This document shows positions 1 through 64,000 of a stretch of DNA of 64,000 nt, in pieces; position 1 is the first letter of the stretch, and each line of letters starts with the position of its first letter. The stretch comes from Planktothrix sp. PCC 11201 (GTDB lineage: Bacteria; Cyanobacteriota; Cyanobacteriia; Cyanobacteriales; Microcoleaceae): positions 379,492-443,491 of the forward strand of contig NZ_LT797693.1 in NCBI RefSeq assembly GCF_900009135.1, given 5' to 3'. The notes under the pieces were generated by a model. The model was not told where the DNA came from. It was given only the letters and a program-made list of their open reading frames with translations, and did no database searches. The translations under genes were made by a program, and so were the position numbers.

Positions 1-56
1 GCCCCCCCCTGCTCCCCCTGCCTCCTGGCTTTTAACCTCTAAATATATTTTTATCG

Positions 57-869
57 ATGAAATCCTATCTTGCCGCGGCTATTCAAATGACCAGTACACC
101 TTGGCTAGACAAAAATCTAGCGGAGGCAGAAGAATTGATTGATTTAGCAGTTCGTCAGGGGGCAGAGTTAATCAGCTTGCCTGAGAATTTTCCCTTTATG
201 GGCGAAGAAGCCGAGAAAATGGCTCAAGCTGAAACTATTGCTCAAACTACAGAAAAATTTCTTAAAACCATTTCCCAAAAGTTCCAAATTACTCTATTAG
301 CTGGAGGATTTCCAGTTCCTTCGGGTGATGGCAAAGTATATAATACGGCGGTGTTAATTGATGCTAATGGTCAAGAATTAGCCCGTTATCAAAAAGTTCA
401 TCTGTTTGATGTTAATTTACCCGATGGTAATACTTATCGGGAATCTAATACGGTGATGGCGGGGACGGTTTTACCTCCGGTTTATCATCATCCAGAGTTG
501 GGCAACCTGGGAATATCGGTCTGTTACGATGTCCGATTTCCAGAACTCTATCGCCATTTATCCGCAAAAGGAGCAGAAATTTTATTTGTCCCAGCAGCTT
601 TTACTGCTTATACAGGTAAGGATCATTGGGAAGTTCTCCTCAAGGCTAGAGCGATTGAAAATACCTGTTATGTGGTCGCACCTGCTCAAACAGGATGTCA
701 TTATGGGCGTCGGAATACCCATGGTCATGCAATGATTCTTGACCCTTGGGGGGCGGTTTTAGCCGATGCTGGTGATAAACCAGGGATTGCGATCGCAGAA
801 ATTAATCCCACCCGTCTGGAACAAGTTCGTCGCCAAATGCCGAGTCTGCAACATCGGGTATTTATGTGA
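57..869 (+). CDS. Nitrilase-superfamily amidase (Nit1-like)
   Basis: A 270-residue carbon-nitrogen hydrolase. The catalytic triad is visible: Glu43 in LPENFPF, Lys114 in YQKVHLFD and Cys157 in SVCYDVRFPE. Length and these motif contexts fit the Nit1/omega-amidase branch, which hydrolyses deaminated glutathione or omega-amides such as alpha-ketoglutaramate; the exact substrate cannot be read from sequence. It is a soluble cytoplasmic enzyme without signal peptide. It begins with ATG at 57, close to the window edge, and stands alone on the plus strand, convergent with the next gene. Its stop codon lies inside a repeat (868-907) that recurs near 37.9 kb. Confidence 0.9.
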   Translation: MKSYLAAAIQMTSTPWLDKNLAEAEELIDLAVRQGAELISLPENFPFMGEEAEKMAQAETIAQTTEKFLKTISQKFQITLLAGGFPVPSGDGKVYNTAVLIDANGQELARYQKVHLFDVNLPDGNTYRESNTVMAGTVLPPVYHHPELGNLGISVCYDVRFPELYRHLSAKGAEILFVPAAFTAYTGKDHWEVLLKARAIENTCYVVAPAQTGCHYGRRNTHGHAMILDPWGAVLADAGDKPGIAIAEINPTRLEQVRRQMPSLQHRVFM

Positions 870-907
870 AATGGGGATCACGGATTTAAGAGGATTTCAC
901 GGATTTT
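868..907. repeat. Short dispersed repeat, copy 1
   Basis: About 40 bp built from ATCCGTGAAATCC-like units, read on the minus strand. It overlaps the stop codon of the amidase gene. A longer copy with one extra unit lies at 37882-37930, also abutting a stop codon. Confidence 0.7.
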
Positions 908-915
908 AATCTGTG

Positions 916-3159
916 TTAATCTTGCCAGAATGGTTGTTCATTTCCTACATGGGTTGTATTAGTAGCACTGTAAATATTGCCCTGTAATTCTTGATAATAG
1001 TCATCATCTAAGAAATTAACATTAATTCCGGCAATGGCAACCCGACGTTTAAAGTCTTCTTGGGTGTAGTCTCGGCCATCAATTAAGGCTCCTTTCGGAT
1101 TAGATACTAATAATTCCCCATTCACATAAACCGAATTAATTAAATTTGGCCACCAAGCATACCCACTATAACTAAATAAAGCCGGAATTCTAATAATTTG
1201 ATCATTTCTGAGATTAAATTCTTTTTTGAGTTGATTAATTAAGGGTTCGATTTTCTGTTTTTGTAAATTCAGATTATGTTGGATTAATAATTGATTATTT
1301 AAGGTAGCTCTGACTGTTGTTTGAGTGCTTAATCCGCGATTAATTGCCGCCCCTTCATAACCTTGTTTTTCCAGTTCTTTTAATAGTTTAACTCCTTCCT
1401 CTGGACTAGCAATTAACATTAAAGGTTCGCCGGAAGCACTAGGAATAAAATTAATAATTTCATCAACATGACGCAACATCAACCAAGAAGTATCAATGGC
1501 AACGGGATCACCTTGAACTTTTTGGGCTTTTAAAAACTCAACAACTTCGGGATTTAAACTAACATTATCAGCTGTGCCATAATAAATTCTTCCCAAAGGA
1601 TAATCAGGTAAAGCGGGAGTTACGGCTAAATTATTATACCAATCTGCCCATTGATTAAAAGCATCTAATTCCCGAGGTTTACCCACTTCAAACCAGCCAA
1701 AATTTTGATTCATTAAAGATTTAGCATAATCATCACTTTCCGCACTTCGGTTTCCTTTTAAAACCACCGGATTTTTCTCTAAACCTTCGGGTTTGGGAAA
1801 CTGAACATAGCCTATTTCTTGAGTTCCTCGCATCCATAAAGTCGCCCCTGGTGTGACTTTAACCTTTGCCCCAGTCTTTTCAACAATGGTTTTTACATCT
1901 TTAATGATAGTTTGATTATCACCGCGATCGCTAATATGAACCTCGGAAACAGGTTCAGTATTATCAGACATAATCCAAGGAGCAACCCCCATAGAAATGC
2001 TATCCGTTGCCACCACAATTCCCTGTTTGCGAGCAATGGCTTTTAAATTAACTAAACCCGACCAATTGCTATTAGCAAATTGTTTTGCTTCTACTCCTAA
2101 AACAATATCTGAACCAAATTCTAAAGGCGTTGTACCCGATAAATCAATAGCTTTCCACCCGGTCGATGTTTTCTGGAAAATATTAATATAGGGTTGTGCT
2201 GCTTGATCAACGGTGAGCAATAATTCAGAACCTTTATACTCTGGATCAACTTTAAAATGAACTAAAGCCAAATCCTTTTCATCTTCAGCCCCATTAACTG
2301 TTTTATCTCGCCAATCGGGTAATCCATTAATATCATCATCATCATTATTAAATAATATTAACGGCCCTAGGGATAAAGACCATTGTTCCGGGCGTTGTTG
2401 ATCTTGTTCATTCACAATACCATCTCGGTTTGTATCTCCATAGAGTTTAAACCCGGGAAATTGAGGATTTGCAACGGAAACGGTCGAAATTGTTTGCGGT
2501 TTTTCTGGTTGTTGTTGTTGGGATTGTTGGATTAAGGCGCGTTGATAGGTGGCGATCGCTAAATAACCCTGATATTCTACGGTTTTATCAATAGCTTTAG
2601 AACTCAGAAAAGACTCTCTAGGAATTTTCCGTAGGGTATCAATAGCTTGAATCCATAATTGTTGTGCAGTTTCCCAATCTTCTATTGTATTAGTTTCAGA
2701 TTGTTTACCAAAATTTGCCGCTTGAGTGGCTATTTTTATTACCTGATTCCAAGTTTCCAGGGTTTTTTCTTCAAATTTAATTTGAGCTTCAACTTGGCGA
2801 TTAGCTTTAACTAAAGTTTCGTATTGTTTCAGTTGCAGTTGATATTGCCAAACTTCTAAATTACTATTAATATCAGGAGGACTAGAAACTTTCTTCAATT
2901 CAGCTTTAATCAAATCTTGTAATTGATATAATTCGGCTAAGGATTGGGGTGTAACTTCTGTGGTTTCTGTGTTATAATTGCCCGGAGTACCTGCTTCAAA
3001 TCCTTGCAGTTGCACGCCGGAGTCATTAATCCGATACTCTAAATTGAGATCCGTTGGTGAAGATTGGGCTAAAGTTGAAGGGGCAGGAACTAGGATAATT
3101 CCAACAACTACACCCAAAGCATTAATTAAAGCAACAGCAATGTAGCGCATCCAATTCAT
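916..3159 (-). CDS. Exported protein-arginine-deiminase-like protein, catalytic residues altered
   Basis: A 747-residue protein. A signal peptide occupies residues 1-32 (ends near STLAQ). Residues about 65-225 are helical, followed by an acidic, calcium-loop-like segment (DTNRDGIVNEQD, then FNNDDDDINGLPDW, about 240-290). The C-terminal half aligns from memory with the catalytic domain of animal PADI and cyanobacterial PAD: EIGYVQFP, YPLGRIYYG, FLKAQKVQGDP, HVDEIINFIP, RIPALF. His564 and Asp566 of HVDE match PADI4 His471/Asp473. The position of Asp350 (WMQDE context) reads WMRGT, giving Gly445, and the nucleophile Cys645 (HCGTN context) reads YSATN, giving Ser731. Citrullinating activity is therefore doubtful. 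The ATG at 3159 is preferred over the TTG at 3165. Confidence 0.85.
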   Translation of the reverse strand: MNWMRYIAVALINALGVVVGIILVPAPSTLAQSSPTDLNLEYRINDSGVQLQGFEAGTPGNYNTETTEVTPQSLAELYQLQDLIKAELKKVSSPPDINSNLEVWQYQLQLKQYETLVKANRQVEAQIKFEEKTLETWNQVIKIATQAANFGKQSETNTIEDWETAQQLWIQAIDTLRKIPRESFLSSKAIDKTVEYQGYLAIATYQRALIQQSQQQQPEKPQTISTVSVANPQFPGFKLYGDTNRDGIVNEQDQQRPEQWSLSLGPLILFNNDDDDINGLPDWRDKTVNGAEDEKDLALVHFKVDPEYKGSELLLTVDQAAQPYINIFQKTSTGWKAIDLSGTTPLEFGSDIVLGVEAKQFANSNWSGLVNLKAIARKQGIVVATDSISMGVAPWIMSDNTEPVSEVHISDRGDNQTIIKDVKTIVEKTGAKVKVTPGATLWMRGTQEIGYVQFPKPEGLEKNPVVLKGNRSAESDDYAKSLMNQNFGWFEVGKPRELDAFNQWADWYNNLAVTPALPDYPLGRIYYGTADNVSLNPEVVEFLKAQKVQGDPVAIDTSWLMLRHVDEIINFIPSASGEPLMLIASPEEGVKLLKELEKQGYEGAAINRGLSTQTTVRATLNNQLLIQHNLNLQKQKIEPLINQLKKEFNLRNDQIIRIPALFSYSGYAWWPNLINSVYVNGELLVSNPKGALIDGRDYTQEDFKRRVAIAGINVNFLDDDYYQELQGNIYSATNTTHVGNEQPFWQD

Positions 3160-3266
3160 GGTCAACCTCAGACATCCTGATTGATTGTACCTGAAATTGG
3201 CTAACTGTAGATCAGATATCCCTCAATCCTTTTTAAAAAGGCAGATTTTAAAATTCTTAATGGTAG

Positions 3267-3285
3267 GGGCGAGGTCTTCTCGCCC
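3267..3285. repeat. Short GC-rich hairpin
   Basis: GGGCGAG at 3267-3273 and CTCGCCC at 3279-3285 form a 7-bp stem with a 5-nt loop in the gap between the PAD-like and RTX-like genes. Its GTAGGGGCG start resembles the ends of the 62-bp repeats described elsewhere in the window. Confidence 0.55.
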
Positions 3286-3312
3286 TCTTAATATCCTGAA
3301 TCTGACAACCTT

Positions 3313-4332
3313 TTATCCAATTCCCAATAAAGGATCACTAATATTAATAATAGAAATACTATTTTTAACAGTATTAACATCGGTAATATTAGCCACTAGA
3401 CCAAAAATATTTCCGGTTGTCGTTTGACGAATAATTATTCCCTGAGATATTCCAGTTGCTAGTTGTAAATTAGCAGTTTGATCAAATGTTTCTAGGGTTA
3501 ATTCTTGTGAATTTAAACTAGCAATAATCACAATTTTATCCCCTTCTGTGGGGTTAAAATCCGTAATGAAATCGGCTTCTGTGGCGTTAACCGGAACTTC
3601 GGAAGCATTTGCACCTAAAATAAAAGTATCAGCATCAGTGCCGCCTGTCAGGATATCAAAGTCTAAATCTCCGATTAAAATATCCCGTCCGGCACTACCT
3701 TCTAAAATATCTTTTCCTTTCCCGCCTCTTAATAAGTCATTTCCATCACCTCCCATTAAGAAATCATCCTCACGATTGCCATTAATAATATCATTTCCCC
3801 CATCGCCATTAAAAGTATCATTTCCCTGACCGCCTCGGAGTAAATCAATGCCTTCGGCACCGGATAATTGATCATTTCCGGTATTACCATTCATAACATC
3901 AGTTTGATTAGAACCCACTAAAATATCATCCCCAGCTAAAGCCAAAATACCCCCCGGATATTCCCTTGTCCATTCGGGCAAAACTAACCCGGTGGGTTGT
4001 TGGGAAATATTAAAATAATTGGCGGGTGCTAAGATATCAATATCATCGGTTAAAACAAACAGTTGAGCAGATTTTCCCGATAATTCGGTTAAGGTTTTAT
4101 AACTGCTTAAAATATTAATATCTTCGAGAATTAGACTCGGTTTCACTTCCAAAGTAGGGGCGGTACTTAGGGTAATTTGGGGGTTTTGTTCTAATAATTT
4201 ATTAACCCAAGGTTCCGCAATGGGTAGAATGGTGTTAAATAAGGGTTCATACTGGGGAAAGAAGGTGAAAATAACGGGTTTAGCAATGGGAAAAATGACA
4301 TTGCTAATGAAGTTAATAATTTTGTTAAACAT
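3313..4332 (-). CDS. RTX-type calcium-binding repeat protein
   Basis: A 339-residue protein with hemolysin-type nonapeptide repeats at residues about 135-225 (GNDTFNGDGGND, GGDGNDLLRGGKGKD, ending in DADTFILG). Such repeats fold into a beta-roll that binds calcium outside the cell and usually accompany type I secretion signals at the C terminus. No Sec signal peptide is evident. The N-terminal 130 residues are hydrophobic and proline-rich with no recognised catalytic domain. No type I secretion genes are nearby. The function beyond calcium binding is unknown. Confidence 0.85.
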   Translation of the reverse strand: MFNKIINFISNVIFPIAKPVIFTFFPQYEPLFNTILPIAEPWVNKLLEQNPQITLSTAPTLEVKPSLILEDINILSSYKTLTELSGKSAQLFVLTDDIDILAPANYFNISQQPTGLVLPEWTREYPGGILALAGDDILVGSNQTDVMNGNTGNDQLSGAEGIDLLRGGQGNDTFNGDGGNDIINGNREDDFLMGGDGNDLLRGGKGKDILEGSAGRDILIGDLDFDILTGGTDADTFILGANASEVPVNATEADFITDFNPTEGDKIVIIASLNSQELTLETFDQTANLQLATGISQGIIIRQTTTGNIFGLVANITDVNTVKNSISIINISDPLLGIG

Positions 4333-4467
4333 AGGGAAAAATTTTTAAGTGAAAATCATTAGTTATTCTTTTTGATTTTGCACTTTCATTTGTGATCATT
4401 CAGGATAGTTTTTTCAGCTTTACCCTCTCTGACAAAAACTCAACACGCCCAACCATTAAATAAACGG

Positions 4468-4507
4468 AAAAACCCCCATCGGCGCGGAAAATCTTGCCGG
4501 GGGTTTT
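4468..4507 (-). terminator. Intrinsic terminator downstream of the Rieske gene
   Basis: On the minus strand AAAACCCCC pairs with GGGGGTTTTT around a GC-rich inner segment and ends in a T run. It sits 20 nt past the stop codon of the Rieske lipoprotein gene. Confidence 0.75.
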
Positions 4508-4527
4508 ACTTGTATGAAATAATTATT

Positions 4528-4953
4528 TCAATTAATTTTTACTAAAATCGAATCTTTTTCCACCTTGGCAATATAGGTGGGGAGAGGTTTATCAGCCGGG
4601 CCTTGTAGCACCTTACCATCCCCGGCAAATTTGGAGTCATGACAGGGACAAACAAAGACATTTTGGTCTTTCTCCCAGGTCACGGCACAACCCGCATGGG
4701 GGCAAATGGGATTCACGGCCTTCACCTGATTACTATTGGTAGGATCTGGAATTACCAACACCTTCCCCGACGCCGTTGCCGCTAGAAGTTGCCCTTTAGC
4801 ACTCAGATCGGAAACAGTCCCAACGGCCACAAAGCCATCACTGCGGGGGGAATTGACGGTCAAATTTTCCTTTGTCCCCGAGCTACAGGCAGCGAGCGCC
4901 AACGGCATCATACTGCCTACACCCACTAAACCGACAAATTCTCGACGCTTCAT
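4528..4953 (-). CDS. Rieske [2Fe-2S] lipoprotein
   Basis: A 141-residue Rieske protein. Box I is CPHAGC (Cys84, His86) and box II is CPCHDS (Cys102, His105), the four cluster ligands. Cys89 and Cys104 provide the disulfide typical of bc1/b6f-type Rieske proteins. The N terminus MKRREF followed by a hydrophobic stretch and LALAAC indicates a lipoprotein signal with lipidated Cys23; the twin Arg suggests Tat export of a folded cluster protein. It lacks the usual Rieske transmembrane anchor and is not with cytochrome b genes, so it is probably not PetC. It follows the rubrerythrin gene on the same strand by 27 nt, suggesting co-transcription and a redox partnership. Confidence 0.88.
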   Translation of the reverse strand: MKRREFVGLVGVGSMMPLALAACSSGTKENLTVNSPRSDGFVAVGTVSDLSAKGQLLAATASGKVLVIPDPTNSNQVKAVNPICPHAGCAVTWEKDQNVFVCPCHDSKFAGDGKVLQGPADKPLPTYIAKVEKDSILVKIN

Positions 4954-4980
4954 AAATACCTCTTTGATCAGTCAATTGGC

Positions 4981-5685
4981 TTAAATTACCGACTCATAAG
5001 CTTGACCAGAGGTTACACTAGGACAACTAGCTGTATCCCCTTCATTAACTACGGTTTCACCAGAAACTTTACAGACGTAGAAAGGGGTAGCCTCGCGCCA
5101 AGCGGTTAAATTCTCAGACGCTTCTGTGTAGAGTTTAGCGTGTTGAGTTTCGGCCGCCAGCGCATAGTTGAGGCTTTTCAAAGCAGCCTCGTTATTTTCA
5201 GTTTTGGCTTGAGTAATAAAACCAGGATACATGGTATCCCGTTCATAGGATTCACCCTTAATTGCTTGCTGTAGGTTTTCAGCCGTCGATTTCGCTTCTG
5301 GGGTTGTAATCGTATTTTTGGGAGTTGCTCCCATGGTTTGAATGACCTGAGCATGGTTATCTCGGTGGATTTGTTCCGCTTTAGCAGCCGCCCGGAACAG
5401 ACTGGCAACTTCTTTATATCCCTCTTGCTCCGCTTTCTCAGCAAAGCCAAGATACATGACATGGGCGTTGGACTCCCCATTGTAAGCAGCTTGCATATTT
5501 TTCAGCGTGGGGGATTCTGCTTGAGCAACTGGTTGGGCTGGTGGTTGTGTAGGAGGTGCCTCCACCTTAGCAACAGGAGGTTGAGATTGGTTACAACCGA
5601 ATAGAGATGCTGTTCCCAGAACCGCCAGAGAGGCTAAAACGGCTGTTTTTTTGGACAGACTGTGGGATTTAAAAACGCGAATCAT
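4981..5685 (-). CDS. Rubrerythrin-family lipoprotein
   Basis: A 234-residue protein. A signal peptide ends at the lipobox LFGC, followed by a Pro/Gln/Ala-rich linker and a ferritin-like di-iron domain (NGESNAHVMYLGFAEKA, KAEQIHRDNH, KGESYERDTMYPGF, AAETQHAKLY). Rubrerythrins reduce peroxide. The C-terminal segment FYVCKVSGETV...CPSV resembles a rubredoxin-like domain in which each CxxC knuckle has lost its second Cys, so a normal Fe(Cys)4 site cannot form. Export is unusual for this mostly cytoplasmic family. The adjacent Rieske lipoprotein may supply electrons, which is inference. Confidence 0.85.
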   Translation of the reverse strand: MIRVFKSHSLSKKTAVLASLAVLGTASLFGCNQSQPPVAKVEAPPTQPPAQPVAQAESPTLKNMQAAYNGESNAHVMYLGFAEKAEQEGYKEVASLFRAAAKAEQIHRDNHAQVIQTMGATPKNTITTPEAKSTAENLQQAIKGESYERDTMYPGFITQAKTENNEAALKSLNYALAAETQHAKLYTEASENLTAWREATPFYVCKVSGETVVNEGDTASCPSVTSGQAYESVI

Positions 5686-5791
5686 AAAATAATCTCCTGA
5701 AGAAAATTAAGGGGAAAGATATTAATAATCTGAACTAATTTCAACAGTAGAACCAGAAGGGGGAAGAAATTGGGGTAGATGGAAAAAAAAT

Positions 5792-7138
5792 TCACACAAT
5801 GGGTAAACGAACTTGAAAACAACTACCAACCCCCAATTGACTACTCACCGTAATCTCTCCACGATGCTGTTGGGCAATGGTTTGAGCGATCGCCAGTCCC
5901 AAACCAGTCCCCCCAACCCGTCGAGATCGGGCGCGATCTGCTCGCCAGAATCGATCAAAGACAAATTTCAAATCTTCCGGGGCAATGCCAATGCCTGTAT
6001 CGGTAATTGCGATCGCCACTGCATGATCTATTTTCTTCATAGAAAGTATTACTTGTCCTCCCTCGCAGGTGTAATGGAGGGAATTTTCCAGTAAATTTGT
6101 GAATAAGCGATGGATTTGCTCAGAAATTCCCCTAACTTCTACATTGGGCAGTAAATAAAACTGAAGGTCAATGTTTTTGGCTTGAGCTTGCCCCTCTAAT
6201 AACGAGCTTAAATCCTGTAGGAGCAGATCCAGTCGGATCACCGTTGACTCCTGGGTTTGGGTAATCACATCCGCATCCATCCGGGCTAACAACATCAAAT
6301 CATCCACTAGCCGGGTCATTTGTTTAGTGGCATTAGCAATTCCCACCACCTTCTTCATTTCCAGGGGATGAATTCGTTCTGGGTAATATTGCATCACCTC
6401 CGCCGAGGTCTTAATCGCCGCTAACGGACTGCGGAGTTCATGGGAGGCGTCGGCGGTAAACTGTTTCAATTGTTGTAAACTACGTTCAATTGGTTTCAGG
6501 GACTGGCGGGTCAGCCAGATACCACCTAAACCCGTGACTGCTAAAATGACGCTACCCCCAAACAACAATCCCCATCGGAAGCGGTCGAGCAAATCCTCCA
6601 CCTCGGTAATATCTTCGCTGGTGCGAATATATCCTTCTAATTGAGGTTTTCCCTGTGGGTAACTGTAGACGGACAAGGTGACCAGACGAATGTTACCCGG
6701 TTCTAAGGTTTGCCAGCCGGGAACAGGCGGGAGATCCCAAAGCAGTGTCCCGGCATTGCCCACCAACTGCCCCTGAGCATTAAACCATTCCACACCCTGA
6801 TTTGGTTCTCGCAATTTCCGCCAAGGAATATCTAAGTCTTGATCGTGATCTAATCGCCGGGGGACATCGGGATCAAGGATGTGATTGGGATTGCCGTTTT
6901 CCTGTGCTTGGAGATATTCAGCTTTGATGCTTAATAAACTGTGGGAGGCAGCCTGTGCTAGTACCTCCAAACGATGCTCGAACTGAGCATAAAGACTATG
7001 ATAGGTAAACTCATAGACGGCGATAATTGATGACCCCAGGATGGCTAACATCACCGCTAAGTAATATAAAAGCAACTGCCAACGTAGGCGATGGGATGTA
7101 GTATATTTAGTTCTGTTTAAGTCGATACCCCAAGCCAT
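5792..7138 (-). CDS. Membrane sensor histidine kinase
   Basis: A 448-residue two-component sensor. Transmembrane helices lie near residues 20-42 and 188-210 and bracket a periplasmic sensor region. They are followed by the HisKA phospho-acceptor box (TADASHELRSPLAAI), N box (LLENSLHYT), G1 box (DTGIGIAPEDL), F box (VFDRFWRADR) and G2 box (GGTGLGLAI). It overlaps the response-regulator gene by 32 nt, so the pair is translated together. The layout resembles the RppA/RppB (NrsR/NrsS) and ManR/ManS class of cyanobacterial metal or redox sensors. The ligand is not readable, but the neighbouring GDT1 cation-transport genes make a metal plausible. Confidence 0.92.
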   Translation of the reverse strand: MAWGIDLNRTKYTTSHRLRWQLLLYYLAVMLAILGSSIIAVYEFTYHSLYAQFEHRLEVLAQAASHSLLSIKAEYLQAQENGNPNHILDPDVPRRLDHDQDLDIPWRKLREPNQGVEWFNAQGQLVGNAGTLLWDLPPVPGWQTLEPGNIRLVTLSVYSYPQGKPQLEGYIRTSEDITEVEDLLDRFRWGLLFGGSVILAVTGLGGIWLTRQSLKPIERSLQQLKQFTADASHELRSPLAAIKTSAEVMQYYPERIHPLEMKKVVGIANATKQMTRLVDDLMLLARMDADVITQTQESTVIRLDLLLQDLSSLLEGQAQAKNIDLQFYLLPNVEVRGISEQIHRLFTNLLENSLHYTCEGGQVILSMKKIDHAVAIAITDTGIGIAPEDLKFVFDRFWRADRARSRRVGGTGLGLAIAQTIAQQHRGEITVSSQLGVGSCFQVRLPIV

Positions 7139-7784
7139 AAATACCTTCTATTAAATTCGCTGGCGCACCTGCGGCTCTTAATTTTCTTCGCAATGCTTTG
7201 AGATGAACTTTTACCGTTTCTTCCATGGGTGGCTCGTCCAGTGACCACAAATGGTCAATGATCGTGGCCCGACTGATCACTTGTCCTTGATGTCGCAGGA
7301 GTAAGTCTAATAAACCGTATTCTTTGGGAGTCAGGTTGAGTAGTTGTCCCTGATAGGTGACTTGACAATTACTAGGATTCAGCGATAATCCATTTGTTTC
7401 TAGTAGGGGTGTTTGGGTGGTGCTACCCCGACGCATTAAGGCTCTGATCCGCGCTAGTAATTCCGGCAGGTCAAAGGGTTTCACTACATAATCATCGGCT
7501 CCCACATCCAGACCCATGACCCGATCACTGCTGCCATCCCTTGCCGTCAGCATCAGAACGGGAGTCTGATGGCCATTTCTGCGCAATCTCCGGCACAAAC
7601 TGATGCCATCTAGTTTGGGGAGCATAATATCTAACACAATTAAATCATAAGCAGAGGACTCAATCAACTGCCACGCCAGTTCACCATCCCCAACAGCATC
7701 GACTATATAATGCTGTTTGTCGGTCAGAACTTGCTCTAAGGCTTCAGCAATTTGCTCATCGTCTTCTACTAATAAGATTTTCAT
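7107..7784 (-). CDS. OmpR/PhoB-family response regulator
   Basis: A 225-residue response regulator. The receiver domain (residues 1-115) has the acidic pair at Asp8/Asp9, phosphorylation site Asp52 (IVLDIMLPK), Thr in MLTARD and Lys in VVKPFD. A winged-helix DNA-binding domain follows (LTPKEYGLLDLLL ... VKVHLKALRRKLR ... IYGLGYRL). It is the first gene of the pair and partner of the overlapping kinase. It is close in layout to RppA of Synechocystis; the symbol is withheld because paralogues are many. Confidence 0.93.
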   Translation of the reverse strand: MKILLVEDDEQIAEALEQVLTDKQHYIVDAVGDGELAWQLIESSAYDLIVLDIMLPKLDGISLCRRLRRNGHQTPVLMLTARDGSSDRVMGLDVGADDYVVKPFDLPELLARIRALMRRGSTTQTPLLETNGLSLNPSNCQVTYQGQLLNLTPKEYGLLDLLLRHQGQVISRATIIDHLWSLDEPPMEETVKVHLKALRRKLRAAGAPANLIEGIYGLGYRLKQN

Positions 7785-7806
7785 TATTAACTTCAGCAGG
7801 ATCTGC

Positions 7807-8106
7807 CTATGTCTTCTTTATTTCTATGTTTTCGTCTTGACTAAACCATAATAACCGAATTCCTAATACCGCAAAACCGATGGCGGCGGCAATTTTAACT
7901 AGACGAGTGGGTAAAACTTCTGCAACCCCTTGTCCCACTATCACACCGAGGAAACTGGCTAATAATAGGGCGGTGGCTGTACCAAAAAAGATAGCCCGGG
8001 GGGATTTGCTAGTCCCACTCAAAGCGATCGCCGCCACTTGACTTTTATCCCCTAATTCTGATAGAAAAACCGTGATAAAAGTCAATCCTAATAGTTGAAA
8101 ATCCAT
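7807..8106 (-). CDS. GDT1/UPF0016 half-protein (second of pair)
   Basis: About 99 residues with three predicted membrane helices and the family signature FLSELGDKSQ (E-x-G-D-K-S/T). GDT1/TMEM165/Mnx proteins export Mn2+ or Ca2+ in exchange for protons and normally carry two such motifs in one six-helix chain. Here each half is a separate gene, so a heterodimer with the adjacent upstream half is expected. ATG at 8106 is chosen; a GTG at 8121 is possible. It lies 22 nt before the response-regulator gene on the same strand. Confidence 0.85.
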   Translation of the reverse strand: MDFQLLGLTFITVFLSELGDKSQVAAIALSGTSKSPRAIFFGTATALLLASFLGVIVGQGVAEVLPTRLVKIAAAIGFAVLGIRLLWFSQDENIEIKKT

Positions 8107-8125
8107 AGATTTAATTATCACTAAT

Positions 8126-8512
8126 TTAGTGTAAAACTTCCCAAAACAATAGCACCGAAATCAATAATAAACTGCTACCCGCAGCCAGTTCTAAGGTTCG
8201 GGGTGAAATCCGAGAAGCTAACCATTGTCCGACTAAAACCCCTAAGAAACTGGTTAAAACTAATGCACTTCCCGCCCCGGCAAAAACGATCCAAGGATTA
8301 CGAGATTCTGCTGTCATTAATAAAGTGGTAAGTTGGGTTTTATCTCCAATTTCAGCTAAAAAAATAGTAATGAATGTGGAGACAAAAATCTCCCCCGTAT
8401 TGGGTTTCACCGAATCTTGCTGTTGATCTGTCTGTTTTGCGGAATTAGCGATCGCAGATAGTTTACTAGCGGGGTCTTCCTGAACTTCAACAAGGGTTTG
8501 GGGTGAACTCAT
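8126..8512 (-). CDS. GDT1/UPF0016 half-protein (first of pair)
   Basis: 128 residues. A soluble N-terminal extension of about 40 residues precedes a three-helix unit with the signature FLAEIGDKTQ. Together with the next gene (separated by only a few tens of nucleotides, depending on start choice) it supplies both E-x-G-D motifs of a GDT1-type Mn2+/Ca2+ exporter. Both halves are clearly related to each other (TFITIFLAEIGDK versus TFITVFLSELGDK; SFLGVLVGQ versus SFLGVIVGQ), indicating an internal duplication kept as two genes. Co-transcription with the two-component genes downstream is likely. Confidence 0.87.
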   Translation of the reverse strand: MSSPQTLVEVQEDPASKLSAIANSAKQTDQQQDSVKPNTGEIFVSTFITIFLAEIGDKTQLTTLLMTAESRNPWIVFAGAGSALVLTSFLGVLVGQWLASRISPRTLELAAGSSLLLISVLLFWEVLH

Positions 8513-8597
8513 TGGTTGACGGTTGGGGTAATATTAAAACTATATCATAATCTTTTCATATTTTACCCCATCCGGCAATAAAAAACTGGGAAAGTCC

Positions 8598-8954
8598 CTA
8601 GAATTCATACCCGACGGTTTGATTAAAACGCTCCATTTCCGGGGAATCATCCCCATAGATGCCTTCAATTTGTTGTTGACAACAATCAATGGCAAAATCG
8701 TTTAATTCTGACGCTTCAATTCCATATAATTCCTGAAAAACATCGGATTCTACCCGACAAAATCGAGGGCGCTGATCATAAATTTTGCATTCTTTAGTTT
8801 CAGAATCAAAATTAATACACCATCCATCTTCTCCAACTAAACTTAAATATAATTGTAAGTCTTGCGGGGCTAAATATTGATCTAATTCAGGGCGTTCACT
8901 GGGGTCGAGATGACAGCACGCCCCACATTGTTTGATACAAAGCCAAGTGGTCAT
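8598..8954 (-). CDS. YkgJ-family cysteine-cluster protein
   Basis: 118 residues with the YkgJ (zinc- or iron-chelating) pattern: CIKQCGACC at residues 6-14, then GWCINFD, ECKIYDQRPRFCR and DCC. The family is thought to bind a metal or an Fe-S cluster through these cysteines; its role is unsettled. The start codon overlaps the stop of the ycf66 gene (ATGA), so the two are translationally coupled. Confidence 0.85.
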   Translation of the reverse strand: MTTWLCIKQCGACCHLDPSERPELDQYLAPQDLQLYLSLVGEDGWCINFDSETKECKIYDQRPRFCRVESDVFQELYGIEASELNDFAIDCCQQQIEGIYGDDSPEMERFNQTVGYEF

Positions 8955-10153
8955 AATTCTGGATTAGCAGTTTTTAAATCAGTTGTTTCTGGTTGAGGAT
9001 TAACCGATGGAGGAGAACTTGTTTCCTCAGATTCCGTTGTTTCTGAAGGAGTTTCAATTTCTGCAATTGTCATCCCTTCTTCAACACTTTCTGATTCTAA
9101 AGTATTAGTTTCAGAGGATATTTCTCCTATCACAGATTCCTGAATTTCCTCAATAATAGGATTAACCTGTTCTGTGATCGTTTCCACAACAAATTCAACC
9201 TGGGGAGTCACAATTTGTTCAAAGGGTGAAGGAGAAGATTTTTCAACTTCTTCTAGGATTTCTGGCTCACTAACCGCAGTTTCTGGGGTGAATTCCCCCT
9301 CAACAGCTATTGTTTCCCGATCCTCAAATTCAGCAAACTCATCCTTAGTCACCGTCTGACTGTCTTCTACAACCGTGGAAGCCGGGGGAACGGGGGTGGG
9401 TTCTGGGGATTTCGGCTGACTGGGAGTTTTAGGGGTTTTTGGCTTTTTATTGAATAAACCTGTTAAATTACTGACCAAACCCGATAGGGTTCCGGCGATC
9501 GCCGGGATAGATTTTTGAGGTTTAGAATCGGTTTTTGCAGTCTTGACCTTGGGAGTAACTCCAGGTTTTTCTGCTTTGACCTTGGGTGTTTCTACCTGGG
9601 TGTCTGAAGTTGGGGGAGTAATCGATGGTGTTGCTTCAGTTTCAGGAAGACTCTGTTCTTGGGTGATCGGGGAGATCGGCGGTTCCTCTACAATTTCTGG
9701 GGATGGGGAAATAATTTCTGGTTCGGGTTGTTCCTGGGTTTCTACAGGGGTCTCAGGAATCACTGAGTTGTTCTCAGACACGGGTTCGGGAGCAGTAACA
9801 ATATCCTGTACGGGTTTGGGAAAAATTACCGGGGACTGACCACTGAGAAAGCCATTCAGTTTTTGTTTCACCTTCGCTGGAACCGGGGTTTGTTCAGTCA
9901 CGGGGGTTGCTGATCGTCGTAGGGTCAGAACCTCCCATCCCAACCAAACCAACAGGGACACACTCGCCACCTGACCTAACAGCACGGCTCCGGTAATCCG
10001 TCCCGCACAAGCCCACAGAATTAGTCCATAAAACAATCCGACTCCACTCCAGACGAAATCACTTTTGCGGTGCACTTCTGGAAAGAAGAAGGCAGCCATA
10101 TAAAGGCCAAAACTTGCTAAACCCACTGCGATCGCTAGAATATATGCCAGCAT
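8951..10153 (-). CDS. Ycf66-family membrane protein
   Basis: 400 residues. The first 85 form the conserved Ycf66 region with three hydrophobic helices (FGLYMAAFFFPEVHRKSDF, then VGLFYGLILWACAGRITG). Ycf66 is found in cyanobacteria and some plastids and has no firmly established function. The remaining 315 residues are low-complexity Pro/Glu/Thr/Ser-rich and probably disordered; the Lys-rich patch KPKTPKTPSQPKSP sits in the middle. It heads a two-gene operon with the YkgJ-family gene. Confidence 0.85.
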   Translation of the reverse strand: MLAYILAIAVGLASFGLYMAAFFFPEVHRKSDFVWSGVGLFYGLILWACAGRITGAVLLGQVASVSLLVWLGWEVLTLRRSATPVTEQTPVPAKVKQKLNGFLSGQSPVIFPKPVQDIVTAPEPVSENNSVIPETPVETQEQPEPEIISPSPEIVEEPPISPITQEQSLPETEATPSITPPTSDTQVETPKVKAEKPGVTPKVKTAKTDSKPQKSIPAIAGTLSGLVSNLTGLFNKKPKTPKTPSQPKSPEPTPVPPASTVVEDSQTVTKDEFAEFEDRETIAVEGEFTPETAVSEPEILEEVEKSSPSPFEQIVTPQVEFVVETITEQVNPIIEEIQESVIGEISSETNTLESESVEEGMTIAEIETPSETTESEETSSPPSVNPQPETTDLKTANPEL

Positions 10154-10252
10154 TTTTCCCTCTCACTCTATCAAAAAACCTCTATTCCGTTATTTTACCG
10201 TTAACGGTTGACGGTTAGCCGTTGAGATTTTGACTATTGGCTGTTGACGGTT

Positions 10253-10290
10253 TGTGATTCAGATCATAATTTAATGTGAATTTTATCACC
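10253..10290. promoter_or_regulatory. Tandem CRP-like binding sites
   Basis: Site 1 (10253-10268) reads TGTGA-N6-TCATA and site 2 (10275-10290) reads TGTGA-N6-TCACC, each 9 of 10 matches to the CRP/SyCRP1 consensus TGTGA-N6-TCACA. Their centres are 22 bp apart, two helical turns. They lie about 107 bp upstream of the 51-codon gene at 10397 and 100 bp upstream of divergent ycf66. The regulator's identity is inference. Confidence 0.6.
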
Positions 10291-10396
10291 TATCAACATT
10301 GTAGGGAATCATACGGAAAAGAAACATCGTCTAATTAATATATATATATCTACGATTTAAGGGTGCGGCTAGAAATTGTTTGATGGGGAGTTGATT

Positions 10397-10552
10397 ATGT
10401 TAGAAAAATTATTGTTGGCGGCTTTTATTACGTTGTCTCTACATTTGCAAGTAAGTGTGAACTGGTTCGGCTCTAAACCATTATCCTCAATGGGAGTAGC
10501 CTCTCAAATGCAAGTGGAAAAAATTGTTCTGTCTCCAGACGTGATCGAGTAG
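10397..10552 (+). CDS. Unlisted 51-residue small protein
   Basis: ATG at 10397, preceded by GGGGAG at a 6-nt spacing, opens a 51-codon frame ending TAG. The product starts with a basic/hydrophobic stretch (MLEKLLLAAFITLSLHLQV) compatible with a signal or anchor helix, then a short polar tail. I do not recognise the family. The good ribosome-binding site, upstream CRP-like sites and downstream hairpin support it as a real gene. Short random frames are common, so confidence is moderate. Confidence 0.55.
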   Translation: MLEKLLLAAFITLSLHLQVSVNWFGSKPLSSMGVASQMQVEKIVLSPDVIE

Positions 10553-10571
10553 ATTTGGCTAACCTAGGCTA

Positions 10572-10621
10572 TTTTAGGGACTAAACAATCCCTCTATCCT
10601 GTAGATAGAGGTTCCCTAAAA
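10572..10621 (+). terminator. Terminator-like double hairpin
   Basis: The inner stem CCTCTATC (10591-10598) pairs with GATAGAGG (10604-10611) over a 5-nt loop. The outer arms TTTTAGGGA (10572-10580) and TCCCTAAAA (10613-10621) can extend it with a bulge. A T-rich run follows. It lies 20 nt after the stop of the 51-codon gene. Confidence 0.65.
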
Positions 10622-10787
10622 ATCGAGTTTTCTTTTATGAAACTTTTCTCATCAAGATTTCATTTCTAGCTTACCCTAAATCGTTTCAGATTTTCCCTCA
10701 CAAATCCTGATTTCCCATTGTCCACTCCCTCTTGCTATAATAAAATTCATAAATTTTTACTCCAAATTCCTCCGTTTTTCAGCCGAT

Positions 10788-11846
10788 CTAAACAGATTCA
10801 GAAGCGGGGTTTTGTAAAATAGTGATTAAGGATTTGATAAAACTGGCTAGGGGAACTGCAATAATTAATCCGAGAAATCCGGCAATTCTAGCACCAATTA
10901 AGAGAGAAAGTAAAATTAAAACTGGGTTTAACCCGGTAAATCCTCCTAATAACCGAGGCGCAATACCATTTTCGATAATTTGATCGACAATAATTGCTGT
11001 AATTAAAACTTTTACCCCTAACCAAATACTATTCAAAGCCACTAAAAAGCAGATTAAACCAATTCCTAAACTGGCTCCGAAGGGAAATAAAGCCATTACC
11101 CCAATTACCATGCCAAATAGTAACCCAAAGGGAACTTGAATGATCACAAATGCTAAAGTCATCAGTATTCCTATCAGTGAGGCGACGGAGGCTTGACCAA
11201 TTAAATAATTCTTAAAGTTTTTTTTGAGTGCTAGACGAATAGGAGTGCGAATTCGGACTGGAAAGAGTTTATATAAATCGTCCCAAAGCTGATCTCCATG
11301 CAACAATAGATAAAAGGTCATGGCGACCGTAATAACTAGATCTAATACTCGACCAAAAACCGTTAGTACCCCTCCAATTACATCTCCGCCTAGACTCTGA
11401 ACTTGACTCGATAATTTTTCTAAAAGCTGAGAGGTGACTCCTCCAATATTCACTGGAATATGACGACTCATGGCCCAAGATTCTAGGGTTTTAACTTGTT
11501 GAATTCCTGATTCAATCCAACTGGGAAGACGTTCTATTAAAGTATTAAACTGTTGGAGAATCATGGGGATGAGGGTAATCCCTAAAATGATGAAAATAAT
11601 TAATGTGATCAATAAAACCCCTAAAATTGCGATTGTCCGTTTGAATCCATAGCGTTGTAATCGTTGTACGGGATAATCTAAAAGAAATGATAATAGGGTA
11701 GCGGTGACAAAAATATTGATAATTGATTTAAAGTATTCTAACGTTAGTAATAATAGCCAACCATTTAAAACTAAGGCCGGAATTGCTGAGGCTATGACTA
11801 ATAATCGGAGCCACGAGTTTTTAGTATTCATATAGGGTTTAACCAT
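10788..11846 (-). CDS. AI-2E-type (PerM/TqsA) membrane transporter
   Basis: 352 residues with about eight hydrophobic segments in the layout of the AI-2E exporter/PerM family: paired N-terminal helices, a long central amphipathic region (QQFNTLIERLPSWIES), then helices around VDQIIENGIAPRLLGG and GLNPVLILLSLLIGARIAGFLG, the family hallmark. Substrates in cyanobacteria are unknown; some relatives are Na+/H+ antiporters. It stands alone between the small-gene region and the M50 protease gene. Confidence 0.85.
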   Translation of the reverse strand: MVKPYMNTKNSWLRLLVIASAIPALVLNGWLLLLTLEYFKSIINIFVTATLLSFLLDYPVQRLQRYGFKRTIAILGVLLITLIIFIILGITLIPMILQQFNTLIERLPSWIESGIQQVKTLESWAMSRHIPVNIGGVTSQLLEKLSSQVQSLGGDVIGGVLTVFGRVLDLVITVAMTFYLLLHGDQLWDDLYKLFPVRIRTPIRLALKKNFKNYLIGQASVASLIGILMTLAFVIIQVPFGLLFGMVIGVMALFPFGASLGIGLICFLVALNSIWLGVKVLITAIIVDQIIENGIAPRLLGGFTGLNPVLILLSLLIGARIAGFLGLIIAVPLASFIKSLITILQNPASESV

Positions 11847-12009
11847 TGTTAATCTGATCCGTTGGGCCGGGACTTGACAAAAAACCCTGGTCGGGCTATT
11901 ATATATTTACTGGTCTGTCGTTCGCGCCCAACCTTGACTAATTAATCAATAATTTTACTATCACCCAGTTCAGTGTCGCCAACTTATTTGTGTTTTCCTG
12001 TCCTTGGGG

Positions 12010-13200
12010 TTAGGCCATAGTTTTTGCTAAAGCTGCTAACGGTAAACCCGGAGGATAAATTCCTTCTTCCTTAATTCGCCGAATATTAGCATCTGGAATG
12101 GGAACTTTCAGATAGTTCGCCACCGAGCGTACCACATCCCCCCGATCAATGATACCCGCTATGGCGACCGCCGGAGATAATACCGTAATTCGACGTAATT
12201 CTTGGTCTTCCATCAGATTAATTACCTCCACCAATGAGGCTTTTTCTGATACCGTAATCAGTTCATTTAGAGGTTGCAGAATTTGATTTAAAGTTTGACT
12301 TTCCCATTGACTGCGTTCAACCACTCGCAACGCTTCCACGGAAACCAACCCCCGATAACGACCATTAGAAGATGCAAAATACACCGGAATGCTCTCAACC
12401 CCAATTAAATATTCATCGGCGAATTGACGTAAACTCAAATCCGCATCCACCACTCGAAATTCCCGGGTCATAGCGTCCCCAGCTTTAATATTAACTAAAG
12501 CTTCTTGTAGATCGGTGATTCGATTATAGGAAGTGGCATTTTGTAAGACAAACCAACCGATTAAAGCAATCCATAACCCGCCATAACTTCTGGCTAAAAA
12601 AACCGAAGATAAGCCCAAAGAAATGGCTAAAATGCCTAAAAACTGTCCTGTTCGTGCCGCCCAACGTACCCCGGTTAAGCGATTTCCAGTAATTTTCCAA
12701 ACCGTTGCTTTAAGCACCTGTCCCCCATCGAGGGGTAACCCGGGAATTAAATTAAAGATTCCTAAAACTAAATTAATTCGGGCTAATTCCCCAACCACGG
12801 CATAAATTAAACTCGAATTCGGTAAGAGTTGGGCAACAAGATTCAGAATAAAAAATAAGCTAAAACTTACCAGAGGGCCAGCGATCGCCACTTGAAACGC
12901 TTGACCGGGGGTTTTTGATTCCTTATCAATAGCAGCCACTCCCCCAAACAGAAACAGAGTAATGGAGTTGACTCGAATTCCCTGGGATTGGGCGACCAAA
13001 CTGTGGCCTAGCTCATGGAGTAACACCGAAGCAAATAACAAGAGTGCAATAGCTAACCCAGCAACCCAAGATAAAGTTTGCCCCCACTCCAAATAACTCT
13101 GGCGATTGGCAACCGTAAACAGCACAACAATCACCAACCAAGAAGAATCAACAAAGAAGGGAATTCCAAATAACGATCCAATCCGCCAACCTGCCTGCAT
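12010..13200 (-). CDS. Site-2 protease-family metalloprotease with CBS domains
   Basis: 396 residues. Zinc-binding HELGH at residues 62-66 lies within a membrane helix, and the third ligand is Asp158 in NLIPGLPLDGG, the M50 (S2P/SpoIVFB-like) layout. Six or so membrane segments are followed by paired CBS domains (about 235-370) that probably sense adenine nucleotides. The family cleaves membrane-embedded substrates such as anti-sigma factors; the target here is unknown. It is divergent from gap2. Confidence 0.92.
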   Translation of the reverse strand: MQAGWRIGSLFGIPFFVDSSWLVIVVLFTVANRQSYLEWGQTLSWVAGLAIALLLFASVLLHELGHSLVAQSQGIRVNSITLFLFGGVAAIDKESKTPGQAFQVAIAGPLVSFSLFFILNLVAQLLPNSSLIYAVVGELARINLVLGIFNLIPGLPLDGGQVLKATVWKITGNRLTGVRWAARTGQFLGILAISLGLSSVFLARSYGGLWIALIGWFVLQNATSYNRITDLQEALVNIKAGDAMTREFRVVDADLSLRQFADEYLIGVESIPVYFASSNGRYRGLVSVEALRVVERSQWESQTLNQILQPLNELITVSEKASLVEVINLMEDQELRRITVLSPAVAIAGIIDRGDVVRSVANYLKVPIPDANIRRIKEEGIYPPGLPLAALAKTMA

Positions 13201-13384
13201 GAGATGTCTTTGACTCCGTTTATTTCATTGTAACGGTCTAGGGTCTGCGATCATCGACCCCGGCCAAAAAATAGTCTGGAAAATTGCGACAGCCTTTACG
13301 GTATGATTGGGGTCAATAGAAACATCTATCTAGTCAAACTTTAGCCTGGTTTGGGCGATGCCATTGTTAGGAGGAACAAAGTAA

Positions 13385-14404
13385 GTGATTAAGGTCGCAA
13401 TCAACGGTTTTGGAAGAATTGGACGTAACGTTTTACGCTGCTGGTTAACCCGGCAAAATAGCAATTTAGAGTTTGTGGGCATCAATGATACTTCTGATCC
13501 GAGTACCAATGCTCATTTGCTGAAATACGATTCCATGCTCGGCACACTCAAAGGCGTTGATATCAAAGCCGATGAGAATTCCATTACCGTCAATGGCAAA
13601 ACCATTAAGTGTGTTTCCGATCGTAACCCATTAAATCTGCCTTGGAAAGAATGGGGTGTGGATTTAATTATTGAATCCACCGGGGTCTTTATTACCGAGG
13701 AAGGTGCTTCTAAGCATATTACCGCCGGAGCCCAAAAAGTCCTGATTACGGCTCCTGGAAAGGGAGAAGGCGTAGATACCTTTGTGGTAGGTGTGAATCA
13801 CCATGACTACAATCATGATCAACACCGGATTCTGAGTAATGCCAGTTGTACCACCAACTGTTTAGCTCCCTTTGCCAAAGTGCTGCATGAAAAATTCGGC
13901 ATTGTCAAAGGCACAATGACCACAACCCACAGTTACACCGGAGATCAGCGTCTGTTAGATGCCAGTCACCGGGATGTGCGTCGGGCCAGAGCCGCGGCGG
14001 TGAATATTGTTCCGACTTCCACGGGTGCTGCAAAGGCCGTTGCTTTAGTGATTCCTGAACTGAAAGGAAAACTCAACGGGATTGCTTTCCGGGTTCCGAC
14101 TCCTAATGTCTCGATTGTGGATTTAGTGGTGCAGGTAGAGAAGGCAACCTTTGTTGAAGAAGTGAATTTAGCTCTGAAAGAAGCTGCTGACGGCCCCATG
14201 AAAGGGATTCTGGAATATAGCGATCTGCCTTTGGTGTCTTCTGACTACAAGGGACATGATGCTTCTTCGATTGTGGATGCCAGCTTAACAATGGTGATGG
14301 GTGGCGACATGGTGAAAGTGGTCGCCTGGTATGACAACGAATGGGGTTATAGTCAACGGGTGGTTGATTTAGCCGAATTGGTGGCTTCCAATTGGAAAGC
14401 CTAG
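13385..14404 (+). CDS. gap2: Glyceraldehyde-3-phosphate dehydrogenase, Gap2 type
   Basis: 339 residues. Rossmann motif NGFGRIGR is at 8-15, catalytic Cys155 in SNASCTTNC, and substrate-site stretch [11 protein letters not shown] follows. The sequence follows cyanobacterial Gap2 (NAD(P)-dependent, reductive pentose phosphate cycle) rather than glycolytic Gap1, as in [19 protein letters not shown] and [16 protein letters not shown]. It begins with GTG at 13385, placed well behind the strong site AGGAGG near 13371. A TnpB element is inserted shortly downstream. Confidence 0.95.
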
Positions 14405-14426
14405 ATTTAATTGGGACGCCGTAAGT

Positions 14427-14462
14427 CCCCCACTGAATTTGGTAATCCGAATCAGTGGTGGG
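14427..14462 (+). terminator. Hairpin after gap2
   Basis: CCCCCACTGA pairs with TCAGTGGTGGG across an inner ATTTGG/CCGAAT stem, giving a long imperfect hairpin 22 nt past the gap2 stop. No strong T run follows, so Rho-independent termination is uncertain. The 12-mer TAATCCGAATCA inside it recurs at 14531-14542. Confidence 0.5.
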
Positions 14463-14618
14463 ATATAAGGCAGGTGATAACGATTGCATCTAGTATGGCT
14501 TTTTTGCTAGGCAAAAACAAATGCTGGATGTAATCCGAATCACCAATTATTTGATTGAGCTAGTTCACCACAATATCAATTGGCGTTAAAGTATTGTTAT
14601 CGCCCGAGGTGATGCTGA

Positions 14619-15875
14619 GTGTTACACAAAGTTGTCCAAGTCCGTTTATATCCATCAAAAGAACAAGAAATACAACTAGCTCAAACATTTGGTTGCGCCC
14701 GTTGGTGGTGGAATTATGCTCTGAACAAATCTATTGAGACTTATAAGGAGACGGGTAAAGGACTTGGGCGTGCAGCACTCAACGCATTTCTCCCCCCACT
14801 CAAAAAAGCTGAAGATACGGTATGGTTAGCCGACTGTTATAGCCAAGTTTTACAAGCTACAACACTTAATCTAACTACAGCATACAAAAACTTTTTTGAG
14901 AAACGTGCCGGATTTCCTAAGTTCAAATCTAAGCAGGGCAAACAGTCAATTCAATACCCTCAAAACGTCAAAATTGTCGATGGTAATGTCAAACTTCCTG
15001 GCAATATTGGGATAATCAAAGCCAACATACATAGACCAATTGAAGGGAAAATCAAGACTGTAACTGTTAGTAGAACACCATCAGGCAAATATTTAGCATC
15101 TATCCTGACAGAAGTAGAAGGGGAAAACCCTACTGTTTCAGAAGGTAAAATCTATGGTATTGATTTAGGAATCAAACACTTTGCAGTTGTAACTGATGGC
15201 GAAAAGGTTTCTAAATACGATAATCCTAAACACCTTGCTAAACATGAGAAAAATCTCAAACGCAAACAGAAGAAATTAGCGCGTAAACAAAAGGGGAGTA
15301 AATCCAGAAATAAATATCGTCAAGTTGTTGCCGCATTATACGAACGAGTTAGTAATTCCCGGCAAGATTTTTTACATAAACTTAGTCATAAGTTGGTCAG
15401 CGATAGCCAAGCTGTTATAGTAGAGAATCTTCATGTCAAAGGCATGGTTCGTAATCACAATTTGGCAAAAGCAATTTCTGATTGTGGATGGGGAACTTTC
15501 ACTAATTTCTTAGCCTATAAACTAGAACGAAAAGGTGGGAAGTTAGTCGAGATTGATAGATGGTTTCCCAGTTCTAAACTCTGTTCTAATTGTTTCTATC
15601 AAGTCAGTGAGATGCCGTTGGATGTTCGTGAATGGACTTGTCCTGATTGTGGCACTGATCATGACCGTGATGAAAACGCAGCGAGCAATATTAGAGCAGA
15701 GGGTATCAGAATACTTGCATTGAGCGCAGTCGAAATGCTAAAGACGGATGGTTCAGCCGTTTCTGCTGTAGGAGGGGATGTCAGACCCCATCTTGGGCGA
15801 AAGCCTAAGTTGCGGCATTCCCCTGTGAGTACAGAAGCCGACACTGTACTTGGTACTCCAAGTCAGTGTGGGTAG
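14619..15875 (+). CDS. tnpB: TnpB RNA-guided nuclease of IS200/IS605 element
   Basis: 418 residues. The N-terminal helix-turn-helix region (LYPSKEQEIQLAQTFGCARWWWN) is followed by a split RuvC fold: Asp182 in GIDLGIKHF, Glu269 in IVENLHVKG, and Asp351 in DRDENAASN. A zinc ribbon (CSNC at 322-325, CPDC at 341-344) lies between the second and third motifs. All three acidic residues and four cysteines are intact, so the nuclease should be active. TnpB proteins use an omega-RNA from the element's 3' end; here the gene's last codons run into the right-end hairpin. Start is GTG at 14619. Confidence 0.92.
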   Translation: MLHKVVQVRLYPSKEQEIQLAQTFGCARWWWNYALNKSIETYKETGKGLGRAALNAFLPPLKKAEDTVWLADCYSQVLQATTLNLTTAYKNFFEKRAGFPKFKSKQGKQSIQYPQNVKIVDGNVKLPGNIGIIKANIHRPIEGKIKTVTVSRTPSGKYLASILTEVEGENPTVSEGKIYGIDLGIKHFAVVTDGEKVSKYDNPKHLAKHEKNLKRKQKKLARKQKGSKSRNKYRQVVAALYERVSNSRQDFLHKLSHKLVSDSQAVIVENLHVKGMVRNHNLAKAISDCGWGTFTNFLAYKLERKGGKLVEIDRWFPSSKLCSNCFYQVSEMPLDVREWTCPDCGTDHDRDENAASNIRAEGIRILALSAVEMLKTDGSAVSAVGGDVRPHLGRKPKLRHSPVSTEADTVLGTPSQCG

Positions 15876-15881
15876 TTCACC
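15790..15881 (+). ncRNA. Probable omega-RNA 3' region of the tnpB element
   Basis: In this family the guide-bearing omega-RNA spans the 3' part of tnpB and ends at the right element boundary. The strong hairpin at 15841-15869 and the conserved-looking stretch before it (GCGGCATTCCCCTGTGAGTA) fit its scaffold. The 5' limit is not determinable by eye. Guide sequence would be read from the flank, inside the end of thiL. Confidence 0.5.
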
Positions 15882-16890
15882 TCCCTGTTATCGGTGAAAA
15901 GTGCTGAAATCCTCGACTCAAGGATAGTTTTTCAACAGTTGAGGGTTCAGCATTATCTATTAATAGAATATCTGGGTTAGCAGTAATTTCACCAATAATA
16001 GTAGCGGTGGTTCCTAATTGTTGCATCAGGATTTGGGCTTCATCCGCAGCCACAGACAACACTAGTTGAAAGTCTTCGCCCCCATACAAAGCCCAATAAA
16101 CAGCCTGTTGCGGAGAAACAAAGGTTTTTAAGGCTTGAGAAATCGGAATTTGAGGACGTTGTATTTTAGCCCCGACCTGACTTCCTCGACAAATTTGGAC
16201 AATCGCATCAGCCAGTCCATCGCTACTATCCATTCCCGCAATTATGGTGTCGGGATGGGAGGCTAACCAGCTTTGCAATTTCGGGACAATATCCAGACGG
16301 GGTTGGGGCCGTTGATGGGCTTGGATTAAGGATAAACGCTGATCAGAAGTTAATTCGGTTCCTAATTCGGGATGTAGGAGTAATTCTAATCCAGCCCGGG
16401 AGTCGCCATGATCTCCAGTCACGATAATTCTATCCCCAGGACGGGCAACGGAACGCCGAATGGCTAATTTTGGGTTAACCCTTCCTAACGCCGTAATAGA
16501 AATACAAGTTACCGCCGACCGACAAATATCCCCGCCCACAATGGGGGTCTGATATTGATTTAAACAGGTGGTTAATCCTTGATAAAGTTGTTCTACCCAG
16601 CTAACGGTTTTGTTGCCCGTGATCCCTAAAGCGACGGTAATTCCGAGGGGAAAAGCACCCATAGCCGCCAGGTCGGATAGGTTAACCGCAGCCCCACGCC
16701 AACCGACATCAAATGGTGATGTGGTGCGATCGCTAAAATGCACTTCATCCACTAACATATCCGTGGTAATTACTAAGGATTCATCCCCAGAAACCGCCAA
16801 AATTGCCGCATCATCCCCCACCATTTCCGAGGGACAAAAACCCTTAACAATTTCCAGTAAACCCTGTTCTCCAATATCTTTAATTAGCAT
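15877..16890 (-). CDS. thiL: Thiamine-monophosphate kinase ThiL
   Basis: 337 residues. ThiL phosphorylates thiamine monophosphate to the pyrophosphate. Family motifs are present: GDDAAIL near 21-27, TTDMLVDEVHF, NLSDLAAMGA, TGDHGDSRAGLELL, GMDSSDGLADA and YGGEDFQL. The last codons and TGA stop (15877-15879) fall inside the right boundary repeat of the TnpB element, so the C-terminal tail may have been changed by the insertion. The core domain is complete. Confidence 0.93.
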   Translation of the reverse strand: MLIKDIGEQGLLEIVKGFCPSEMVGDDAAILAVSGDESLVITTDMLVDEVHFSDRTTSPFDVGWRGAAVNLSDLAAMGAFPLGITVALGITGNKTVSWVEQLYQGLTTCLNQYQTPIVGGDICRSAVTCISITALGRVNPKLAIRRSVARPGDRIIVTGDHGDSRAGLELLLHPELGTELTSDQRLSLIQAHQRPQPRLDIVPKLQSWLASHPDTIIAGMDSSDGLADAIVQICRGSQVGAKIQRPQIPISQALKTFVSPQQAVYWALYGGEDFQLVLSVAADEAQILMQQLGTTATIIGEITANPDILLIDNAEPSTVEKLSLSRGFQHFSPITGR

Positions 16891-16916
16891 CGTAAATCAG
16901 TTATCAGTTATCAGTT

Positions 16917-16978
16917 GTAGGGGCGGGTTCATCGAGATTCGCGGTGATTAACAAAGATCTAAAAGAACCCGCCCCTAC
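16917..16978 (+). repeat. 62-bp palindromic-ended repeat, copy A
   Basis: Begins GTAGGGGCGGGTTC and ends GAACCCGCCCCTAC, a 14-bp inverted repeat around a 34-bp core that starts ATCGAGATTCGCGGTG. It is flanked by TCAGTTAT-type short repeats. Copies B and C are at 30507-30568 and 31652-31713. No coding capacity; it looks like a small MITE. Confidence 0.85.
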
Positions 16979-16984
16979 CAGTTA

Positions 16985-17047
16985 TTAGTCTATTACCCAT
17001 TACCTCTTTCTTACCCATTACCTATTACCTCTTACCTATTACCCATT
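16985..17047. repeat. Short tandem repeat TTACCCA/TTACCTA
   Basis: About eight degenerate units of TTACC(C/T)AT or TTACCTCT fill the space between copy A of the 62-bp repeat and the menF stop. This is the heptamer-type tandem repeat common in filamentous cyanobacteria. Confidence 0.75.
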
Positions 17048-18529
17048 TCATACCAATGCTCTTAATAAAGCCTGTAACTTTAACTGAATTTCAGCTACTT
17101 CTTTTTCCGGTTCTGAACCCGCAACAATTCCGGCTCCCGCATAGAGTCTAGCACGATTTCCGTCTAATAAAGCCGAACGAATCCCCACCACAAATTCCCC
17201 ATTTCCTTGATGATCAATCCAACCAAGGGGGGCGGCATAAAGAGACCGATCAAAACTTTCATAGTGATGGATATGTTGTTGGGCAATATCTCTGGGAGTT
17301 CCCGCCACTGCCGGAGTTGGATGTAATTGTGATAAGATTTCCAAGAGATGAATATTGGTTGAAACTTGACATTTAATCGGTGTCCAAAGGTGTTGAATAT
17401 TGGTGAGTTGTCTTAAACAAGGTAAATCCGTTAAATCTGGGGTTAAACCCAAACTTAATAACCGTTCGATAATAAAATCTACCACTACTTGATGTTCTCG
17501 CAGATTTTTTTCACTATTGAGTAATTCTTGACCTAAATTAATATCTTCGATTGGTGTTTTACCCCGAGGGGCTGAACCCGCCAAGGCATCCGTAATTAAT
17601 TGATTATTTTTCAGACTAATTAATCTTTCTGGACTCGCCCCAATAAACTGTTGACCCTTGCCATTCCCCGTTGAAAAAATATAGCAATCGGGATATAAAA
17701 GTCTTAAATTATTCAAAGAATGAATTAAATTAAAGGGGGTTTTAGACACCACATCAATCGGTTGAGATAGAACTAATTTTTTTAAAGATTTAGATTTAAT
17801 TAAATCTAAAGCCGAATGGACAGACTGTTTAAATTGTAAATAGGGTTTAGGGTCGGTTTCGACTTGTTGGGTTAATAATAAACTAGGGGTTTTACTTGTA
17901 ACAGAAGGAATTAAGGTAGTTTTTAACGCATTGATTTGTTGACTTTTATACCAAACATCACTCAAAATATTTTCAATTTTAGAGTTTTTCTTCAAAACAA
18001 TATTAACAATCAAAATACAGCGATTTTTTTTTCTAATTACTTGCCATTTAGGTAAAAATATGGTAGCGGGAGGGAAATAAACATTTTCCGGTTCACCTGA
18101 AGGATTCTGTCGGGAATTTAAGGACAAATTAGGATTAAAATATTGGTCAAAGAAAGTAAAACTACAGCAAAAATAAGGCTTAGGTAAATGGCTATTTTTA
18201 GAACCAATAATAACGGTTTTATCTAAACAAGATTGAATAAATTTTTGCGCTTCAAAAAACCTATTTTTTCCGGCTGTCGTGAATTTTAGAGCCGTATCAA
18301 CCGCCACAAAGGACTCCTCAAATTGAGGTTTTTCAAAATAAAAATGAATTAAATTAGGATGATAAAATTGCTGTAAAATTTCTAAAGGATCAATCCATTC
18401 AATTTCATGGGCAATACTCAGAATTTTAGTCTGATAGTCCTGTAATCCATAATTTTGAAACTCTAACAAAAAACGATGCAGTTCTTGGCGATCTTGCAAT
18501 AACGGGGTTGCAGAAGGAAAAACTGGCAT
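17048..18529 (-). CDS. menF: Isochorismate synthase MenF
   Basis: 493 residues of the chorismate-binding enzyme family. The C-terminal half carries the hallmarks: FIGASPERLISL, ALAGSAPRG, LREHQVVVDFI, LHPTPAVAGTPRD, YAAPLGWID and RLYAGAGIVAGSEPEKE. It converts chorismate to isochorismate, the first step of phylloquinone (photosystem I) biosynthesis in cyanobacteria. The N-terminal 220 residues are diverged, as in other cyanobacterial MenF. ATG at 18529 is preferred to a TTG at 18544. It is divergent from menA, another gene of the same pathway. Confidence 0.92.
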   Translation of the reverse strand: MPVFPSATPLLQDRQELHRFLLEFQNYGLQDYQTKILSIAHEIEWIDPLEILQQFYHPNLIHFYFEKPQFEESFVAVDTALKFTTAGKNRFFEAQKFIQSCLDKTVIIGSKNSHLPKPYFCCSFTFFDQYFNPNLSLNSRQNPSGEPENVYFPPATIFLPKWQVIRKKNRCILIVNIVLKKNSKIENILSDVWYKSQQINALKTTLIPSVTSKTPSLLLTQQVETDPKPYLQFKQSVHSALDLIKSKSLKKLVLSQPIDVVSKTPFNLIHSLNNLRLLYPDCYIFSTGNGKGQQFIGASPERLISLKNNQLITDALAGSAPRGKTPIEDINLGQELLNSEKNLREHQVVVDFIIERLLSLGLTPDLTDLPCLRQLTNIQHLWTPIKCQVSTNIHLLEILSQLHPTPAVAGTPRDIAQQHIHHYESFDRSLYAAPLGWIDHQGNGEFVVGIRSALLDGNRARLYAGAGIVAGSEPEKEVAEIQLKLQALLRALV

Positions 18530-18544
18530 ATAAAAAATGAACAA

Positions 18545-18847
18545 AAAAAGGTTAAAATAGGGAAAACTGTTACCGAAAAATCGTTAACTCATGTTATTTT
18601 AATCTATGTTAACGACTTTCAGAGTCATTTACCCCTTATTCATAATCTCCCCTCTAAAAATATTGCCCTCAGTCTGTAAAAAAAGTTCATAATTGAATTA
18701 TTTTCTCCCGCCCTGGCTTTCCCCCCGCTCTGGTGTTTCCCCCCGCCCCGGTGTTTCCCGACTTCCCTGGCGGAATCTTTTTGCACTTCTCTAGCCTATC
18801 AGATAGTGTTATGGGACAATAAACCCGTTAAACCTCCGCGACTTGCT
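18545..18847. other. menF-menA divergent intergenic region with tandem repeat
   Basis: About 300 bp. It contains a GC-rich patch (18702-18775) of degenerate 18-bp units beginning TTTCCCCCCGC and ending GGTG: clear copies at 18718-18735 and 18736-18753 with partial units on both sides. The rest is AT-rich and should contain promoters for both men genes, which I cannot place with confidence. Confidence 0.6.
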
Positions 18848-19747
18848 ATGACCACAGAATTAATTGCAACCTCAAAAAATAAATTATGGTTAGCGGCAAT
18901 TAAACCTCCAATGTACAGTGTGGCAATTATGCCAATTTGGGTGGGGACTGCTGTTGCTATCTTTGAAACTTCTACGATTAATTGGAAAATTTTTACCACC
19001 TTTATTACATCGGCAATTTTAATTTTAGCATGGGAAAATATCCTCAATGATGTCTTTGACTCAGAAACGGGAATTGACAAAAACAAAGATCATTCTTTAG
19101 TCAATTTAACCGAAAATAAATCCCTGGTTATCGCCCTGGGAAATAGCTGTTTAGCCCTAGCAATTTTGGGTTTATTAGTGATTTGTTGGTGGCAACAGGA
19201 TTTAACGGTTTTAGGGTTAATTCTCCTCTGTTGTGGCTTAGGCTATTTATATCAGGGGCCACCCTTTCGTTTGGGTTATCAAGGTTTAGGGGAATTTTTA
19301 TGTTTCTTTGCCTTTGGGCCGTTAGGAGTTTCTGCTGCCTATTATAGTCAAACTCAAAACTGGTCTTGGGTCTGTTTAGCCACATCAATTATTGTGGCAA
19401 TTCCGATTACTTTAGTTCTCTTTTGTTCCCATTTTCATCAAGTCGAAGATGATATTAGTGCGGGTAAAAAGTCCCCGATTGTTCGTTTAGGAACCGAACG
19501 GGGGGCAAAACTTTTACCCTGGTTTTGTGGTAGTATTTTTACGCTGACGGGTGGATTTGTCCTCTGGGGAATATTCCCGATTTGGACTCTACTTAGTTTT
19601 GTTGCAATTCCCTCTGCGATTAAACTTTGTCGCCATGTCAGTCAATACCATAACCAACCTAGCTTAGTCAGCAATTGCAAGTTTATCGCTATTGCTCTAC
19701 AGTTTTGGAGTGGCTTATTCTTAGGAATTGGTTTTATTTTAGGTTAA
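18848..19747 (+). CDS. menA: 1,4-dihydroxy-2-naphthoate phytyltransferase MenA
   Basis: 299 residues, UbiA prenyltransferase superfamily, with about nine membrane helices. The first aspartate motif is NDVFDSETGIDKNKDH and the second is HFHQVEDDISAGKKSPIVRLG, both needed to bind the Mg2+-prenyl diphosphate. In cyanobacteria MenA attaches the phytyl chain to dihydroxynaphthoate to make phylloquinone. ATG at 18848 gives the normal N terminus (MTTELIATSKNKLWLAAIKP); an in-frame GTG at 18806 would add 14 residues. Confidence 0.93.
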   Translation: MTTELIATSKNKLWLAAIKPPMYSVAIMPIWVGTAVAIFETSTINWKIFTTFITSAILILAWENILNDVFDSETGIDKNKDHSLVNLTENKSLVIALGNSCLALAILGLLVICWWQQDLTVLGLILLCCGLGYLYQGPPFRLGYQGLGEFLCFFAFGPLGVSAAYYSQTQNWSWVCLATSIIVAIPITLVLFCSHFHQVEDDISAGKKSPIVRLGTERGAKLLPWFCGSIFTLTGGFVLWGIFPIWTLLSFVAIPSAIKLCRHVSQYHNQPSLVSNCKFIAIALQFWSGLFLGIGFILG

Positions 19748-19811
19748 TTGAATCTATTGTTAGGGTGGGTCAATTCCACCCAGAAGCAAAAAAGCAACTA
19801 GAGGTTAAATA

Positions 19812-20228
19812 ATGATCCAGTTTATTCCCTTAATTGGTAGAACATTTTTAGCAACAATTTTTATACACGCAGCTATTAATAAAATCTTTGATTTTGCCGA
19901 AACTCAAACAATGATTACCGGACGAGGACTACCTTTGGCTGGGGTATTATTAGTTATAACTATTGTTTTTGAAATTTTAGGTGGATTATCTTTAGTTTTA
20001 GGGTATCAAACTCGTTTAGGAGCTTGGCTTCTGATTGTATTTTTAATTCCCGCTACGGTAATTTTTCATAATTTTTGGGAAGTTCCCTCAGAAAAAATTG
20101 ATTTTCTCAAGAATTTATCCATTATGGGTGGGTTACTGATGATTACCTATTTTGGAGCCGGGCCAGTGAGTGTTGATGAACATATTACCATGAGTAATAC
20201 TGATTTTACCGATCCTGATAACCCATAA
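19812..20228 (+). CDS. DoxX-family membrane protein
   Basis: 138 residues with four hydrophobic helices and DoxX features: GRTFLATIFIHAAINKIFDF at the N terminus, then FEILGGLSLVLGYQTRLGA and FHNFWE. DoxX/DoxD proteins are quinone-linked redox membrane proteins or of unknown function. It follows menA by 64 nt on the same strand and its 3' end overlaps that of menE by 23 bp in convergent orientation, so it sits inside the quinone gene cluster. Confidence 0.85.
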   Translation: MIQFIPLIGRTFLATIFIHAAINKIFDFAETQTMITGRGLPLAGVLLVITIVFEILGGLSLVLGYQTRLGAWLLIVFLIPATVIFHNFWEVPSEKIDFLKNLSIMGGLLMITYFGAGPVSVDEHITMSNTDFTDPDNP

Positions 20229-21573
20229 CCCATTCTTGAATCTGTTGTTGATTTAATTTTCCTTGAGAATTGCGAGGTAATTGTTCTACAGAAATCCATA
20301 ATTTAGGGTGTTTGAATTTAGATAATTTTCCTAAAATTGCCTGTTCTAATTCAACTTCTAAAAGCTGTTTATAATTAGGAACATACACCGCTACCACAAT
20401 TTCACCCCAATATTGATCAGGTTTTCCAATCACACAAATATCTTTAACCAAACCCGTAGAAAAAATAACTGCTTCTACTTCGGCGGGAAATACATTTTCT
20501 CCTCCAGTAATAATTTTATTACTTTGTCTCCTTACTAAAGTTAAATATCCCTGTTCATTCCAATAACCTAAATCATCGGTTGTAAAGCTATTAATTCGTA
20601 AGTTTGGCTCAAAATTATCTTGATAATATCCTAACATTAAAGAATCGGCTTTAATCTTAATTATTCCCAGTTGGTTTGTTTTTAATTCTTCTCCATTCTC
20701 ATTATATATTTTAATTTGAGCATGGGGTAAAACCTTTCCACAGCTATTATTATCTTGTAAAAAATCCGAAGGTCTTAAAGTGACAATTTGGGAAGCGGTT
20801 TCTGTCATACCATAAGTTAATGCTAGGGGAATTTGATAAAAACGACTCTGTTCTAATAACTCTAACCAGGGTGGTGCTCCTCCTAATAATACGATCTGAA
20901 ATTGAGATAACCAACGGGTTAGGGAGGGATATTGTAATAAACGGTGTAATTGAGTAGGAACTAAGGAGATAAAATAGTTAGTAGGATTAAAATTAATCCA
21001 ATCTTCTGCTTCTACGGTTTTAAAAGACGTTAAAACTAATTGTCCGTTTGTTAAAAGCGATCGCATCCACTGCATTAATCCACTAACATGATAAAGGGGT
21101 AAAGCACAAAAAGAATTAATAGTAGGGAACTGAAAATATTGCTGGACACCTATGACTGAAGCCGTTAAACTATCCCAATTATGGACAGTAAACTTAATGT
21201 TTCCTGATGTGCCTCCGGTGGGAATCATAATCAAATTTTTGAGAATTTCATGATTGGAATTTAATGGTTTTTGATAATCAGAAATTCGACCTTGAGAAAT
21301 TAATAAATTAGGTTTAACTAATTGATAAACCTGTATCCATTCCTGTTGTCCCCATTGAGGATTACATAAAAAAACCGGACATTTGGCTGTCACCGCAGCA
21401 ACAAAAGCCGATAAGAATAAGATAGGATCGGATTCTGATATTAGAATTTTGGGATAATTTTTATTTGAATTAATCCATAAATTGATATTTTGTAAATGAG
21501 TTTTAGAAATATCTATTAAACGGTCTTTGTCATTTAAAATTAACCCATTTTGGATTTTATCAATTAGATTCAT
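20206..21573 (-). CDS. menE: o-Succinylbenzoate-CoA ligase MenE
   Basis: 455 residues of the adenylate-forming (acyl-CoA synthetase) superfamily. The P-loop-like motif is MIPTGGTSGNIKF, the A5 motif is LTYGMTETASQI, the hinge/A8 region is TDDLGYWNEQGYLTLVRRQSNKIITGGENVFPAEVE (core TGGENV), and the A10 lysine is in LPRNSQGKLNQQQ. Together with MenF and MenA nearby it marks phylloquinone synthesis. ATG at 21573 is chosen over a TTG at 21588. The 3' end overlaps the DoxX gene. Confidence 0.92.
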   Translation of the reverse strand: MNLIDKIQNGLILNDKDRLIDISKTHLQNINLWINSNKNYPKILISESDPILFLSAFVAAVTAKCPVFLCNPQWGQQEWIQVYQLVKPNLLISQGRISDYQKPLNSNHEILKNLIMIPTGGTSGNIKFTVHNWDSLTASVIGVQQYFQFPTINSFCALPLYHVSGLMQWMRSLLTNGQLVLTSFKTVEAEDWINFNPTNYFISLVPTQLHRLLQYPSLTRWLSQFQIVLLGGAPPWLELLEQSRFYQIPLALTYGMTETASQIVTLRPSDFLQDNNSCGKVLPHAQIKIYNENGEELKTNQLGIIKIKADSLMLGYYQDNFEPNLRINSFTTDDLGYWNEQGYLTLVRRQSNKIITGGENVFPAEVEAVIFSTGLVKDICVIGKPDQYWGEIVVAVYVPNYKQLLEVELEQAILGKLSKFKHPKLWISVEQLPRNSQGKLNQQQIQEWVMGYQDR

Positions 21574-21715
21574 ATTTAACCCTTGCAACGTTGTTTAACC
21601 ATTTCTATTGCCAAAATTGATCAGAAAAATAAGTTCAAAATCAATCCAGAAGGCATTGAACAAACAAAAACTTCCCAAGTTACTACAAAATTCAAAAAAT
21701 ACAAGAAAAAGCTGA

Positions 21716-22486
21716 TCACCCATAGGTTTGTTCTAACATTTTTGAGGTAATTTGTTGTTCTCCGTGATAGTGTAAACGTCGATTTAAACAGCCAATAGTT
21801 TTGACATAGGAAGACATAGTATTAATATCATGGGTAATCATTAAAATTGTCATATATTCATTCAATTTTAATAATAGCTCATAGATATTCGCGCACATTT
21901 TGGGGTCAACACTAGCGGTGGGTTCATCAAGGAGTAAAACCTGGGGTTCACTGGCTAAAGCTCTAGCAATAAAAACCCGTTGTCGTTGTCCTCCCGAAAG
22001 TTCACCAATGGCGCGATTTTTTAAATCTAACATTTCGACTTTTTCTAAAGCCTGAATCACAATTTCTTCATCTTTTTTTGTATAGGGTTGAAATAAATGA
22101 CGCTTTCCTAACCGTCCCATTCTGACTACTTCATTCACCCGCACAGGAAAATTGCGATCAAATTCTAAAATTTGCGGGACATAGCCCAAATAACGCCGTC
22201 CTTTTGTAACAGAATAACCCATGATTTTTACATCCCCTTTCAATGGTTTTAGCAGTCCTAAAAGCACTTTAATTAATGTAGTTTTTCCTCCCCCATTAGG
22301 GCCAATTAATCCGATAAAATCTAATTCATTAACCGTTAAGTTAATCCCCTCTAAAATCGGCTCCTGGGAATCATAACCTGCCCAGACTTCTTTCAAGCGG
22401 ATGACTTCATTTTTTTGAGAACTTTGTGGGGATAATTCTTGGGGATTTTTCACGGATATAAATGTAAATTTAGGAAGTAAAATCAC
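21716..22486 (-). CDS. znuC: Zinc/manganese ABC transporter ATP-binding protein
   Basis: 256 residues. Walker A is GPNGGGKTT, the signature is ELSGGQRQR, Walker B is VLLLDEPTA and the H-loop is MITHD. It is of the metal-uptake class (FrhythmNFPVRVNEVVRMG-like region RNFPVRVNEVVRMG). It begins with GTG and follows znuA by about 20 nt. No permease gene (znuB) follows: the next gene on this strand is menE, so the membrane subunit must be encoded elsewhere or lost. Confidence 0.88.
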   Translation of the reverse strand: MILLPKFTFISVKNPQELSPQSSQKNEVIRLKEVWAGYDSQEPILEGINLTVNELDFIGLIGPNGGGKTTLIKVLLGLLKPLKGDVKIMGYSVTKGRRYLGYVPQILEFDRNFPVRVNEVVRMGRLGKRHLFQPYTKKDEEIVIQALEKVEMLDLKNRAIGELSGGQRQRVFIARALASEPQVLLLDEPTASVDPKMCANIYELLLKLNEYMTILMITHDINTMSSYVKTIGCLNRRLHYHGEQQITSKMLEQTYG

Positions 22487-22505
22487 GGTAAAAAATTAAA
22501 TTAAT

Positions 22506-23453
22506 TTATGGCTTTAAAGTTTGTGATAACAGTTCAGAAACTTGAAGCAAATTAGTAGACCAATTTTCCTCTAAATCACTAACAAAAATAACTTTTCCTC
22601 CGATTTCTTTAGCTATGGTTTCCGCAGAACTGGGATTAAATTCTGGTTGAGCAAAAATTACCTTAATATTCTCTTGTTTGGCTTCAGAAATTAAGTTAGC
22701 TAACTCGGCTGCACTAGGTTCCTGTCCTCCTACTTCAATTGATTCTTGTTCTAAGTTATAATCCTTGGCAAAATAACCCCAAGCTGGATGAAAAACGATA
22801 AATTTACGGTTTTTGAGCGGGGCTAATTTCTGGCTAATTTGTTGATCTAGTTGGTCAATTTCTGTGATAAAATGATTTAAGTTAACCTGATATTCGGCTT
22901 GGCGTTTAGGGTCAATTTTGACTAAGCCATCATAGATATTTTTAGCTTGAGTTTTAACTAATTTAGGAGATAACCAAATATGAGGATCTAAAGTTTCTTC
23001 TGCTTGATGGTTTTCACCCTGATGATAATTTTCTATCATGGGTATTCTCTCAATTCCTTGACTCGAATCTATAATTAACATTTTTTGATTAGCGGCTTTA
23101 ATTCTATCTATCCAAGCCGTTTCAAAAGCAATTCCAGTGGCAATATAAGCCTTAGAATCATTTAAAGATTGTAACTGTTGAGGTTTGGGTTCATAATTAT
23201 GTAAATCTACTCCAGGAGGAATCATCACATTTACTCTCACATTTTTGCCTCCAATTTTTTCAACAAAATATTTTTGGGGCATAATGCTAACAGTAATATC
23301 AACAGTATTATTAACAGTTTCATCTGCTATTTGTTTGGCTTGATGGTTGTTATTCTCAACCGAACTTTTCGGTGTAGAAACGGTGTTACACCCACTAATT
23401 ACACTCATACCCCATAACAGTATTACCATTCCGGCGTAAACCGAAAATCTCAT
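22506..23453 (-). CDS. znuA: Zinc/manganese-binding periplasmic lipoprotein (ZnuA-type)
   Basis: 315 residues, cluster A-I solute-binding protein. The lipobox is VISGC after a hydrophobic signal. Metal-ligand contexts are visible: PPGVDLHNYEPKPQ, a His-rich loop (ENYHQGENHQAEETLDPHIW), FHPAWGYFA and AQPEFN. The short His/acidic loop between the first two ligands suggests zinc rather than manganese. ATG at 23453 gives a normal signal peptide; a TTG 13 codons upstream is less likely. A Zur-like box lies about 83 bp upstream. Confidence 0.9.
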   Translation of the reverse strand: MRFSVYAGMVILLWGMSVISGCNTVSTPKSSVENNNHQAKQIADETVNNTVDITVSIMPQKYFVEKIGGKNVRVNVMIPPGVDLHNYEPKPQQLQSLNDSKAYIATGIAFETAWIDRIKAANQKMLIIDSSQGIERIPMIENYHQGENHQAEETLDPHIWLSPKLVKTQAKNIYDGLVKIDPKRQAEYQVNLNHFITEIDQLDQQISQKLAPLKNRKFIVFHPAWGYFAKDYNLEQESIEVGGQEPSAAELANLISEAKQENIKVIFAQPEFNPSSAETIAKEIGGKVIFVSDLEENWSTNLLQVSELLSQTLKP

Positions 23454-23535
23454 CTTGATGTCCTCAATGCAGTTTTGCACCCCATCAGCCAAACAGAATA
23501 AAGGTAGGATGGGAATATGGTCGGTTTAAGTATAA

Positions 23536-23550
23536 TGATAATCGTTTTCA
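23536..23550. promoter_or_regulatory. Zur/Fur-type operator candidate
   Basis: TGATAAT-C-GTTTTCA is a 7-1-7 inverted repeat with five of seven paired positions, close to the cyanobacterial Zur consensus TGATAATNATTATCA. It lies between znuA and the divergent P-type ATPase gene and could control either or both in response to zinc. Confidence 0.65.
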
Positions 23551-23791
23551 AAATTTTTGGCAAGAAGGTTGGATTTTCGTGGCGGTGTCTTCGCCAAAGT
23601 CGGCCAAACAAATTATTCCCCAAACCTCAGACCGTCCCCCTCTGTAGAGGCAAACTTAAAGGATGGAATATTAACCCTAGATGTCTTTGAATAATCAAAC
23701 TGAGTCGTCAACAGTCAACTTATCCAAAATCTAAAGTACAAAATTCTTGATCACGGTTTATGCTAAAAAAAGTATTTTATATTCTTTTATA

Positions 23792-25720
23792 ATGACTCAA
23801 CGTTCTAATCCTCTAATTTCTGTGCAGGGCTTTTTTCAGCACTATTCTGAAATAATGGCGACGGTAGTTTGCGCTGTTTTAGTATTTATTGGTTGGATAT
23901 GCTTACAAATAGGTTGGGTGGGATTAGCATTTTTGGCCCTACCCATTGCCTATGTTATCGGCGGTTATGGAAGTGCCAAAGACGGGTTAACAACTCTCGT
24001 AGAAGAAAAACAATTTGATGTTAATTTATTAATGATTGTGGCTGCATTAGGGGCAGCTTTTTTAGGAGTTTGGAAACAAAATTATTCTCTAATTATAGAT
24101 GGTGGAATCTTAATTTTAATTTTTACTTTGAGTGGTGCATTAGAAAGTATTGCGATGAAACATACGGAACGCAATATTGAAAAATCAATGCAATTGATCC
24201 CCGATACAGTTAGGGTAATTGATAATCAACAAGAGCAACAAATCCAAATTAATCAATTAAAAATAGGAGATGTTATTTTAATCAAACCTGGGGAAATAAT
24301 TCCTACCGATGCGATTATTTTATCGGGGAATAGTTCGATAAATCAAGCTGCGATTACCGGGGAGTCGATGCCCGTAGATAAAACCGTTGGTGATCAAGTA
24401 TTTGCCGGAACATTAAATGGCAATGGGGTGTTAAAATTAAAAGTCCATCAACCTCCTGAAAGTAGTTTAATTCAACGAGTAATTAAGTTAGTTGAACAGG
24501 CGCAAACCGATGCACCTCCATCTCAAAAATTTATGGAAAAATTTGAACACAGTTATGCTAAAGTTATTATATTAACGGGTCTGGGATTAGCAATTATACC
24601 GCCTTTATTTTTAGGTTGGGATTGGGAAACTACAATTTATCGAGCTTTAATTTTTTTAGTAGTTGCTTCTCCCTCTGCATTATTAGCCTCGATTATGCCC
24701 ACATTATTATCAGGAATAGCGAATGGGGCAAGACATGGAATTTTATTTAAAAATGGGGCGCAATTAGAAAAAATTGGACGAATTAATGCGATCGCTTTTG
24801 ATAAAACTGGAACCTTAACAACGGGAAAATTAAATATTGTTGATATTATTCCTATGGCGGGTATATCAGAAACAGAATTATTGCAATTAGCGGTGGCGGT
24901 GGAGTTGGTTTCTGAACATCCAATTGGACAAGCAATTACCCAATTTGCCCAGGAAAAAAATATTCCTCGAATTACAGCCGTTAATGTTGCAACTCAAATC
25001 GGGGAAGGAATTATTGGAAAAGTGGATGAAGACCATATTTTTGTCGGGAAATTAGAGTGGATTTATCAACATAATATTTATGTTAGTCCTGAATTGGTAG
25101 AAATTAGTGACCATTTAGAAACCGATGGTAAAACCGTAGTTTGGGTAGCACAAAATCATCAAACTTTAGGATTAATTGCCGTGACGGATACGGTGCGTTT
25201 AGAGGCGAAAACCTTAATTAAGAATCTGAAAAAATTTGGCATTGAACAGGTCGTCATGCTAACCGGAGATCATCAGCGAACTGCCGATAGTGTGGCAAAA
25301 CAGTTAAATATTGATCTGGTTTATGCTAATTTATTACCAGAGGATAAATTAACAATTATTCGACAGATAAAAAATCGTTATCCAGGGGTGGCAATGGTGG
25401 GAGATGGAATTAATGATGCCCCAGCTTTAGCATTAGCTGATGTGGGAATAGCCATGGGTGGTGCGGGAAATGATGTGGCGTTAGAAACCGCAGATATTGT
25501 GTTAATGACGGATCAATTAGGCAAGATCTTAAAAGCGATTAAATTAGGTCGTCGAGCTAATCGAGTTATTAAACAAAATATTGCTTTTTCTCTTTTGTTT
25601 ATTATATTATTATTAATCTTTAATTTCTTAGGATTAATTAATATGCCCATGGGGATAATCGGACACGAAGGATCAACGTTATTGGTAACTTTAAGTGGTT
25701 TACGGTTATTAAGGAATTAA
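23792..25720 (+). CDS. Heavy-metal P1B-type ATPase
   Basis: 642 residues. The phosphorylation site is Asp337 (DKTGTLT). The A-domain motif ITGES, the SEHP nucleotide-site motif, and the hinge GDGINDAPALA are all present. The membrane metal site in helix M4 reads SPSALL in place of the CPC of Cu/Zn pumps or SPC of P1B-4 pumps, and the usual N-terminal GMTCxxC metal-binding domain is absent. The substrate metal is therefore uncertain. ATG at 23792 is preferred to a TTG at 23747. It is divergent from znuA across a Zur-like box, arguing for a zinc or cobalt role. Confidence 0.9.
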   Translation: MTQRSNPLISVQGFFQHYSEIMATVVCAVLVFIGWICLQIGWVGLAFLALPIAYVIGGYGSAKDGLTTLVEEKQFDVNLLMIVAALGAAFLGVWKQNYSLIIDGGILILIFTLSGALESIAMKHTERNIEKSMQLIPDTVRVIDNQQEQQIQINQLKIGDVILIKPGEIIPTDAIILSGNSSINQAAITGESMPVDKTVGDQVFAGTLNGNGVLKLKVHQPPESSLIQRVIKLVEQAQTDAPPSQKFMEKFEHSYAKVIILTGLGLAIIPPLFLGWDWETTIYRALIFLVVASPSALLASIMPTLLSGIANGARHGILFKNGAQLEKIGRINAIAFDKTGTLTTGKLNIVDIIPMAGISETELLQLAVAVELVSEHPIGQAITQFAQEKNIPRITAVNVATQIGEGIIGKVDEDHIFVGKLEWIYQHNIYVSPELVEISDHLETDGKTVVWVAQNHQTLGLIAVTDTVRLEAKTLIKNLKKFGIEQVVMLTGDHQRTADSVAKQLNIDLVYANLLPEDKLTIIRQIKNRYPGVAMVGDGINDAPALALADVGIAMGGAGNDVALETADIVLMTDQLGKILKAIKLGRRANRVIKQNIAFSLLFIILLLIFNFLGLINMPMGIIGHEGSTLLVTLSGLRLLRN

Positions 25721-25723
25721 CAG

Positions 25724-25752
25724 AAACCTGGTTTCTTGAAGAAACCAGGTTT
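25724..25752 (+). terminator. Hairpin terminator after P-type ATPase
   Basis: AAACCTGGTTTC (25724-25735) and GAAACCAGGTTT (25741-25752) form a perfect 12-bp stem with a 5-nt loop, followed by TTG. It is just past the ATPase stop and may also serve the converging Uma2 gene. Confidence 0.75.
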
Positions 25753-25771
25753 TGAGGTTATGTTAAGGATT

Positions 25772-26434
25772 TTATAGATTAATAATTTGTTGGGAAAACC
25801 AGAAAGCGGCGTTAAAATTATTGGTTTTTTCGAGTTGTTCTAAGGTTAATTCTAATAAAGCGATCGGCAATCCATTCAAAGCAATAGAAGTATTGATTTC
25901 TTGATATTTACCATTGTCTTGTAAGCGAAAAGCGATCGCCCGTTTTCCTCGAATATCAATTACCCAATATTCCGGTATTCCTAATCCAGCATAGAGTTGT
26001 TTTTTCTCATCTAAATCTATTGCTAAAGTCGTATCGGAAATTTCTCCAACTAAATCGGGAACTCGCCATTGTTCTAAATTAATTCTGCGGGGTTCTCCTT
26101 CCTGCCATTTGGGAGAATTTTCACCAATATATAATACTTTATCCGGTGAAGCTCCTCGCTGTTTAGGTTTTTCAATCACACATCCTCCTAAAAGATCAAC
26201 TAACAGATCAGGTTGACGGGCAAACCAAAACCCAAAAACCAAAGTTAATAATTCATTAAATCGAGCGTGATTAATTCCTTCATTACCCATATCAATCCAC
26301 AAATAGCCTTGATTAAAACTAATATTATAGTCCTGCAAATGGGGATTGTTCACAAAATCCAAATAATCCTCCCAGGTCGCCGGTTGCCATTGCGTTTTTT
26401 GAGCAGATTCAGGAATAGAAACTAGAGTTGTCAT
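25772..26434 (-). CDS. Uma2-family PD-(D/E)xK protein
   Basis: 220 residues of the Uma2 (DUF820) family, very abundant in cyanobacteria. Visible elements of the nuclease-like fold are PDLVGEISDTT, DLDEKKQLYAGLGIPEYWVID and KRAIAFRLQ. The N terminus WTW-like TWEDYLDFV is also characteristic. Most members have no known function and are often amplified in accessory regions. It is a single gene convergent with the P-type ATPase. Confidence 0.85.
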   Translation of the reverse strand: MTTLVSIPESAQKTQWQPATWEDYLDFVNNPHLQDYNISFNQGYLWIDMGNEGINHARFNELLTLVFGFWFARQPDLLVDLLGGCVIEKPKQRGASPDKVLYIGENSPKWQEGEPRRINLEQWRVPDLVGEISDTTLAIDLDEKKQLYAGLGIPEYWVIDIRGKRAIAFRLQDNGKYQEINTSIALNGLPIALLELTLEQLEKTNNFNAAFWFSQQIINL

Positions 26435-26490
26435 GGTTTCATCCTAACTAAGAAACAAAGTATAGACTATTTTAACATAGGATTAAAGAT

Positions 26491-26515
26491 GGTGCGCAGG
26501 CCCAGCACACGCACC
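26491..26515. repeat. Short inverted repeat
   Basis: GGTGCG (26491-26496) and CGCACC (26510-26515) form a 6-bp stem in the gap between the Uma2 and Tab2-like genes. On the minus strand it lies just past the Tab2-like stop and could end transcription weakly. Confidence 0.45.
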
Positions 26516-26522
26516 CTAAACA

Positions 26523-27386
26523 TTAGAACTGTAGTTCTTGTAATAACCAAAATCCGGCAAAAGATTCAGAATTGGGGTCAGATTGAACCGCTAAAAAATG
26601 TACATTTTTGGCTTTTTGTTTGGCGAGTTCAAAATTTTGGGCTTCTGTTTGGGTTTTACTATCGGGTAAATTGGCTAAAATCCAACTTTCACTTTCCCCG
26701 GTTTCTAATAATAAATTAGGACGGGAATCCTGATCTAATCGTAAATAAGCTAACTCTAATCCCGACATCCAAGCCGCTAAAGGATTAGCCCGAGAGGAAT
26801 AAATAATTAACCCAGGAATGGGGGTTTCTGGTGTTAATCCGACCATCGGTAATCCGAAGGCTTCACCAAAGCTAATATCCCATTCCGAGAAGTCAGAAAA
26901 AGCACCTGCTTCTAAGGTCACAAAAGCCCATTTATCCCCCTGCAAAGCATCAGGAAGGGGCTGGGGTTGAGATGCGATAAATTGAACCGAAGGATTAACC
27001 CCCGCTTGATAATTTTCCAACGTGGGATAATAGGTTTCTATGCGTTGGTTTAACCATTGATAGAGGGCATAGGTACGCCGACTAGCCGAGGCAGGAATGG
27101 CTAATTCTTTACAGGATTTAGAAATCATATTCGCCATCGGACGACGGAAAAAGCGAATCCGAGAGGGGGGTGTGGGGGCGGTGGCGATCACATTTTCAAT
27201 TGCCTCTTTTAGCCAAATTGAGTTGACTTGGTTACTGGGGCAAACCTGGGTGTAGCGAAACATTGTCTCGGCGCTATCTTCAATATTGAGCGGGGTTTCA
27301 CAGATTAAGACTTCCCAAACTTTTTTCCCTTCTTCGTCCCGCAGGGGGCGGCTATAAAAATCGAGTTCCCAAATAGTTGATTTCAT
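26523..27386 (-). CDS. Tab2/Atab2-family RNA-binding protein
   Basis: 287 residues. The N terminus (STIWELDFYSRPL, KKVWEVLICET) and the C-terminal stretch GWILANLPDS-like SWILANLPDSKTQTEA match the Tab2 (DUF1092) family. In algae and plants Tab2/Atab2 binds psaB mRNA and promotes translation of photosystem proteins; a related role in cyanobacteria is inferred. The ATG at 27386 follows an in-frame TTG one codon earlier. Confidence 0.88.
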   Translation of the reverse strand: MKSTIWELDFYSRPLRDEEGKKVWEVLICETPLNIEDSAETMFRYTQVCPSNQVNSIWLKEAIENVIATAPTPPSRIRFFRRPMANMISKSCKELAIPASASRRTYALYQWLNQRIETYYPTLENYQAGVNPSVQFIASQPQPLPDALQGDKWAFVTLEAGAFSDFSEWDISFGEAFGLPMVGLTPETPIPGLIIYSSRANPLAAWMSGLELAYLRLDQDSRPNLLLETGESESWILANLPDSKTQTEAQNFELAKQKAKNVHFLAVQSDPNSESFAGFWLLQELQF

Positions 27387-27487
27387 CAATGACTGGATTT
27401 TGTGGGTAATTAACGTCTAAAAATAAATCCTACCAGCAATTAGGGTTAAGCTGTAGCTAAGGATTCATTTTTCAGGGATTAACTCAC

Positions 27488-29311
27488 TCATTCTATCGTT
27501 AAATTAAACGGTAAACGGGTATAAATTCCTTTCGGGTCATTCATTTCTTTAATCATCAATAATTCCTCTTGCAGTCTGAGAAATTCACGGGTGAGGGGAT
27601 CAACGGGGGTCGGTATTTTTGTTAGGTTATCTCCGGCTAAATTCTCTAAAATTCGTTCTTCTAATGTCCGAGGTTTAGCGGGTTCTTTGAGTGTCCAATC
27701 CTCTCCTAAATTAGCTTTTTTGGCTGCCGCCGCGATCGCCGCATCTAACCCCCCAATTTCATCGACTAACCCTAACTGTTTCGCCTGTGAACCCGACCAA
27801 ACTCGCCCTTGGGCAATTTCTTGAACCTTATTTTTAGGTAACTTACGATGGGTGGCTACGTTAGAAATAAAGCGATCATAAATTAAGTTAACCACCTTTT
27901 GTAACCGAGCTAATTCCTCGGGACTTTTTGGCCGACTATTAGTTTGAATATCCGCAAACTTACTGGTTTTAACAATATCCCAGGTAATCCCATTGTTACT
28001 AGCAATATCTTGAATATTAAACAGTAATCCAAACACCCCAATTGATCCGGTCACCGTATTAGCCTGGGCAAAAATTTGATCCGCACCCATGGCAATCCAA
28101 TATCCCCCGGAAGCGGCAAAATTCCCCATAGAAACTATCACAGGTTTTTGTTTTCTGATCAGTTCCACTTCCCGCCCAATCACTTCCGAAGCTGTGGCAC
28201 TGCCCCCGGGACTATTAACCCGTAAAACCACCGCTTTTACCTGTTCATCTAAGCGTAATTTTCTTAATTCTTTGGCTAACCGATCGCTTCCAATTTGGCT
28301 AGAAGTTCCTCTCCCATCGACAATTTCGCCTTCAGCATAGATGATGGCAATTTTATTTTTACTATTTTGATTACCATTATTAATATCAGCAACTTCAGGG
28401 ATTTTAGAATAGGAATTAATACTAATTTGCCGGAATTGTTGACTTTTATCCTGGGATTCTCCTGTCATTTTTTTGAAGTCTGTAATCACTTCATCACTAT
28501 AGGCAACTTGATCAACTAATTTTCCTTTTAAAGCCGTATCTGCTAATAAAATACCTTCAGTATTAGAAAAGGCTTGTAACTGTTGGGGTGTTACTTTGCG
28601 ACTGGGTGCAATGGTTCTTAACCATTCTCCCCATAAATCTCCTAATAGTTTTTGAGTTTGTTCTCGATTTTCTGGACTTAATTTTTTCAGTACAAAAGGT
28701 TCAACGGCTGCTTTATATTTTCCCACCCGAATCACCTGCACCCCAATACCATATTTTTCTAAAGCTCCGGTTAAAAACATGACTTGAGAACTTAACCCTT
28801 TAATATCTAAAGAACCCAAGGGATTAATCACGACTTGATTCGCAACCGAAGCTAAATAATATTCGGGTGCTGTCCAATCAATATCATAAGCAATAATGGT
28901 TTTTCCACTCTGTTTAAATCGTTGTAAGGCTTGACGAATTTCTTTTAAATTAGCTAATCCTGTAGAAATAGGAGTATTAGTTCCTTGCAAATAAAGGGCA
29001 ACAATTTTATCATCTTGACTGGCTTGATCAATCGTTTGAACTAAGGTTCTTAACTGAATTGAAGTCGGACTATCCTCTGATAAAAGTTCCTGTAAGGCTT
29101 CAGAGGTTGAGGGATTAGGCCCCGTATCACTCACACTCAAGGAGAGGTCAAAAACTAAAACGGATTTATCCTTAACTAATGGCCCAGACTCTTGATTTGC
29201 CATTAGAATTACTAGGAAAATTAATCCTCCAATGCCTAGAGTGGTAGTCAAGACCAGTCCAATTAAGTTTCCTAATAAACTGGCAAATGTAAATTTTAAA
29301 AAATCTTTCAT
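27488..29311 (-). CDS. sppA: Signal peptide peptidase SppA (67K type)
   Basis: 607 residues with a membrane anchor at about 10-35 and two tandem SppA domains. The lysine general base is in VIRVGKYKAAVEPF of the N-terminal domain, and the nucleophile Ser is in NTVTGSIGVFG of the C-terminal domain, as in the long E. coli-type enzyme. The region VKAVVLRVNSPGGSATASE is the conserved ClpP-like crotonase-fold motif. SppA digests cleaved signal peptides; cyanobacterial homologues also affect phycobilisome and thylakoid protein turnover. Confidence 0.93.
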   Translation of the reverse strand: MKDFLKFTFASLLGNLIGLVLTTTLGIGGLIFLVILMANQESGPLVKDKSVLVFDLSLSVSDTGPNPSTSEALQELLSEDSPTSIQLRTLVQTIDQASQDDKIVALYLQGTNTPISTGLANLKEIRQALQRFKQSGKTIIAYDIDWTAPEYYLASVANQVVINPLGSLDIKGLSSQVMFLTGALEKYGIGVQVIRVGKYKAAVEPFVLKKLSPENREQTQKLLGDLWGEWLRTIAPSRKVTPQQLQAFSNTEGILLADTALKGKLVDQVAYSDEVITDFKKMTGESQDKSQQFRQISINSYSKIPEVADINNGNQNSKNKIAIIYAEGEIVDGRGTSSQIGSDRLAKELRKLRLDEQVKAVVLRVNSPGGSATASEVIGREVELIRKQKPVIVSMGNFAASGGYWIAMGADQIFAQANTVTGSIGVFGLLFNIQDIASNNGITWDIVKTSKFADIQTNSRPKSPEELARLQKVVNLIYDRFISNVATHRKLPKNKVQEIAQGRVWSGSQAKQLGLVDEIGGLDAAIAAAAKKANLGEDWTLKEPAKPRTLEERILENLAGDNLTKIPTPVDPLTREFLRLQEELLMIKEMNDPKGIYTRLPFNLTIE

Positions 29312-29354
29312 ATTATTAATAAACGGGATAATTTCATTTAATGGGTTGCGGGGT

Positions 29355-30392
29355 TTAGGGTTTAGGTTTCAAGGCTCCTGATGTTTGCAAATCATTTAGA
29401 GTACGATTATTGGTACAAAATAGCACGGTGATCAATTCTGCTTTTAAAATCTCTACTAAAGTATAGACTGCTGCTTCCGATTCGGCGGCGGCTTGCAAAA
29501 ACGGCCAAGCAAACCCAGCTAAATTCGCACCCAGGGCGATCGCTTTAGCCGCATCTAAACCACTGCGTAGCCCCCCCGAAGCAATTAAGGGAATATCGGG
29601 AGACACTTCTCGAATCCTGGTAATACAATCGGCCGTGGGTATGCCCCAATTGGCAAAGGTTTCCCCTAGACGACGCTGTAGGGGGTCTAGGGCGCGTTCT
29701 CCTTCGATTTTAGCCCAGGAGGTTCCCCCCGCCCCTGCCACGTCAATAGCGGTCACTCCTGCCTCAATTAATCGTTTGGCCATGACGGCATCAATCCCAT
29801 TTCCGACTTCTTTGGCAATTACTGGAACCCGAAGTTGAGTACATAATTGTTCTATTTTATGAAATAATCCTTTAAAATTGGTATCTCCTTCGGTTTGAAT
29901 ACATTCTTGTAAAGGATTTAGATGTAAAATTAAGGCATCGGCTTCTAATAAATCAATGGTTTTTAAACACTGTTCTAAACCATATTCATAGTTTAATTGA
30001 ACGGCTCCTAAATTGGCAAAGAGTAAAATATTAGGGGCGAGCGATCGCACGGCAAAAGTATCAGCTACATCGGGATTTTCCACAGCTACCCGTTGGGAAC
30101 CGACTCCCATGGCAATCTGATAATGTTCAGCCACGGCCGCTAACCGATAATTAATTAATTTTGCCTGTTCTGTGCCTCCAGTCATGGAGGAAATTAATAG
30201 GGGCGCTCCTAATATTTTACCTAAAAATGATGTGGTGATATCAATTTCGCTACGGTTTAAATCGGGTAAACAACAATGGGTAAAGTCATAACGTTCTAAC
30301 CCCGTTGTTGTTTGTCGAAACTGCACATCTTCTTCTAAACAAATTCTTAGGTGATCAGCTTTTCTATTTTCAATTTGATTGGGAAATACCAT
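29355..30392 (-). CDS. fni: Type 2 isopentenyl-diphosphate delta-isomerase
   Basis: 345 residues, FMN-dependent. Motifs are [16 protein letters not shown] at the N terminus, [49 protein letters not shown] and [19 protein letters not shown] (FMN phosphate-binding, core SGGLRSG). It interconverts IPP and DMAPP for carotenoid, phytol and quinone synthesis. Type 2 is the usual isomerase in cyanobacteria. Complete, about the normal length. Confidence 0.94.
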
Positions 30393-30398
30393 ATTCAG

Positions 30399-30610
30399 TT
30401 ATCAGTTAACAGTGTAAGAGTTATCAGTGTAAGAGTTATCAGTGATCAGTTGACAGTAAAGAGTGCATTGTTAATATGTGTGGGCTAAAATAAAAACAGT
30501 TAACTGGTACGGGCGGGTTCATCGAGATGCGCGGTGATTAACTCATATCTAAAAGAACCCGCCCCTACAACTGATAACTGATAACTGTTAACTGATGACT
30601 GATGACTGAA
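30399..30610. repeat. Composite repeat upstream of fni / downstream of prmA
   Basis: The whole 218-bp gap is repeats: TCAGTTA-type heptamers, a segment with GTTGACAGTAAAGA, then copy B of the 62-bp element, then more TAACTGA units. The same order recurs at 31561-31745 on the other side of prmA, so prmA is bracketed by a duplicated cassette. Confidence 0.8.
30507..30568 (+). repeat. 62-bp palindromic-ended repeat, copy B
   Basis: Starts GTACGGGCGGGTTC, ends GAACCCGCCCCTAC; core starts ATCGAGATGCGCGG, same orientation as copy A. Core differs from copy A at five or so positions. Confidence 0.85.
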
Positions 30611-31501
30611 TTAGGATCGTCGAATATTAAAACAACACCAGTCTTGACGACGCCAGAGGGTAGCAACGACCCAGCCCTGTTGTTCTAAAGTATCTGCAAT
30701 TGGTTTAGCCTGATCCATTAAAATCCCGCTTAAAATTGCCCAAGTATTTTTCTTGGATATGGCATTAAATTGAGGAATTAAATCGATAATCACTTCTGCT
30801 AAAATATTACAAACAATTCCATCTACAGGTTGCTCTACTGCTTGAATTACTTGCTCAATACTGCCATCTTGAATATTAATTCTTTCTGGTGAAATTTGGT
30901 TTAATTCGCAATTTTCGTAAGTTGAACGAGTCGCTAACGGATCATTATCAACTGCATACACCTTAGAAGCTCCTAACAAAATTGCCCCAATTGATAAGAT
31001 ACCAGAACCGCAACCAATATCTGCAATCACCGCTTGGTTGTGTTCTCCGCCCAATCGCATTTCCAAAGATTCTAAACACAGTTGAGTTGTGGCGTGGGTT
31101 CCGGTTCCAAAGGCAACCCCGGGATCTAAACGTAATAGGATGCGATCGGGATTTTCGGGTAATGCTAACCAAGCCGGGTAAACTAAAAAGCGATCGCCAA
31201 TTGGTGTGGGTTCCCAATATTGTTTCCAACTACTTGACCAGTCCTGTTCATCAATTAAATCCCAAGTCACCGCCGGAATTGGCATTTCTAAACATAACGC
31301 ATCTTGACGTAACAATAAAGCCAGGGCTGCTAAATCTAGTAAATGGGCTTTTTCTTCGGGGAGATAGGCTGATAACAAGCAGGAATTATTCTTTATTTGA
31401 CTCGCTGTTCCTCGACAACCAAATGCTTCCATACGCCAAAAAACGGCATCTTCTAGCATCGGATCACACAATACTTTAATTTCCCACCAACTATTAGCCA
31501 T
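30611..31501 (-). CDS. prmA: Ribosomal protein L11 methyltransferase PrmA
   Basis: 296 residues, class I SAM-dependent methyltransferase. An N-terminal substrate-binding domain ([20 protein letters not shown]) is followed by the catalytic domain: [14 protein letters not shown], motif [28 protein letters not shown] and [13 protein letters not shown], where NILA replaces the usual NPPY-like motif as in all PrmA. It trimethylates ribosomal protein L11. It is bracketed by two copies of a repeat cassette. Confidence 0.94.
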
Positions 31502-31747
31502 AATCAGTAATCAGTAATCAGTTATCAGTCATTAGTTATCAGTTATTAGTCATCAGTCATCAGTTAACAGTGTAAGAGGTATCAGTCATGAGTTGACAGT
31601 AAAGAATTCATGGTTAATAGTTAATTTTTGTGGGCTATAAACTGTTAACTGGTACGGGCGGGTTCTTTTAGATCTTTATTAATTACCGAGCATCTCGATG
31701 AACCCGCCCCTACAACTGATAACTGTTAACTGATCACTGATAACTGA
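31502..31747. repeat. Composite repeat between prmA and serA
   Basis: TCAGTTAT/TCAGTAAT heptamer arrays, then a segment closely matching 30403-30506, then copy C of the 62-bp element, then TAACTGAT units up to the serA stop. No gene is seen. Confidence 0.8.
31652..31713 (-). repeat. 62-bp palindromic-ended repeat, copy C (core inverted)
   Basis: Ends are the same as copy B (GTACGGGCGGGTTC and GAACCCGCCCCTAC) and outer flanks are in the same orientation, but the 34-bp core reads as the reverse complement of copies A and B (starts TTTTAGATC, ends CATCTCGAT). Confidence 0.85.
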
Positions 31748-33331
31748 TTAAAGCGTTACGGTATAAGCATCGCGGATGCCAGCCACTTTGATGATTTCTG
31801 CAAGAATACCTTCAGGCAACGGATCATCAAGACTCAAGACCATGACAGCCTCGCCCCGAACAATTTTACGTCCGACCTGCATACTGGCAATATTGACATT
31901 AAAGCTGCCCAAAAGTGAGCCAATTTTACCAATAATCCCCGGTACATCCCGATGGAGGGTAAACAACATATAGCGGGTGGGAGGAACGTTAATAGGGAAA
32001 TCGTCCACACTGGTGATCCGAATTTCGTGATCGCCTAATAGGGCTCCGGTCACTGAATGCGTCCCTAAACTCCCCTTTGCTTCTAAATGTAGCGATCCCG
32101 TGTAGTCCATCAAAGAAGCATCCCGGGTTTCAATTACTCGGATACCCCGTTCCTTTGCTTCAATACTGGCGTTCACATAGTTAACCCGCTCCCGTAAGGC
32201 TTGGGACAGTAACCCTTTCAGAGAAGCCACCACCACCGCTTGGCTTTTCGTTCCGGCCAGTTCTCCTTGCAAACGGACATCGAGAAAATCGATCCGTCCC
32301 CCAGCTAATTGACCCACCATGTTCCCCAGGGTTTCCGCCAATTGCAGATAGGGTTTGAGTTTTTCCAAAACATCGGGATATAACCCCGGAATATTCACCG
32401 CAGAGCGGGCTGGCAGGCCCAATAACACATCCCGAATTTGTTCAGCGACATCGATCGCCACATTAACTTGAGCTTCCTCTGTCGAGGCTCCCAGGTGGGG
32501 TGTGAGAACAATTTTAGAGCCCAATTCCCGCAGGGGAGAATCCGCTTCTAGGGGTTCATTTTCAAAGACATCCAGGGCCGCCCCGGCAATTTGGCCAGTT
32601 CGTAGAGCATCAGCTAGGGCTGCTTCATCAATCACACCGCCCCTAGCACAGTTAATCAGGCGGGCGGTGGGCTTCATCTTGGCGAAGACTTCCGCATTAA
32701 ACAGATGGTAGGTTTCTTTGGTTTTGGGGATATGCAGCGTAATATAATCGGACTCCTGAACCAAGAGATCCAAGTCCACTAACCGACAACCAATTTGATC
32801 CGCTCGTTCTTGGGATATAAAGGGATCATAGGCCAAAAGTTTCATCCCCATTGCCTTTGCTGCGGCGGCAAAGTGGGAACCAATTTTACCTAAACCCACA
32901 ATTCCGAGGGTTTTCTTGTAAACTTCCACACCCACGAAGCTTTTACGATCCCACTTGCCACTTTTCACCGATTGGTTCGCATCGGGGATATAGCGAGACA
33001 TGGATAACATCATTGCCAGGGCGTGTTCGGCGGCGGCAATGGTATTTCCTTCGGGGGAGTTGACCACCACAATTCCTTTGCGGGTAGCGGCGGGAATATC
33101 CACGTTATCCACACCGACACCAGCCCGACCAATAATTTTTAAGTTATCGGCGGCTTCAATAATTTCTTGGGTTACACGGGTTCCAGACCGGATCATCAAA
33201 GCATCATACTCTGGAATAATCCGCACCAGTTCTTCTGGGGGTAAACCTATTTTGACATCCACCTGAGCCACTTGAGACAGGATGTCTATACCAACTTGAT
33301 CGATAGAATCGGATACGAGAACCTTAGACAT
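31748..33331 (-). CDS. serA: D-3-phosphoglycerate dehydrogenase SerA
   Basis: 527 residues, the long form. N-terminal catalytic half: NAD-binding GLGKIGSHFA near 146-155, catalytic Arg in NCARGGVIDE, Glu in ALDVFENEPL and His in TPHLGASTEEAQ. The allosteric substrate-binding domain follows (PARSAVNIPG ... GTHSVTGALLGDHEIRI), then a C-terminal ACT domain (FTLHRDVPGIIGKIGSLLGSFNVNI, core HRDVPGIIGKIG). It performs the first step of the phosphorylated serine pathway and is probably serine-inhibited through the ACT domain. Confidence 0.95.
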   Translation of the reverse strand: MSKVLVSDSIDQVGIDILSQVAQVDVKIGLPPEELVRIIPEYDALMIRSGTRVTQEIIEAADNLKIIGRAGVGVDNVDIPAATRKGIVVVNSPEGNTIAAAEHALAMMLSMSRYIPDANQSVKSGKWDRKSFVGVEVYKKTLGIVGLGKIGSHFAAAAKAMGMKLLAYDPFISQERADQIGCRLVDLDLLVQESDYITLHIPKTKETYHLFNAEVFAKMKPTARLINCARGGVIDEAALADALRTGQIAGAALDVFENEPLEADSPLRELGSKIVLTPHLGASTEEAQVNVAIDVAEQIRDVLLGLPARSAVNIPGLYPDVLEKLKPYLQLAETLGNMVGQLAGGRIDFLDVRLQGELAGTKSQAVVVASLKGLLSQALRERVNYVNASIEAKERGIRVIETRDASLMDYTGSLHLEAKGSLGTHSVTGALLGDHEIRITSVDDFPINVPPTRYMLFTLHRDVPGIIGKIGSLLGSFNVNIASMQVGRKIVRGEAVMVLSLDDPLPEGILAEIIKVAGIRDAYTVTL

Positions 33332-33643
33332 GATTTAGGAAAATGATTGCAATAGCGGGAAACGAAACATGACCCCCGGACAAAATCCGCTAGGGGAGGG
33401 GGAAGTTCGGGAGAGTTTTCATCAGCTATTTTCTCTCCCCAATACGGTCTGTATAAATACCGCAGTAGGTCATTTTAACTGTTAATGGGTATATTCACTG
33501 CGAATTCTTGGAAAAAATTTATGGAGGGGAATGGGCAATGGGGAATGGGCAATGGACAATTCAGAGCCTCTGGGGAATCGAGATCAGACCCGAGATTGTG
33601 TAGACTAACAATAGATTGATAGCCTATTCTGAACCGTTATCCT
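33332..33643. other. serA / 33644 divergent intergenic region
   Basis: 312 bp. Contains a purine-rich stretch after the serA start and a tandem repeat of GGGAATGGGCAATGG units at about 33529-33562, the same motif as at 51581-51611 and 55553-55573. Promoters must be here but none stands out; no RNA gene recognised. Confidence 0.55.
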
Positions 33644-34159
33644 ATGAACTATCTTGTCACTGTCCTGGCCGATCGCTTTCAAGCAGAAACGGCCTATGTT
33701 GAATTAGAAAAAGAAGGTGTGCCCACCACTCAAATCAGTATTCTAGGAAAAGGTTATAAAACCGCCGATGAATTTGGCTTAATTGACCCGAATGAAAGCG
33801 CCATTAAACAAGTTAAATTAATGGCAACTTGGTTAATTCCCTTTGGATTTGTTTCGGGTTTTTGCTTTAGTTTAATTACGGGATTAGATACCTTTGCCTG
33901 GGCGGGAGTTCTGGGAAATCATTTAATTGGTGCGGTGCTCGGCGGCATTTCAGGGGGGCTAGGGAGTATATTAGCCGGGGGTGGCGTCGGATTAATTGTT
34001 GGGGGCGGCGATGCTTTACCCTACCGTAACCGCCTGAATGCGGGGAAATATTTAGTCGTGGTTACGGGTTCGGAAACCCTGATGCGCAAAGCTAATCGGA
34101 TTTTAAGAGACTTAGAACCGGAAAATATTCAAGGGTATACCGTGGGGGAAAATGAATAA
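33644..34159 (+). CDS. Conserved cyanobacterial membrane protein, Gly-rich
   Basis: 171 residues. The N terminus (MNYLVTVLADRFQAETAYVELEKEGVPTTQISILG, core DRFQAETAYVEL) has the fold-like pattern of general-stress 17M/DUF1269-type domains. Two Gly-rich membrane hairpins follow (LIPFGFVSGFCFSLITGL and LIGAVLGGISGGLGSILAGGGVGLIVGGGDA). The C-terminal GKYLVVVTGSETLMRKANRILRD resembles the same ligand-less domain closing. No function is known to me. Likely a real, conserved gene by composition and start context. Confidence 0.75.
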   Translation: MNYLVTVLADRFQAETAYVELEKEGVPTTQISILGKGYKTADEFGLIDPNESAIKQVKLMATWLIPFGFVSGFCFSLITGLDTFAWAGVLGNHLIGAVLGGISGGLGSILAGGGVGLIVGGGDALPYRNRLNAGKYLVVVTGSETLMRKANRILRDLEPENIQGYTVGENE

Positions 34160-34318
34160 TTAAAATAGGCGGAATTGATCATGAAATCTATCCCTTTTCT
34201 TTCTAGGTATTTTTAATCATTTAGAAAGAAAACTCCTCAAAATCAATCGCATTTTTAATTAAAAATGTTATCATAATAATAGCATAAATTTTCATCTTCC
34301 CTCACCTAAAATCCCCCC

Positions 34319-35098
34319 ATGTTACCCAGAGAAGAACTCCTAAAAGGCATTGAAAATCGAGATAGTCTAGCCCGGGTGATCGACTTGGCAGAACAAGCCC
34401 TGAAAACCTGGGAAATTACCCTAACCGATTTCCTTTCTCCCCCGGAATTGGCGGAATCTCAAAAGGTGTTTAGCCGATTAACAGAAGTACAAATGCTCCC
34501 CTGGGGCGGTTACCCCCAAGCGGAACGCCAACGGTTAGGAATTGCCAGATCTGAACTTCCTATTGATCAAACTCAAGTTAGCGTTATTGTGTTAGAAATA
34601 TCGGGTAATTTTCTCTTTGACCCGGCTACCCATCGAGACTTTTTAGGGTCGATGTTAGGGACAGGAATTGTCAGGGATAAAACTGGGGATATTATTGTTT
34701 TGGGAGAACGGGGTGCCCAAACAATTGTTACTCCAGAATTGGCGGATTTTTTAGAGTTAAATCTGACTCAAGTTCGGTCTGTTCCGGTGAAAACTCGACG
34801 AATTGATCCCGGTGAATTAAAGGTTAGAGAACCAAAGAAGAAAGAGTTAACCACGGTAGAAGCTTCCATGCGTTTAGATGCGATCGCTTCTGCTGGATTT
34901 GGGATGTCTCGTAGCAAGATGGTGAGTTTAATTGATGGGGGAGATGTGCGGGTGAATTGGAAGGAAATTACCCAAGCGAGTTATCAATTAAAGTCGGGGG
35001 ATTTAATCGCTATTCGGGGAAAAGGACGGTTAGAAGTTAAGGATATGGCTATTACTAAAAAACAAAGATATCGAGTTGAATTAACCCGCTATCAGTAA
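34319..35098 (+). CDS. Photosystem II S4-domain protein (YlmH-like)
   Basis: 259 residues. The N-terminal part (MLPREELLKGIENRDSLARVIDLAEQAL) and the middle YlmH-like domain (GTGIVRDKTGDIIV, GERGAQTIVTPEL) lead into a C-terminal S4 RNA-binding domain (MRLDAIASAGFGMSRSKMVSLIDGGDVRVNW). Cyanobacterial and plant homologues are annotated as photosystem II S4-domain proteins; related YlmH acts in ribosome quality control or cell division. It precedes the coiled-coil protein gene by 37 nt on the same strand. Confidence 0.85.
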   Translation: MLPREELLKGIENRDSLARVIDLAEQALKTWEITLTDFLSPPELAESQKVFSRLTEVQMLPWGGYPQAERQRLGIARSELPIDQTQVSVIVLEISGNFLFDPATHRDFLGSMLGTGIVRDKTGDIIVLGERGAQTIVTPELADFLELNLTQVRSVPVKTRRIDPGELKVREPKKKELTTVEASMRLDAIASAGFGMSRSKMVSLIDGGDVRVNWKEITQASYQLKSGDLIAIRGKGRLEVKDMAITKKQRYRVELTRYQ

Positions 35099-35135
35099 TC
35101 AGTTTTTACTGGATAATTTAAGGAGAATATTAGTC

Positions 35136-36479
35136 ATGGTTAGACTTTATGATCAATCCTTTGAAATTTTAAAAAGAGAATTGCAAAAAAATGCTCAGAA
35201 AGATTTAGTCGGGGAAGTGGGGGCAGAAATTATTCTGAAACGTTTGGAAAAAATGCGATCGCAGCCAGGAGAACCCCTGACTTTAGATGAGTTAAATAAC
35301 TTAGTTTCCGATCAATTTCCTGACTTTAATCAATCGGTTTTAAAGCAAGCTGCAAAAGCAAATCATCCCCCCGGAATTGGGTCTAAAATGCTTTTAGGTA
35401 CAGCCATTTTAGGGGGATTTGTAGGAATTGTGGCTCTCGCTAATTTACCCTATCCGATGATTCGCTTTCCCGTTTCAAAAACCGTACCTATTTTATTAAT
35501 TCCCAGTTACATTAGTATGGATTATAACTATCGACAAGCGGTGTCCTTAGTCGAACAATCCGATCAATTAATTAATCAAGCTACGGCAATTACAGATATT
35601 GAATTAGGTATTAAAAAAGTCGAAAAATCTCAACAGCATCTGGATAAACTCCCCGTTTGGTTTTTAGGGTATTATCCTCAAGCTTACTGTTCCTTTATGG
35701 GTTGTGTTTGGCGATTTACCTTCGATGAATATGAAAGTGCGAGAAAGAATATTGGCCGGATGGAATCTAAAATTTTTCAAGAACAAAATGCTTATCAAGC
35801 ATATACAAAAGCTGAACAATTAATCAAAGAATCTCAAAAAAACTTCTCCAAACTTAGCGCTGGAAATCAACAACAACAGATGATTAACCAGTGGCAAAAT
35901 GCTATTGATCAATTAGATAAAATTCCCTCCGCAACCTTAGCCGGAAAATTAGCTGAAAAAGACTTAGAAACCGCCAAACGAGATTTTCAAGAAAAACTGG
36001 GATTTGTCGCGGGAACAATTAAAGGAAATACCTTAATTGATGCGGGGATGCAGTTTGGAATTCAGGCTGCAAAAGCCGCTCAAAATCCGCCTCATACCGC
36101 CAAACAATGGGAACAAGTAATTAAATTATGGCAAGAAGCTATTCGTCGCTTAGAACAAGTTCCAACGGATAATCCTAGTTATTTGGATGCTCAGAAAAAA
36201 TTAGCTGAATATCAATCTAATTTAGGGAGTTCCGAAAGTCGGTTACAAGCGGAAAAAGACGCGGTAGAATCTGTTAAACAGGCAAAAGCTGCGATTGCTC
36301 AATGGCAAACCTCAGCCCGTTCTAAAGAGCCTAATATTGGTTCCTTAATTGGTCAATTAACTGATATTATTAGTATATTAGAACAGGTTCCCGCAGGGAC
36401 AACGGTTAGCGCAGAAGCCCAAAAATTATTAGGATCGGCACGACATACCCATGATAAGTTATCAGAAAAATGGGTTTAA
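35136..36479 (+). CDS. Membrane-anchored helical protein, unknown
   Basis: 447 residues. The first 80 are hydrophilic (EVGAEIILKRLEKMRSQPG). One or two membrane helices lie at about 85-130. The remainder is helical with three related units having the pattern W-x5-LW-x2-AI-x2-L-x2-(V/I)P followed by A-x3-L-x-EYQ (for example QWEQVIKLWQEAIRRLEQVP). The same unit occurs in the N-terminal part of the PAD-like protein at 916-3159. I do not recognise a function; scaffold or cell-envelope role is possible. Confidence 0.7.
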   Translation: MVRLYDQSFEILKRELQKNAQKDLVGEVGAEIILKRLEKMRSQPGEPLTLDELNNLVSDQFPDFNQSVLKQAAKANHPPGIGSKMLLGTAILGGFVGIVALANLPYPMIRFPVSKTVPILLIPSYISMDYNYRQAVSLVEQSDQLINQATAITDIELGIKKVEKSQQHLDKLPVWFLGYYPQAYCSFMGCVWRFTFDEYESARKNIGRMESKIFQEQNAYQAYTKAEQLIKESQKNFSKLSAGNQQQQMINQWQNAIDQLDKIPSATLAGKLAEKDLETAKRDFQEKLGFVAGTIKGNTLIDAGMQFGIQAAKAAQNPPHTAKQWEQVIKLWQEAIRRLEQVPTDNPSYLDAQKKLAEYQSNLGSSESRLQAEKDAVESVKQAKAAIAQWQTSARSKEPNIGSLIGQLTDIISILEQVPAGTTVSAEAQKLLGSARHTHDKLSEKWV

Positions 36480-36484
36480 AACCC

Positions 36485-36640
36485 CTAAGTTCCACCGTGG
36501 AGAGAAGGTCAGTCTTTCTGTAAAGAAAGCACATCTCGGCGAAGCGTCAACCCGTCCAGAATTTCAGCAGTTGTCAATCTTTGATTTGTTGAAATAGATG
36601 GAATCCCCGCCCGTTTTACGGCGGGGCGGATGTCAAATAC
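36485..36640 (+). ncRNA. Solo IS200/IS605 right end / omega-RNA-like element
   Basis: The gap after the helical protein holds a structured block without tnpB. It includes GTGGAGAGAAGGTCAGTC, the hairpin ATTTCAGCAG...TTGTTGAAAT, and GAATCCCCGCC-loop-GGCGGGG (36605-36626) followed by GGATGTCAA. The GAATCCCC...GGGG(N)GGATGTCAA ending is what I recall for right ends of TnpB elements in cyanobacteria. It is a different type from the element at 14.6-15.9 kb. Probably a remnant or non-autonomous derivative. Confidence 0.55.
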
Positions 36641-36699
36641 TAACTAACTTGATATTTTGAAACTGTTCTGTCCTTGAAATTGATTAATTCTCTATAATT

Positions 36700-37794
36700 A
36701 TGACTCAAACACCACAAGATTCTTCCCCATTTATTTCCTCAACACCCGATCCATCAGCAGATCCGGCTAAATTAATACAATTATTACGGCGGAAAGAAGG
36801 AAATTGGGTGGAATGGGGCGATGCCTGTGCTAAATTACAAAAATCCGGTTATAATCCTCAACAAATTTTTGAAGAAACGGGTTTTGAACCGATTCAACAA
36901 AATCAAGTAATTGTAGCAGGGCAAGTTTTTTCATCCTTAATCAAAGGCAATTTATCCGAAGAAATTCAATCCCATTTCCAAAACCGAGGAAGCGATATTT
37001 TATATGAATTTCGTATCCTGAATCAAGGAGAACGGGTGATGGCGACTGAATTTTCAGATCAACGCAAATTAGATGCGGATGAAGCCCGAGAATTAGCTAA
37101 AGCCATCAAAGAATTTTCTCGATTTTCGATTCTCCCTCCTGGTTTTTCTGAGCATCCTGGGGATGCTTTAGCCTATCAAGCCTGGAAAGCTGCCCGACAA
37201 CATCATGATTTACAACAGCGATCACGTTTAATTGCCAAAGGATTAAAATATGCGCACTCCCAAACCGCCCGAGAAATCATAGAACAACTGTTAACGGATT
37301 TTTCGATTACCGCCAAAAAATCAGCACCTCGTTTACCTATTTATCGTTTAGAAACGGAAGAAGATCTACCCCGTTTAATTCCGGTCGCGGGGAAATTTCC
37401 CTTAACTCCATCGGATTTTAAAGCCGTTCCTTTGATTGAAGAATTAGGGGAATTTAGGATTGTTAAATCATCAGGAAATGCAGCTTGGGTAGCGGTTCCC
37501 GGGTGGCAAGTCGTCAGAAATGCGGAAGATCCAGTTGTAATTTTAGGAAATAGTGCTAATTTACCGAATCCCCTACCCGGTAAATCAGAACCGATTTTAA
37601 TTTTAATTGATCGCGCTCAACGAGAATGGGATATTGATTCTTATTTCTTAGTTGAAGAAGCCGAACATTTGGAATTACGATGGTTTGATGAAACTCCTGC
37701 TATTCATTTACTGGGAAAATTGATTTTAATTATGCGTCCTAAGAAGGTCTTAGATGAGGATCAAATTCATGATGTTTGGCAAATTGATGAATAG
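36700..37794 (+). CDS. raf1: RuBisCO accumulation factor 1
   Basis: 364 residues. The N-terminal alpha domain (LIQLLRRKEGNWVEWGDACAKLQKSGYNPQQIFEETGFE, core GNWVEWGDAC) and C-terminal beta dimerisation domain (LPRLIPVAGKFPL, AVPGWQVVRNAEDPVVI) are both complete. Raf1 is a chaperone that holds RbcL dimers during RuBisCO octamer assembly in cyanobacteria and plants. It stands alone on the plus strand after a transposon-end remnant. Confidence 0.93.
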   Translation: MTQTPQDSSPFISSTPDPSADPAKLIQLLRRKEGNWVEWGDACAKLQKSGYNPQQIFEETGFEPIQQNQVIVAGQVFSSLIKGNLSEEIQSHFQNRGSDILYEFRILNQGERVMATEFSDQRKLDADEARELAKAIKEFSRFSILPPGFSEHPGDALAYQAWKAARQHHDLQQRSRLIAKGLKYAHSQTAREIIEQLLTDFSITAKKSAPRLPIYRLETEEDLPRLIPVAGKFPLTPSDFKAVPLIEELGEFRIVKSSGNAAWVAVPGWQVVRNAEDPVVILGNSANLPNPLPGKSEPILILIDRAQREWDIDSYFLVEEAEHLELRWFDETPAIHLLGKLILIMRPKKVLDEDQIHDVWQIDE

Positions 37795-37881
37795 GAAAAA
37801 TAGCTTGATATTCCCATAAAATTTATCAAAATCAAATGCAGTGCGAGCGTCCCCGCTCGCTATTTACACCCAATAAATCCT

Positions 37882-37930
37882 AAAATCCGTGAAATCCGCG
37901 AAATCCTCTTAAATCCGTGATCCCTATTTC
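37882..37930. repeat. Short dispersed repeat, copy 2
   Basis: Repeated AAATCCGYG units ending TGATCCCTATTTC, overlapping the stop of the DUF4349 gene. It matches 868-907 in reverse orientation and has one more unit. Confidence 0.7.
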
Positions 37931-38811
37931 ATTCTATTGTGACGATACCAACGATAACCATAAATTCCTCCTCCAACAATTAATAAATAGGGACTAAAAG
38001 CCAATAACCATAAAACCAATCCCACTAATAGCCAGGTAAATTCACCCATCCTATGAGTTGCTTTTCCCCAAGTTTCTTGGACTCTTAAACCCAAATTGTC
38101 TGGAGCCGGAGTCACGGAAACTAATGATTCAATCCTTAAATTAATCGTCGAATAAGCCACTTGATTTTGTAAATTTCTTAACTGAGCATCAATACGTTCA
38201 ATGGATTCTCGAATTGTACTTAATTCATTAGCCGCCTTCAAAACATCCCCAACCGAACCCGCGCGCTCCATAATTTTTAAGATCATTTCCTCCGATTTCC
38301 GTAAATTTCGCAGTCGCGCCTGAACATCCACTAATTGATCCGAAACATCCTCCGCCGTAATCATTTGATTTTCTACGGTTCCCAACTTGGCTAACGCATT
38401 TAAGGTGGTTTCTAAGCGCTGTTGCGGCACTCTAAATTCTAAATAAGCGGTTTGACGCTGACTATTATCCGGGGATTTCTGAGCTTCAAATTTTAAAATA
38501 TCCCCTTGCTGTTTTTTTATAATTTCCGTAATTGATTCCGTGGTTTGATGAATTGATTGTACGATTAAGGTTAACTGAGCACGCTTAATTAGTTGGGATT
38601 GTTTTTTAGGTTCCGGGGTCGTTTGTTCTGGTGCAGAATTAGCCATTTCCAGACCCTCTGCGGCGGCTAAAGGTGCAGGTGCGCTGGCGGGAGCAATCTG
38701 TTTAGCTTTATTCGCCTGAGCGCAACTCGATAAAGCTAAAATTGATACCATTAACCCTAAAATAAATCTGGGCTTTAATCCAGTCTGAGAGCGAATTTGA
38801 TTAGGATTCAT
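37924..38811 (-). CDS. DUF4349 lipoprotein with C-terminal membrane helix
   Basis: 295 residues. The lipobox LALSSC (Cys29 or so) follows a hydrophobic signal. A periplasmic DUF4349 domain has the typical coiled-coil pattern (KRAQLTLIVQSIHQTTESI, ITAEDVSDQLVDVQARLRNLRKSEEMIL, core DVSDQLVDVQARLRNLRKSE), and one membrane helix (about 262-285) ends in a basic tail. Its function is unknown; such proteins are envelope-associated. It is divergent from the helicase gene with only 50 nt between. Confidence 0.85.
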   Translation of the reverse strand: MNPNQIRSQTGLKPRFILGLMVSILALSSCAQANKAKQIAPASAPAPLAAAEGLEMANSAPEQTTPEPKKQSQLIKRAQLTLIVQSIHQTTESITEIIKKQQGDILKFEAQKSPDNSQRQTAYLEFRVPQQRLETTLNALAKLGTVENQMITAEDVSDQLVDVQARLRNLRKSEEMILKIMERAGSVGDVLKAANELSTIRESIERIDAQLRNLQNQVAYSTINLRIESLVSVTPAPDNLGLRVQETWGKATHRMGEFTWLLVGLVLWLLAFSPYLLIVGGGIYGYRWYRHNRMK

Positions 38812-38861
38812 AGTGTTATATTCCTATTATCGTTGATTATTCACTTAATATTGAGCCTAGC

Positions 38862-41273
38862 ATGACAGACGATTTTGATCTCGATCCAGTTTCCTCTCTT
38901 AATTCTATCCTAACCCCGGAAATAGCCTTATCTGATCCAACAACGAACCCATTAGAAAATATTGATCAAATTCGTGCATTCCGAGATCAAAAAATTAAAG
39001 AAATTTACCAAAGTTTGCGTCCGGGTCAACAACAAATGGCCGATTGGAATGGGGGCCCACTAGCTATTTCTGCGGTTCCAGGGGCTGGGAAATCAACGGG
39101 AATGGCTTTTGCTGCGGCTTTAGCGATCGCTCGTCATCAACTCCATTCCCAGCGTCAATTAGTGATTGTCACCTTCACCCGTTCCGCCGCCGCTAATATT
39201 CGCGCGAAAGTGAGTCAAGAACTCAAACAAATGCGATTACCTTTAGGGGGATTTGTGGTTCATACTTTGCATGGTTTAGCCTTGAATATTGCGTTAAAAA
39301 ACCCGGAATTATCGGGGTTGAATTTAGACAATTTTACTTTAATTTTACCCACTCCCAGTAATCGAATTACCCGCAGTTGTGTAGAACAGTGGATCATGGC
39401 TAATCCTCGCCATTATCAACGATTAATTGAGGGGGTTCAATTTGATGGAGAAGAAACCGAACGCTTAAGGCGACAATCGGTTTTAAGGACTGAAGTTTTA
39501 CCAAATTTAGCTTGGAAAGTGATTCAAGAAGCCAAAAGTTCAGGACTGCGACCGCAGGATCTAACGAATATTTCCGAACAAATTCCTGATGATTATGAAA
39601 CCTTAAAAATAGCTGCTGGATTATATGAAAATTATCAAAATATATTACGATCACTGAATTTTATTGATTATGATGAGATGATTTTAGCCGCCTTACGAGT
39701 ATTAGAAAATCCCACAATTCGTCAAGTTTGGCAAAATCAAGTTTTTGCTGTTTTTGAAGATGAAGCCCAAGATTCTACCCCGCTACAAAGTAAACTATTG
39801 AGAAATTTAGCTAGTTCTTCTGAATCAATTACTGATGATTTAGAAACTTTAAATTTAGTTAGAGTCGGTGATCCAAATCAAGCGATTAACTCAACATTTA
39901 CTACGGCTGATCCAATTTATTTTCGTCGATTTTGTCATGATTGTGAACAGTTGGAACGATTAGCTACCATGGATCAAGCTGGACGCAGTAGTTGTATTAT
40001 TATTGATGCTGCTAACTATATGTTATCCTGGGTCAATCGTTCAAAATTAGCTGGAAATGAACAACCGTTTAGGGAGCAAATGATTCGATTAGTCGGATTT
40101 CATGACCACCAAACTAATGCCAATCCCCCAGCCTATGATCGAGGTTTAGAACTATGGGAAGTGGCGGATATTTATCAAACTGTTGAGTTAATTGTTCAAA
40201 AAATTGTGACTATTCTTGAAGATGATCCTCAAGGAAAATTTGCAATTTTACTCAGAGAGAATAAACAGGGAGAGTTTATTTCTAATGTTTTTAATCATCC
40301 CCAATTATATAATATTAAAATTCCCGAAGATTTTCAAACCAAAATTCGGATTTATGATGCCTCCCAACAGGCACGAAATTCTCAAATTCCGGCAGAAATT
40401 TTATCTTTATTACAATTTTTAGATCGTCCCCATTCACCGGATTACTTAAAATTAGCCTTAAAAGTATTAGGCGATCGCAATTTAATTCCTAATTTAGATT
40501 ATAATAAAATTGCAATTCATCCCGAAGAATTTCTTTATCCCGGCCCCCTTGACCCACCACAATCGGAAGAAATTCGCCAATGTCGTTATTTTTGTTGTCA
40601 ATTATTGCAAGCCCGTTTAGAGCTTCCACCCTATCAATTGATTTCCTTTTTAGCCCTATCCTTGCAATACGAAAAAACGGAATTAGCCACGGCGGATAAA
40701 TTAGCGGAACGGATTGGTAAAAAAACTTTTGGTAACCATTCCATGGGAACAATTTTAGATGTTTTAAACGATATTGTCAGTTCTGAACGGTTTGAAACCG
40801 TGGATATTGATGAGGAAGCAACCTCTAAAGACAGTCCCTATACCCGGGAAGGTCAATTAACATTAATTACCATGCACAAAGCCAAAGGATTAGATTGGGA
40901 TTATGTGTTTATTCCCTTCTTACAAGAGTCTACAATTCCTGGGAGTTTAAGAGTATTACCCCAAGCCAAATTTTTAGGAGAATTTACCCTTTCGGAAGTA
41001 GCCCGCGCCCAAATTCGAGCCGCTGCTCACGGACAAGAATTAATTCCTGATATAGCCACAGCTTGGGAGCAAGCCAAAGATTTAAAAACCGCCGAGGAAT
41101 ATCGATTACTCTATGTCGCCATGACCCGAGCTAAACGTTTTTTATGGATGTCTGTCTCGCGTTTTTCCCCCTACAGTTGGCATAAACCTGAAAATATGCA
41201 GGAACAAAAACCCTGTCCAGTTTTTATTGCTTTAAAACAACAATTTCCTCAACATTTTTTAGAGCCATTTTAA
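38862..41273 (+). CDS. UvrD/Rep-type superfamily 1 helicase
   Basis: 803 residues. Motif Q-like RPGQQQMADW, Walker A GAGKSTG (about 75-81), motif Ia IVTFTRSAAANI, Walker B-like VFEDEAQDSTPLQ (DEAQ box), motif III RVGDPNQAIN, motif V LITMHKAKGLDWDYVF and motif VI LYVAMTRAKRFLWM are all present. UvrD-like helicases act in repair and replication restart. It lacks a C-terminal nuclease domain. This branch, with DEAQ and an extended 2A/2B region, is common in cyanobacteria as an unnamed helicase. Confidence 0.9.
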   Translation: MTDDFDLDPVSSLNSILTPEIALSDPTTNPLENIDQIRAFRDQKIKEIYQSLRPGQQQMADWNGGPLAISAVPGAGKSTGMAFAAALAIARHQLHSQRQLVIVTFTRSAAANIRAKVSQELKQMRLPLGGFVVHTLHGLALNIALKNPELSGLNLDNFTLILPTPSNRITRSCVEQWIMANPRHYQRLIEGVQFDGEETERLRRQSVLRTEVLPNLAWKVIQEAKSSGLRPQDLTNISEQIPDDYETLKIAAGLYENYQNILRSLNFIDYDEMILAALRVLENPTIRQVWQNQVFAVFEDEAQDSTPLQSKLLRNLASSSESITDDLETLNLVRVGDPNQAINSTFTTADPIYFRRFCHDCEQLERLATMDQAGRSSCIIIDAANYMLSWVNRSKLAGNEQPFREQMIRLVGFHDHQTNANPPAYDRGLELWEVADIYQTVELIVQKIVTILEDDPQGKFAILLRENKQGEFISNVFNHPQLYNIKIPEDFQTKIRIYDASQQARNSQIPAEILSLLQFLDRPHSPDYLKLALKVLGDRNLIPNLDYNKIAIHPEEFLYPGPLDPPQSEEIRQCRYFCCQLLQARLELPPYQLISFLALSLQYEKTELATADKLAERIGKKTFGNHSMGTILDVLNDIVSSERFETVDIDEEATSKDSPYTREGQLTLITMHKAKGLDWDYVFIPFLQESTIPGSLRVLPQAKFLGEFTLSEVARAQIRAAAHGQELIPDIATAWEQAKDLKTAEEYRLLYVAMTRAKRFLWMSVSRFSPYSWHKPENMQEQKPCPVFIALKQQFPQHFLEPF

Positions 41274-41296
41274 AAAGATACAAATAATTATTTGCT

Positions 41297-41539
41297 CTAA
41301 TTAGACTTGATATAAATTGTCTCCCTCCTTAGTAGGTTTGAGTTTGAACTTTTTTGAACGTGATTAACACTGATCATAATCAATGCTATTAAAAGAGCAA
41401 TTAAAAATCCTATAACTTGCCAAGAATTAGATTCCGAGAAACGCTGATTACAAGTTGCACAAAATTTATCATTAGGATGATCTGGATGGTTGGTAATATT
41501 ACATTTGGGGCGACCACGCCGATTAACTTGACAGGCCAT
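41297..41539 (-). CDS. Small zinc-ribbon-like membrane protein
   Basis: 80 residues. Cysteines at 3, 13, 28 and 31 (ending KFCATCNQRF) resemble the '4-Cys' motif found at the start of some cyanobacterial kinases and small membrane proteins. One membrane helix follows (about 44-62). ATG at 41539 is preceded by a purine stretch (AAGAGGACAAG). Unknown function; convergent with the helicase gene. Confidence 0.65.
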   Translation of the reverse strand: MACQVNRRGRPKCNITNHPDHPNDKFCATCNQRFSESNSWQVIGFLIALLIALIMISVNHVQKSSNSNLLRRETIYIKSN

Positions 41540-41638
41540 AATCTTGTCCTCTTAACAATAATTAAATTGCAGGAAAAAACGATTTTAAAACTGTTTTAAT
41601 TTGCATAAAATTAGATAATTTCTAAGAAATTAATTCCC

Positions 41639-41836
41639 TCATGCTGTAGGAACAGTAGGTGTCTCCTCATCTTGGCTCTGATTTTCATCAACAAAATTTA
41701 AAAAATGGGTTTTACCGTTAATTTGAATCCCGTTAAAATTGATTTTGGGGTGTTCTGAGTTGAGACGGGTTTCTAATTGACTTAATCCTAAATTGCCTAA
41801 GAAAACAACACACACAAGAGTTAAAAAAGTATTCAT
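41639..41836 (-). CDS. Small exported hypothetical protein
   Basis: 65 residues from ATG 41836 (a GTG at 41848 would add four). A hydrophobic N terminus (MNTFLTLVCVVFLGNLGLSQ) looks like a signal peptide, followed by a polar mature part and an acidic, Thr/Pro-rich tail. Purine-rich AAAGG precedes the start. I do not recognise it. Confidence 0.5.
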   Translation of the reverse strand: MNTFLTLVCVVFLGNLGLSQLETRLNSEHPKINFNGIQINGKTHFLNFVDENQSQDEETPTVPTA

Positions 41837-41974
41837 TTTTCTTTGCACCTTTGGTTTTTCAGTTGTTAATCTTTTAAACGGACAACAGATTCTGAATATT
41901 CCATTAACTCAAATATTTTTTTAAATTAAGATTTAAAACTATTTGCCAAATCTTTTAAAAAGAAAAAATACCAT

Positions 41975-41994
41975 CTGCTAATTCAAGTTAGCAG
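41975..41994 (-). terminator. Terminator after the 71-residue gene
   Basis: CTGCTAA and TTAGCAG form a 7-bp stem with a 6-nt loop. On the minus strand it is followed by a T-rich run (GTATTTTTTCTTTTT). It lies 34 nt past the stop of the gene at 42028-42243. Confidence 0.7.
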
Positions 41995-42027
41995 AGGTTT
42001 AATCCATATATAATTTATTTTAAAAAT

Positions 42028-42243
42028 TCAAAGTTTTATTTCAGAAAAAACCATATCTAACTGCTCACGAGACTGTTGGCGAACTTGACCTTGTATGACT
42101 GCATATTGTAAGTTGGTAAAGGCATTTAATTCAGAGACTCCATATTTTGTCCCCTGTAAAAGTATTCGTAACTTTTGTTCATCTTCCAGGGTTAAATAAC
42201 CCGTTTCTAAAATATTTTTCACAAGTTGGCAAATTTGGCTCAT
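42028..42243 (-). CDS. Conserved cyanobacterial small helical protein
   Basis: 71 residues from ATG 42243. The pattern SQICQLVKNILETGYLTLE, then LRILLQGTKYG, then LNAFTNLQYAVIQGQVRQQSRE is one I associate with a small cyanobacterial family of unknown function (phycobilisome/photosystem neighbourhoods vary). All-helical, no signal peptide. A terminator follows on the same strand. Confidence 0.7.
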   Translation of the reverse strand: MSQICQLVKNILETGYLTLEDEQKLRILLQGTKYGVSELNAFTNLQYAVIQGQVRQQSREQLDMVFSEIKL

Positions 42244-42526
42244 TTCCCTCAAAGATACTGTTAATTGTGGACTAATCTTGATAACGTCAAGGAGATTAAG
42301 AATATTCCAACTAACCCAGAATTTCTTGGGAGATATCCTTTAAAACTTCATCCTCTCAAAATAGATTTAGTTTTCCGACGACAACTCGACAGACAAAAAT
42401 GCCGATCAGATAAGTAAATTTACTCTGTCCCAAAATTAACATTATTAAAAATCCGTAGTCATACTTCGTTTTTTGGCAACACCAGATGCTGTAGTCTGTA
42501 ACCTCAGTTGTGAAAACGAGGCTTAA

Positions 42527-42766
42527 ATTATAGGTCATCTTAAATTTTTATTTGGTCGCCGACTAAAAAAATTAAGAAAATCTCAGAAGTTGACTCAAGA
42601 AAGTCTAGCTGAGTTAACAGGTTTATCTGTAGAATTTATTAGTTATATTGAAAGAGGAATTCATGCTCCTTCATTTGATACCTTAGAAAAATTATCAGAA
42701 GCCTTAAAAGTCTCGTTTTCAGAACTATTTAATTTTGAACAAGATCGAGATAAGATTGATGAATAA
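42527..42766 (+). CDS. Controller-like helix-turn-helix protein, non-standard start
   Basis: A frame of 79 codons encodes an XRE/C-protein-type HTH: FGRRLKKLRKSQKLTQ, ESLAELTGLSVEFISYIERG, PSFDTLEKLSEALKVSFSELF. This is the layout of restriction-modification controller (C) proteins. The frame has no ATG, GTG or TTG before the domain; the first codons after the upstream stop are ATT (42527) and ATA (42530). GAGG at 42518-42521 is correctly placed for an ATT start. Its stop overlaps the start of the HNH gene by 8 nt. It may instead be a decayed gene that lost its ATG. Confidence 0.65.
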   Translation: MIGHLKFLFGRRLKKLRKSQKLTQESLAELTGLSVEFISYIERGIHAPSFDTLEKLSEALKVSFSELFNFEQDRDKIDE

Positions 42767-43511
42767 ACCCATAGAAAAAAATATCATTCAACAGCAAATT
42801 AACGAAGGCAAAATACGATATACAAATGTACACCGGAAAACTATAGAAGAACTTTTGCTAATCATCAATTTACTAGCAATTCAAGAGAATAAAATCTCTA
42901 CAGAAAATGTCAATCTACTCTACTCAGGAGTAAGAAGTTTATTTAAAAACCATTTACTTTTAGCTGGATTTGATCAAAAAAAGATCGACGCTATTAGTAC
43001 AAAATTCAATGATTCTGGGCCACGTTCAGCCCCTTGGAAACCGAATTCCAGTCGTATACCAGGAAGACCGCAAGATGGTCAAGATGGTAATAGAATTAAT
43101 CGTTGGGAATTGCCGAAAGATCATAAATTTTATGCTACTGAAATTGATGCTAAATTAGTAGGAGTCAAATACTTTTTACAGGCGTTATCAATGGAAGGTG
43201 CGCCACTTTTACCACCTAATTCCATACAAAATAGTTTTATTTGGTTATTAGGACATCAAGTAGAACCGGGTCAATGTCTCGATCCCATTCAATTAGAACC
43301 TATCTCTTTTTCAAGATTCATTAAATATCCTAGAAGCATTGAATCTGGTCATGTAATTCCTTTAGATCGGGGTGGAAAACATATACCCTCAAATACATTT
43401 TTAATGGAAAGTCAAAGCAATAGAATTCAAAATAATTTAACTTTAGATGAGTTATGGGTATGGATAGAAAAAATTCTGCGGAAGCACAAACCCGAACTAT
43501 TTAAAGAATAA
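42759..43511 (+). CDS. HNH-family endonuclease of a restriction-modification locus
   Basis: 250 residues from ATG 42759. The C-terminal part is an HNH (beta-beta-alpha-metal) motif: ESGHVIPLDRGGKHIPSNTFLMES (His198, Asn near 212), then NRIQNNLTLDELW. The remaining 190 residues, with the polar stretch GPRSAPWKPNSSRIPGRPQD, are unlike any fold I recognise and may recognise DNA. It overlaps the controller-like gene by 8 nt (ATGAATAA) and its 3' end overlaps the convergent methylase-specificity gene by 11 nt. This context indicates the cleavage subunit. ATG 42759 is preferred to an in-frame TTG at 42735. Confidence 0.75.
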   Translation: MNKPIEKNIIQQQINEGKIRYTNVHRKTIEELLLIINLLAIQENKISTENVNLLYSGVRSLFKNHLLLAGFDQKKIDAISTKFNDSGPRSAPWKPNSSRIPGRPQDGQDGNRINRWELPKDHKFYATEIDAKLVGVKYFLQALSMEGAPLLPPNSIQNSFIWLLGHQVEPGQCLDPIQLEPISFSRFIKYPRSIESGHVIPLDRGGKHIPSNTFLMESQSNRIQNNLTLDELWVWIEKILRKHKPELFKE

Positions 43512-45984
43512 ATTTTTCTATTGTTTCTGTCGTATTCTTGATCAAATTTGCTGCTTCATATCTGAGAAGATCAGCTTTTAAGATTTGATCACCAATTTTA
43601 TTAGCTTTTTCTACACTTTTAGGATATAACACAGGAATTAATGAAATATGACTACAATTAATTTCATCAATAACCGAACCAAAAATACCGTCTTTTAATA
43701 ATCTTTGTCCTATTTGGCTTTTGAGATATCCATAGAGATACCCCGGGTTTAATTTATCAGGATTTGGTACAATTCTAATAATATGTTCTGATGCTGCAAA
43801 ACCCTCCCAATCTTGAGGGACGGTTGCTACTATTCCAGTTGTTCCACTGCGAGTAATCAAAATCCAACCCGCTTTTAATGCTAATTCATTATAGTGCGGA
43901 CTACTTTTTAAAATTCTTTTTTCGGTTACGGGAATTAATTGGGTAATGTTTGCACCCCCTAAAAAGGGAACAGAATTATCATGATCCAAATTATCTGTAT
44001 AATCTCGCTTAAAACGCCCAGGATAAAAAATCTTATCTACTAATTCTCCTAATGTTGAAATAGTAAAATCAGGATTTTGTTCCGTTATTGTCACTAATTG
44101 TTGTTTTAAATTAGAAGATTTTGGTTCATAATAAGCTGCATTTAAACGAATATTGTTAGAATGTGTAATAGATTTTGAAGAAATTATGAATGCTTTTTTA
44201 GTAACTTTACTTGGATCATTTGCTTTTAAAAATTCTTCATAAGCTTGGCTAATTTCAGGTAAGTCTATATCTACAATAGTCTGTTGATCATCTTTAAAGA
44301 CAGGTTTTCCTCTGCGATCATGTCCAATTTTTATAGGTCTAGCCATAAAGATAGGATATTCGGGTTCATCTTCCCATAAAGGATTGGGTTTTTCTCGTTT
44401 TTGAACAACTAATAATGCTCCTTTTGTTCCTGTATAAGGTTGAAAAGTATCTTCAGGAAGATCAATAACAGCTATAATTTTACAATGAGTAATTAACCAT
44501 TCTCGCACAAATTCTTCTTGAGGGCCACTGAGGATTTGATAAGGAAAAACAAGTACCATTTTACCTGTTTCATGTTTCAATAAATCTAAATTTCTCTCAA
44601 TGAATAAAATATCAGGAGAACGGGGAACAATTTTTTCTGTAGATATCCATTGATCTTGATGCTTTTTCCATGATCTTGCTAACTGAAAAGATTGTAAAAT
44701 CTCTAAATTTTTAATAGTAATTTTAGTTCCAAACGGAGGATTTCCTACCATAAACATTTTTGAATCAGGTGAAATTCGATCTAATAGTTGGCTTTTCCAA
44801 TGTTGAAAAGGAAGTAAACTATCTTGATTTTCTACTATTTTTTGAGGGAGTTTTTCCAATTCGGGTGATGTGTTAGAAATTTGGACAAGATCTTGGTCAA
44901 CTTCTAAACCCAACAATAAATCGGAAATTAATTGGTTTTGTTTAGATTGATCAAGAATTCCTTTTTTTTCTGCTGATTTTATAATAATTTTTCTGGCTTG
45001 GTGTAAAAATCCTGATGTCCCACAACTAATATCAGCTAATGTTTGATGGTTTTCCCCTGTAAATCCAACTAAATTTAATGCTAATTCAATTACAGGTCTA
45101 GGAGTAAAAAACTGTCCCCCTTCTCTTTTCATGATATAGCTTCTGAAGGTTTCTAAAGCATCACCTAAAACATCGCTAGGAGTTTGACTTAAAGATATTC
45201 CTTCTAAATGAAATACAGTATAATAAATTGATTCATGATCTAACTCTAAAGATCTAATTTTGTGACAATCATCTTTGTTTAAATTATATTTATGGAGAAG
45301 ATTTTTTATCCTTTCAGCAACTTGATTAACGGCATCTAAATTAGGAGTAATTTGATCATCATATTTTTTATATAATTCTTTCCCTGTCAGACAAAATTCG
45401 CATTGATCATCAACTTGTTCCTCATCAAATTTTTTAATTAATAGTAATTTTTGAATTTCGATTCCTAATCTTGAAGGAATCCGAATATTACTATTTCCAT
45501 AGAGGTGATCATGGAGATTGGCTAAAATAGATTTTAAATTATAACCAGGTGACAAACTAGATTTTAAACGATAATAATCTGGATTTGGCAAATTTTCTAT
45601 TTCTTTAAAATGAGGAATAAAGGGTGAAATCTCATGATAATTTTGATGATTATCCAAGGCAAATACTCTGATAATATCTTTTTGTTTAAAGATTAAAACC
45701 TTGGCTCCTGAATATTGCCATTTTTCCAGTAATTTAGCGTTTAAATTCTCTAAAGAGTCAATAATTTTAATCACCAAAATAGGATTGATATGCAATACAG
45801 AGTTTTCAGGCAAAACAATAATATCACCTAAAAAAGTCTGACCATTAGAACCCCAAAAGTTGCTATTGAATAATATATTTTTATTGGGATACCCTAAATC
45901 ACATAATTCTTGAATTATTCTTTGGGTTTCTAAATTAGGAATATTATTTTTATTGTTTGCCTTAAATTCAGCTTTTTTTTGCAT
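43501..45984 (-). CDS. N6-adenine methylase fused to a type I-style specificity domain
   Basis: 827 residues from ATG 45984. Residues 1-210 are an uncharacterised N-terminal domain, with CEFC near 198. An HsdM-type methylase follows (GGQFFTPRPVIELAL, motif I ADISCGTSGFLHQAR, motif IV MVGNPPFGTK). From about 605 there is one HsdS-like target-recognition domain (STLGELVDKIFYP, GGANITQLIPV, LITRSGTTGIV, ASEHIIRIVPN, GYLYGYLKSQIGQRLL). A single recognition domain suggests dimerisation to read a bipartite site. It carries no nuclease motif; the convergent HNH gene probably supplies it. AT-rich like its partners. Confidence 0.85.
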   Translation of the reverse strand: MQKKAEFKANNKNNIPNLETQRIIQELCDLGYPNKNILFNSNFWGSNGQTFLGDIIVLPENSVLHINPILVIKIIDSLENLNAKLLEKWQYSGAKVLIFKQKDIIRVFALDNHQNYHEISPFIPHFKEIENLPNPDYYRLKSSLSPGYNLKSILANLHDHLYGNSNIRIPSRLGIEIQKLLLIKKFDEEQVDDQCEFCLTGKELYKKYDDQITPNLDAVNQVAERIKNLLHKYNLNKDDCHKIRSLELDHESIYYTVFHLEGISLSQTPSDVLGDALETFRSYIMKREGGQFFTPRPVIELALNLVGFTGENHQTLADISCGTSGFLHQARKIIIKSAEKKGILDQSKQNQLISDLLLGLEVDQDLVQISNTSPELEKLPQKIVENQDSLLPFQHWKSQLLDRISPDSKMFMVGNPPFGTKITIKNLEILQSFQLARSWKKHQDQWISTEKIVPRSPDILFIERNLDLLKHETGKMVLVFPYQILSGPQEEFVREWLITHCKIIAVIDLPEDTFQPYTGTKGALLVVQKREKPNPLWEDEPEYPIFMARPIKIGHDRRGKPVFKDDQQTIVDIDLPEISQAYEEFLKANDPSKVTKKAFIISSKSITHSNNIRLNAAYYEPKSSNLKQQLVTITEQNPDFTISTLGELVDKIFYPGRFKRDYTDNLDHDNSVPFLGGANITQLIPVTEKRILKSSPHYNELALKAGWILITRSGTTGIVATVPQDWEGFAASEHIIRIVPNPDKLNPGYLYGYLKSQIGQRLLKDGIFGSVIDEINCSHISLIPVLYPKSVEKANKIGDQILKADLLRYEAANLIKNTTETIEKFIL

Positions 45985-46164
45985 AGTCAAATATAGAGAT
46001 TAAAAGTGCAAAACACCCTAATCTATCTTAAACCACCAGCAAAAAAACTCAACATAAACGCCTATCATTCTTGTAAATCAGCCAATATTCGATAGCCAAC
46101 ACCAGACACCCGTGCAACTTTACGCTAAAATCTGATCTATAGAAGTGTTAATATAGTATTTCCT

Positions 46165-47553
46165 GTGCAAAATTCTGGACTGCAATACCTATCTGCATCA
46201 ACGGATGCCTTAGAAACCCGATCGCCTAATCAACAACTATTTCCTTTGACAGCAAAAGTCAATCCGCAAGATCACTTAGAAATTGGCGGTTGTGACGTTA
46301 CCGCCTTAGTCAAACAATTTGGCACACCCCTTTATATTGTTGATGAAACCACCCTGCGAACCGCTTGTCAACAATACCGGGACGCCTTCAAACAATATTA
46401 TCCTGGTGAGTCCCTAGTCCTGTATGCCTCCAAAGCCTGGAATTGTTTGGCGGTTTGTGCTATTGTGGCTTCCGAAGGATTAGGCATTGATGTCGTATCA
46501 GGAGGTGAGCTCTGTACCGCCCTCCAAGCTGGAGTTGCACCGGAGAAAACCTACCTCCATGGGAATAATAAATCCTCGGAAGAAATTCAATTAGCAATTG
46601 AAAATGGGTGTACCGTTGTTGCGGATAATTGGTTAGATTTACATACCCTCGCTAAACTGAGTCAGCAGTCTATCGTTGCTCATCCCATTCGGATGATGAT
46701 TCGGTTTACCCCAGGAATTGAATGTCATACCCACGAATACATCCGCACCGGACACTTAGATAGTAAATTTGGTTTTGATCCCGGTCAACTGGATGAAGTC
46801 TTTGAATTTATTAGTCAGCAATCGGGTTTATCTTGTATTGGAGTTCATGCTCATATTGGCTCCCAAATTTTTGAATTGCAACCCCATAACGATTTGGGCC
46901 ATGTGATTATTGATACTTTAACTAAAGCCAATCAACATGGTTTAAATATCTCAGAAGTCAATATTGGTGGTGGTTTAGGCATTTGCTATACGGAGTCAGA
47001 TGATCCCCCAAGTATCGAAGATTGGGTAAAAATTGTGACTGAATCCGTTATCAAAGCCTGTGAACATAAACAATATCCCCTGCCGAAATTATTATGTGAG
47101 CCGGGACGCTCTGTTATTGGCTCTAGTTGCGTTACAGCTTATACTGTAGGTTCTCAAAAACAAGTTCCCGGAATTCGGACTTATATTGCTGTAGATGGCG
47201 GGATGTCCGATAACCCTCGTCCGATTACCTATCAGTCCTTGTACCGAGTGGTTTCAGCTAACCAAATGTCTGCACCCATGACCGAAACCGTTACCGTTGC
47301 AGGAAAACATTGTGAATCTGGGGATATTTTAATTAAGGATGCTCAACTTCCCAAAGTTGAATCTGGGGATATTCTCGTGGTTATGGCAACGGGAGCCTAC
47401 AATTATAGTATGGCCTCTAACTATAATCGACTGTCTAAACCGGCGGCAGTTTTGGTTAATAATGGCGATGCTAATGTCATTATTGAACGAGAATCTTACC
47501 AAGATTTAATCCGTCAAGATCGACTCCCAGAACGCTTAACCATAAATCGTTAA
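46165..47553 (+). CDS. lysA: Diaminopimelate decarboxylase LysA
   Basis: 462 residues, fold type III PLP enzyme. PLP lysine is in LVLYASKAWN, with HGNNKSSEE, GVHAHIGSQIFE (phosphate/His stacking), NIGGGLGICY, EPGRSVIGSS, CESGDIL (the Cys-Glu-Ser-Gly-Asp active-site motif) and GAYNYSMASNYN. It makes lysine from meso-diaminopimelate. The start is GTG at 46165; upstream Shine-Dalgarno is weak. The first 35 residues are a cyanobacterial extension. Confidence 0.94.
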   Translation: MQNSGLQYLSASTDALETRSPNQQLFPLTAKVNPQDHLEIGGCDVTALVKQFGTPLYIVDETTLRTACQQYRDAFKQYYPGESLVLYASKAWNCLAVCAIVASEGLGIDVVSGGELCTALQAGVAPEKTYLHGNNKSSEEIQLAIENGCTVVADNWLDLHTLAKLSQQSIVAHPIRMMIRFTPGIECHTHEYIRTGHLDSKFGFDPGQLDEVFEFISQQSGLSCIGVHAHIGSQIFELQPHNDLGHVIIDTLTKANQHGLNISEVNIGGGLGICYTESDDPPSIEDWVKIVTESVIKACEHKQYPLPKLLCEPGRSVIGSSCVTAYTVGSQKQVPGIRTYIAVDGGMSDNPRPITYQSLYRVVSANQMSAPMTETVTVAGKHCESGDILIKDAQLPKVESGDILVVMATGAYNYSMASNYNRLSKPAAVLVNNGDANVIIERESYQDLIRQDRLPERLTINR

Positions 47554-47626
47554 GGGTTGCCGAGGTGAACTACAAGATCGGTGTCAACAATTGCCAAAAA
47601 CTCATGCTGATCGCCGAGCTCTGATT

Positions 47627-47680
47627 CCCCTAAGTCCCCCTTTTTAAGAGGGACTTTGATCCCCCCCTTTTGTTAGGGGG
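47627..47680. terminator. Nested hairpins between lysA and cdaA
   Basis: AAGTCCC (47632-47638) pairs with GGGACTT (47650-47656), and CCCCTAA (47627-47633) can alternatively pair with TTAGGGG (47673-47679). The element is of the CCCCTAAGTCCCCC dispersed repeat type common in cyanobacteria. It could end lysA transcription. Confidence 0.6.
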
Positions 47681-47719
47681 TTGACTCAGGCTTCTATTAA
47701 TTTGAGCAAAATTCGATGA

Positions 47720-48634
47720 ATGCGGCGTCTAGTCATGACTAAGCAAGGAATTCCTCCCTGGTTAATTCAAAGTCTTGATATTGGATTAGTTTTTGCCGTC
47801 GCTTATGTGGTTTTGGTCATCATTGGAGAACGTCGTACCCTTTGGATGGTGCGTGGGTTTATTATTCTAATGTTGGCAACGGCCATTAGTAACTGGGCAA
47901 ATTTAAAATTATTGCATATTGCCCTGAATAGTTTAGTTACAGGTTCTGCCGTAGCGATGGCAGTCATATTACAATCAGAATTCCGCGAATTTTTGGAACA
48001 GTTGGGTCGCGGAGAAGTTTCACAGTTGTTTGGTCAGGGTCGCCGTGTCATTCCTGAACCCGATGGGGTTATTGATCAACTTGTAGAAGCGGTTAAAGAA
48101 CTCTCCCAAAATCGTACAGGGGCATTAATTATTATTGAAACCGGAAGTCCCATTGATGAACGGGATTTTTCTGTCCCAGGAGTCAAACTCAATGCCGAAG
48201 TTTCCAGGGAATTATTACAAACTATTTTTCAACCTAAAACCCTCCTCCATGATGGGGCGGTATTAATTCGGGCGTCTCGGATTGCGGCGGCTGGGGTGAT
48301 TTTACCTCTATCGGAACGCATGGCGTCCCGACAATTGGGAACTCGTCATCGGGCGGCGATGGGAATTACGGAACGAGTGGCAAAATGTATGTGTATTGTG
48401 GTGTCGGAAGAAACGGGTTCAATTTCTCTGGCGGAAAAAGGAATCCTCAACCGACCCTTAACTAGCAGTAAACTAAAAGAGCTATTAGAAGCTCGTTCTT
48501 GGACATCCAATGATGACGGAACTGTTGCTTCGATTTCTATTACCCATTGGGGAAACCGCATGGGTTACCAAGGATGGGCTTTAGTGTCTCGCCTATTCCG
48601 TCCTCGATCCAAAGCTTCTCGGGAGAAAAAATGA
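47720..48634 (+). CDS. cdaA: Diadenylate cyclase CdaA
   Basis: 304 residues. Three membrane helices (about 15-95) precede a DAC domain with LHDGAVLIR (DGA motif) and [12 protein letters not shown] (RHR motif), the catalytic signature for making cyclic di-AMP. c-di-AMP controls osmotic and night-time physiology in cyanobacteria. ATG at 47720 or 47735 are both possible. The stop overlaps the start of uppS (ATGA), a coupling seen across cyanobacteria. Confidence 0.92.
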
Positions 48635-49380
48635 GTGCTAAGACAAGGGTTATATATGAATTACCCGTAGATTTAGACCAGAACCGCTTGCCTAAACACA
48701 TTGCTGTGATTATGGATGGCAATGGTCGCTGGGCGAAGCGTCGAGGTTTACCTCGAACTATGGGCCACCGTCGGGGAGTCGATTCCCTCAAAGAAGTCTT
48801 ACGCTGTTGTCGAGACTGGGGTGTGGCGGCACTAACGGCCTATGCTTTTTCTACGGAAAATTGGGGACGTCCTTTAGAGGAAGTAGATTTTCTCATGGCA
48901 TTATTTGAGCGGGTTTTAATGCGAGAACTGCGAGAAATGATGGAGGAGGAAGTGCGAATTCAGTTTGTCGGAAATTTGGCAGCACTCCCTAAATCTCTAC
49001 AGGAAAAAATAGAATATTCAATGGAGGAAACGAAACAAAATAAGGGGATTCTCTTGACAATTGCCACTAATTATGGTGGGCGACAAGAAATTTTAAAAGC
49101 CTGTCGAGAGATTGCAACTCAAGTCAAACAAGGGTTAATTCTACCGGAAGATATTGATGAAACTCTGTTTGAAAAACATTTATATACCGCCGAAATCTGT
49201 CACCCTGATTTATTGATTCGTACCAGTGGAGAAATGCGAATTAGTAATTTTTTATTATGGCAACTCGCCTATGCAGAAATTTATGTAACTGACACTCTTT
49301 GGCCTGATTTTGATCATACGGAATTGCATCTAGCATTGTCTTCCTATCAAAAACGGGAACGTAGATTCGGCAAAGTTTGA
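48631..49380 (+). CDS. uppS: Isoprenyl transferase (undecaprenyl diphosphate synthase type)
   Basis: 249 residues, cis-prenyltransferase. Catalytic Asp29 is in [14 protein letters not shown], with GHRRGV, the AFSTENW region and [20 protein letters not shown]. It builds the C55 carrier for cell-wall synthesis. An upstream in-frame GTG at 48547 lies inside cdaA and is not the start; ATG 48631 gives the standard N terminus and ATGA coupling with cdaA. Confidence 0.93.
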
Positions 49381-49398
49381 ATCGTTAATCAGTAAGCG

Positions 49399-49548
49399 GT
49401 CATCAATTAACTAACAACTAACAACTAACAACTGATAATTAACAACTGATAACTAACAACTACCAACTGATAATTAACAACTGATAATTAACAACTGATA
49501 ACTGGTAACTGATAACTGGTAACTGATAACTGATAACTGATAACTGAT
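49399..49548. repeat. Short tandem repeat TAACTGA/TAACAAC array
   Basis: About 20 degenerate heptamers (TAACAAC, TGATAAT, TAACTGG, TAACTGA) run without spacers from just past the uppS stop to the stop of the converging DUF3143 gene. Not a CRISPR: no unique spacers. Confidence 0.85.
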
Positions 49549-49820
49549 TAAGGCCCCCCAAATATAGCAGCTTCAAGATCTCGGCGCGGAAGGGAATATT
49601 TAAAAGAACGTTGAATATCTTGACCATTGGTTGTAGCACCGATATAACGGACTGTAATTTGGTCAACTTCTAACCATAAATCCGCTGTCCAATTTTGGTT
49701 TCCAATGCGCCAATAATGGAGTTCTTTTTTATCCTGTTCACCCCCATGAGAGCGTAACCATTCTTCAATATCGGGTAGGGGATGATTATATAAAGGTGTC
49801 TCTGAACTCGGCAAAGTCAT
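49548..49820 (-). CDS. DUF3143-family protein
   Basis: 90 residues. LYNHPLPDIEEWL, YWRIGNQNWTADLWLEVDQITVRY and NGQDIQRSFKYSLPRRDLEAAIF match the small cyanobacterial DUF3143 family. No function is known. It lies downstream of the J-domain gene on the same strand, an arrangement I recall in other cyanobacteria, so the two may act together. Confidence 0.85.
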   Translation of the reverse strand: MTLPSSETPLYNHPLPDIEEWLRSHGGEQDKKELHYWRIGNQNWTADLWLEVDQITVRYIGATTNGQDIQRSFKYSLPRRDLEAAIFGGP

Positions 49821-49898
49821 AAATAAGAAGAAAGAGAGCTAATTTATATTAGGTATTGATTATAGCATTTTTGATCAATTCCAACCAATACATAAATA

Positions 49899-50369
49899 TT
49901 AATAACGAGTTAAACTAATAAAAATTGCTAACAGGATACATCCAATAAAAGTTAATCCCATTAGAAATAATGAAAAAACTTCTCCAGAGGAAAGAGGACG
50001 ATCTGTTGGGTCTAAATAGGCAGAAGAAGAATGAGAACGATTGTTTTTAGAATAGGGTTGATTTAAGTCCGTTGGAACCTGAATTAAATGATATCGAGAA
50101 TAGCCAATTTTTTGATCATAGGACTGACGCCGATCTGGGTTACATAAGGTGGCATAAGCTTCATTCAGTTTCTGAAATTTTGCCGTGGCGATCGCTTTTG
50201 ATAATGTTGTCGTATCAGGATGATACAGTTTACTCAATTCTCGATAGGCGCGTCGAATTTCTATCGGGGTGGCACTGGGATGAACCCCTAACAGGGTGTA
50301 ATAACTAGAACTCAGTGCCCGATGGTTTTCGGGTTGTTGCTGTTGAGATGAATTTCTGGGAGAAGTCAC
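49899..50369 (-). CDS. J-domain protein with C-terminal membrane anchor
   Basis: 156 residues. A J domain (about 21-86) includes the HPD motif at residues 50-52 (LYHPDTTT), the element that stimulates DnaK ATPase. One membrane helix near the C terminus (about 130-153) places the J domain on the cytoplasmic face of a membrane, probably thylakoid. Start is GTG at 50369. Confidence 0.88.
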   Translation of the reverse strand: MTSPRNSSQQQQPENHRALSSSYYTLLGVHPSATPIEIRRAYRELSKLYHPDTTTLSKAIATAKFQKLNEAYATLCNPDRRQSYDQKIGYSRYHLIQVPTDLNQPYSKNNRSHSSSAYLDPTDRPLSSGEVFSLFLMGLTFIGCILLAIFISLTRY

Positions 50370-50505
50370 GGCTATCCTAACTCTACATCATGAAACAGTT
50401 CCGTTTATTATACAGAATAAAGCCAGAAAATAGGCAACCCGAAAACAGGTAGAGACGCCATATCTAACGCCTCTACACAACGGTGGGATCTGTACTATTT
50501 TTTAT

Positions 50506-50652
50506 TCATCTGATTTCTCCAATATTAGCATGGGGGCCATTAGTCATCAAAACAATTCGATCAGACATATAAATTGCCTCATCCACATCATGGGTAATCA
50601 TCATTACCGCTTGACGATTTTGTTCCGCATCTTTGGGAATTTCTTTAAGTAA
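50506..50652 (-). pseudogene. Remnant of an NrtC/NrtD-type ABC ATPase gene
   Basis: A 47-codon fragment reads [20 protein letters not shown], then [13 protein letters not shown] and a stop. This is the H-loop and following region of nitrate/bicarbonate transporter ATPases (NrtC, NrtD, CmpC, CmpD). The Walker A, signature and Walker B parts are missing: a stop codon and unrelated AT-rich sequence lie upstream (50653 on). It is a truncated gene, not an intact one. Confidence 0.75.
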
Positions 50653-50799
50653 TTAATGATACTGACTATTCAGAAAATTATTATACAAACAGAGTATTAT
50701 TTATTATTTGTTAACAGGGAAAAAAATGATTAGGATTTTCTTCCCTGGTTTGGGGAATTTTTGCTGAACTAGAACAGGACTGCTGGTCATGGATTAGGA
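50653..50799. other. Gene-free AT-rich gap
   Basis: No gene is seen between the ATPase remnant and the pentapeptide-repeat gene. With the remnant, the gene-free stretch 50370-50799 is 430 bp; the part 50370-50505 also shows nothing beyond low-complexity sequence. Confidence 0.5.
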
Positions 50800-51510
50800 T
50801 TAAAAACCAACCTCTAACATATCTATTCCTGATGGACGAACATCTCCTCTCATTCCATCATTAAAAGTATTATTTGGGCGGGAAAAAGAATTTGAATCAA
50901 TGGGTTTAAGTGGGTTAAAAGTTGGATTAACCATCTCATCCAAATATTCTTGATTATATTCAAAGGGTTGATCGGATTCTGGCCCCCCAAAAGGGAATAC
51001 TAAACGATCAGGGTCTCGTCCAATTGTTAGTTCTTCTGGCCTTCCTAAATCCTGGGCGTAACCTCCAGGAAGTTCAGCCATCTGTAAAGTAGGAATTGCA
51101 AATTCAGTTCCAGTTAAATCTGCATTCAACAGATTTGAACCTTCTAATTGAGCTTGAACTAAATTAGCATTAGTTAAATTAGCATTACTAAGGTTAGCAT
51201 GATTAAATTCAGTCTGATTTAAAAACGCGCCCTCTAGGTTGGCAGATGTTAAGTTTGCTCCGGTTAAATCTGCACCTTCTAAATTGATATTAGCTAGGTT
51301 TGCACCCGTAAGGTTAGCATCTCGTAAATCAACACCAATCAAATGAGCACCGCTTAAATTAGCTCCTCTCAAATCACACCCTTGACAGAATCGGGTTTCT
51401 AATAATTGTTTAAGATCATTAGGATTTTGTGAATAGGCTGGAGTCGTGACTCCTAAACCGAGTAGAAGCACTGTGGCGGCTCCAAAAACTGCTGTGGATA
51501 GGATTTTCAT
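50800..51510 (-). CDS. Exported pentapeptide-repeat protein
   Basis: 236 residues from ATG 51510, which is preceded by GGAGG. A signal peptide (MKILSTAVFGAATVLLLGLGV, cleaved near AYSQ) is followed by pentapeptide repeats of the A(N/D)Lxx type at about 50-140 (CDLRGANLSGAHL, ANLTGANLANINLEGADL, core LTGANLANINLEGADL). The fold is a right-handed quadrilateral helix. The C-terminal 90 residues are not repeats. Function unknown; lumenal or periplasmic location inferred. Longer upstream frames are not used. Confidence 0.85.
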   Translation of the reverse strand: MKILSTAVFGAATVLLLGLGVTTPAYSQNPNDLKQLLETRFCQGCDLRGANLSGAHLIGVDLRDANLTGANLANINLEGADLTGANLTSANLEGAFLNQTEFNHANLSNANLTNANLVQAQLEGSNLLNADLTGTEFAIPTLQMAELPGGYAQDLGRPEELTIGRDPDRLVFPFGGPESDQPFEYNQEYLDEMVNPTFNPLKPIDSNSFSRPNNTFNDGMRGDVRPSGIDMLEVGF

Positions 51511-51671
51511 AACTGTATCCTCCGCTTCGGCCACCGAAAAACTACACCTAATAGTTTTCGTTTTTCTTATTATAGCAAGAGGCAATAGGGAATGGGCAAT
51601 GGGCAATAGGTAAATACTTACTATAAGTAGCTTTTAGCTTTCAAGAATGTCCTAATAGATGTGGCAACTGC

Positions 51672-53135
51672 TATATCCCTCTTCTGTCAGTCTCCTAGAA
51701 GTAAAATTAGAAAATAAACCACATGGGTAGCTAGAAGGGGGATAGGGTAATGGATGTAGAATTACAGATTATCAAACATTTAGCCAGAGATGCACAACCA
51801 ACAGTTTCAGTGATTGATGAATATTGTCAAGGTTATAAAGACCTATTCCCTGAAGTTAGAAGTTACGAATGTTTTAAATACTTACATCTAGGAATCATCT
51901 CACCAATTCCGAGAAAATCTTTACCGGAAATTGCTAAAATAGTAGGAATTAGGTCGCCGCAATCACTCCATCATTTTTTAGCCAATTCGCCTTGGTCAGC
52001 AAGGGAATTAAAGGAAAGAAGATTAGCTCGAACTCTAAAAGCATTGAAAGAAGAGAAGATTATAGTAATAATTGATGAAACAGGAGATAGGAGAAAGGGT
52101 AAAAAAACCGACTATGTAGCCCGACAATACTTGGGAAGTGTGGGCAAAATAGATCGGGGAATAGTATCAGTTAATGCTTACGGTGTTTATAAAAATATAA
52201 CTTTTCCTTTAGTGTTTAGAGTATTTAAACCCAAAGGAACATTAAAAGAAGGAGATGTCTACAAAACTAAGATTGAAATCGCATCAGAAATCCTAACAGA
52301 GTTGGTTGAACTGGGATTTCAAATTGAATTGGTATTAGCAGATAGCCTTTATGGTGAAAGTAGTTCGTTTATCAGTACATTAGATAAATTTGGATTACCT
52401 TGGGTGCTGGCAATAAGAAGTAATCATGGAGTCTGGATGTCAAGCGAGGAGAAAGTTAGAGCAAACAAATGGTGTAAATTTGAGAGAGTTTTTAGCAATG
52501 GAGAATCAGAAACCCGATATATTAGAGAAATTATATTTGGAAAAAGAAGTCCGAGAACCTATTGGGAAATCACCACAGATCCAGAAACAATGCCAGAAGC
52601 CTCAACTTCATTTGTCATGACAAATTTAACAGAAAATAGGAACCAGATAAAAAAGACATTAGGTAATTTATACGGGTTAAGAACATGGGTGGAATATGGA
52701 TTTCGACAATGTAAACAAGAACTGGGTTGGACTGACTATCGGTTGACGGATTTTCAAGATATAGAAAAATGGTGGGAAATCATTTTCTGTGTGTATTTAA
52801 TGATTAGTTTCAACTCCGAAGTTTTCCGGTCTTTAAGTCAAGGAAGTCCCAGAGAATCGGAGAGCAAAAAAAACACCACAGATTGCTCGAATCACCAACA
52901 ATGGAATCATAAAGAGGGATGGAAAAATGTTTTAAATAATTTGCGTTTAATAATTCAGCCTACTATTATATTGTGGTTGATTGCCCCGTGGTTAGATGTT
53001 TTTCCTGATCGTTATTTATTGCTTGGGTTTCATAAATTAATTCAGAATATTAATCAATTTCAATCTTATTTTCCCAATGGATAACTCTACTTTTTATTAC
53101 TTGTTGGTTTCGGAGACTGACAGAAGAGGGATATA
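51672..53135 (+). mobile_element. IS701-family insertion sequence
   Basis: 1464 bp with perfect 23-bp terminal inverted repeats at 51672-51694 and 53113-53135 (outer sequence TATATCCCTCTTCTG). It carries one transposase gene. TATA at both ends could be either part of the repeat or a 4-bp target duplication, so the exact ends may be four bases inward. The perfect ends suggest a recent, possibly active insertion. Confidence 0.9.
51750..53084 (+). CDS. IS701-family DDE transposase
   Basis: 444 residues. The three acidic motifs are IIDETGDRRKGKKTDYVARQ (Asp109), LVLADSLYGE and WVEYGFRQCKQELGWTDY (YREK-like Glu). The KGKKTDYVARQYLG context is typical of IS701 in cyanobacteria. No frameshift or internal stop is seen, so it looks functional. 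It occupies most of the element. Confidence 0.92.
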   Translation: MDVELQIIKHLARDAQPTVSVIDEYCQGYKDLFPEVRSYECFKYLHLGIISPIPRKSLPEIAKIVGIRSPQSLHHFLANSPWSARELKERRLARTLKALKEEKIIVIIDETGDRRKGKKTDYVARQYLGSVGKIDRGIVSVNAYGVYKNITFPLVFRVFKPKGTLKEGDVYKTKIEIASEILTELVELGFQIELVLADSLYGESSSFISTLDKFGLPWVLAIRSNHGVWMSSEEKVRANKWCKFERVFSNGESETRYIREIIFGKRSPRTYWEITTDPETMPEASTSFVMTNLTENRNQIKKTLGNLYGLRTWVEYGFRQCKQELGWTDYRLTDFQDIEKWWEIIFCVYLMISFNSEVFRSLSQGSPRESESKKNTTDCSNHQQWNHKEGWKNVLNNLRLIIQPTIILWLIAPWLDVFPDRYLLLGFHKLIQNINQFQSYFPNG

Positions 53136-53268
53136 AGCCCAATCAAAGTCTAAATCCCCAACCCATTAAGAAAAGTTAATAAAAGAAAAAGCGATCGCAC
53201 TTTTGATAAGTTGGAGAGCGATCGCTAACTTTGAAAAAACGATACTTAATCAATCCGTTTAAATCCTA

Positions 53269-54552
53269 CTAAGCTAAAGCCGGAACTTTCAAGCTCAAAT
53301 GGGGATATAGAGGAAAGCGATCGCACAAATTCGCCACCCGTTGACGACAGGCTTCGCTGATTGCTTCATCTTCCGGGTTGAGCAGACGATCTGCAATAAT
53401 ATTCCCAATTTCGATAAATTCCGTTTCTCCCATCCCCCGGGTGGTCATAGCCGGAGAACCCAACCGTAAACCACTGGTGACAAAGGGAGATTCAGGATCA
53501 AAGGGAACAGTATTTTTATTCGCCGTAATATTAACTTCAGTAACCAGTTGATCCGCCCGTTTTCCAGTCATATTCACCGACCGTAAATCTACTAACATCA
53601 AATGATTATCCGTACCACCGGAAACAATTTTTAAGCCTCGGTTTTGTAACTGAGTAGCCAGGGCCTTCGCATTAGCAATCACTTGACCCGAATAGGTAGA
53701 AAATTCCGGTTTCAGGGCTTCCCCAAAGGCAACAGCTTTCCCCGCAATAACGTGTTCTAGGGGGCCACCTTGACTGCCAGGGAAAACAGCTTTATCCAAT
53801 TTTTTGCCCAGTTCGGCATCCCGACTTAAAATCAATCCACCCCGGGGCCCTCTCAAGGTTTTGTGAGTAGTGGTGGTGACCACATCACAGTAGGGAATCG
53901 GGTTAGGATGATGACCCGTTGCCACTAACCCCGCAATATGGGCAATATCGGCCATTAAATAGGCCCCGACTTCATCAGCAATCGCCCTGAATTTCTCAAA
54001 ATCGATAATCCGAGAATAGGCCGAATACCCACAAATGAGCATTTGGGGTTTATGCTGTTTGGCCAGTTCTAAAATCAAGTCATAATCCAGTTGTTCGGTT
54101 TCCGGGCTAACCCCATAATGACAGGCTTTAAACCATTTACCAGAGACATTGACCGGAGAACCATGGGTTAAATGTCCCCCATGGGATAAGTCCATCCCCA
54201 TGATCGTGTCACCTGGTTTGAGCATCGCCAGGAACACCGCAAAGTTGGCTTGAGCTCCCGAATGGGGTTGAACATTGGCACTGGCGGCTCCGAACAGTTG
54301 TTTGGCGCGCTCAATGGCTAATTGTTCGATGCCATCGACAAATTCACAACCGCCGTAGTAGCGTTTTTTGGGAAGCCCTTCGGCGTATTTATTGGTGAGC
54401 ACCGACCCTTGGGCTGCCATTACCGCCGCCGAGGTAAAGTTTTCACTGGCAATTAATTCTAGGTGTTCCCGTTGACGACAGAGTTCATGCTGAATCAGAT
54501 CAGCAATGACGGGATCAGTTTCAGATAAGATTTCTAGGTTAGACCGACTCAC
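53269..54552 (-). CDS. glyA: Serine hydroxymethyltransferase GlyA
   Basis: 427 residues, fold type I PLP enzyme. PLP Lys231 is in [14 protein letters not shown]; also [44 protein letters not shown] and [13 protein letters not shown]. It converts serine and tetrahydrofolate to glycine and methylene-tetrahydrofolate and takes part in photorespiration. The start is GTG at 54552 behind AGAGGAA. Complete and normal in length. Confidence 0.95.
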
Positions 54553-54748
54553 AATAAAATTCCTCTTAATTAGACAATTTGATCACCGATTTAAACGGAT
54601 TAGGATTATCCCTGATTTTAAATCATAACTTTACTGTGCTGATGGTTGATTCCAAAATTGTATTAAGTTGTGACTCATTTAGCCGAATCCCCTACAACTA
54701 TCGACTTAAAATGGAAATTATAGTTGGGCGTCTGTCGGAGGAATCATT

Positions 54749-54946
54749 ATGCTAGTCATCTTGATGGATAACCAGATACTTGCTTCTCAACAAGTTTGTC
54801 AGGGATGTTTATTAGCCGATCAAAGCGGTCAACCTCGTTGGAGAGGGGGGCAGTTGTCCTGTGGGCATTTAGTTCGTCCCTCCATCAACAATCAACCGAG
54901 TCAGTACGAGTGTCAGATGGGCTTCCGCATCGCTAATATTCAGTGA
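54749..54946 (+). CDS. Small cysteine-rich cyanobacterial protein
   Basis: 65 residues (or 60 from the in-frame ATG at 54764). CQGC, C-G-H and a later Cys (QVCQGCLLADQ, LSCGHLVRPS, YECQMGF) suggest a small metal-binding fold. GGAGG at 54737-54741 is 7 nt before the ATG at 54749, favouring that start. I do not know its function. Confidence 0.7.
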   Translation: MLVILMDNQILASQQVCQGCLLADQSGQPRWRGGQLSCGHLVRPSINNQPSQYECQMGFRIANIQ

Positions 54947-55075
54947 GATCAAGACCTGATTACAGGTACAGTCTAGGCTTCTAAGAATCAATTCCCGGCT
55001 TTTCTTCCTAACATCCGACCCCAATCTCTGGGACTGCGCTATCCTGGGTTTAAGAGATACTCAGGAGAATTGGTT

Positions 55076-55552
55076 ATGACTTGGCGCGGAACCACGACAG
55101 TACGCGATCGCATTTTTGCCGCCCTACCCTATCTACTGCCTTTAATGGATGGGTTGCCCTTTGGACGCTTTTTATTCCAACAGTTTCCAGTTTTACAAAT
55201 TATTACATTGCCTGTTATTCCTTTGATTTTCCTTTATCAATACATTCCTTTCGCTGGATTTGTTGTGTTTATCGGCCTGTATATGTTAGTGGTTCGCAAT
55301 GAAAATATTCCCCATTTCATCCGATTTAATACAATGCAAGCCATTCTGATTGACATTGTTCTGATTTTATGCACGTTAGTGTTCCAGGTATTCGGCAGTA
55401 TTCTTTTACAAGGATTTGTCGGTCAAACCCTTTACAACATGATATTTCTGGGGCTTTTAGCAGTATTTTTCTATTCTGTGATTCAGTCTTTATCTGGGAA
55501 ATATGCAGAAATTCCCACAATTTCTGATGCTGTTTATATGCAAGTTCGGTAA
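55076..55552 (+). CDS. Tic20-family membrane protein
   Basis: 158 residues with four membrane helices and Tic20 features: RIFAALPYLLPLMDGLPFGRF, YQYIPFAGFVVFIGLYMLVVRN and IPHFIRFNTMQAILIDI, core HFIRFNTMQAIL. Plastid Tic20 is a channel of the inner-envelope import machinery; the cyanobacterial ancestor's role is unclear. ATG 55076 is chosen over the in-frame TTG at 55070, behind CAGGAGAA. Confidence 0.88.
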   Translation: MTWRGTTTVRDRIFAALPYLLPLMDGLPFGRFLFQQFPVLQIITLPVIPLIFLYQYIPFAGFVVFIGLYMLVVRNENIPHFIRFNTMQAILIDIVLILCTLVFQVFGSILLQGFVGQTLYNMIFLGLLAVFFYSVIQSLSGKYAEIPTISDAVYMQVR

Positions 55553-55573
55553 TAGGGAATGGGGAATGGGGAA
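55553..55573. repeat. GGGAATGG tandem repeat
   Basis: TAGGGAATGGGGAATGGGGAA immediately follows the Tic20 stop. The same type of GGGAATGG/GGGCAATGG repeat occurs at 33529-33562 and 51581-51611. Confidence 0.65.
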
Positions 55574-55722
55574 CTTTACCCTCTGGGTTTGAGCATCCGT
55601 TGATGTCCTAATCGTGGGTTGCGAGACTACTATTAACGTAAATTGTCACCCTAAACCTGATACAATCAGAGATCCTTGCTTCTGAATCCAGAAGCCCCGT
55701 TGTCCACAAGGAGAATCACAGC

Positions 55723-56070
55723 ATGAAGCCTTTTGTTTACGAAACGATGTATATTCTGCGCCCCGATCTCAATGATGAGCAAGTTGGTCAGTCTATTGGC
55801 AAATACGAAAACATTCTTAAAGAGCAAGGCGGACAGAATATCAAAATTCAAAATCGAGGTAAACGACGTCTAGCCTATGACATTGACAAGCATCGGGAAG
55901 GCGTTTACGTTCAAATGAATTATGAAGGCCCTGGGGCTCAGATCGCTATTTTGGAAAGAGCTATGCGAATTAGCGATGAGGTGATTCGTTATCTGACTAT
56001 CAAGGAAGAAGTAACGGTCGAACCTGTCGAAGCCACGGAAGCGGAACCCGAATCTCAAGAGGCTGAATAG
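55723..56070 (+). CDS. rpsF: 30S ribosomal protein S6
   Basis: 115 residues. [20 protein letters not shown] and the segment [26 protein letters not shown] are the ribosomal S6 fold; the acidic tail ([17 protein letters not shown]) is typical of cyanobacterial and plastid S6. A strong Shine-Dalgarno (AAGGAGAA) precedes ATG 55723, and a -10-like TACAAT lies near 55661. It is monocistronic here, with a perfect hairpin behind it. Confidence 0.95.
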
Positions 56071-56073
56071 ATT

Positions 56074-56119
56074 AAGAACACAGTAGAGACTCTCCCTGGA
56101 ACATCTCTACTGTGTTCTT
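56074..56119 (+). terminator. Terminator of rpsF
   Basis: A perfect 16-bp stem: AAGAACACAGTAGAGA (56074-56089) with its complement at 56104-56119, loop of 14 nt, starting four bases after the rpsF stop. The T-rich tail is short, but stem strength makes it convincing. Confidence 0.85.
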
Positions 56120-56215
56120 CCTCTACTCCGTTTTTTTCACCCTTGCCGATTCGGAATACTAAGAGTATTTTAAGAGTAAATATAAAGAATAAATTTATAG
56201 GAGCCGTTAATCATC

Positions 56216-56770
56216 GTGAGCCAAGCTAAAAGTCAAACGCCACAGGATTTACAAGCTGAAGTTACTCGTTTGAACGAGGAGCTACAAATGCGGGAGCAGT
56301 TGATTCAACAGTTATCCCAGGAACTTTTCCGTTTGGTAAAAGGGGATGCTAACTTATTACCAAGCCCGGAGGTTTCTGAACGTCATCAAGTGCAAATGGT
56401 GGCCTTGCGCGAACAACTGCAAGAGATGGAGCAGCAAGTTAAGTTTTATCAAGGACAAATAGCCGAACGAGATACGGAAGCCTATCAACTCAGACAGTCA
56501 GTGGAGGAGTTAACAGACCGTTCTCGAATGTTGGAACAGGTCGTCCAGGAGTTACCCGGGGTATACCGTCAGAAGTTCTCAGAACGTCTGAACGAAGTCA
56601 TGGAAAAAGTTGAATTACTTCAACGGGAAAATAAACAACTCCATGCGGAATTACAAAGTGTCAGCTATCGTTTAGCCCAGAAAAGTCGCCGTCCCAGTGG
56701 CTTGGATTTACCCAGTTTTCAGAATCGAGGTTCGGGCTCTGTTGAGATTCCCACCTTGGGTAATGCTTGA
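56216..56770 (+). CDS. Coiled-coil protein, unknown
   Basis: 184 residues, largely coiled coil from 10 to 160 (LQAEVTRLNEELQMREQLIQ, EQLQEMEQQVKFYQGQIAER, LLQRENKQLHAELQSVSYRL), with a short disordered Gly/Ser/Pro tail. No signal peptide or membrane helix. It starts with GTG at 56216, behind AGGAG. Conserved-looking in cyanobacteria but I do not know a function. Confidence 0.7.
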   Translation: MSQAKSQTPQDLQAEVTRLNEELQMREQLIQQLSQELFRLVKGDANLLPSPEVSERHQVQMVALREQLQEMEQQVKFYQGQIAERDTEAYQLRQSVEELTDRSRMLEQVVQELPGVYRQKFSERLNEVMEKVELLQRENKQLHAELQSVSYRLAQKSRRPSGLDLPSFQNRGSGSVEIPTLGNA

Positions 56771-56823
56771 TTATTGATAGCTTAAAAATTATCCCCTATT
56801 AAAGTTTAAGAGGTTGTTCCCGA

Positions 56824-59800
56824 TTAGGAATAGCCTCTTAAGTGTTTTTTATTGATATCAATAGATTCTGTAAATATTTTCGCCTGTTCCAACACTAACT
56901 CTGTAGCTAACGCCTGCATATCCGGGGGATAACCATACTGGCGTAGTAAGCGTTTAACCATCACCTTCATTCTAGCTCTAACACTTTCTTTCAAATTCCA
57001 ATCAATTGTCACATTCTGCCGAATTCTCTGCACTAAAACGATCGCTAATTCTCGTAATTGTTCAACCCCCATCACTTCCGTTGCACTTTCATTTTGAGCC
57101 AGGGCATCATAAAATGCTAATTCATAGGGTTCTAACTTCAATTCTTCCCCCCGTTGATTTGCCGCTTGGGTATCCTTAGCAATTCCTAATAATTCCTGAA
57201 TAATATCTGTTACACTAATCACTTGATTTTGATAACGACGCAAGGATTCCTCTAACATTTCTGCTAGTTTGCGACTTTGAACAATATTCGTCCGACTTCT
57301 CGCTTTAACCTCATCTTTCAATAAACGAGTTAACAGTTCAACAGCTAAATTTTTATGTTCCATACCCTGCACTTCTGCCATAAATTCATCAGAAATAATA
57401 GAAATATCAGGGTTTTTAATTCCAGCCTGATCAAAAATATTAATCACCGCACTGGAAACCAGCGCCTGGTCTACCACTTGACGAATGGCGGTTTCAATTT
57501 CAATATTACTCACGCCCCCATCACTGGTTTCTAACTTTTTGAGACTGGCTAAAATGGCTTGGAAAAAAGATACTTTTTCTGCTTCTCTGAGGGCTTCAAG
57601 ATGGGGAACTGCCAGAGAAAACGCTTTAGAAAGGGCAACAACCCCATTTTGAAATGGAGTTTTACGGGACGGGTCAGCAATATAATTTGTAGCAGTTTTT
57701 AATAAATTTAGTTTTTCTCCGGTGGACGCTGTAAAATAATCTTGATAATGGCAACCCGCCATAATTTGTTCCACAATTTCTAACTTAGCTAAGAAAAGAT
57801 TAACGGCTTCTTCTTGGTTAATAAAAAGACTACCTTTGCCCCCGCTTTGAGAATAAAAGGAAAGGGCTTTTTTTAGTTCATGGGCTAATCCCAAATAATC
57901 AACAATCAATCCCCCCATTTTCTCAAAATAAACTCGATTAATTCGGGCGATCGCTTGCATTAAATTATGGGCTTTTAACCCTTTATCAATGTACATGGTA
58001 TGCAAACAAGGCGCGTCAAAACCCGTTAACCACATATCACAAACAATCACTAATTCTAGGGAATTATCGGGGTCTTTCAGACGTTGGGCGAGAATTTGAC
58101 GGTCTTTTTTATTGGTATGATGTTTAACCAGTTTTTCCTCATCGGAGGCGGCGGCTGTCATCACTAATTTAATATTGCCATTGTGGAGATCATCACTATG
58201 CCAGTTAGGACGCAATTTAACAATATTCTCGTAAAGATCAGCAGCAATACGACGACTCATGGTGACAATCATTCCTTTACCCCGGTTAGCAATTTGTCGC
58301 TGTTCAAAGTGGGTAATAATATCCTCAGCAATCATTTTTAACCGCTTGCTAGAACCGATAATAGCTTCTAATTGGGTTTGATTTGCTTTAGCTTTTTGAG
58401 TGGTGCTGAGGTCTTCATATTGCAGATCATCATCTAGTTCATCGAGGAGTTTTTTTCCTTTCTCATCTAGGTGTACTTTCACTAACCGACTTTCATAATA
58501 AATGGGAACCGTTGCCCCATCTTTTACCGCTTGAGCGATATCATAAATATCAATATAATTCCCAAAAACCGCCGGGGTATTTTTATCAGTTTGTTCGACG
58601 GGAGTTCCGGTAAACCCGACAAAAATAGCATGGGGGAAAGCATCCCGAATATACTTAGCAAAGCCATATTTAGTTTGTTTCCCAATAACATTTCCTGCCG
58701 TATCTTTGAGGTTAATTTGTTTAGCTTTTAAGCCATATTGACTGCGGTGGGCTTCATCTGCTAAGATAATAATATTAGAGCGATCGCTAATTCTAAGATA
58801 AGGAGTTTCGTCATTTTCGGGAGAAAATTTTTGTACCGTTGTAAATATAATCCCCCCAGAATCAACAGTTAAAAGTTCTCTAACTTGGGCGCGATTTTCC
58901 GCTTGTTGTGGGTCTTGGCGGAGCAGTTGACGACATCCGGCAAAGGTATCAAAGAGTTGGTCATCTAAATCATTTCTATCGGTTAAAACTACCACCGTCG
59001 GGTTATTGAGTTTTAAGACTAATTTTCCAGTTAAAAAAACCATGGTCAGAGATTTACCGCTGCCTTGGGTATGCCAAATCACACCGCCTTTAGCATCTTT
59101 CCGGCTCACTGCTCCTAGAACAGATTCAATGGCTTTATTAACAGCATAATATTGATGATAAGCGGCAATTTTTTTAATAGTTTGTAGGGTGGTAACTTGG
59201 GTTTCAGGGTTAACAAATTTAACTTTTTCAAAGACTGAAAAATGACGGATAAAGTCGAGGAGGGTGGTTTTATTCAGGATACCGTTTGTTAAAATCTCTA
59301 ATTCATTGCGGTTAGGGTCTTGTTCACCGTTGGGGTTTTTCCAAGTCAGAAAACGGTTAAAATCCGCCGAAAGTGAACCCGCCCGAGCTTCTAAACCATC
59401 GGAAATAATTAATAAAGCATTATAATTAAATAAACTCGGAATTTCTCGTTTATAGGTTTGTAATTGCTGATAAGCAGCTTTTAGATTTGCTTTAGAATCA
59501 GCAGCATTTTTTAGTTCAATGACGACCAAAGGCAAACCATTAATAAATAAAATAATATCGGGTCGGCGGTTGTGGTTATCTTCAATAACGGTATATTGAT
59601 TAACGGCTAAGAATTGGTTATTTTCAGGATGGTTAAAGTCAATTAACCAAACCTTACCGCCTCTGGTTTCTCCCTGCCATTGATATTCAATATCGATGCC
59701 TTCTGTTAGGTATTTATGGAAGGTTTCGTTATTATTGAGTAGGTCAGGGGTGCTCAGAGTTGTAATTTGTAGAAATGCTTGTTCTCTAGCTTCTAAGGGA

Positions 59801-59985
59801 ATATGGGGGTTAAGTTTTGTGATGGCGTTTTGTAATCTATCTTTTAACAGGATATCACTAAAACTTTCCCGTTCGGGGTGTTGACCTTCGGGTTCAATAT
59901 CATGACCGTTTCGATAATTATAACCGAGATTTTCAAGTAGTTCTAGGTTGTAAAGTTCGATTTCGTCTTCTGTGGTAAATGCCAT
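56824..59985 (-). CDS. hsdR: Type I restriction enzyme R subunit HsdR
   Basis: 1053 residues. An N-terminal PD-(D/E)xK nuclease domain has RRPDIILFINGLPLVVIELK (Asp and Glu-x-Lys). The superfamily 2 translocase follows: Walker A HTQGSGKSLTM, LTDRNDLDDQLF, DEAH box LADEAHRSQYG, motif III VGFTGTPVE and motif VI AIARINRVYF. A helical C-terminal region binds HsdM. HsdR translocates and cuts DNA distant from unmethylated sites. Last gene of the minus-strand type I locus. Confidence 0.95.
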   Translation of the reverse strand: MAFTTEDEIELYNLELLENLGYNYRNGHDIEPEGQHPERESFSDILLKDRLQNAITKLNPHIPLEAREQAFLQITTLSTPDLLNNNETFHKYLTEGIDIEYQWQGETRGGKVWLIDFNHPENNQFLAVNQYTVIEDNHNRRPDIILFINGLPLVVIELKNAADSKANLKAAYQQLQTYKREIPSLFNYNALLIISDGLEARAGSLSADFNRFLTWKNPNGEQDPNRNELEILTNGILNKTTLLDFIRHFSVFEKVKFVNPETQVTTLQTIKKIAAYHQYYAVNKAIESVLGAVSRKDAKGGVIWHTQGSGKSLTMVFLTGKLVLKLNNPTVVVLTDRNDLDDQLFDTFAGCRQLLRQDPQQAENRAQVRELLTVDSGGIIFTTVQKFSPENDETPYLRISDRSNIIILADEAHRSQYGLKAKQINLKDTAGNVIGKQTKYGFAKYIRDAFPHAIFVGFTGTPVEQTDKNTPAVFGNYIDIYDIAQAVKDGATVPIYYESRLVKVHLDEKGKKLLDELDDDLQYEDLSTTQKAKANQTQLEAIIGSSKRLKMIAEDIITHFEQRQIANRGKGMIVTMSRRIAADLYENIVKLRPNWHSDDLHNGNIKLVMTAAASDEEKLVKHHTNKKDRQILAQRLKDPDNSLELVIVCDMWLTGFDAPCLHTMYIDKGLKAHNLMQAIARINRVYFEKMGGLIVDYLGLAHELKKALSFYSQSGGKGSLFINQEEAVNLFLAKLEIVEQIMAGCHYQDYFTASTGEKLNLLKTATNYIADPSRKTPFQNGVVALSKAFSLAVPHLEALREAEKVSFFQAILASLKKLETSDGGVSNIEIETAIRQVVDQALVSSAVINIFDQAGIKNPDISIISDEFMAEVQGMEHKNLAVELLTRLLKDEVKARSRTNIVQSRKLAEMLEESLRRYQNQVISVTDIIQELLGIAKDTQAANQRGEELKLEPYELAFYDALAQNESATEVMGVEQLRELAIVLVQRIRQNVTIDWNLKESVRARMKVMVKRLLRQYGYPPDMQALATELVLEQAKIFTESIDINKKHLRGYS

Positions 59986-60042
59986 AATTTAAGATTATAT
60001 TTGATCGAGAAAGCGGGCAAAGTTTAGAAATTTTTCTGTAGT

Positions 60043-60255
60043 TTAATCATTGTTTTCTTGTGCTTGGATTTTTTCATAAAGACTATCAACGGTTTCTCCA
60101 GCAAAGAGTTTGTCTTTGAGTTGGGAATATTCCCCACTTCCTAAGTTACAAATTGCCCAAAAACGGCTGATTTTAGAAGGCTCTAAATTTTCGATTAAAA
60201 TATTAAAGACTTCTTCTATAATTTGTTGGTCGTTGTTAAGATTAATTTTCATCAT
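60043..60255 (-). CDS. Small partner protein of the PIN-domain gene
   Basis: 70 residues (MKINLNNDQQIIEEVFNILI, FWAICNLGSGEYSQLKDKLFAGETVDSLYEKI, core CNLGSGEYSQLKDKL). It overlaps the PIN gene by 14 nt and probably serves as its antitoxin, although the toxin-first order is the less usual one. I do not recognise a DNA-binding domain. Confidence 0.7.
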   Translation of the reverse strand: MMKINLNNDQQIIEEVFNILIENLEPSKISRFWAICNLGSGEYSQLKDKLFAGETVDSLYEKIQAQENND

Positions 60256-60679
60256 CTAACTCCTCGATAAAATTAATAGGATTAATAGCTGGGATGGCTA
60301 GGGCTTCACAACGGTTGAGTAGTCGTTTATCACAAGTGATAAAATAATTACTTTTTGAAGATTCAAAACTAGCAACGTGAAGGGCATCTATGGGCTTTAT
60401 GCCTTGTGTTTCTAGTTGTTTTGCTCTTTGCCTGATGGTTTCATTTAGAGGTTGAAATAGACTGGCTTCGGTGAGGTATTTCTTAATAGCTGTTTGGATG
60501 ATAAGAACTGGGTTTTTCTGATTTTCATATTCTAATACTGATGAGTTTACGGATTCTATCTGTTGGGTTTCTATTAAATTAAGGATGATTAGGACAGCTT
60601 GAGTCTCTAGGTATATTTTAGCTTGAGTTTGGTCATCATAAGGGCGATTATATACACTGGTATCTAAATATATTCTCAT
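60242..60679 (-). CDS. PIN-domain protein (probable toxin)
   Basis: 145 residues with PIN nuclease acidic residues: Asp6 (MRIYLDTSVYNRP), Glu in SSVLEYEN, Asp in KPIDALHVAS and Asp in FITCDKRLLNR. VapC-like PIN toxins cut RNA such as initiator tRNA. Located within the type I restriction operon, it may protect the locus from loss or act on restriction failure; this role is inference. Confidence 0.85.
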   Translation of the reverse strand: MRIYLDTSVYNRPYDDQTQAKIYLETQAVLIILNLIETQQIESVNSSVLEYENQKNPVLIIQTAIKKYLTEASLFQPLNETIRQRAKQLETQGIKPIDALHVASFESSKSNYFITCDKRLLNRCEALAIPAINPINFIEELDDEN

Positions 60680-60794
60680 GGTTTTACTCCTCCTCTATTA
60701 TACTCTCACCTTCCTTAACCCTAATAGGATATTATGTTCAAAATCTACGATATAAAAACAAATATTATCGCCATTTTGATAAATCTAATCGGTT

Positions 60795-61013
60795 TTAGAT
60801 TGCTACGGCTTCAAGTTCTAAGCGATAGTGATAAAGAACCATTAACTGATGTTCACTTAGGGTTTCTATGGCATAAGCTCTGCCTGTATCATCGCTAAAT
60901 TCAACCTCAAAAACTCCGGGTTCATATTCTTCAACAATTGTGCCAACTTGTCCTCGATAAAGTTCTAATTCTGGTAAGTTTTCTAATAAAGCCACAACAT
61001 CTAAAAGTTTCAT
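60795..61013 (-). CDS. DUF4926 protein
   Basis: 72 residues (MKLLDVVALLENLPELELYRGQVGTIVEEY, core LYRGQVGTIVEEY; EVEFSDDTGRAYAIETL). The SH3-like DUF4926 family pairs with DUF6883 genes in many bacteria, in an order like this one, and such pairs are suspected toxin-antitoxin modules. It is 12 nt downstream of the DUF6883 gene. Confidence 0.8.
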   Translation of the reverse strand: MKLLDVVALLENLPELELYRGQVGTIVEEYEPGVFEVEFSDDTGRAYAIETLSEHQLMVLYHYRLELEAVAI

Positions 61014-61025
61014 TTTCAGTTCTCC

Positions 61026-61358
61026 TTAAAGAATGTAACAAGTTACTAAGCGGGGGATTTGTTCGTTATTTCTAATTATCCAAACGCTATGGATAATAGC
61101 GGTTTTGTTTTCCCGTGTGAGCAGAAAATCAATAATATATTTTTGTCCATAAGTGTTAGTTTTATCTGGGATAGCATCATAGGTTTTGACTGCAAATAAA
61201 AGCGCGTTTTTTAGTTCGTCTAGGTTGTCAAGCGTTAAGTTTAAAGCAGATTTGAAGACACGGGCTTTATGTTTTCCCTCTGAATGATTAGGGTTGAGGG
61301 AATAACCCGCTAGTTTCTGTTCATCAATAATTGCATTTTCAGGATTGGGTAGTTTCAT
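61026..61358 (-). CDS. DUF6883 protein
   Basis: 110 residues (LPNPENAIIDEQKLAGYSLNP, core KLAGYSLNPNHSEGKHKARVF; TYGQKYIIDFLLTR; AIIHSVWII). DUF6883 proteins occur upstream of DUF4926 and are suspected toxins. Its start overlaps the hsdS stop (ATGA), so it is translationally coupled to the restriction specificity gene. Confidence 0.8.
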   Translation of the reverse strand: MKLPNPENAIIDEQKLAGYSLNPNHSEGKHKARVFKSALNLTLDNLDELKNALLFAVKTYDAIPDKTNTYGQKYIIDFLLTRENKTAIIHSVWIIRNNEQIPRLVTCYIL

Positions 61359-62647
61359 TTTACCTCCTCTATTATACTTTCTGCTTCCTTAATCCTAATT
61401 TGACCACTCATTAATTTAGGTAATAGAGCGTCACGGGTTTTAGTTAGAGTTTGAATTTGTTGCTGATTAGAGCTTGTTTTCCAAAATAAAGGACGACATA
61501 TTTTTTGATAGTTTTTAATTGTCTGAATATCTGGAATAGCTAATTTATAATTTGCTATAACATCATTTGGGATTCTCTGACGACCTGATGAGCCAGTCAT
61601 ATTTTTTACAGCAAAATCTCGAAAATATGGACTACGGGCAAGAGGATAAATATATTCAGAACAGCAATTTTCTTTAGCTCTTAAAACTATAAATTCAGTT
61701 GAACCGAAAGCAACCTCTCCATCATCTAAGATACTTACAAAAGCTGTTTTTCCATTTTCCAAACAAGGCGTAATTCTTGCTAGTAGTGTATCTTGGTTTC
61801 TAAATTTACTGCCAGATGTAAATTCTCTAGTTACATAGTCTGTAATTTCCATACTTGAAGTAGACAATGCTCTCATGTCTACATATTTTACAATTGCACC
61901 AGTTTTAATTGATTCTCTGGGGTTGACTATTATTAATTCTTCTAATTTCCCAACACGCCAACCTTCGGGAATATCCCCCAACTCAGAAGCAACCATCGCC
62001 CCACCGGATGATTTATAAGGTTTGCCGTCATCGTTGGGAAATTCAAAGTCAATAAACCAATGTTTAAAGAGTGTTTGCGCGATTTTTTCTAGGGTTTCGT
62101 TTTGGCGGCGGAGGTTGTCTATTTTGTTGTCGAGACAGGATAATATATCAGCTATTTGTTTTTGTTCTGATAACAGTAAGTCTGGAATCAATATACATTT
62201 TAAGTCTTTAATTGGTAGTTGAGGTTGTGCAGAGCCAGACTGAAAAGATTGGACTTGATTTTTGAATATACTAGATTTTAGAAATAAATAAATGAATTTA
62301 GGATCTATGTTTTGACCACATCTCAAAATGACCATACCAGAATTAATTCTAATGTGGTTATAAGAAATACTTTGATTGTAAAAACCAATATTTCCAAGCG
62401 TTCCTCTTGTTGTTAGTACGATATCATCTCTTTGTAATTTACCCTTTCTTAAACTATCATCTTTTGCTTTTGATATAAATTGAGCGTTGGAAAAATCAAA
62501 ACCATCTTCTCTTACATTTTTAGTATTCAAAAATAAACAAAAACCTTTTTCTACAAAATCTTCTTGTTTTGGATAGTTTTTACCTCTATCCCCATCAATA
62601 ATAGCTATATCACTTTGCTCTAACGATAAGAAGTTATATTCACTCAT
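61355..62647 (-). CDS. hsdS: Type I restriction specificity subunit HsdS
   Basis: 430 residues with two target-recognition domains: residues about 1-150 and 220-360 (ends like LLSEQKQIADILSCLDNKID and KLEELIIVNPRESI). Two conserved helical spacers (IADILSCLDNKIDNLRRQNETLEKIAQTLFKHWF, core DNKIDNLRRQNETLEK; final TKTRDALLPKLMSGQI) set the distance between half-sites. HsdS gives sequence specificity to HsdM and HsdR. The ATGA overlap couples it to the downstream DUF6883 gene. Confidence 0.93.
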   Translation of the reverse strand: MSEYNFLSLEQSDIAIIDGDRGKNYPKQEDFVEKGFCLFLNTKNVREDGFDFSNAQFISKAKDDSLRKGKLQRDDIVLTTRGTLGNIGFYNQSISYNHIRINSGMVILRCGQNIDPKFIYLFLKSSIFKNQVQSFQSGSAQPQLPIKDLKCILIPDLLLSEQKQIADILSCLDNKIDNLRRQNETLEKIAQTLFKHWFIDFEFPNDDGKPYKSSGGAMVASELGDIPEGWRVGKLEELIIVNPRESIKTGAIVKYVDMRALSTSSMEITDYVTREFTSGSKFRNQDTLLARITPCLENGKTAFVSILDDGEVAFGSTEFIVLRAKENCCSEYIYPLARSPYFRDFAVKNMTGSSGRQRIPNDVIANYKLAIPDIQTIKNYQKICRPLFWKTSSNQQQIQTLTKTRDALLPKLMSGQIRIKEAESIIEEVK

Positions 62648-63029
62648 AACTAAGATTTAGCCTTTACTATTTCCTTGAAAACCAAAACAAAAAACTTTAA
62701 ACTCAACTATTATTTGCCTTTTTTCTATTACTTAACCACGTTGTCGATCCTCTCGCAATATTTCCGTACTATCACTAAAAACCTTGCTACCATAAAACCT
62801 CCTTAATGCCCTGAACTAAAGTTCGGGCTAAAAGCCGAAGTCATCTAAAGATGACTCAAAACTGGTCTTGATTAACCCGTTTTAACGGGTTTAAGCTTTT
62901 AGCCTGAAATTTATTTCAAGGCTTTTCTAAGATGCGAATACGGGTCTTTAACCCGCGTAGGCGGGTTTTGTCTGTATAGCCACGAATTATATTCGCTGGA
63001 TGCGAATACGGGTATAGCCCTCATCAAAG
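62648..63029. repeat. Repeat-rich gap between hsdM and hsdS
   Basis: 382 bp, no gene. It holds several palindromes: AGTCATC-TAAA-GATGACT (62839-62856), AACCCGTT..AACGGGTT (62874-62891), AACCCGC-GTAG-GCGGGTT followed by TTG (62950-62967), and the long inverted pair GGGCTAAAAGC/GCTTTTAGCCT (62825/62895). A 15-bp direct repeat GATGCGAATACGGGT is at 62931-62945 and 62999-63013. The palindromes resemble dispersed elements of cyanobacteria and could terminate or stabilise transcripts. Confidence 0.75.
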
Positions 63030-64000
63030 TCATAGCTCAAACCCGACCTTAGCTAACTGCTTTTTAATCTCCTCATCTAAAAGCTGACCCTCGCGCATTT
63101 GCTCACCTAAAGCCATTGTAAGATAACTCATCCTATCCTCAAAGCTCACCTCATCCTCCACCTCATCAGGAATCCCCACATAACGCCCTGGAGTTAACAC
63201 AAACTTGTGTTTTTCAATGTCTTCTAAAGTTGCTGATTTACAGAAACCCTTAATATCCTGATAATTGCCATTTTTCCGCTTCCATTCATGGTAAGTTGTA
63301 GCAATATTCTTAACATCAGTATCCGTTAAAGTGCGGTTTCTCCGGTTAATCATTTCTCCCAATTCGGAACCATCAATAAATAATACTTCTCCCTGGCGAT
63401 CGCGATTTTTATTACCGTTTTTATAACGACTCAAAAACCATAAACAAGCCGGGATTCCCGTATTATAAAATAACTGTGTTGGGAGCATCACAATACAATC
63501 TACTAAATCCTGTTCGACTAATTTCTGCCTAATCTCTCCCTCCCCACTGGTATTAGAAGAAAGCGAACCATTCGACAACACAAACCCCGCGCTTCCCGTT
63601 GGGGCTAAATGATAAAGGAAATGTTGTACCCAAGCAAAGTTAGCGTTACCGACTGGAGGAACCCCGTATTTCCAGCGTCCATCATTTCTTAATAGTTCCC
63701 CGCCCCAATCACTATCATTAAAAGGCGGATTAGCAATAATAAAATCTGCTTTTAAATCCGGGTGAGCATCATTGAGAAAAGACCCTTCATTGTTCCATTT
63801 AATATTAGATGAATCAATCCCCCGAATCGCTAAATTCATCTTACATAATCGATAGGTAGTTTCGTTACTTTCCTGTCCATAAATCGAAATATTATCTAAC
63901 TGCCCTTGATGATTGGCGACAAACTTTTCACTTTGAACAAACATTCCCCCCGAACCACAACAAGGGTCAAATACCCGCCCGTTGTAAGGTTCCAACATTT
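63030..64000 (-). CDS. hsdM: Type I restriction methylase HsdM, partial
   Basis: The C-terminal 322 or so residues are in the window; the N terminus lies beyond base 64000. Motif I is [12 protein letters not shown], motif IV is [11 protein letters not shown], and [23 protein letters not shown] follows. HsdM methylates adenine in the target chosen by HsdS and is the first gene of the locus on this strand. The C-terminal part ([26 protein letters not shown]) is typical. Confidence 0.93.

Follow-up and report, generated by a model that had tools for sequence, protein, structure and literature searches.

The closest described systems to the protein considered here are the canonical protein-arginine deiminases (PADs) of cyanobacteria and the catalytically silent human PADI6. 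The cyanoPADI of Cyanothece sp. 8801, which we take as the canonical type, is reported to be active and calcium-dependent; the same account links three-domain cyanobacterial PADIs to animals and describes the catalytic residues as fully conserved among the PADI homologues that it compares, while Planktothrix is not named in its main text (PMC8826395). PADI6 illustrates how the fold can persist once the chemistry has gone. It is described as carrying Ala at the nucleophile position, flanked by two Cys, with the Asp, His, and Asp of the catalytic site kept; its calcium sites are not conserved, it is inactive in vitro, a structural role has been proposed, and it dimerises like PADIs 2-4 (PMC11402830). 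The title "Inactive protein-arginine deiminase type-6" is attached to some of the solved PADI6 chains. The same source notes that the substrate-bound structure of human PADI4 carries C645A (PMC11402830), an instance of a Cys-less PAD holding its substrate. Among the matches listed in the open-access literature, we recognised no paper treating the exported, Cys-less PAD lineage outlined below.

The window, a 64,000-nucleotide stretch of Planktothrix sp. PCC 11201 (contig NZ_LT797693.1, positions 379,492 to 443,491), encodes a PAD-like protein close to its start. Genus codes (g1 and so on), family codes (f1 and so on), genome labels (G), and locus labels (L) are those of our analysis; f1 is the window's family, which we take to be Microcoleaceae in GTDB. 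The features of the locus, in window coordinates, are as follows.

916..3159, minus strand: PAD-like, predicted exported protein of 747 residues, from ATG at 3159 to stop at 916 (open reading frame, Pfam, phmmer)
3061..3159, minus strand: residues 1-33, predicted to be a signal peptide or signal anchor, with the cleavage site placed by eye (hydropathy, alignment)
2527..2952, minus strand: N-terminal helical module, residues ~70-211 (related stretches in the same genome)
2041..2445, minus strand: PAD_M domain, residues 239-373 (Pfam)
2401..2436, minus strand: EF-hand-like loop D242-D253 at PADI2 calcium site 6 (alignment)
2272..2349, minus strand: N271-D296 at PADI2 calcium sites 3-5 (N154, D156, E158, D166, D177, D180; alignment)
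925..2013, minus strand: PAD_C pentein domain, residues 383-745 (Pfam)
1825..1827, minus strand: Gly445, codon GGA, at the first catalytic Asp (PADI4 D350), a Planktothrix-only change (alignments)
1747..1749, minus strand: Arg471, retained at PADI4 R372 (alignments)
1459..1470, minus strand: HVDE, with His564 at PADI4 H471 and Asp566 at PADI4 D473 (alignments)
967..969, minus strand: Ser731, codon AGT, at the nucleophile Cys (PADI4 C645; alignments)

By homology, the window protein is a member of the protein-arginine deiminase superfamily, with both PAD_C and PAD_M domains. The PAD/PAD_C profile (PF03068) matches with E 3.6e-55 and 188 bits against a gathering score of 25, and PAD_M (PF08527) marginally, with E 1.1e-05 and 25.5 bits against a cut-off of 24.8. 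Residues 240-736 align with human PADI2 (phmmer, E 1.1e-45), and a profile of 25 relatives including the window protein aligns with PADI4 through to the C-terminus (E 2.7e-102). Pfam profiles find neither the PAD_N cupredoxin domain of the three-domain, animal-type PADIs nor any other domain in the N-terminal region, and nothing useful emerged from NCBIfam. Canonical cyanobacterial PADs (L046-L056) share PAD_M, PAD_C, and most PAD_M calcium ligands with the window protein, to which they are 26-28% identical over the aligned part. They differ in possessing a complete Asp/His/Asp/Cys tetrad (11 of 11) and, in 10 of 11, in having no export stretch by hydropathy.

Two members of that tetrad are replaced in the window protein: the nucleophile Cys by Ser731 and the first Asp by Gly445. 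The HVDE motif retains the remaining His and Asp, and Arg471 occupies the position of PADI4 R372, which we take to be a substrate contact. A sequence-only reading of this DNA had already called the PAD likeness of the C-terminal half, both substitutions, the intact HVDE, a signal peptide, and a helical N-terminal domain; the PADI2 alignment and the codon at 967-969 uphold the Ser, the Gly column proves specific to Planktothrix, and the other calls hold as well, the signal peptide as a predicted peptide or anchor. That reading also left room for a Cys elsewhere in the active site. We looked for one and found no cysteine among all 747 residues, which rules out a displaced nucleophile. More broadly, across PAD_C in 56 family rows, the only column with any Cys is 676, where 5 rows have it. 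Sequencing error can be rejected because both columns are changed in all 10 Planktothrix genomes read, residue 445 being Gly in every one and residue 731 Ser in nine and Thr in one.

The Cys loss, claimed initially for one protein, is in fact a family-wide feature. The nucleophile could be read in 56 of 57 f1 copies (55 aligned rows plus L087); left unread at this column were L086, which ends before it, the broken canonical gene L057, and the split G542. Ser occupies the position in 38 copies, Asp in 13, Thr in 2, Ala in 2, and Met in 1, with Cys in none. The remaining catalytic columns were counted over 56 aligned f1 rows in PADI4 numbering. D350 is Asp in 38, Gly in 10 (Planktothrix), Glu in 4 (g6, g7), and Asn in 4 (g9); H471 is His in 25, Gln in 28 (g8, g9), and Asn in 3 (g7), and is thereby lost in 31; R372, in a stretch where the alignment has gaps, is Arg in 26 and changed or gapped in 30; and D473 is Asp in 55 and Ser in 1 (g3). 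Trp at W347 and the Glu neighboring Asp473 are present in all 56. In essence, no f1 copy read retains the Cys, the residues at D350, H471, and R372 vary from one genus to another, and those at W347 and D473 hardly change.

This pattern bears on two readings in which the pocket would still be at work. One is that losing the Cys alone leaves a protein that binds exposed peptidyl-arginine without turning it over, this binding being what it is for. Such trapping remains conceivable because Cys-less PADI4 C645A holds substrate (PMC11402830), most of all for genera g4, g5, g10, and g11, in which all 13 rows retain W347, D350, R372, H471, and D473 and the sole change is Cys to Asp; the near-universal W347 and D473 speak for it too. 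We judge this reading unlikely, given Gly at D350 in all 10 Planktothrix copies and Asn or Glu in eight others, the replacement of H471 in 31 rows and of R372 in 30, and the concentration of losses at active-site motifs described below. The second is an enzyme of altered chemistry, with Ser or another residue serving as nucleophile or base. Ser in 38 of 56 copies and the HVDE retained in Planktothrix would suit it, but other genera carry Asp, Thr, Ala, or Met at that position and have lost different partners, and inspection by eye of the gained columns reveals no common new catalytic set; we regard this as very improbable. Some residual function of the pocket is possible, since W347, Asp473, and the adjoining Glu are nearly always retained.

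Beyond f1, the site is essentially whole. Among 27 divergent relatives from the genomes read, 26 have the complete Asp/His/Asp/Cys tetrad, the exception being G470 of family f52, with Ser at the nucleophile and R372 lost; at that locus (L173:7403-9256), E353 is changed as well. The full site distinguishes from the window protein its PAD_M- and PAD_C-bearing relatives in f52 (L166-L172, 55-60% identity), f2 (L058, L060, L164), and f45 (L165), the last two families at 42-44% identity. In L060, L164, and L165 the similarity to the window protein extends to its N-terminal region.

When the nucleophile was lost can be read from a tree built with the four catalytic columns omitted, using 78 of 94 aligned rows after 16 near-copies or short rows were set aside; a second tree and a topology test employed 36 rows. 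In the 78-row tree, the f1 rows group in a single starred clade that arises from within the Cys-bearing rows, and the Cys/no-Cys label changes only twice, against a mean of 24 for shuffled labels. Support for the f1 clade is 100/98 in the 36-row tree, and f1 joins f52 with moderate support (84/87). The Cys is thereby shown by the tree as lost at the base of f1, from an ancestor that possessed the catalytic residues now missing across its orthologues. A single origin of all Cys-less rows was considered and set aside: the tree needs two losses and the one-loss topology appears in 0 of 200 bootstrap trees, although the AU test does not reject a single Cys-less clade (p 0.081). G470 is probably an independent second loss.

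Loss of the nucleophile has not released the protein from selection. Mean pairwise dN/dS, a measure over non-independent pairs from which those with dS below 0.03 or above 2 were left out, lies between 0.072 and 0.337 for each domain in the three f1 sets tested, well below 1. For PAD_C it is 0.080 in Planktothrix, 0.120 in g10/g11, and 0.188 in g9, compared with 0.128 in f2, 0.161 and 0.028 in two small f52 sets (3 pairs each), and 0.106 in canonical PADs (4 pairs) among Cys-bearing sets, so that only g9 stands slightly above them. The f1 PAD-like proteins are under strong purifying selection. Gene integrity agrees: 50 of 57 f1 copies are single full-length frames, 3 run off contig ends, and 4 are broken, namely L087 (G019) and L025 (G055), split between frames, L086 (G024), which ends early, and L038 (G044), whose N-terminal portion lies in a different frame. 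A broken copy also occurs among canonical genes, L057 (G097) being interrupted by an internal stop. The idea of a decaying pseudogene or functionless relic can draw on the four broken copies and on the 4 of 61 f1 genomes that have no match, but it is already contradicted by the intact frames, the low dN/dS in every domain, and the 154 positions invariant among 15 Cys-less representatives, and we give it almost no credence.

Where the constraint has relaxed is equally telling. The comparison of column conservation set 15 Cys-less rows, representing 7 groups, against 14 Cys-bearing rows, representing 13. The Cys-bearing relatives have 103 conserved columns, of which 63 keep their conservation in the Cys-less rows and 19 are lost; the seven catalytic or substrate columns fare far worse, with 5 lost and 2 kept (p 0.002). 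Losses fall on 10 of 21 columns near catalytic residues versus 9 of 82 elsewhere (p 4.8e-4), where a column counts as "near" if it lies within four residues of any of five catalytic columns, a definition adopted with the lost columns already in view. A control with Cys-bearing f52 rows gave no loss at any of the 103 columns that the other Cys rows conserve. Conversely, 20 columns are conserved in Cys-less rows and variable in Cys-bearing ones, including K330, R412, Y664, Y667, W669, Y698, and Y721. Because the losses center on active-site columns while other conserved columns are mostly kept, the fold of the Cys-less rows remains under constraint, whereas their active site has for the most part been freed from it.

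The calcium sites tell a mixed story. Positions were mapped through the phmmer alignment to PADI2, using its ligands at sites 3-5 and 6. At site 6, D242, N244, D246, and D253 of the EF-hand-like loop are retained in all f1 rows tabulated. The positions of sites 3-5 are retained in the window protein and nearly throughout the f1 genera tabulated except g9, where those of D156, D166, D177, and D180 are mostly R/K, T/V, R, and M, so sites 3-5 cannot be a common feature of the family. Sites 1 and 2, which adjoin the active site and are expected of a catalytic PAD, are incomplete in the window protein: E352/D370/S371/D374 of site 2 read T/K/G/S and, of two site-1 positions read, Q350 is R and E354 is kept. 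Site-2 residues are present in 7 canonical PADs tabulated; loss of site 2 alone is nonetheless no mark of inactivity because the Cys-bearing divergent group also lacks it, with the full set in 0 of 27 relatives read. Calcium binding by the Planktothrix protein is plausible from the ligands that it keeps.

A single hydrophobic, signal-type stretch occurs in the window protein, in hydropathy windows starting at residues 3-15, with none elsewhere. With a fixed cut-off of 1.6, a TM-like stretch ahead of PAD_M is called in 48 of 56 f1 rows, 22 of 27 divergent relatives, and 1 of 11 canonical PADs. The eight f1 misses comprise six rows at the end of the fetched stretch and two broken frames (L025, L038), and the five among divergent relatives score 1.34-1.58, below the cut-off. 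The genome has stretches related to the helical module that follows at 6 places, spread over 5 further proteins. Its closest relative is a Beta-lactamase2 protein (L183:3700-5025) with, by eye, a signal-like start, and another module-bearing protein displays TPR-like repeats by eye. One of the five is encoded in the window itself, at 35136-36479 on the plus strand; it appears by eye to be a membrane protein, with copies of the cyanobacterial helical motif W..A...W..AI..L..IP, a motif that it shares with the N-terminus of the PAD-like protein.

No f1 genome yielded more than one PAD gene. A PF03068 search returned a match in 57 of 61 f1 genomes, always from one gene, and in 50 of the 52 that are of good quality; the two matches in G019 are pieces of one broken gene. 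One of the four genomes lacking a match is 55% complete and one 87% complete. All 10 genomes of the window's genus have one match per genome, and five loci related to the window's at 88-96% identity come from Planktothrix (three) and Oscillatoriales MAGs (two). The PAD family is also present in 8 of 8 f52 genomes. Of 388 genomes drawn across the class, 27 matched, mostly in two score groups, canonical (~490-535 bits) and divergent (~180-240 bits). Outside these score groups, two genomes (G221, G407) gave long, fragmentary matches; their homologues (L066-L070, ~950-1130 residues) have a different architecture, with HVDE or HIDE and Cys where readable.

This distribution weighs against the notion that the protein pairs with an active PAD of the same cell, as a decoy or in a dominant-negative way. 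The PADI dimerisation that PADI6 is described as sharing (PMC11402830) would provide a mechanism, but a lone PAD gene per genome leaves no partner to poison, and we consider this reading barely credible. Regulation of an active paralogue is rejected on the same finding, that no second PAD gene was found in f1 genomes.

Gene neighborhoods offered no partner either. Across 59 PAD loci no neighbor is common to the family, and a partner gene identified by synteny was rejected for that reason; only local sets occur, such as a response regulator upstream in loci of the g4/g5/g10/g11 type and a membrane protein downstream in g9. In the window, a protein with RTX calcium-binding repeats (3313-4332, minus strand) is encoded directly upstream of the PAD-like gene on the same strand. 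An RTX-repeat gene lies upstream in 4 of 6 further Planktothrix loci (L003, L004, L005, L109; not L006 or L110) and had no match in 6 loci of other genera tried. At four f52 loci (L169, L170, L171, L173) the PAD gene adjoins one for a protein that, by eye, resembles Ser/Thr kinases and has what looks like an extracytoplasmic domain; in many g9 loci (for example, L088) the membrane protein beside the PAD gene clusters with this kinase-like protein. This shared neighbor could reflect an old neighborhood or chance.

Family-wide Cys loss, strong purifying selection, and losses centered on the active site together argue for a conserved, exported pseudo-deiminase. We think it rather probable that the window protein belongs to a lineage of such proteins, most likely with a binding or scaffolding role. 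A protein that has lost its nucleophile, yet is kept and exported, probably has a non-enzymatic job; from the residues lost, no deiminase activity would be expected to remain in f1 proteins, and a scaffold or binding role at the cell envelope may be what selection maintains. The pseudoenzyme proposed by the sequence-only reading is well supported at the level of sequence, as a property of the whole bacterial family. Its further suggestion, of arginine or calcium recognition as a shared role, is unsupported because most pocket residues drift, D350, H471, and R372 among them, and the PAD_M calcium ligands of g9 are largely gone. Placement in the group ancestral to animal PADs was only loosely right: the protein is cyanobacterial, but it sits ~2.1 changes per site from canonical cyanobacterial PADs on the tree and has no PAD_N hit.

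The course of events can be set out as follows. Sequences of the relatives show that a PAD possessing both the whole Asp/His/Asp/Cys site and an export segment predates the split of f1 from its neighbors, and the tree shows that the nucleophile was then lost in the f1 ancestor. The protein was retained as the genome's only PAD match, exported or anchored, with PAD_M and the pentein fold under strong purifying selection, while much of the disused catalytic site drifted along separate lines in the different genera. The product is most likely a folded protein that binds or scaffolds at the cell surface or in the periplasm, and it would do so by way of the N-terminal helical module and of surfaces outside the catalytic pocket. 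Calcium from the envelope would occupy the PAD_M calcium sites in most genera and thereby make the fold more rigid.

PADI6 is the natural comparison. Both it and the f1 proteins retain the PAD fold after losing the nucleophile from its usual place, and PADI6 resembles genus g9 in having lost calcium ligands as well; the window protein differs in its lack of any Cys, its export segment, and the genus-specific drift seen in f1. Judged by lineage, the two would have separate origins. An idea that we consider about as likely as not is that in f1 a non-enzymatic structural protein of the envelope took the place of an exported arginine deiminase, independently of PADI6, and that the Asp-bearing genera may represent an arginine-trapping intermediate.

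If this account is true, the f1 lineage would be an independent counterpart to PADI6 and a second natural case of a PAD fold kept for its shape. The lineage is a large bacterial one, and in it catalytic residues are lost while the fold is still under selection. Its Cys-bearing neighbors, at 55-60% identity, allow direct comparison. It also points to a PAD branch with an export segment, the substrates of which, if any, would be envelope proteins, and naming f1 proteins "protein-arginine deiminase" from the domain alone would mislead.
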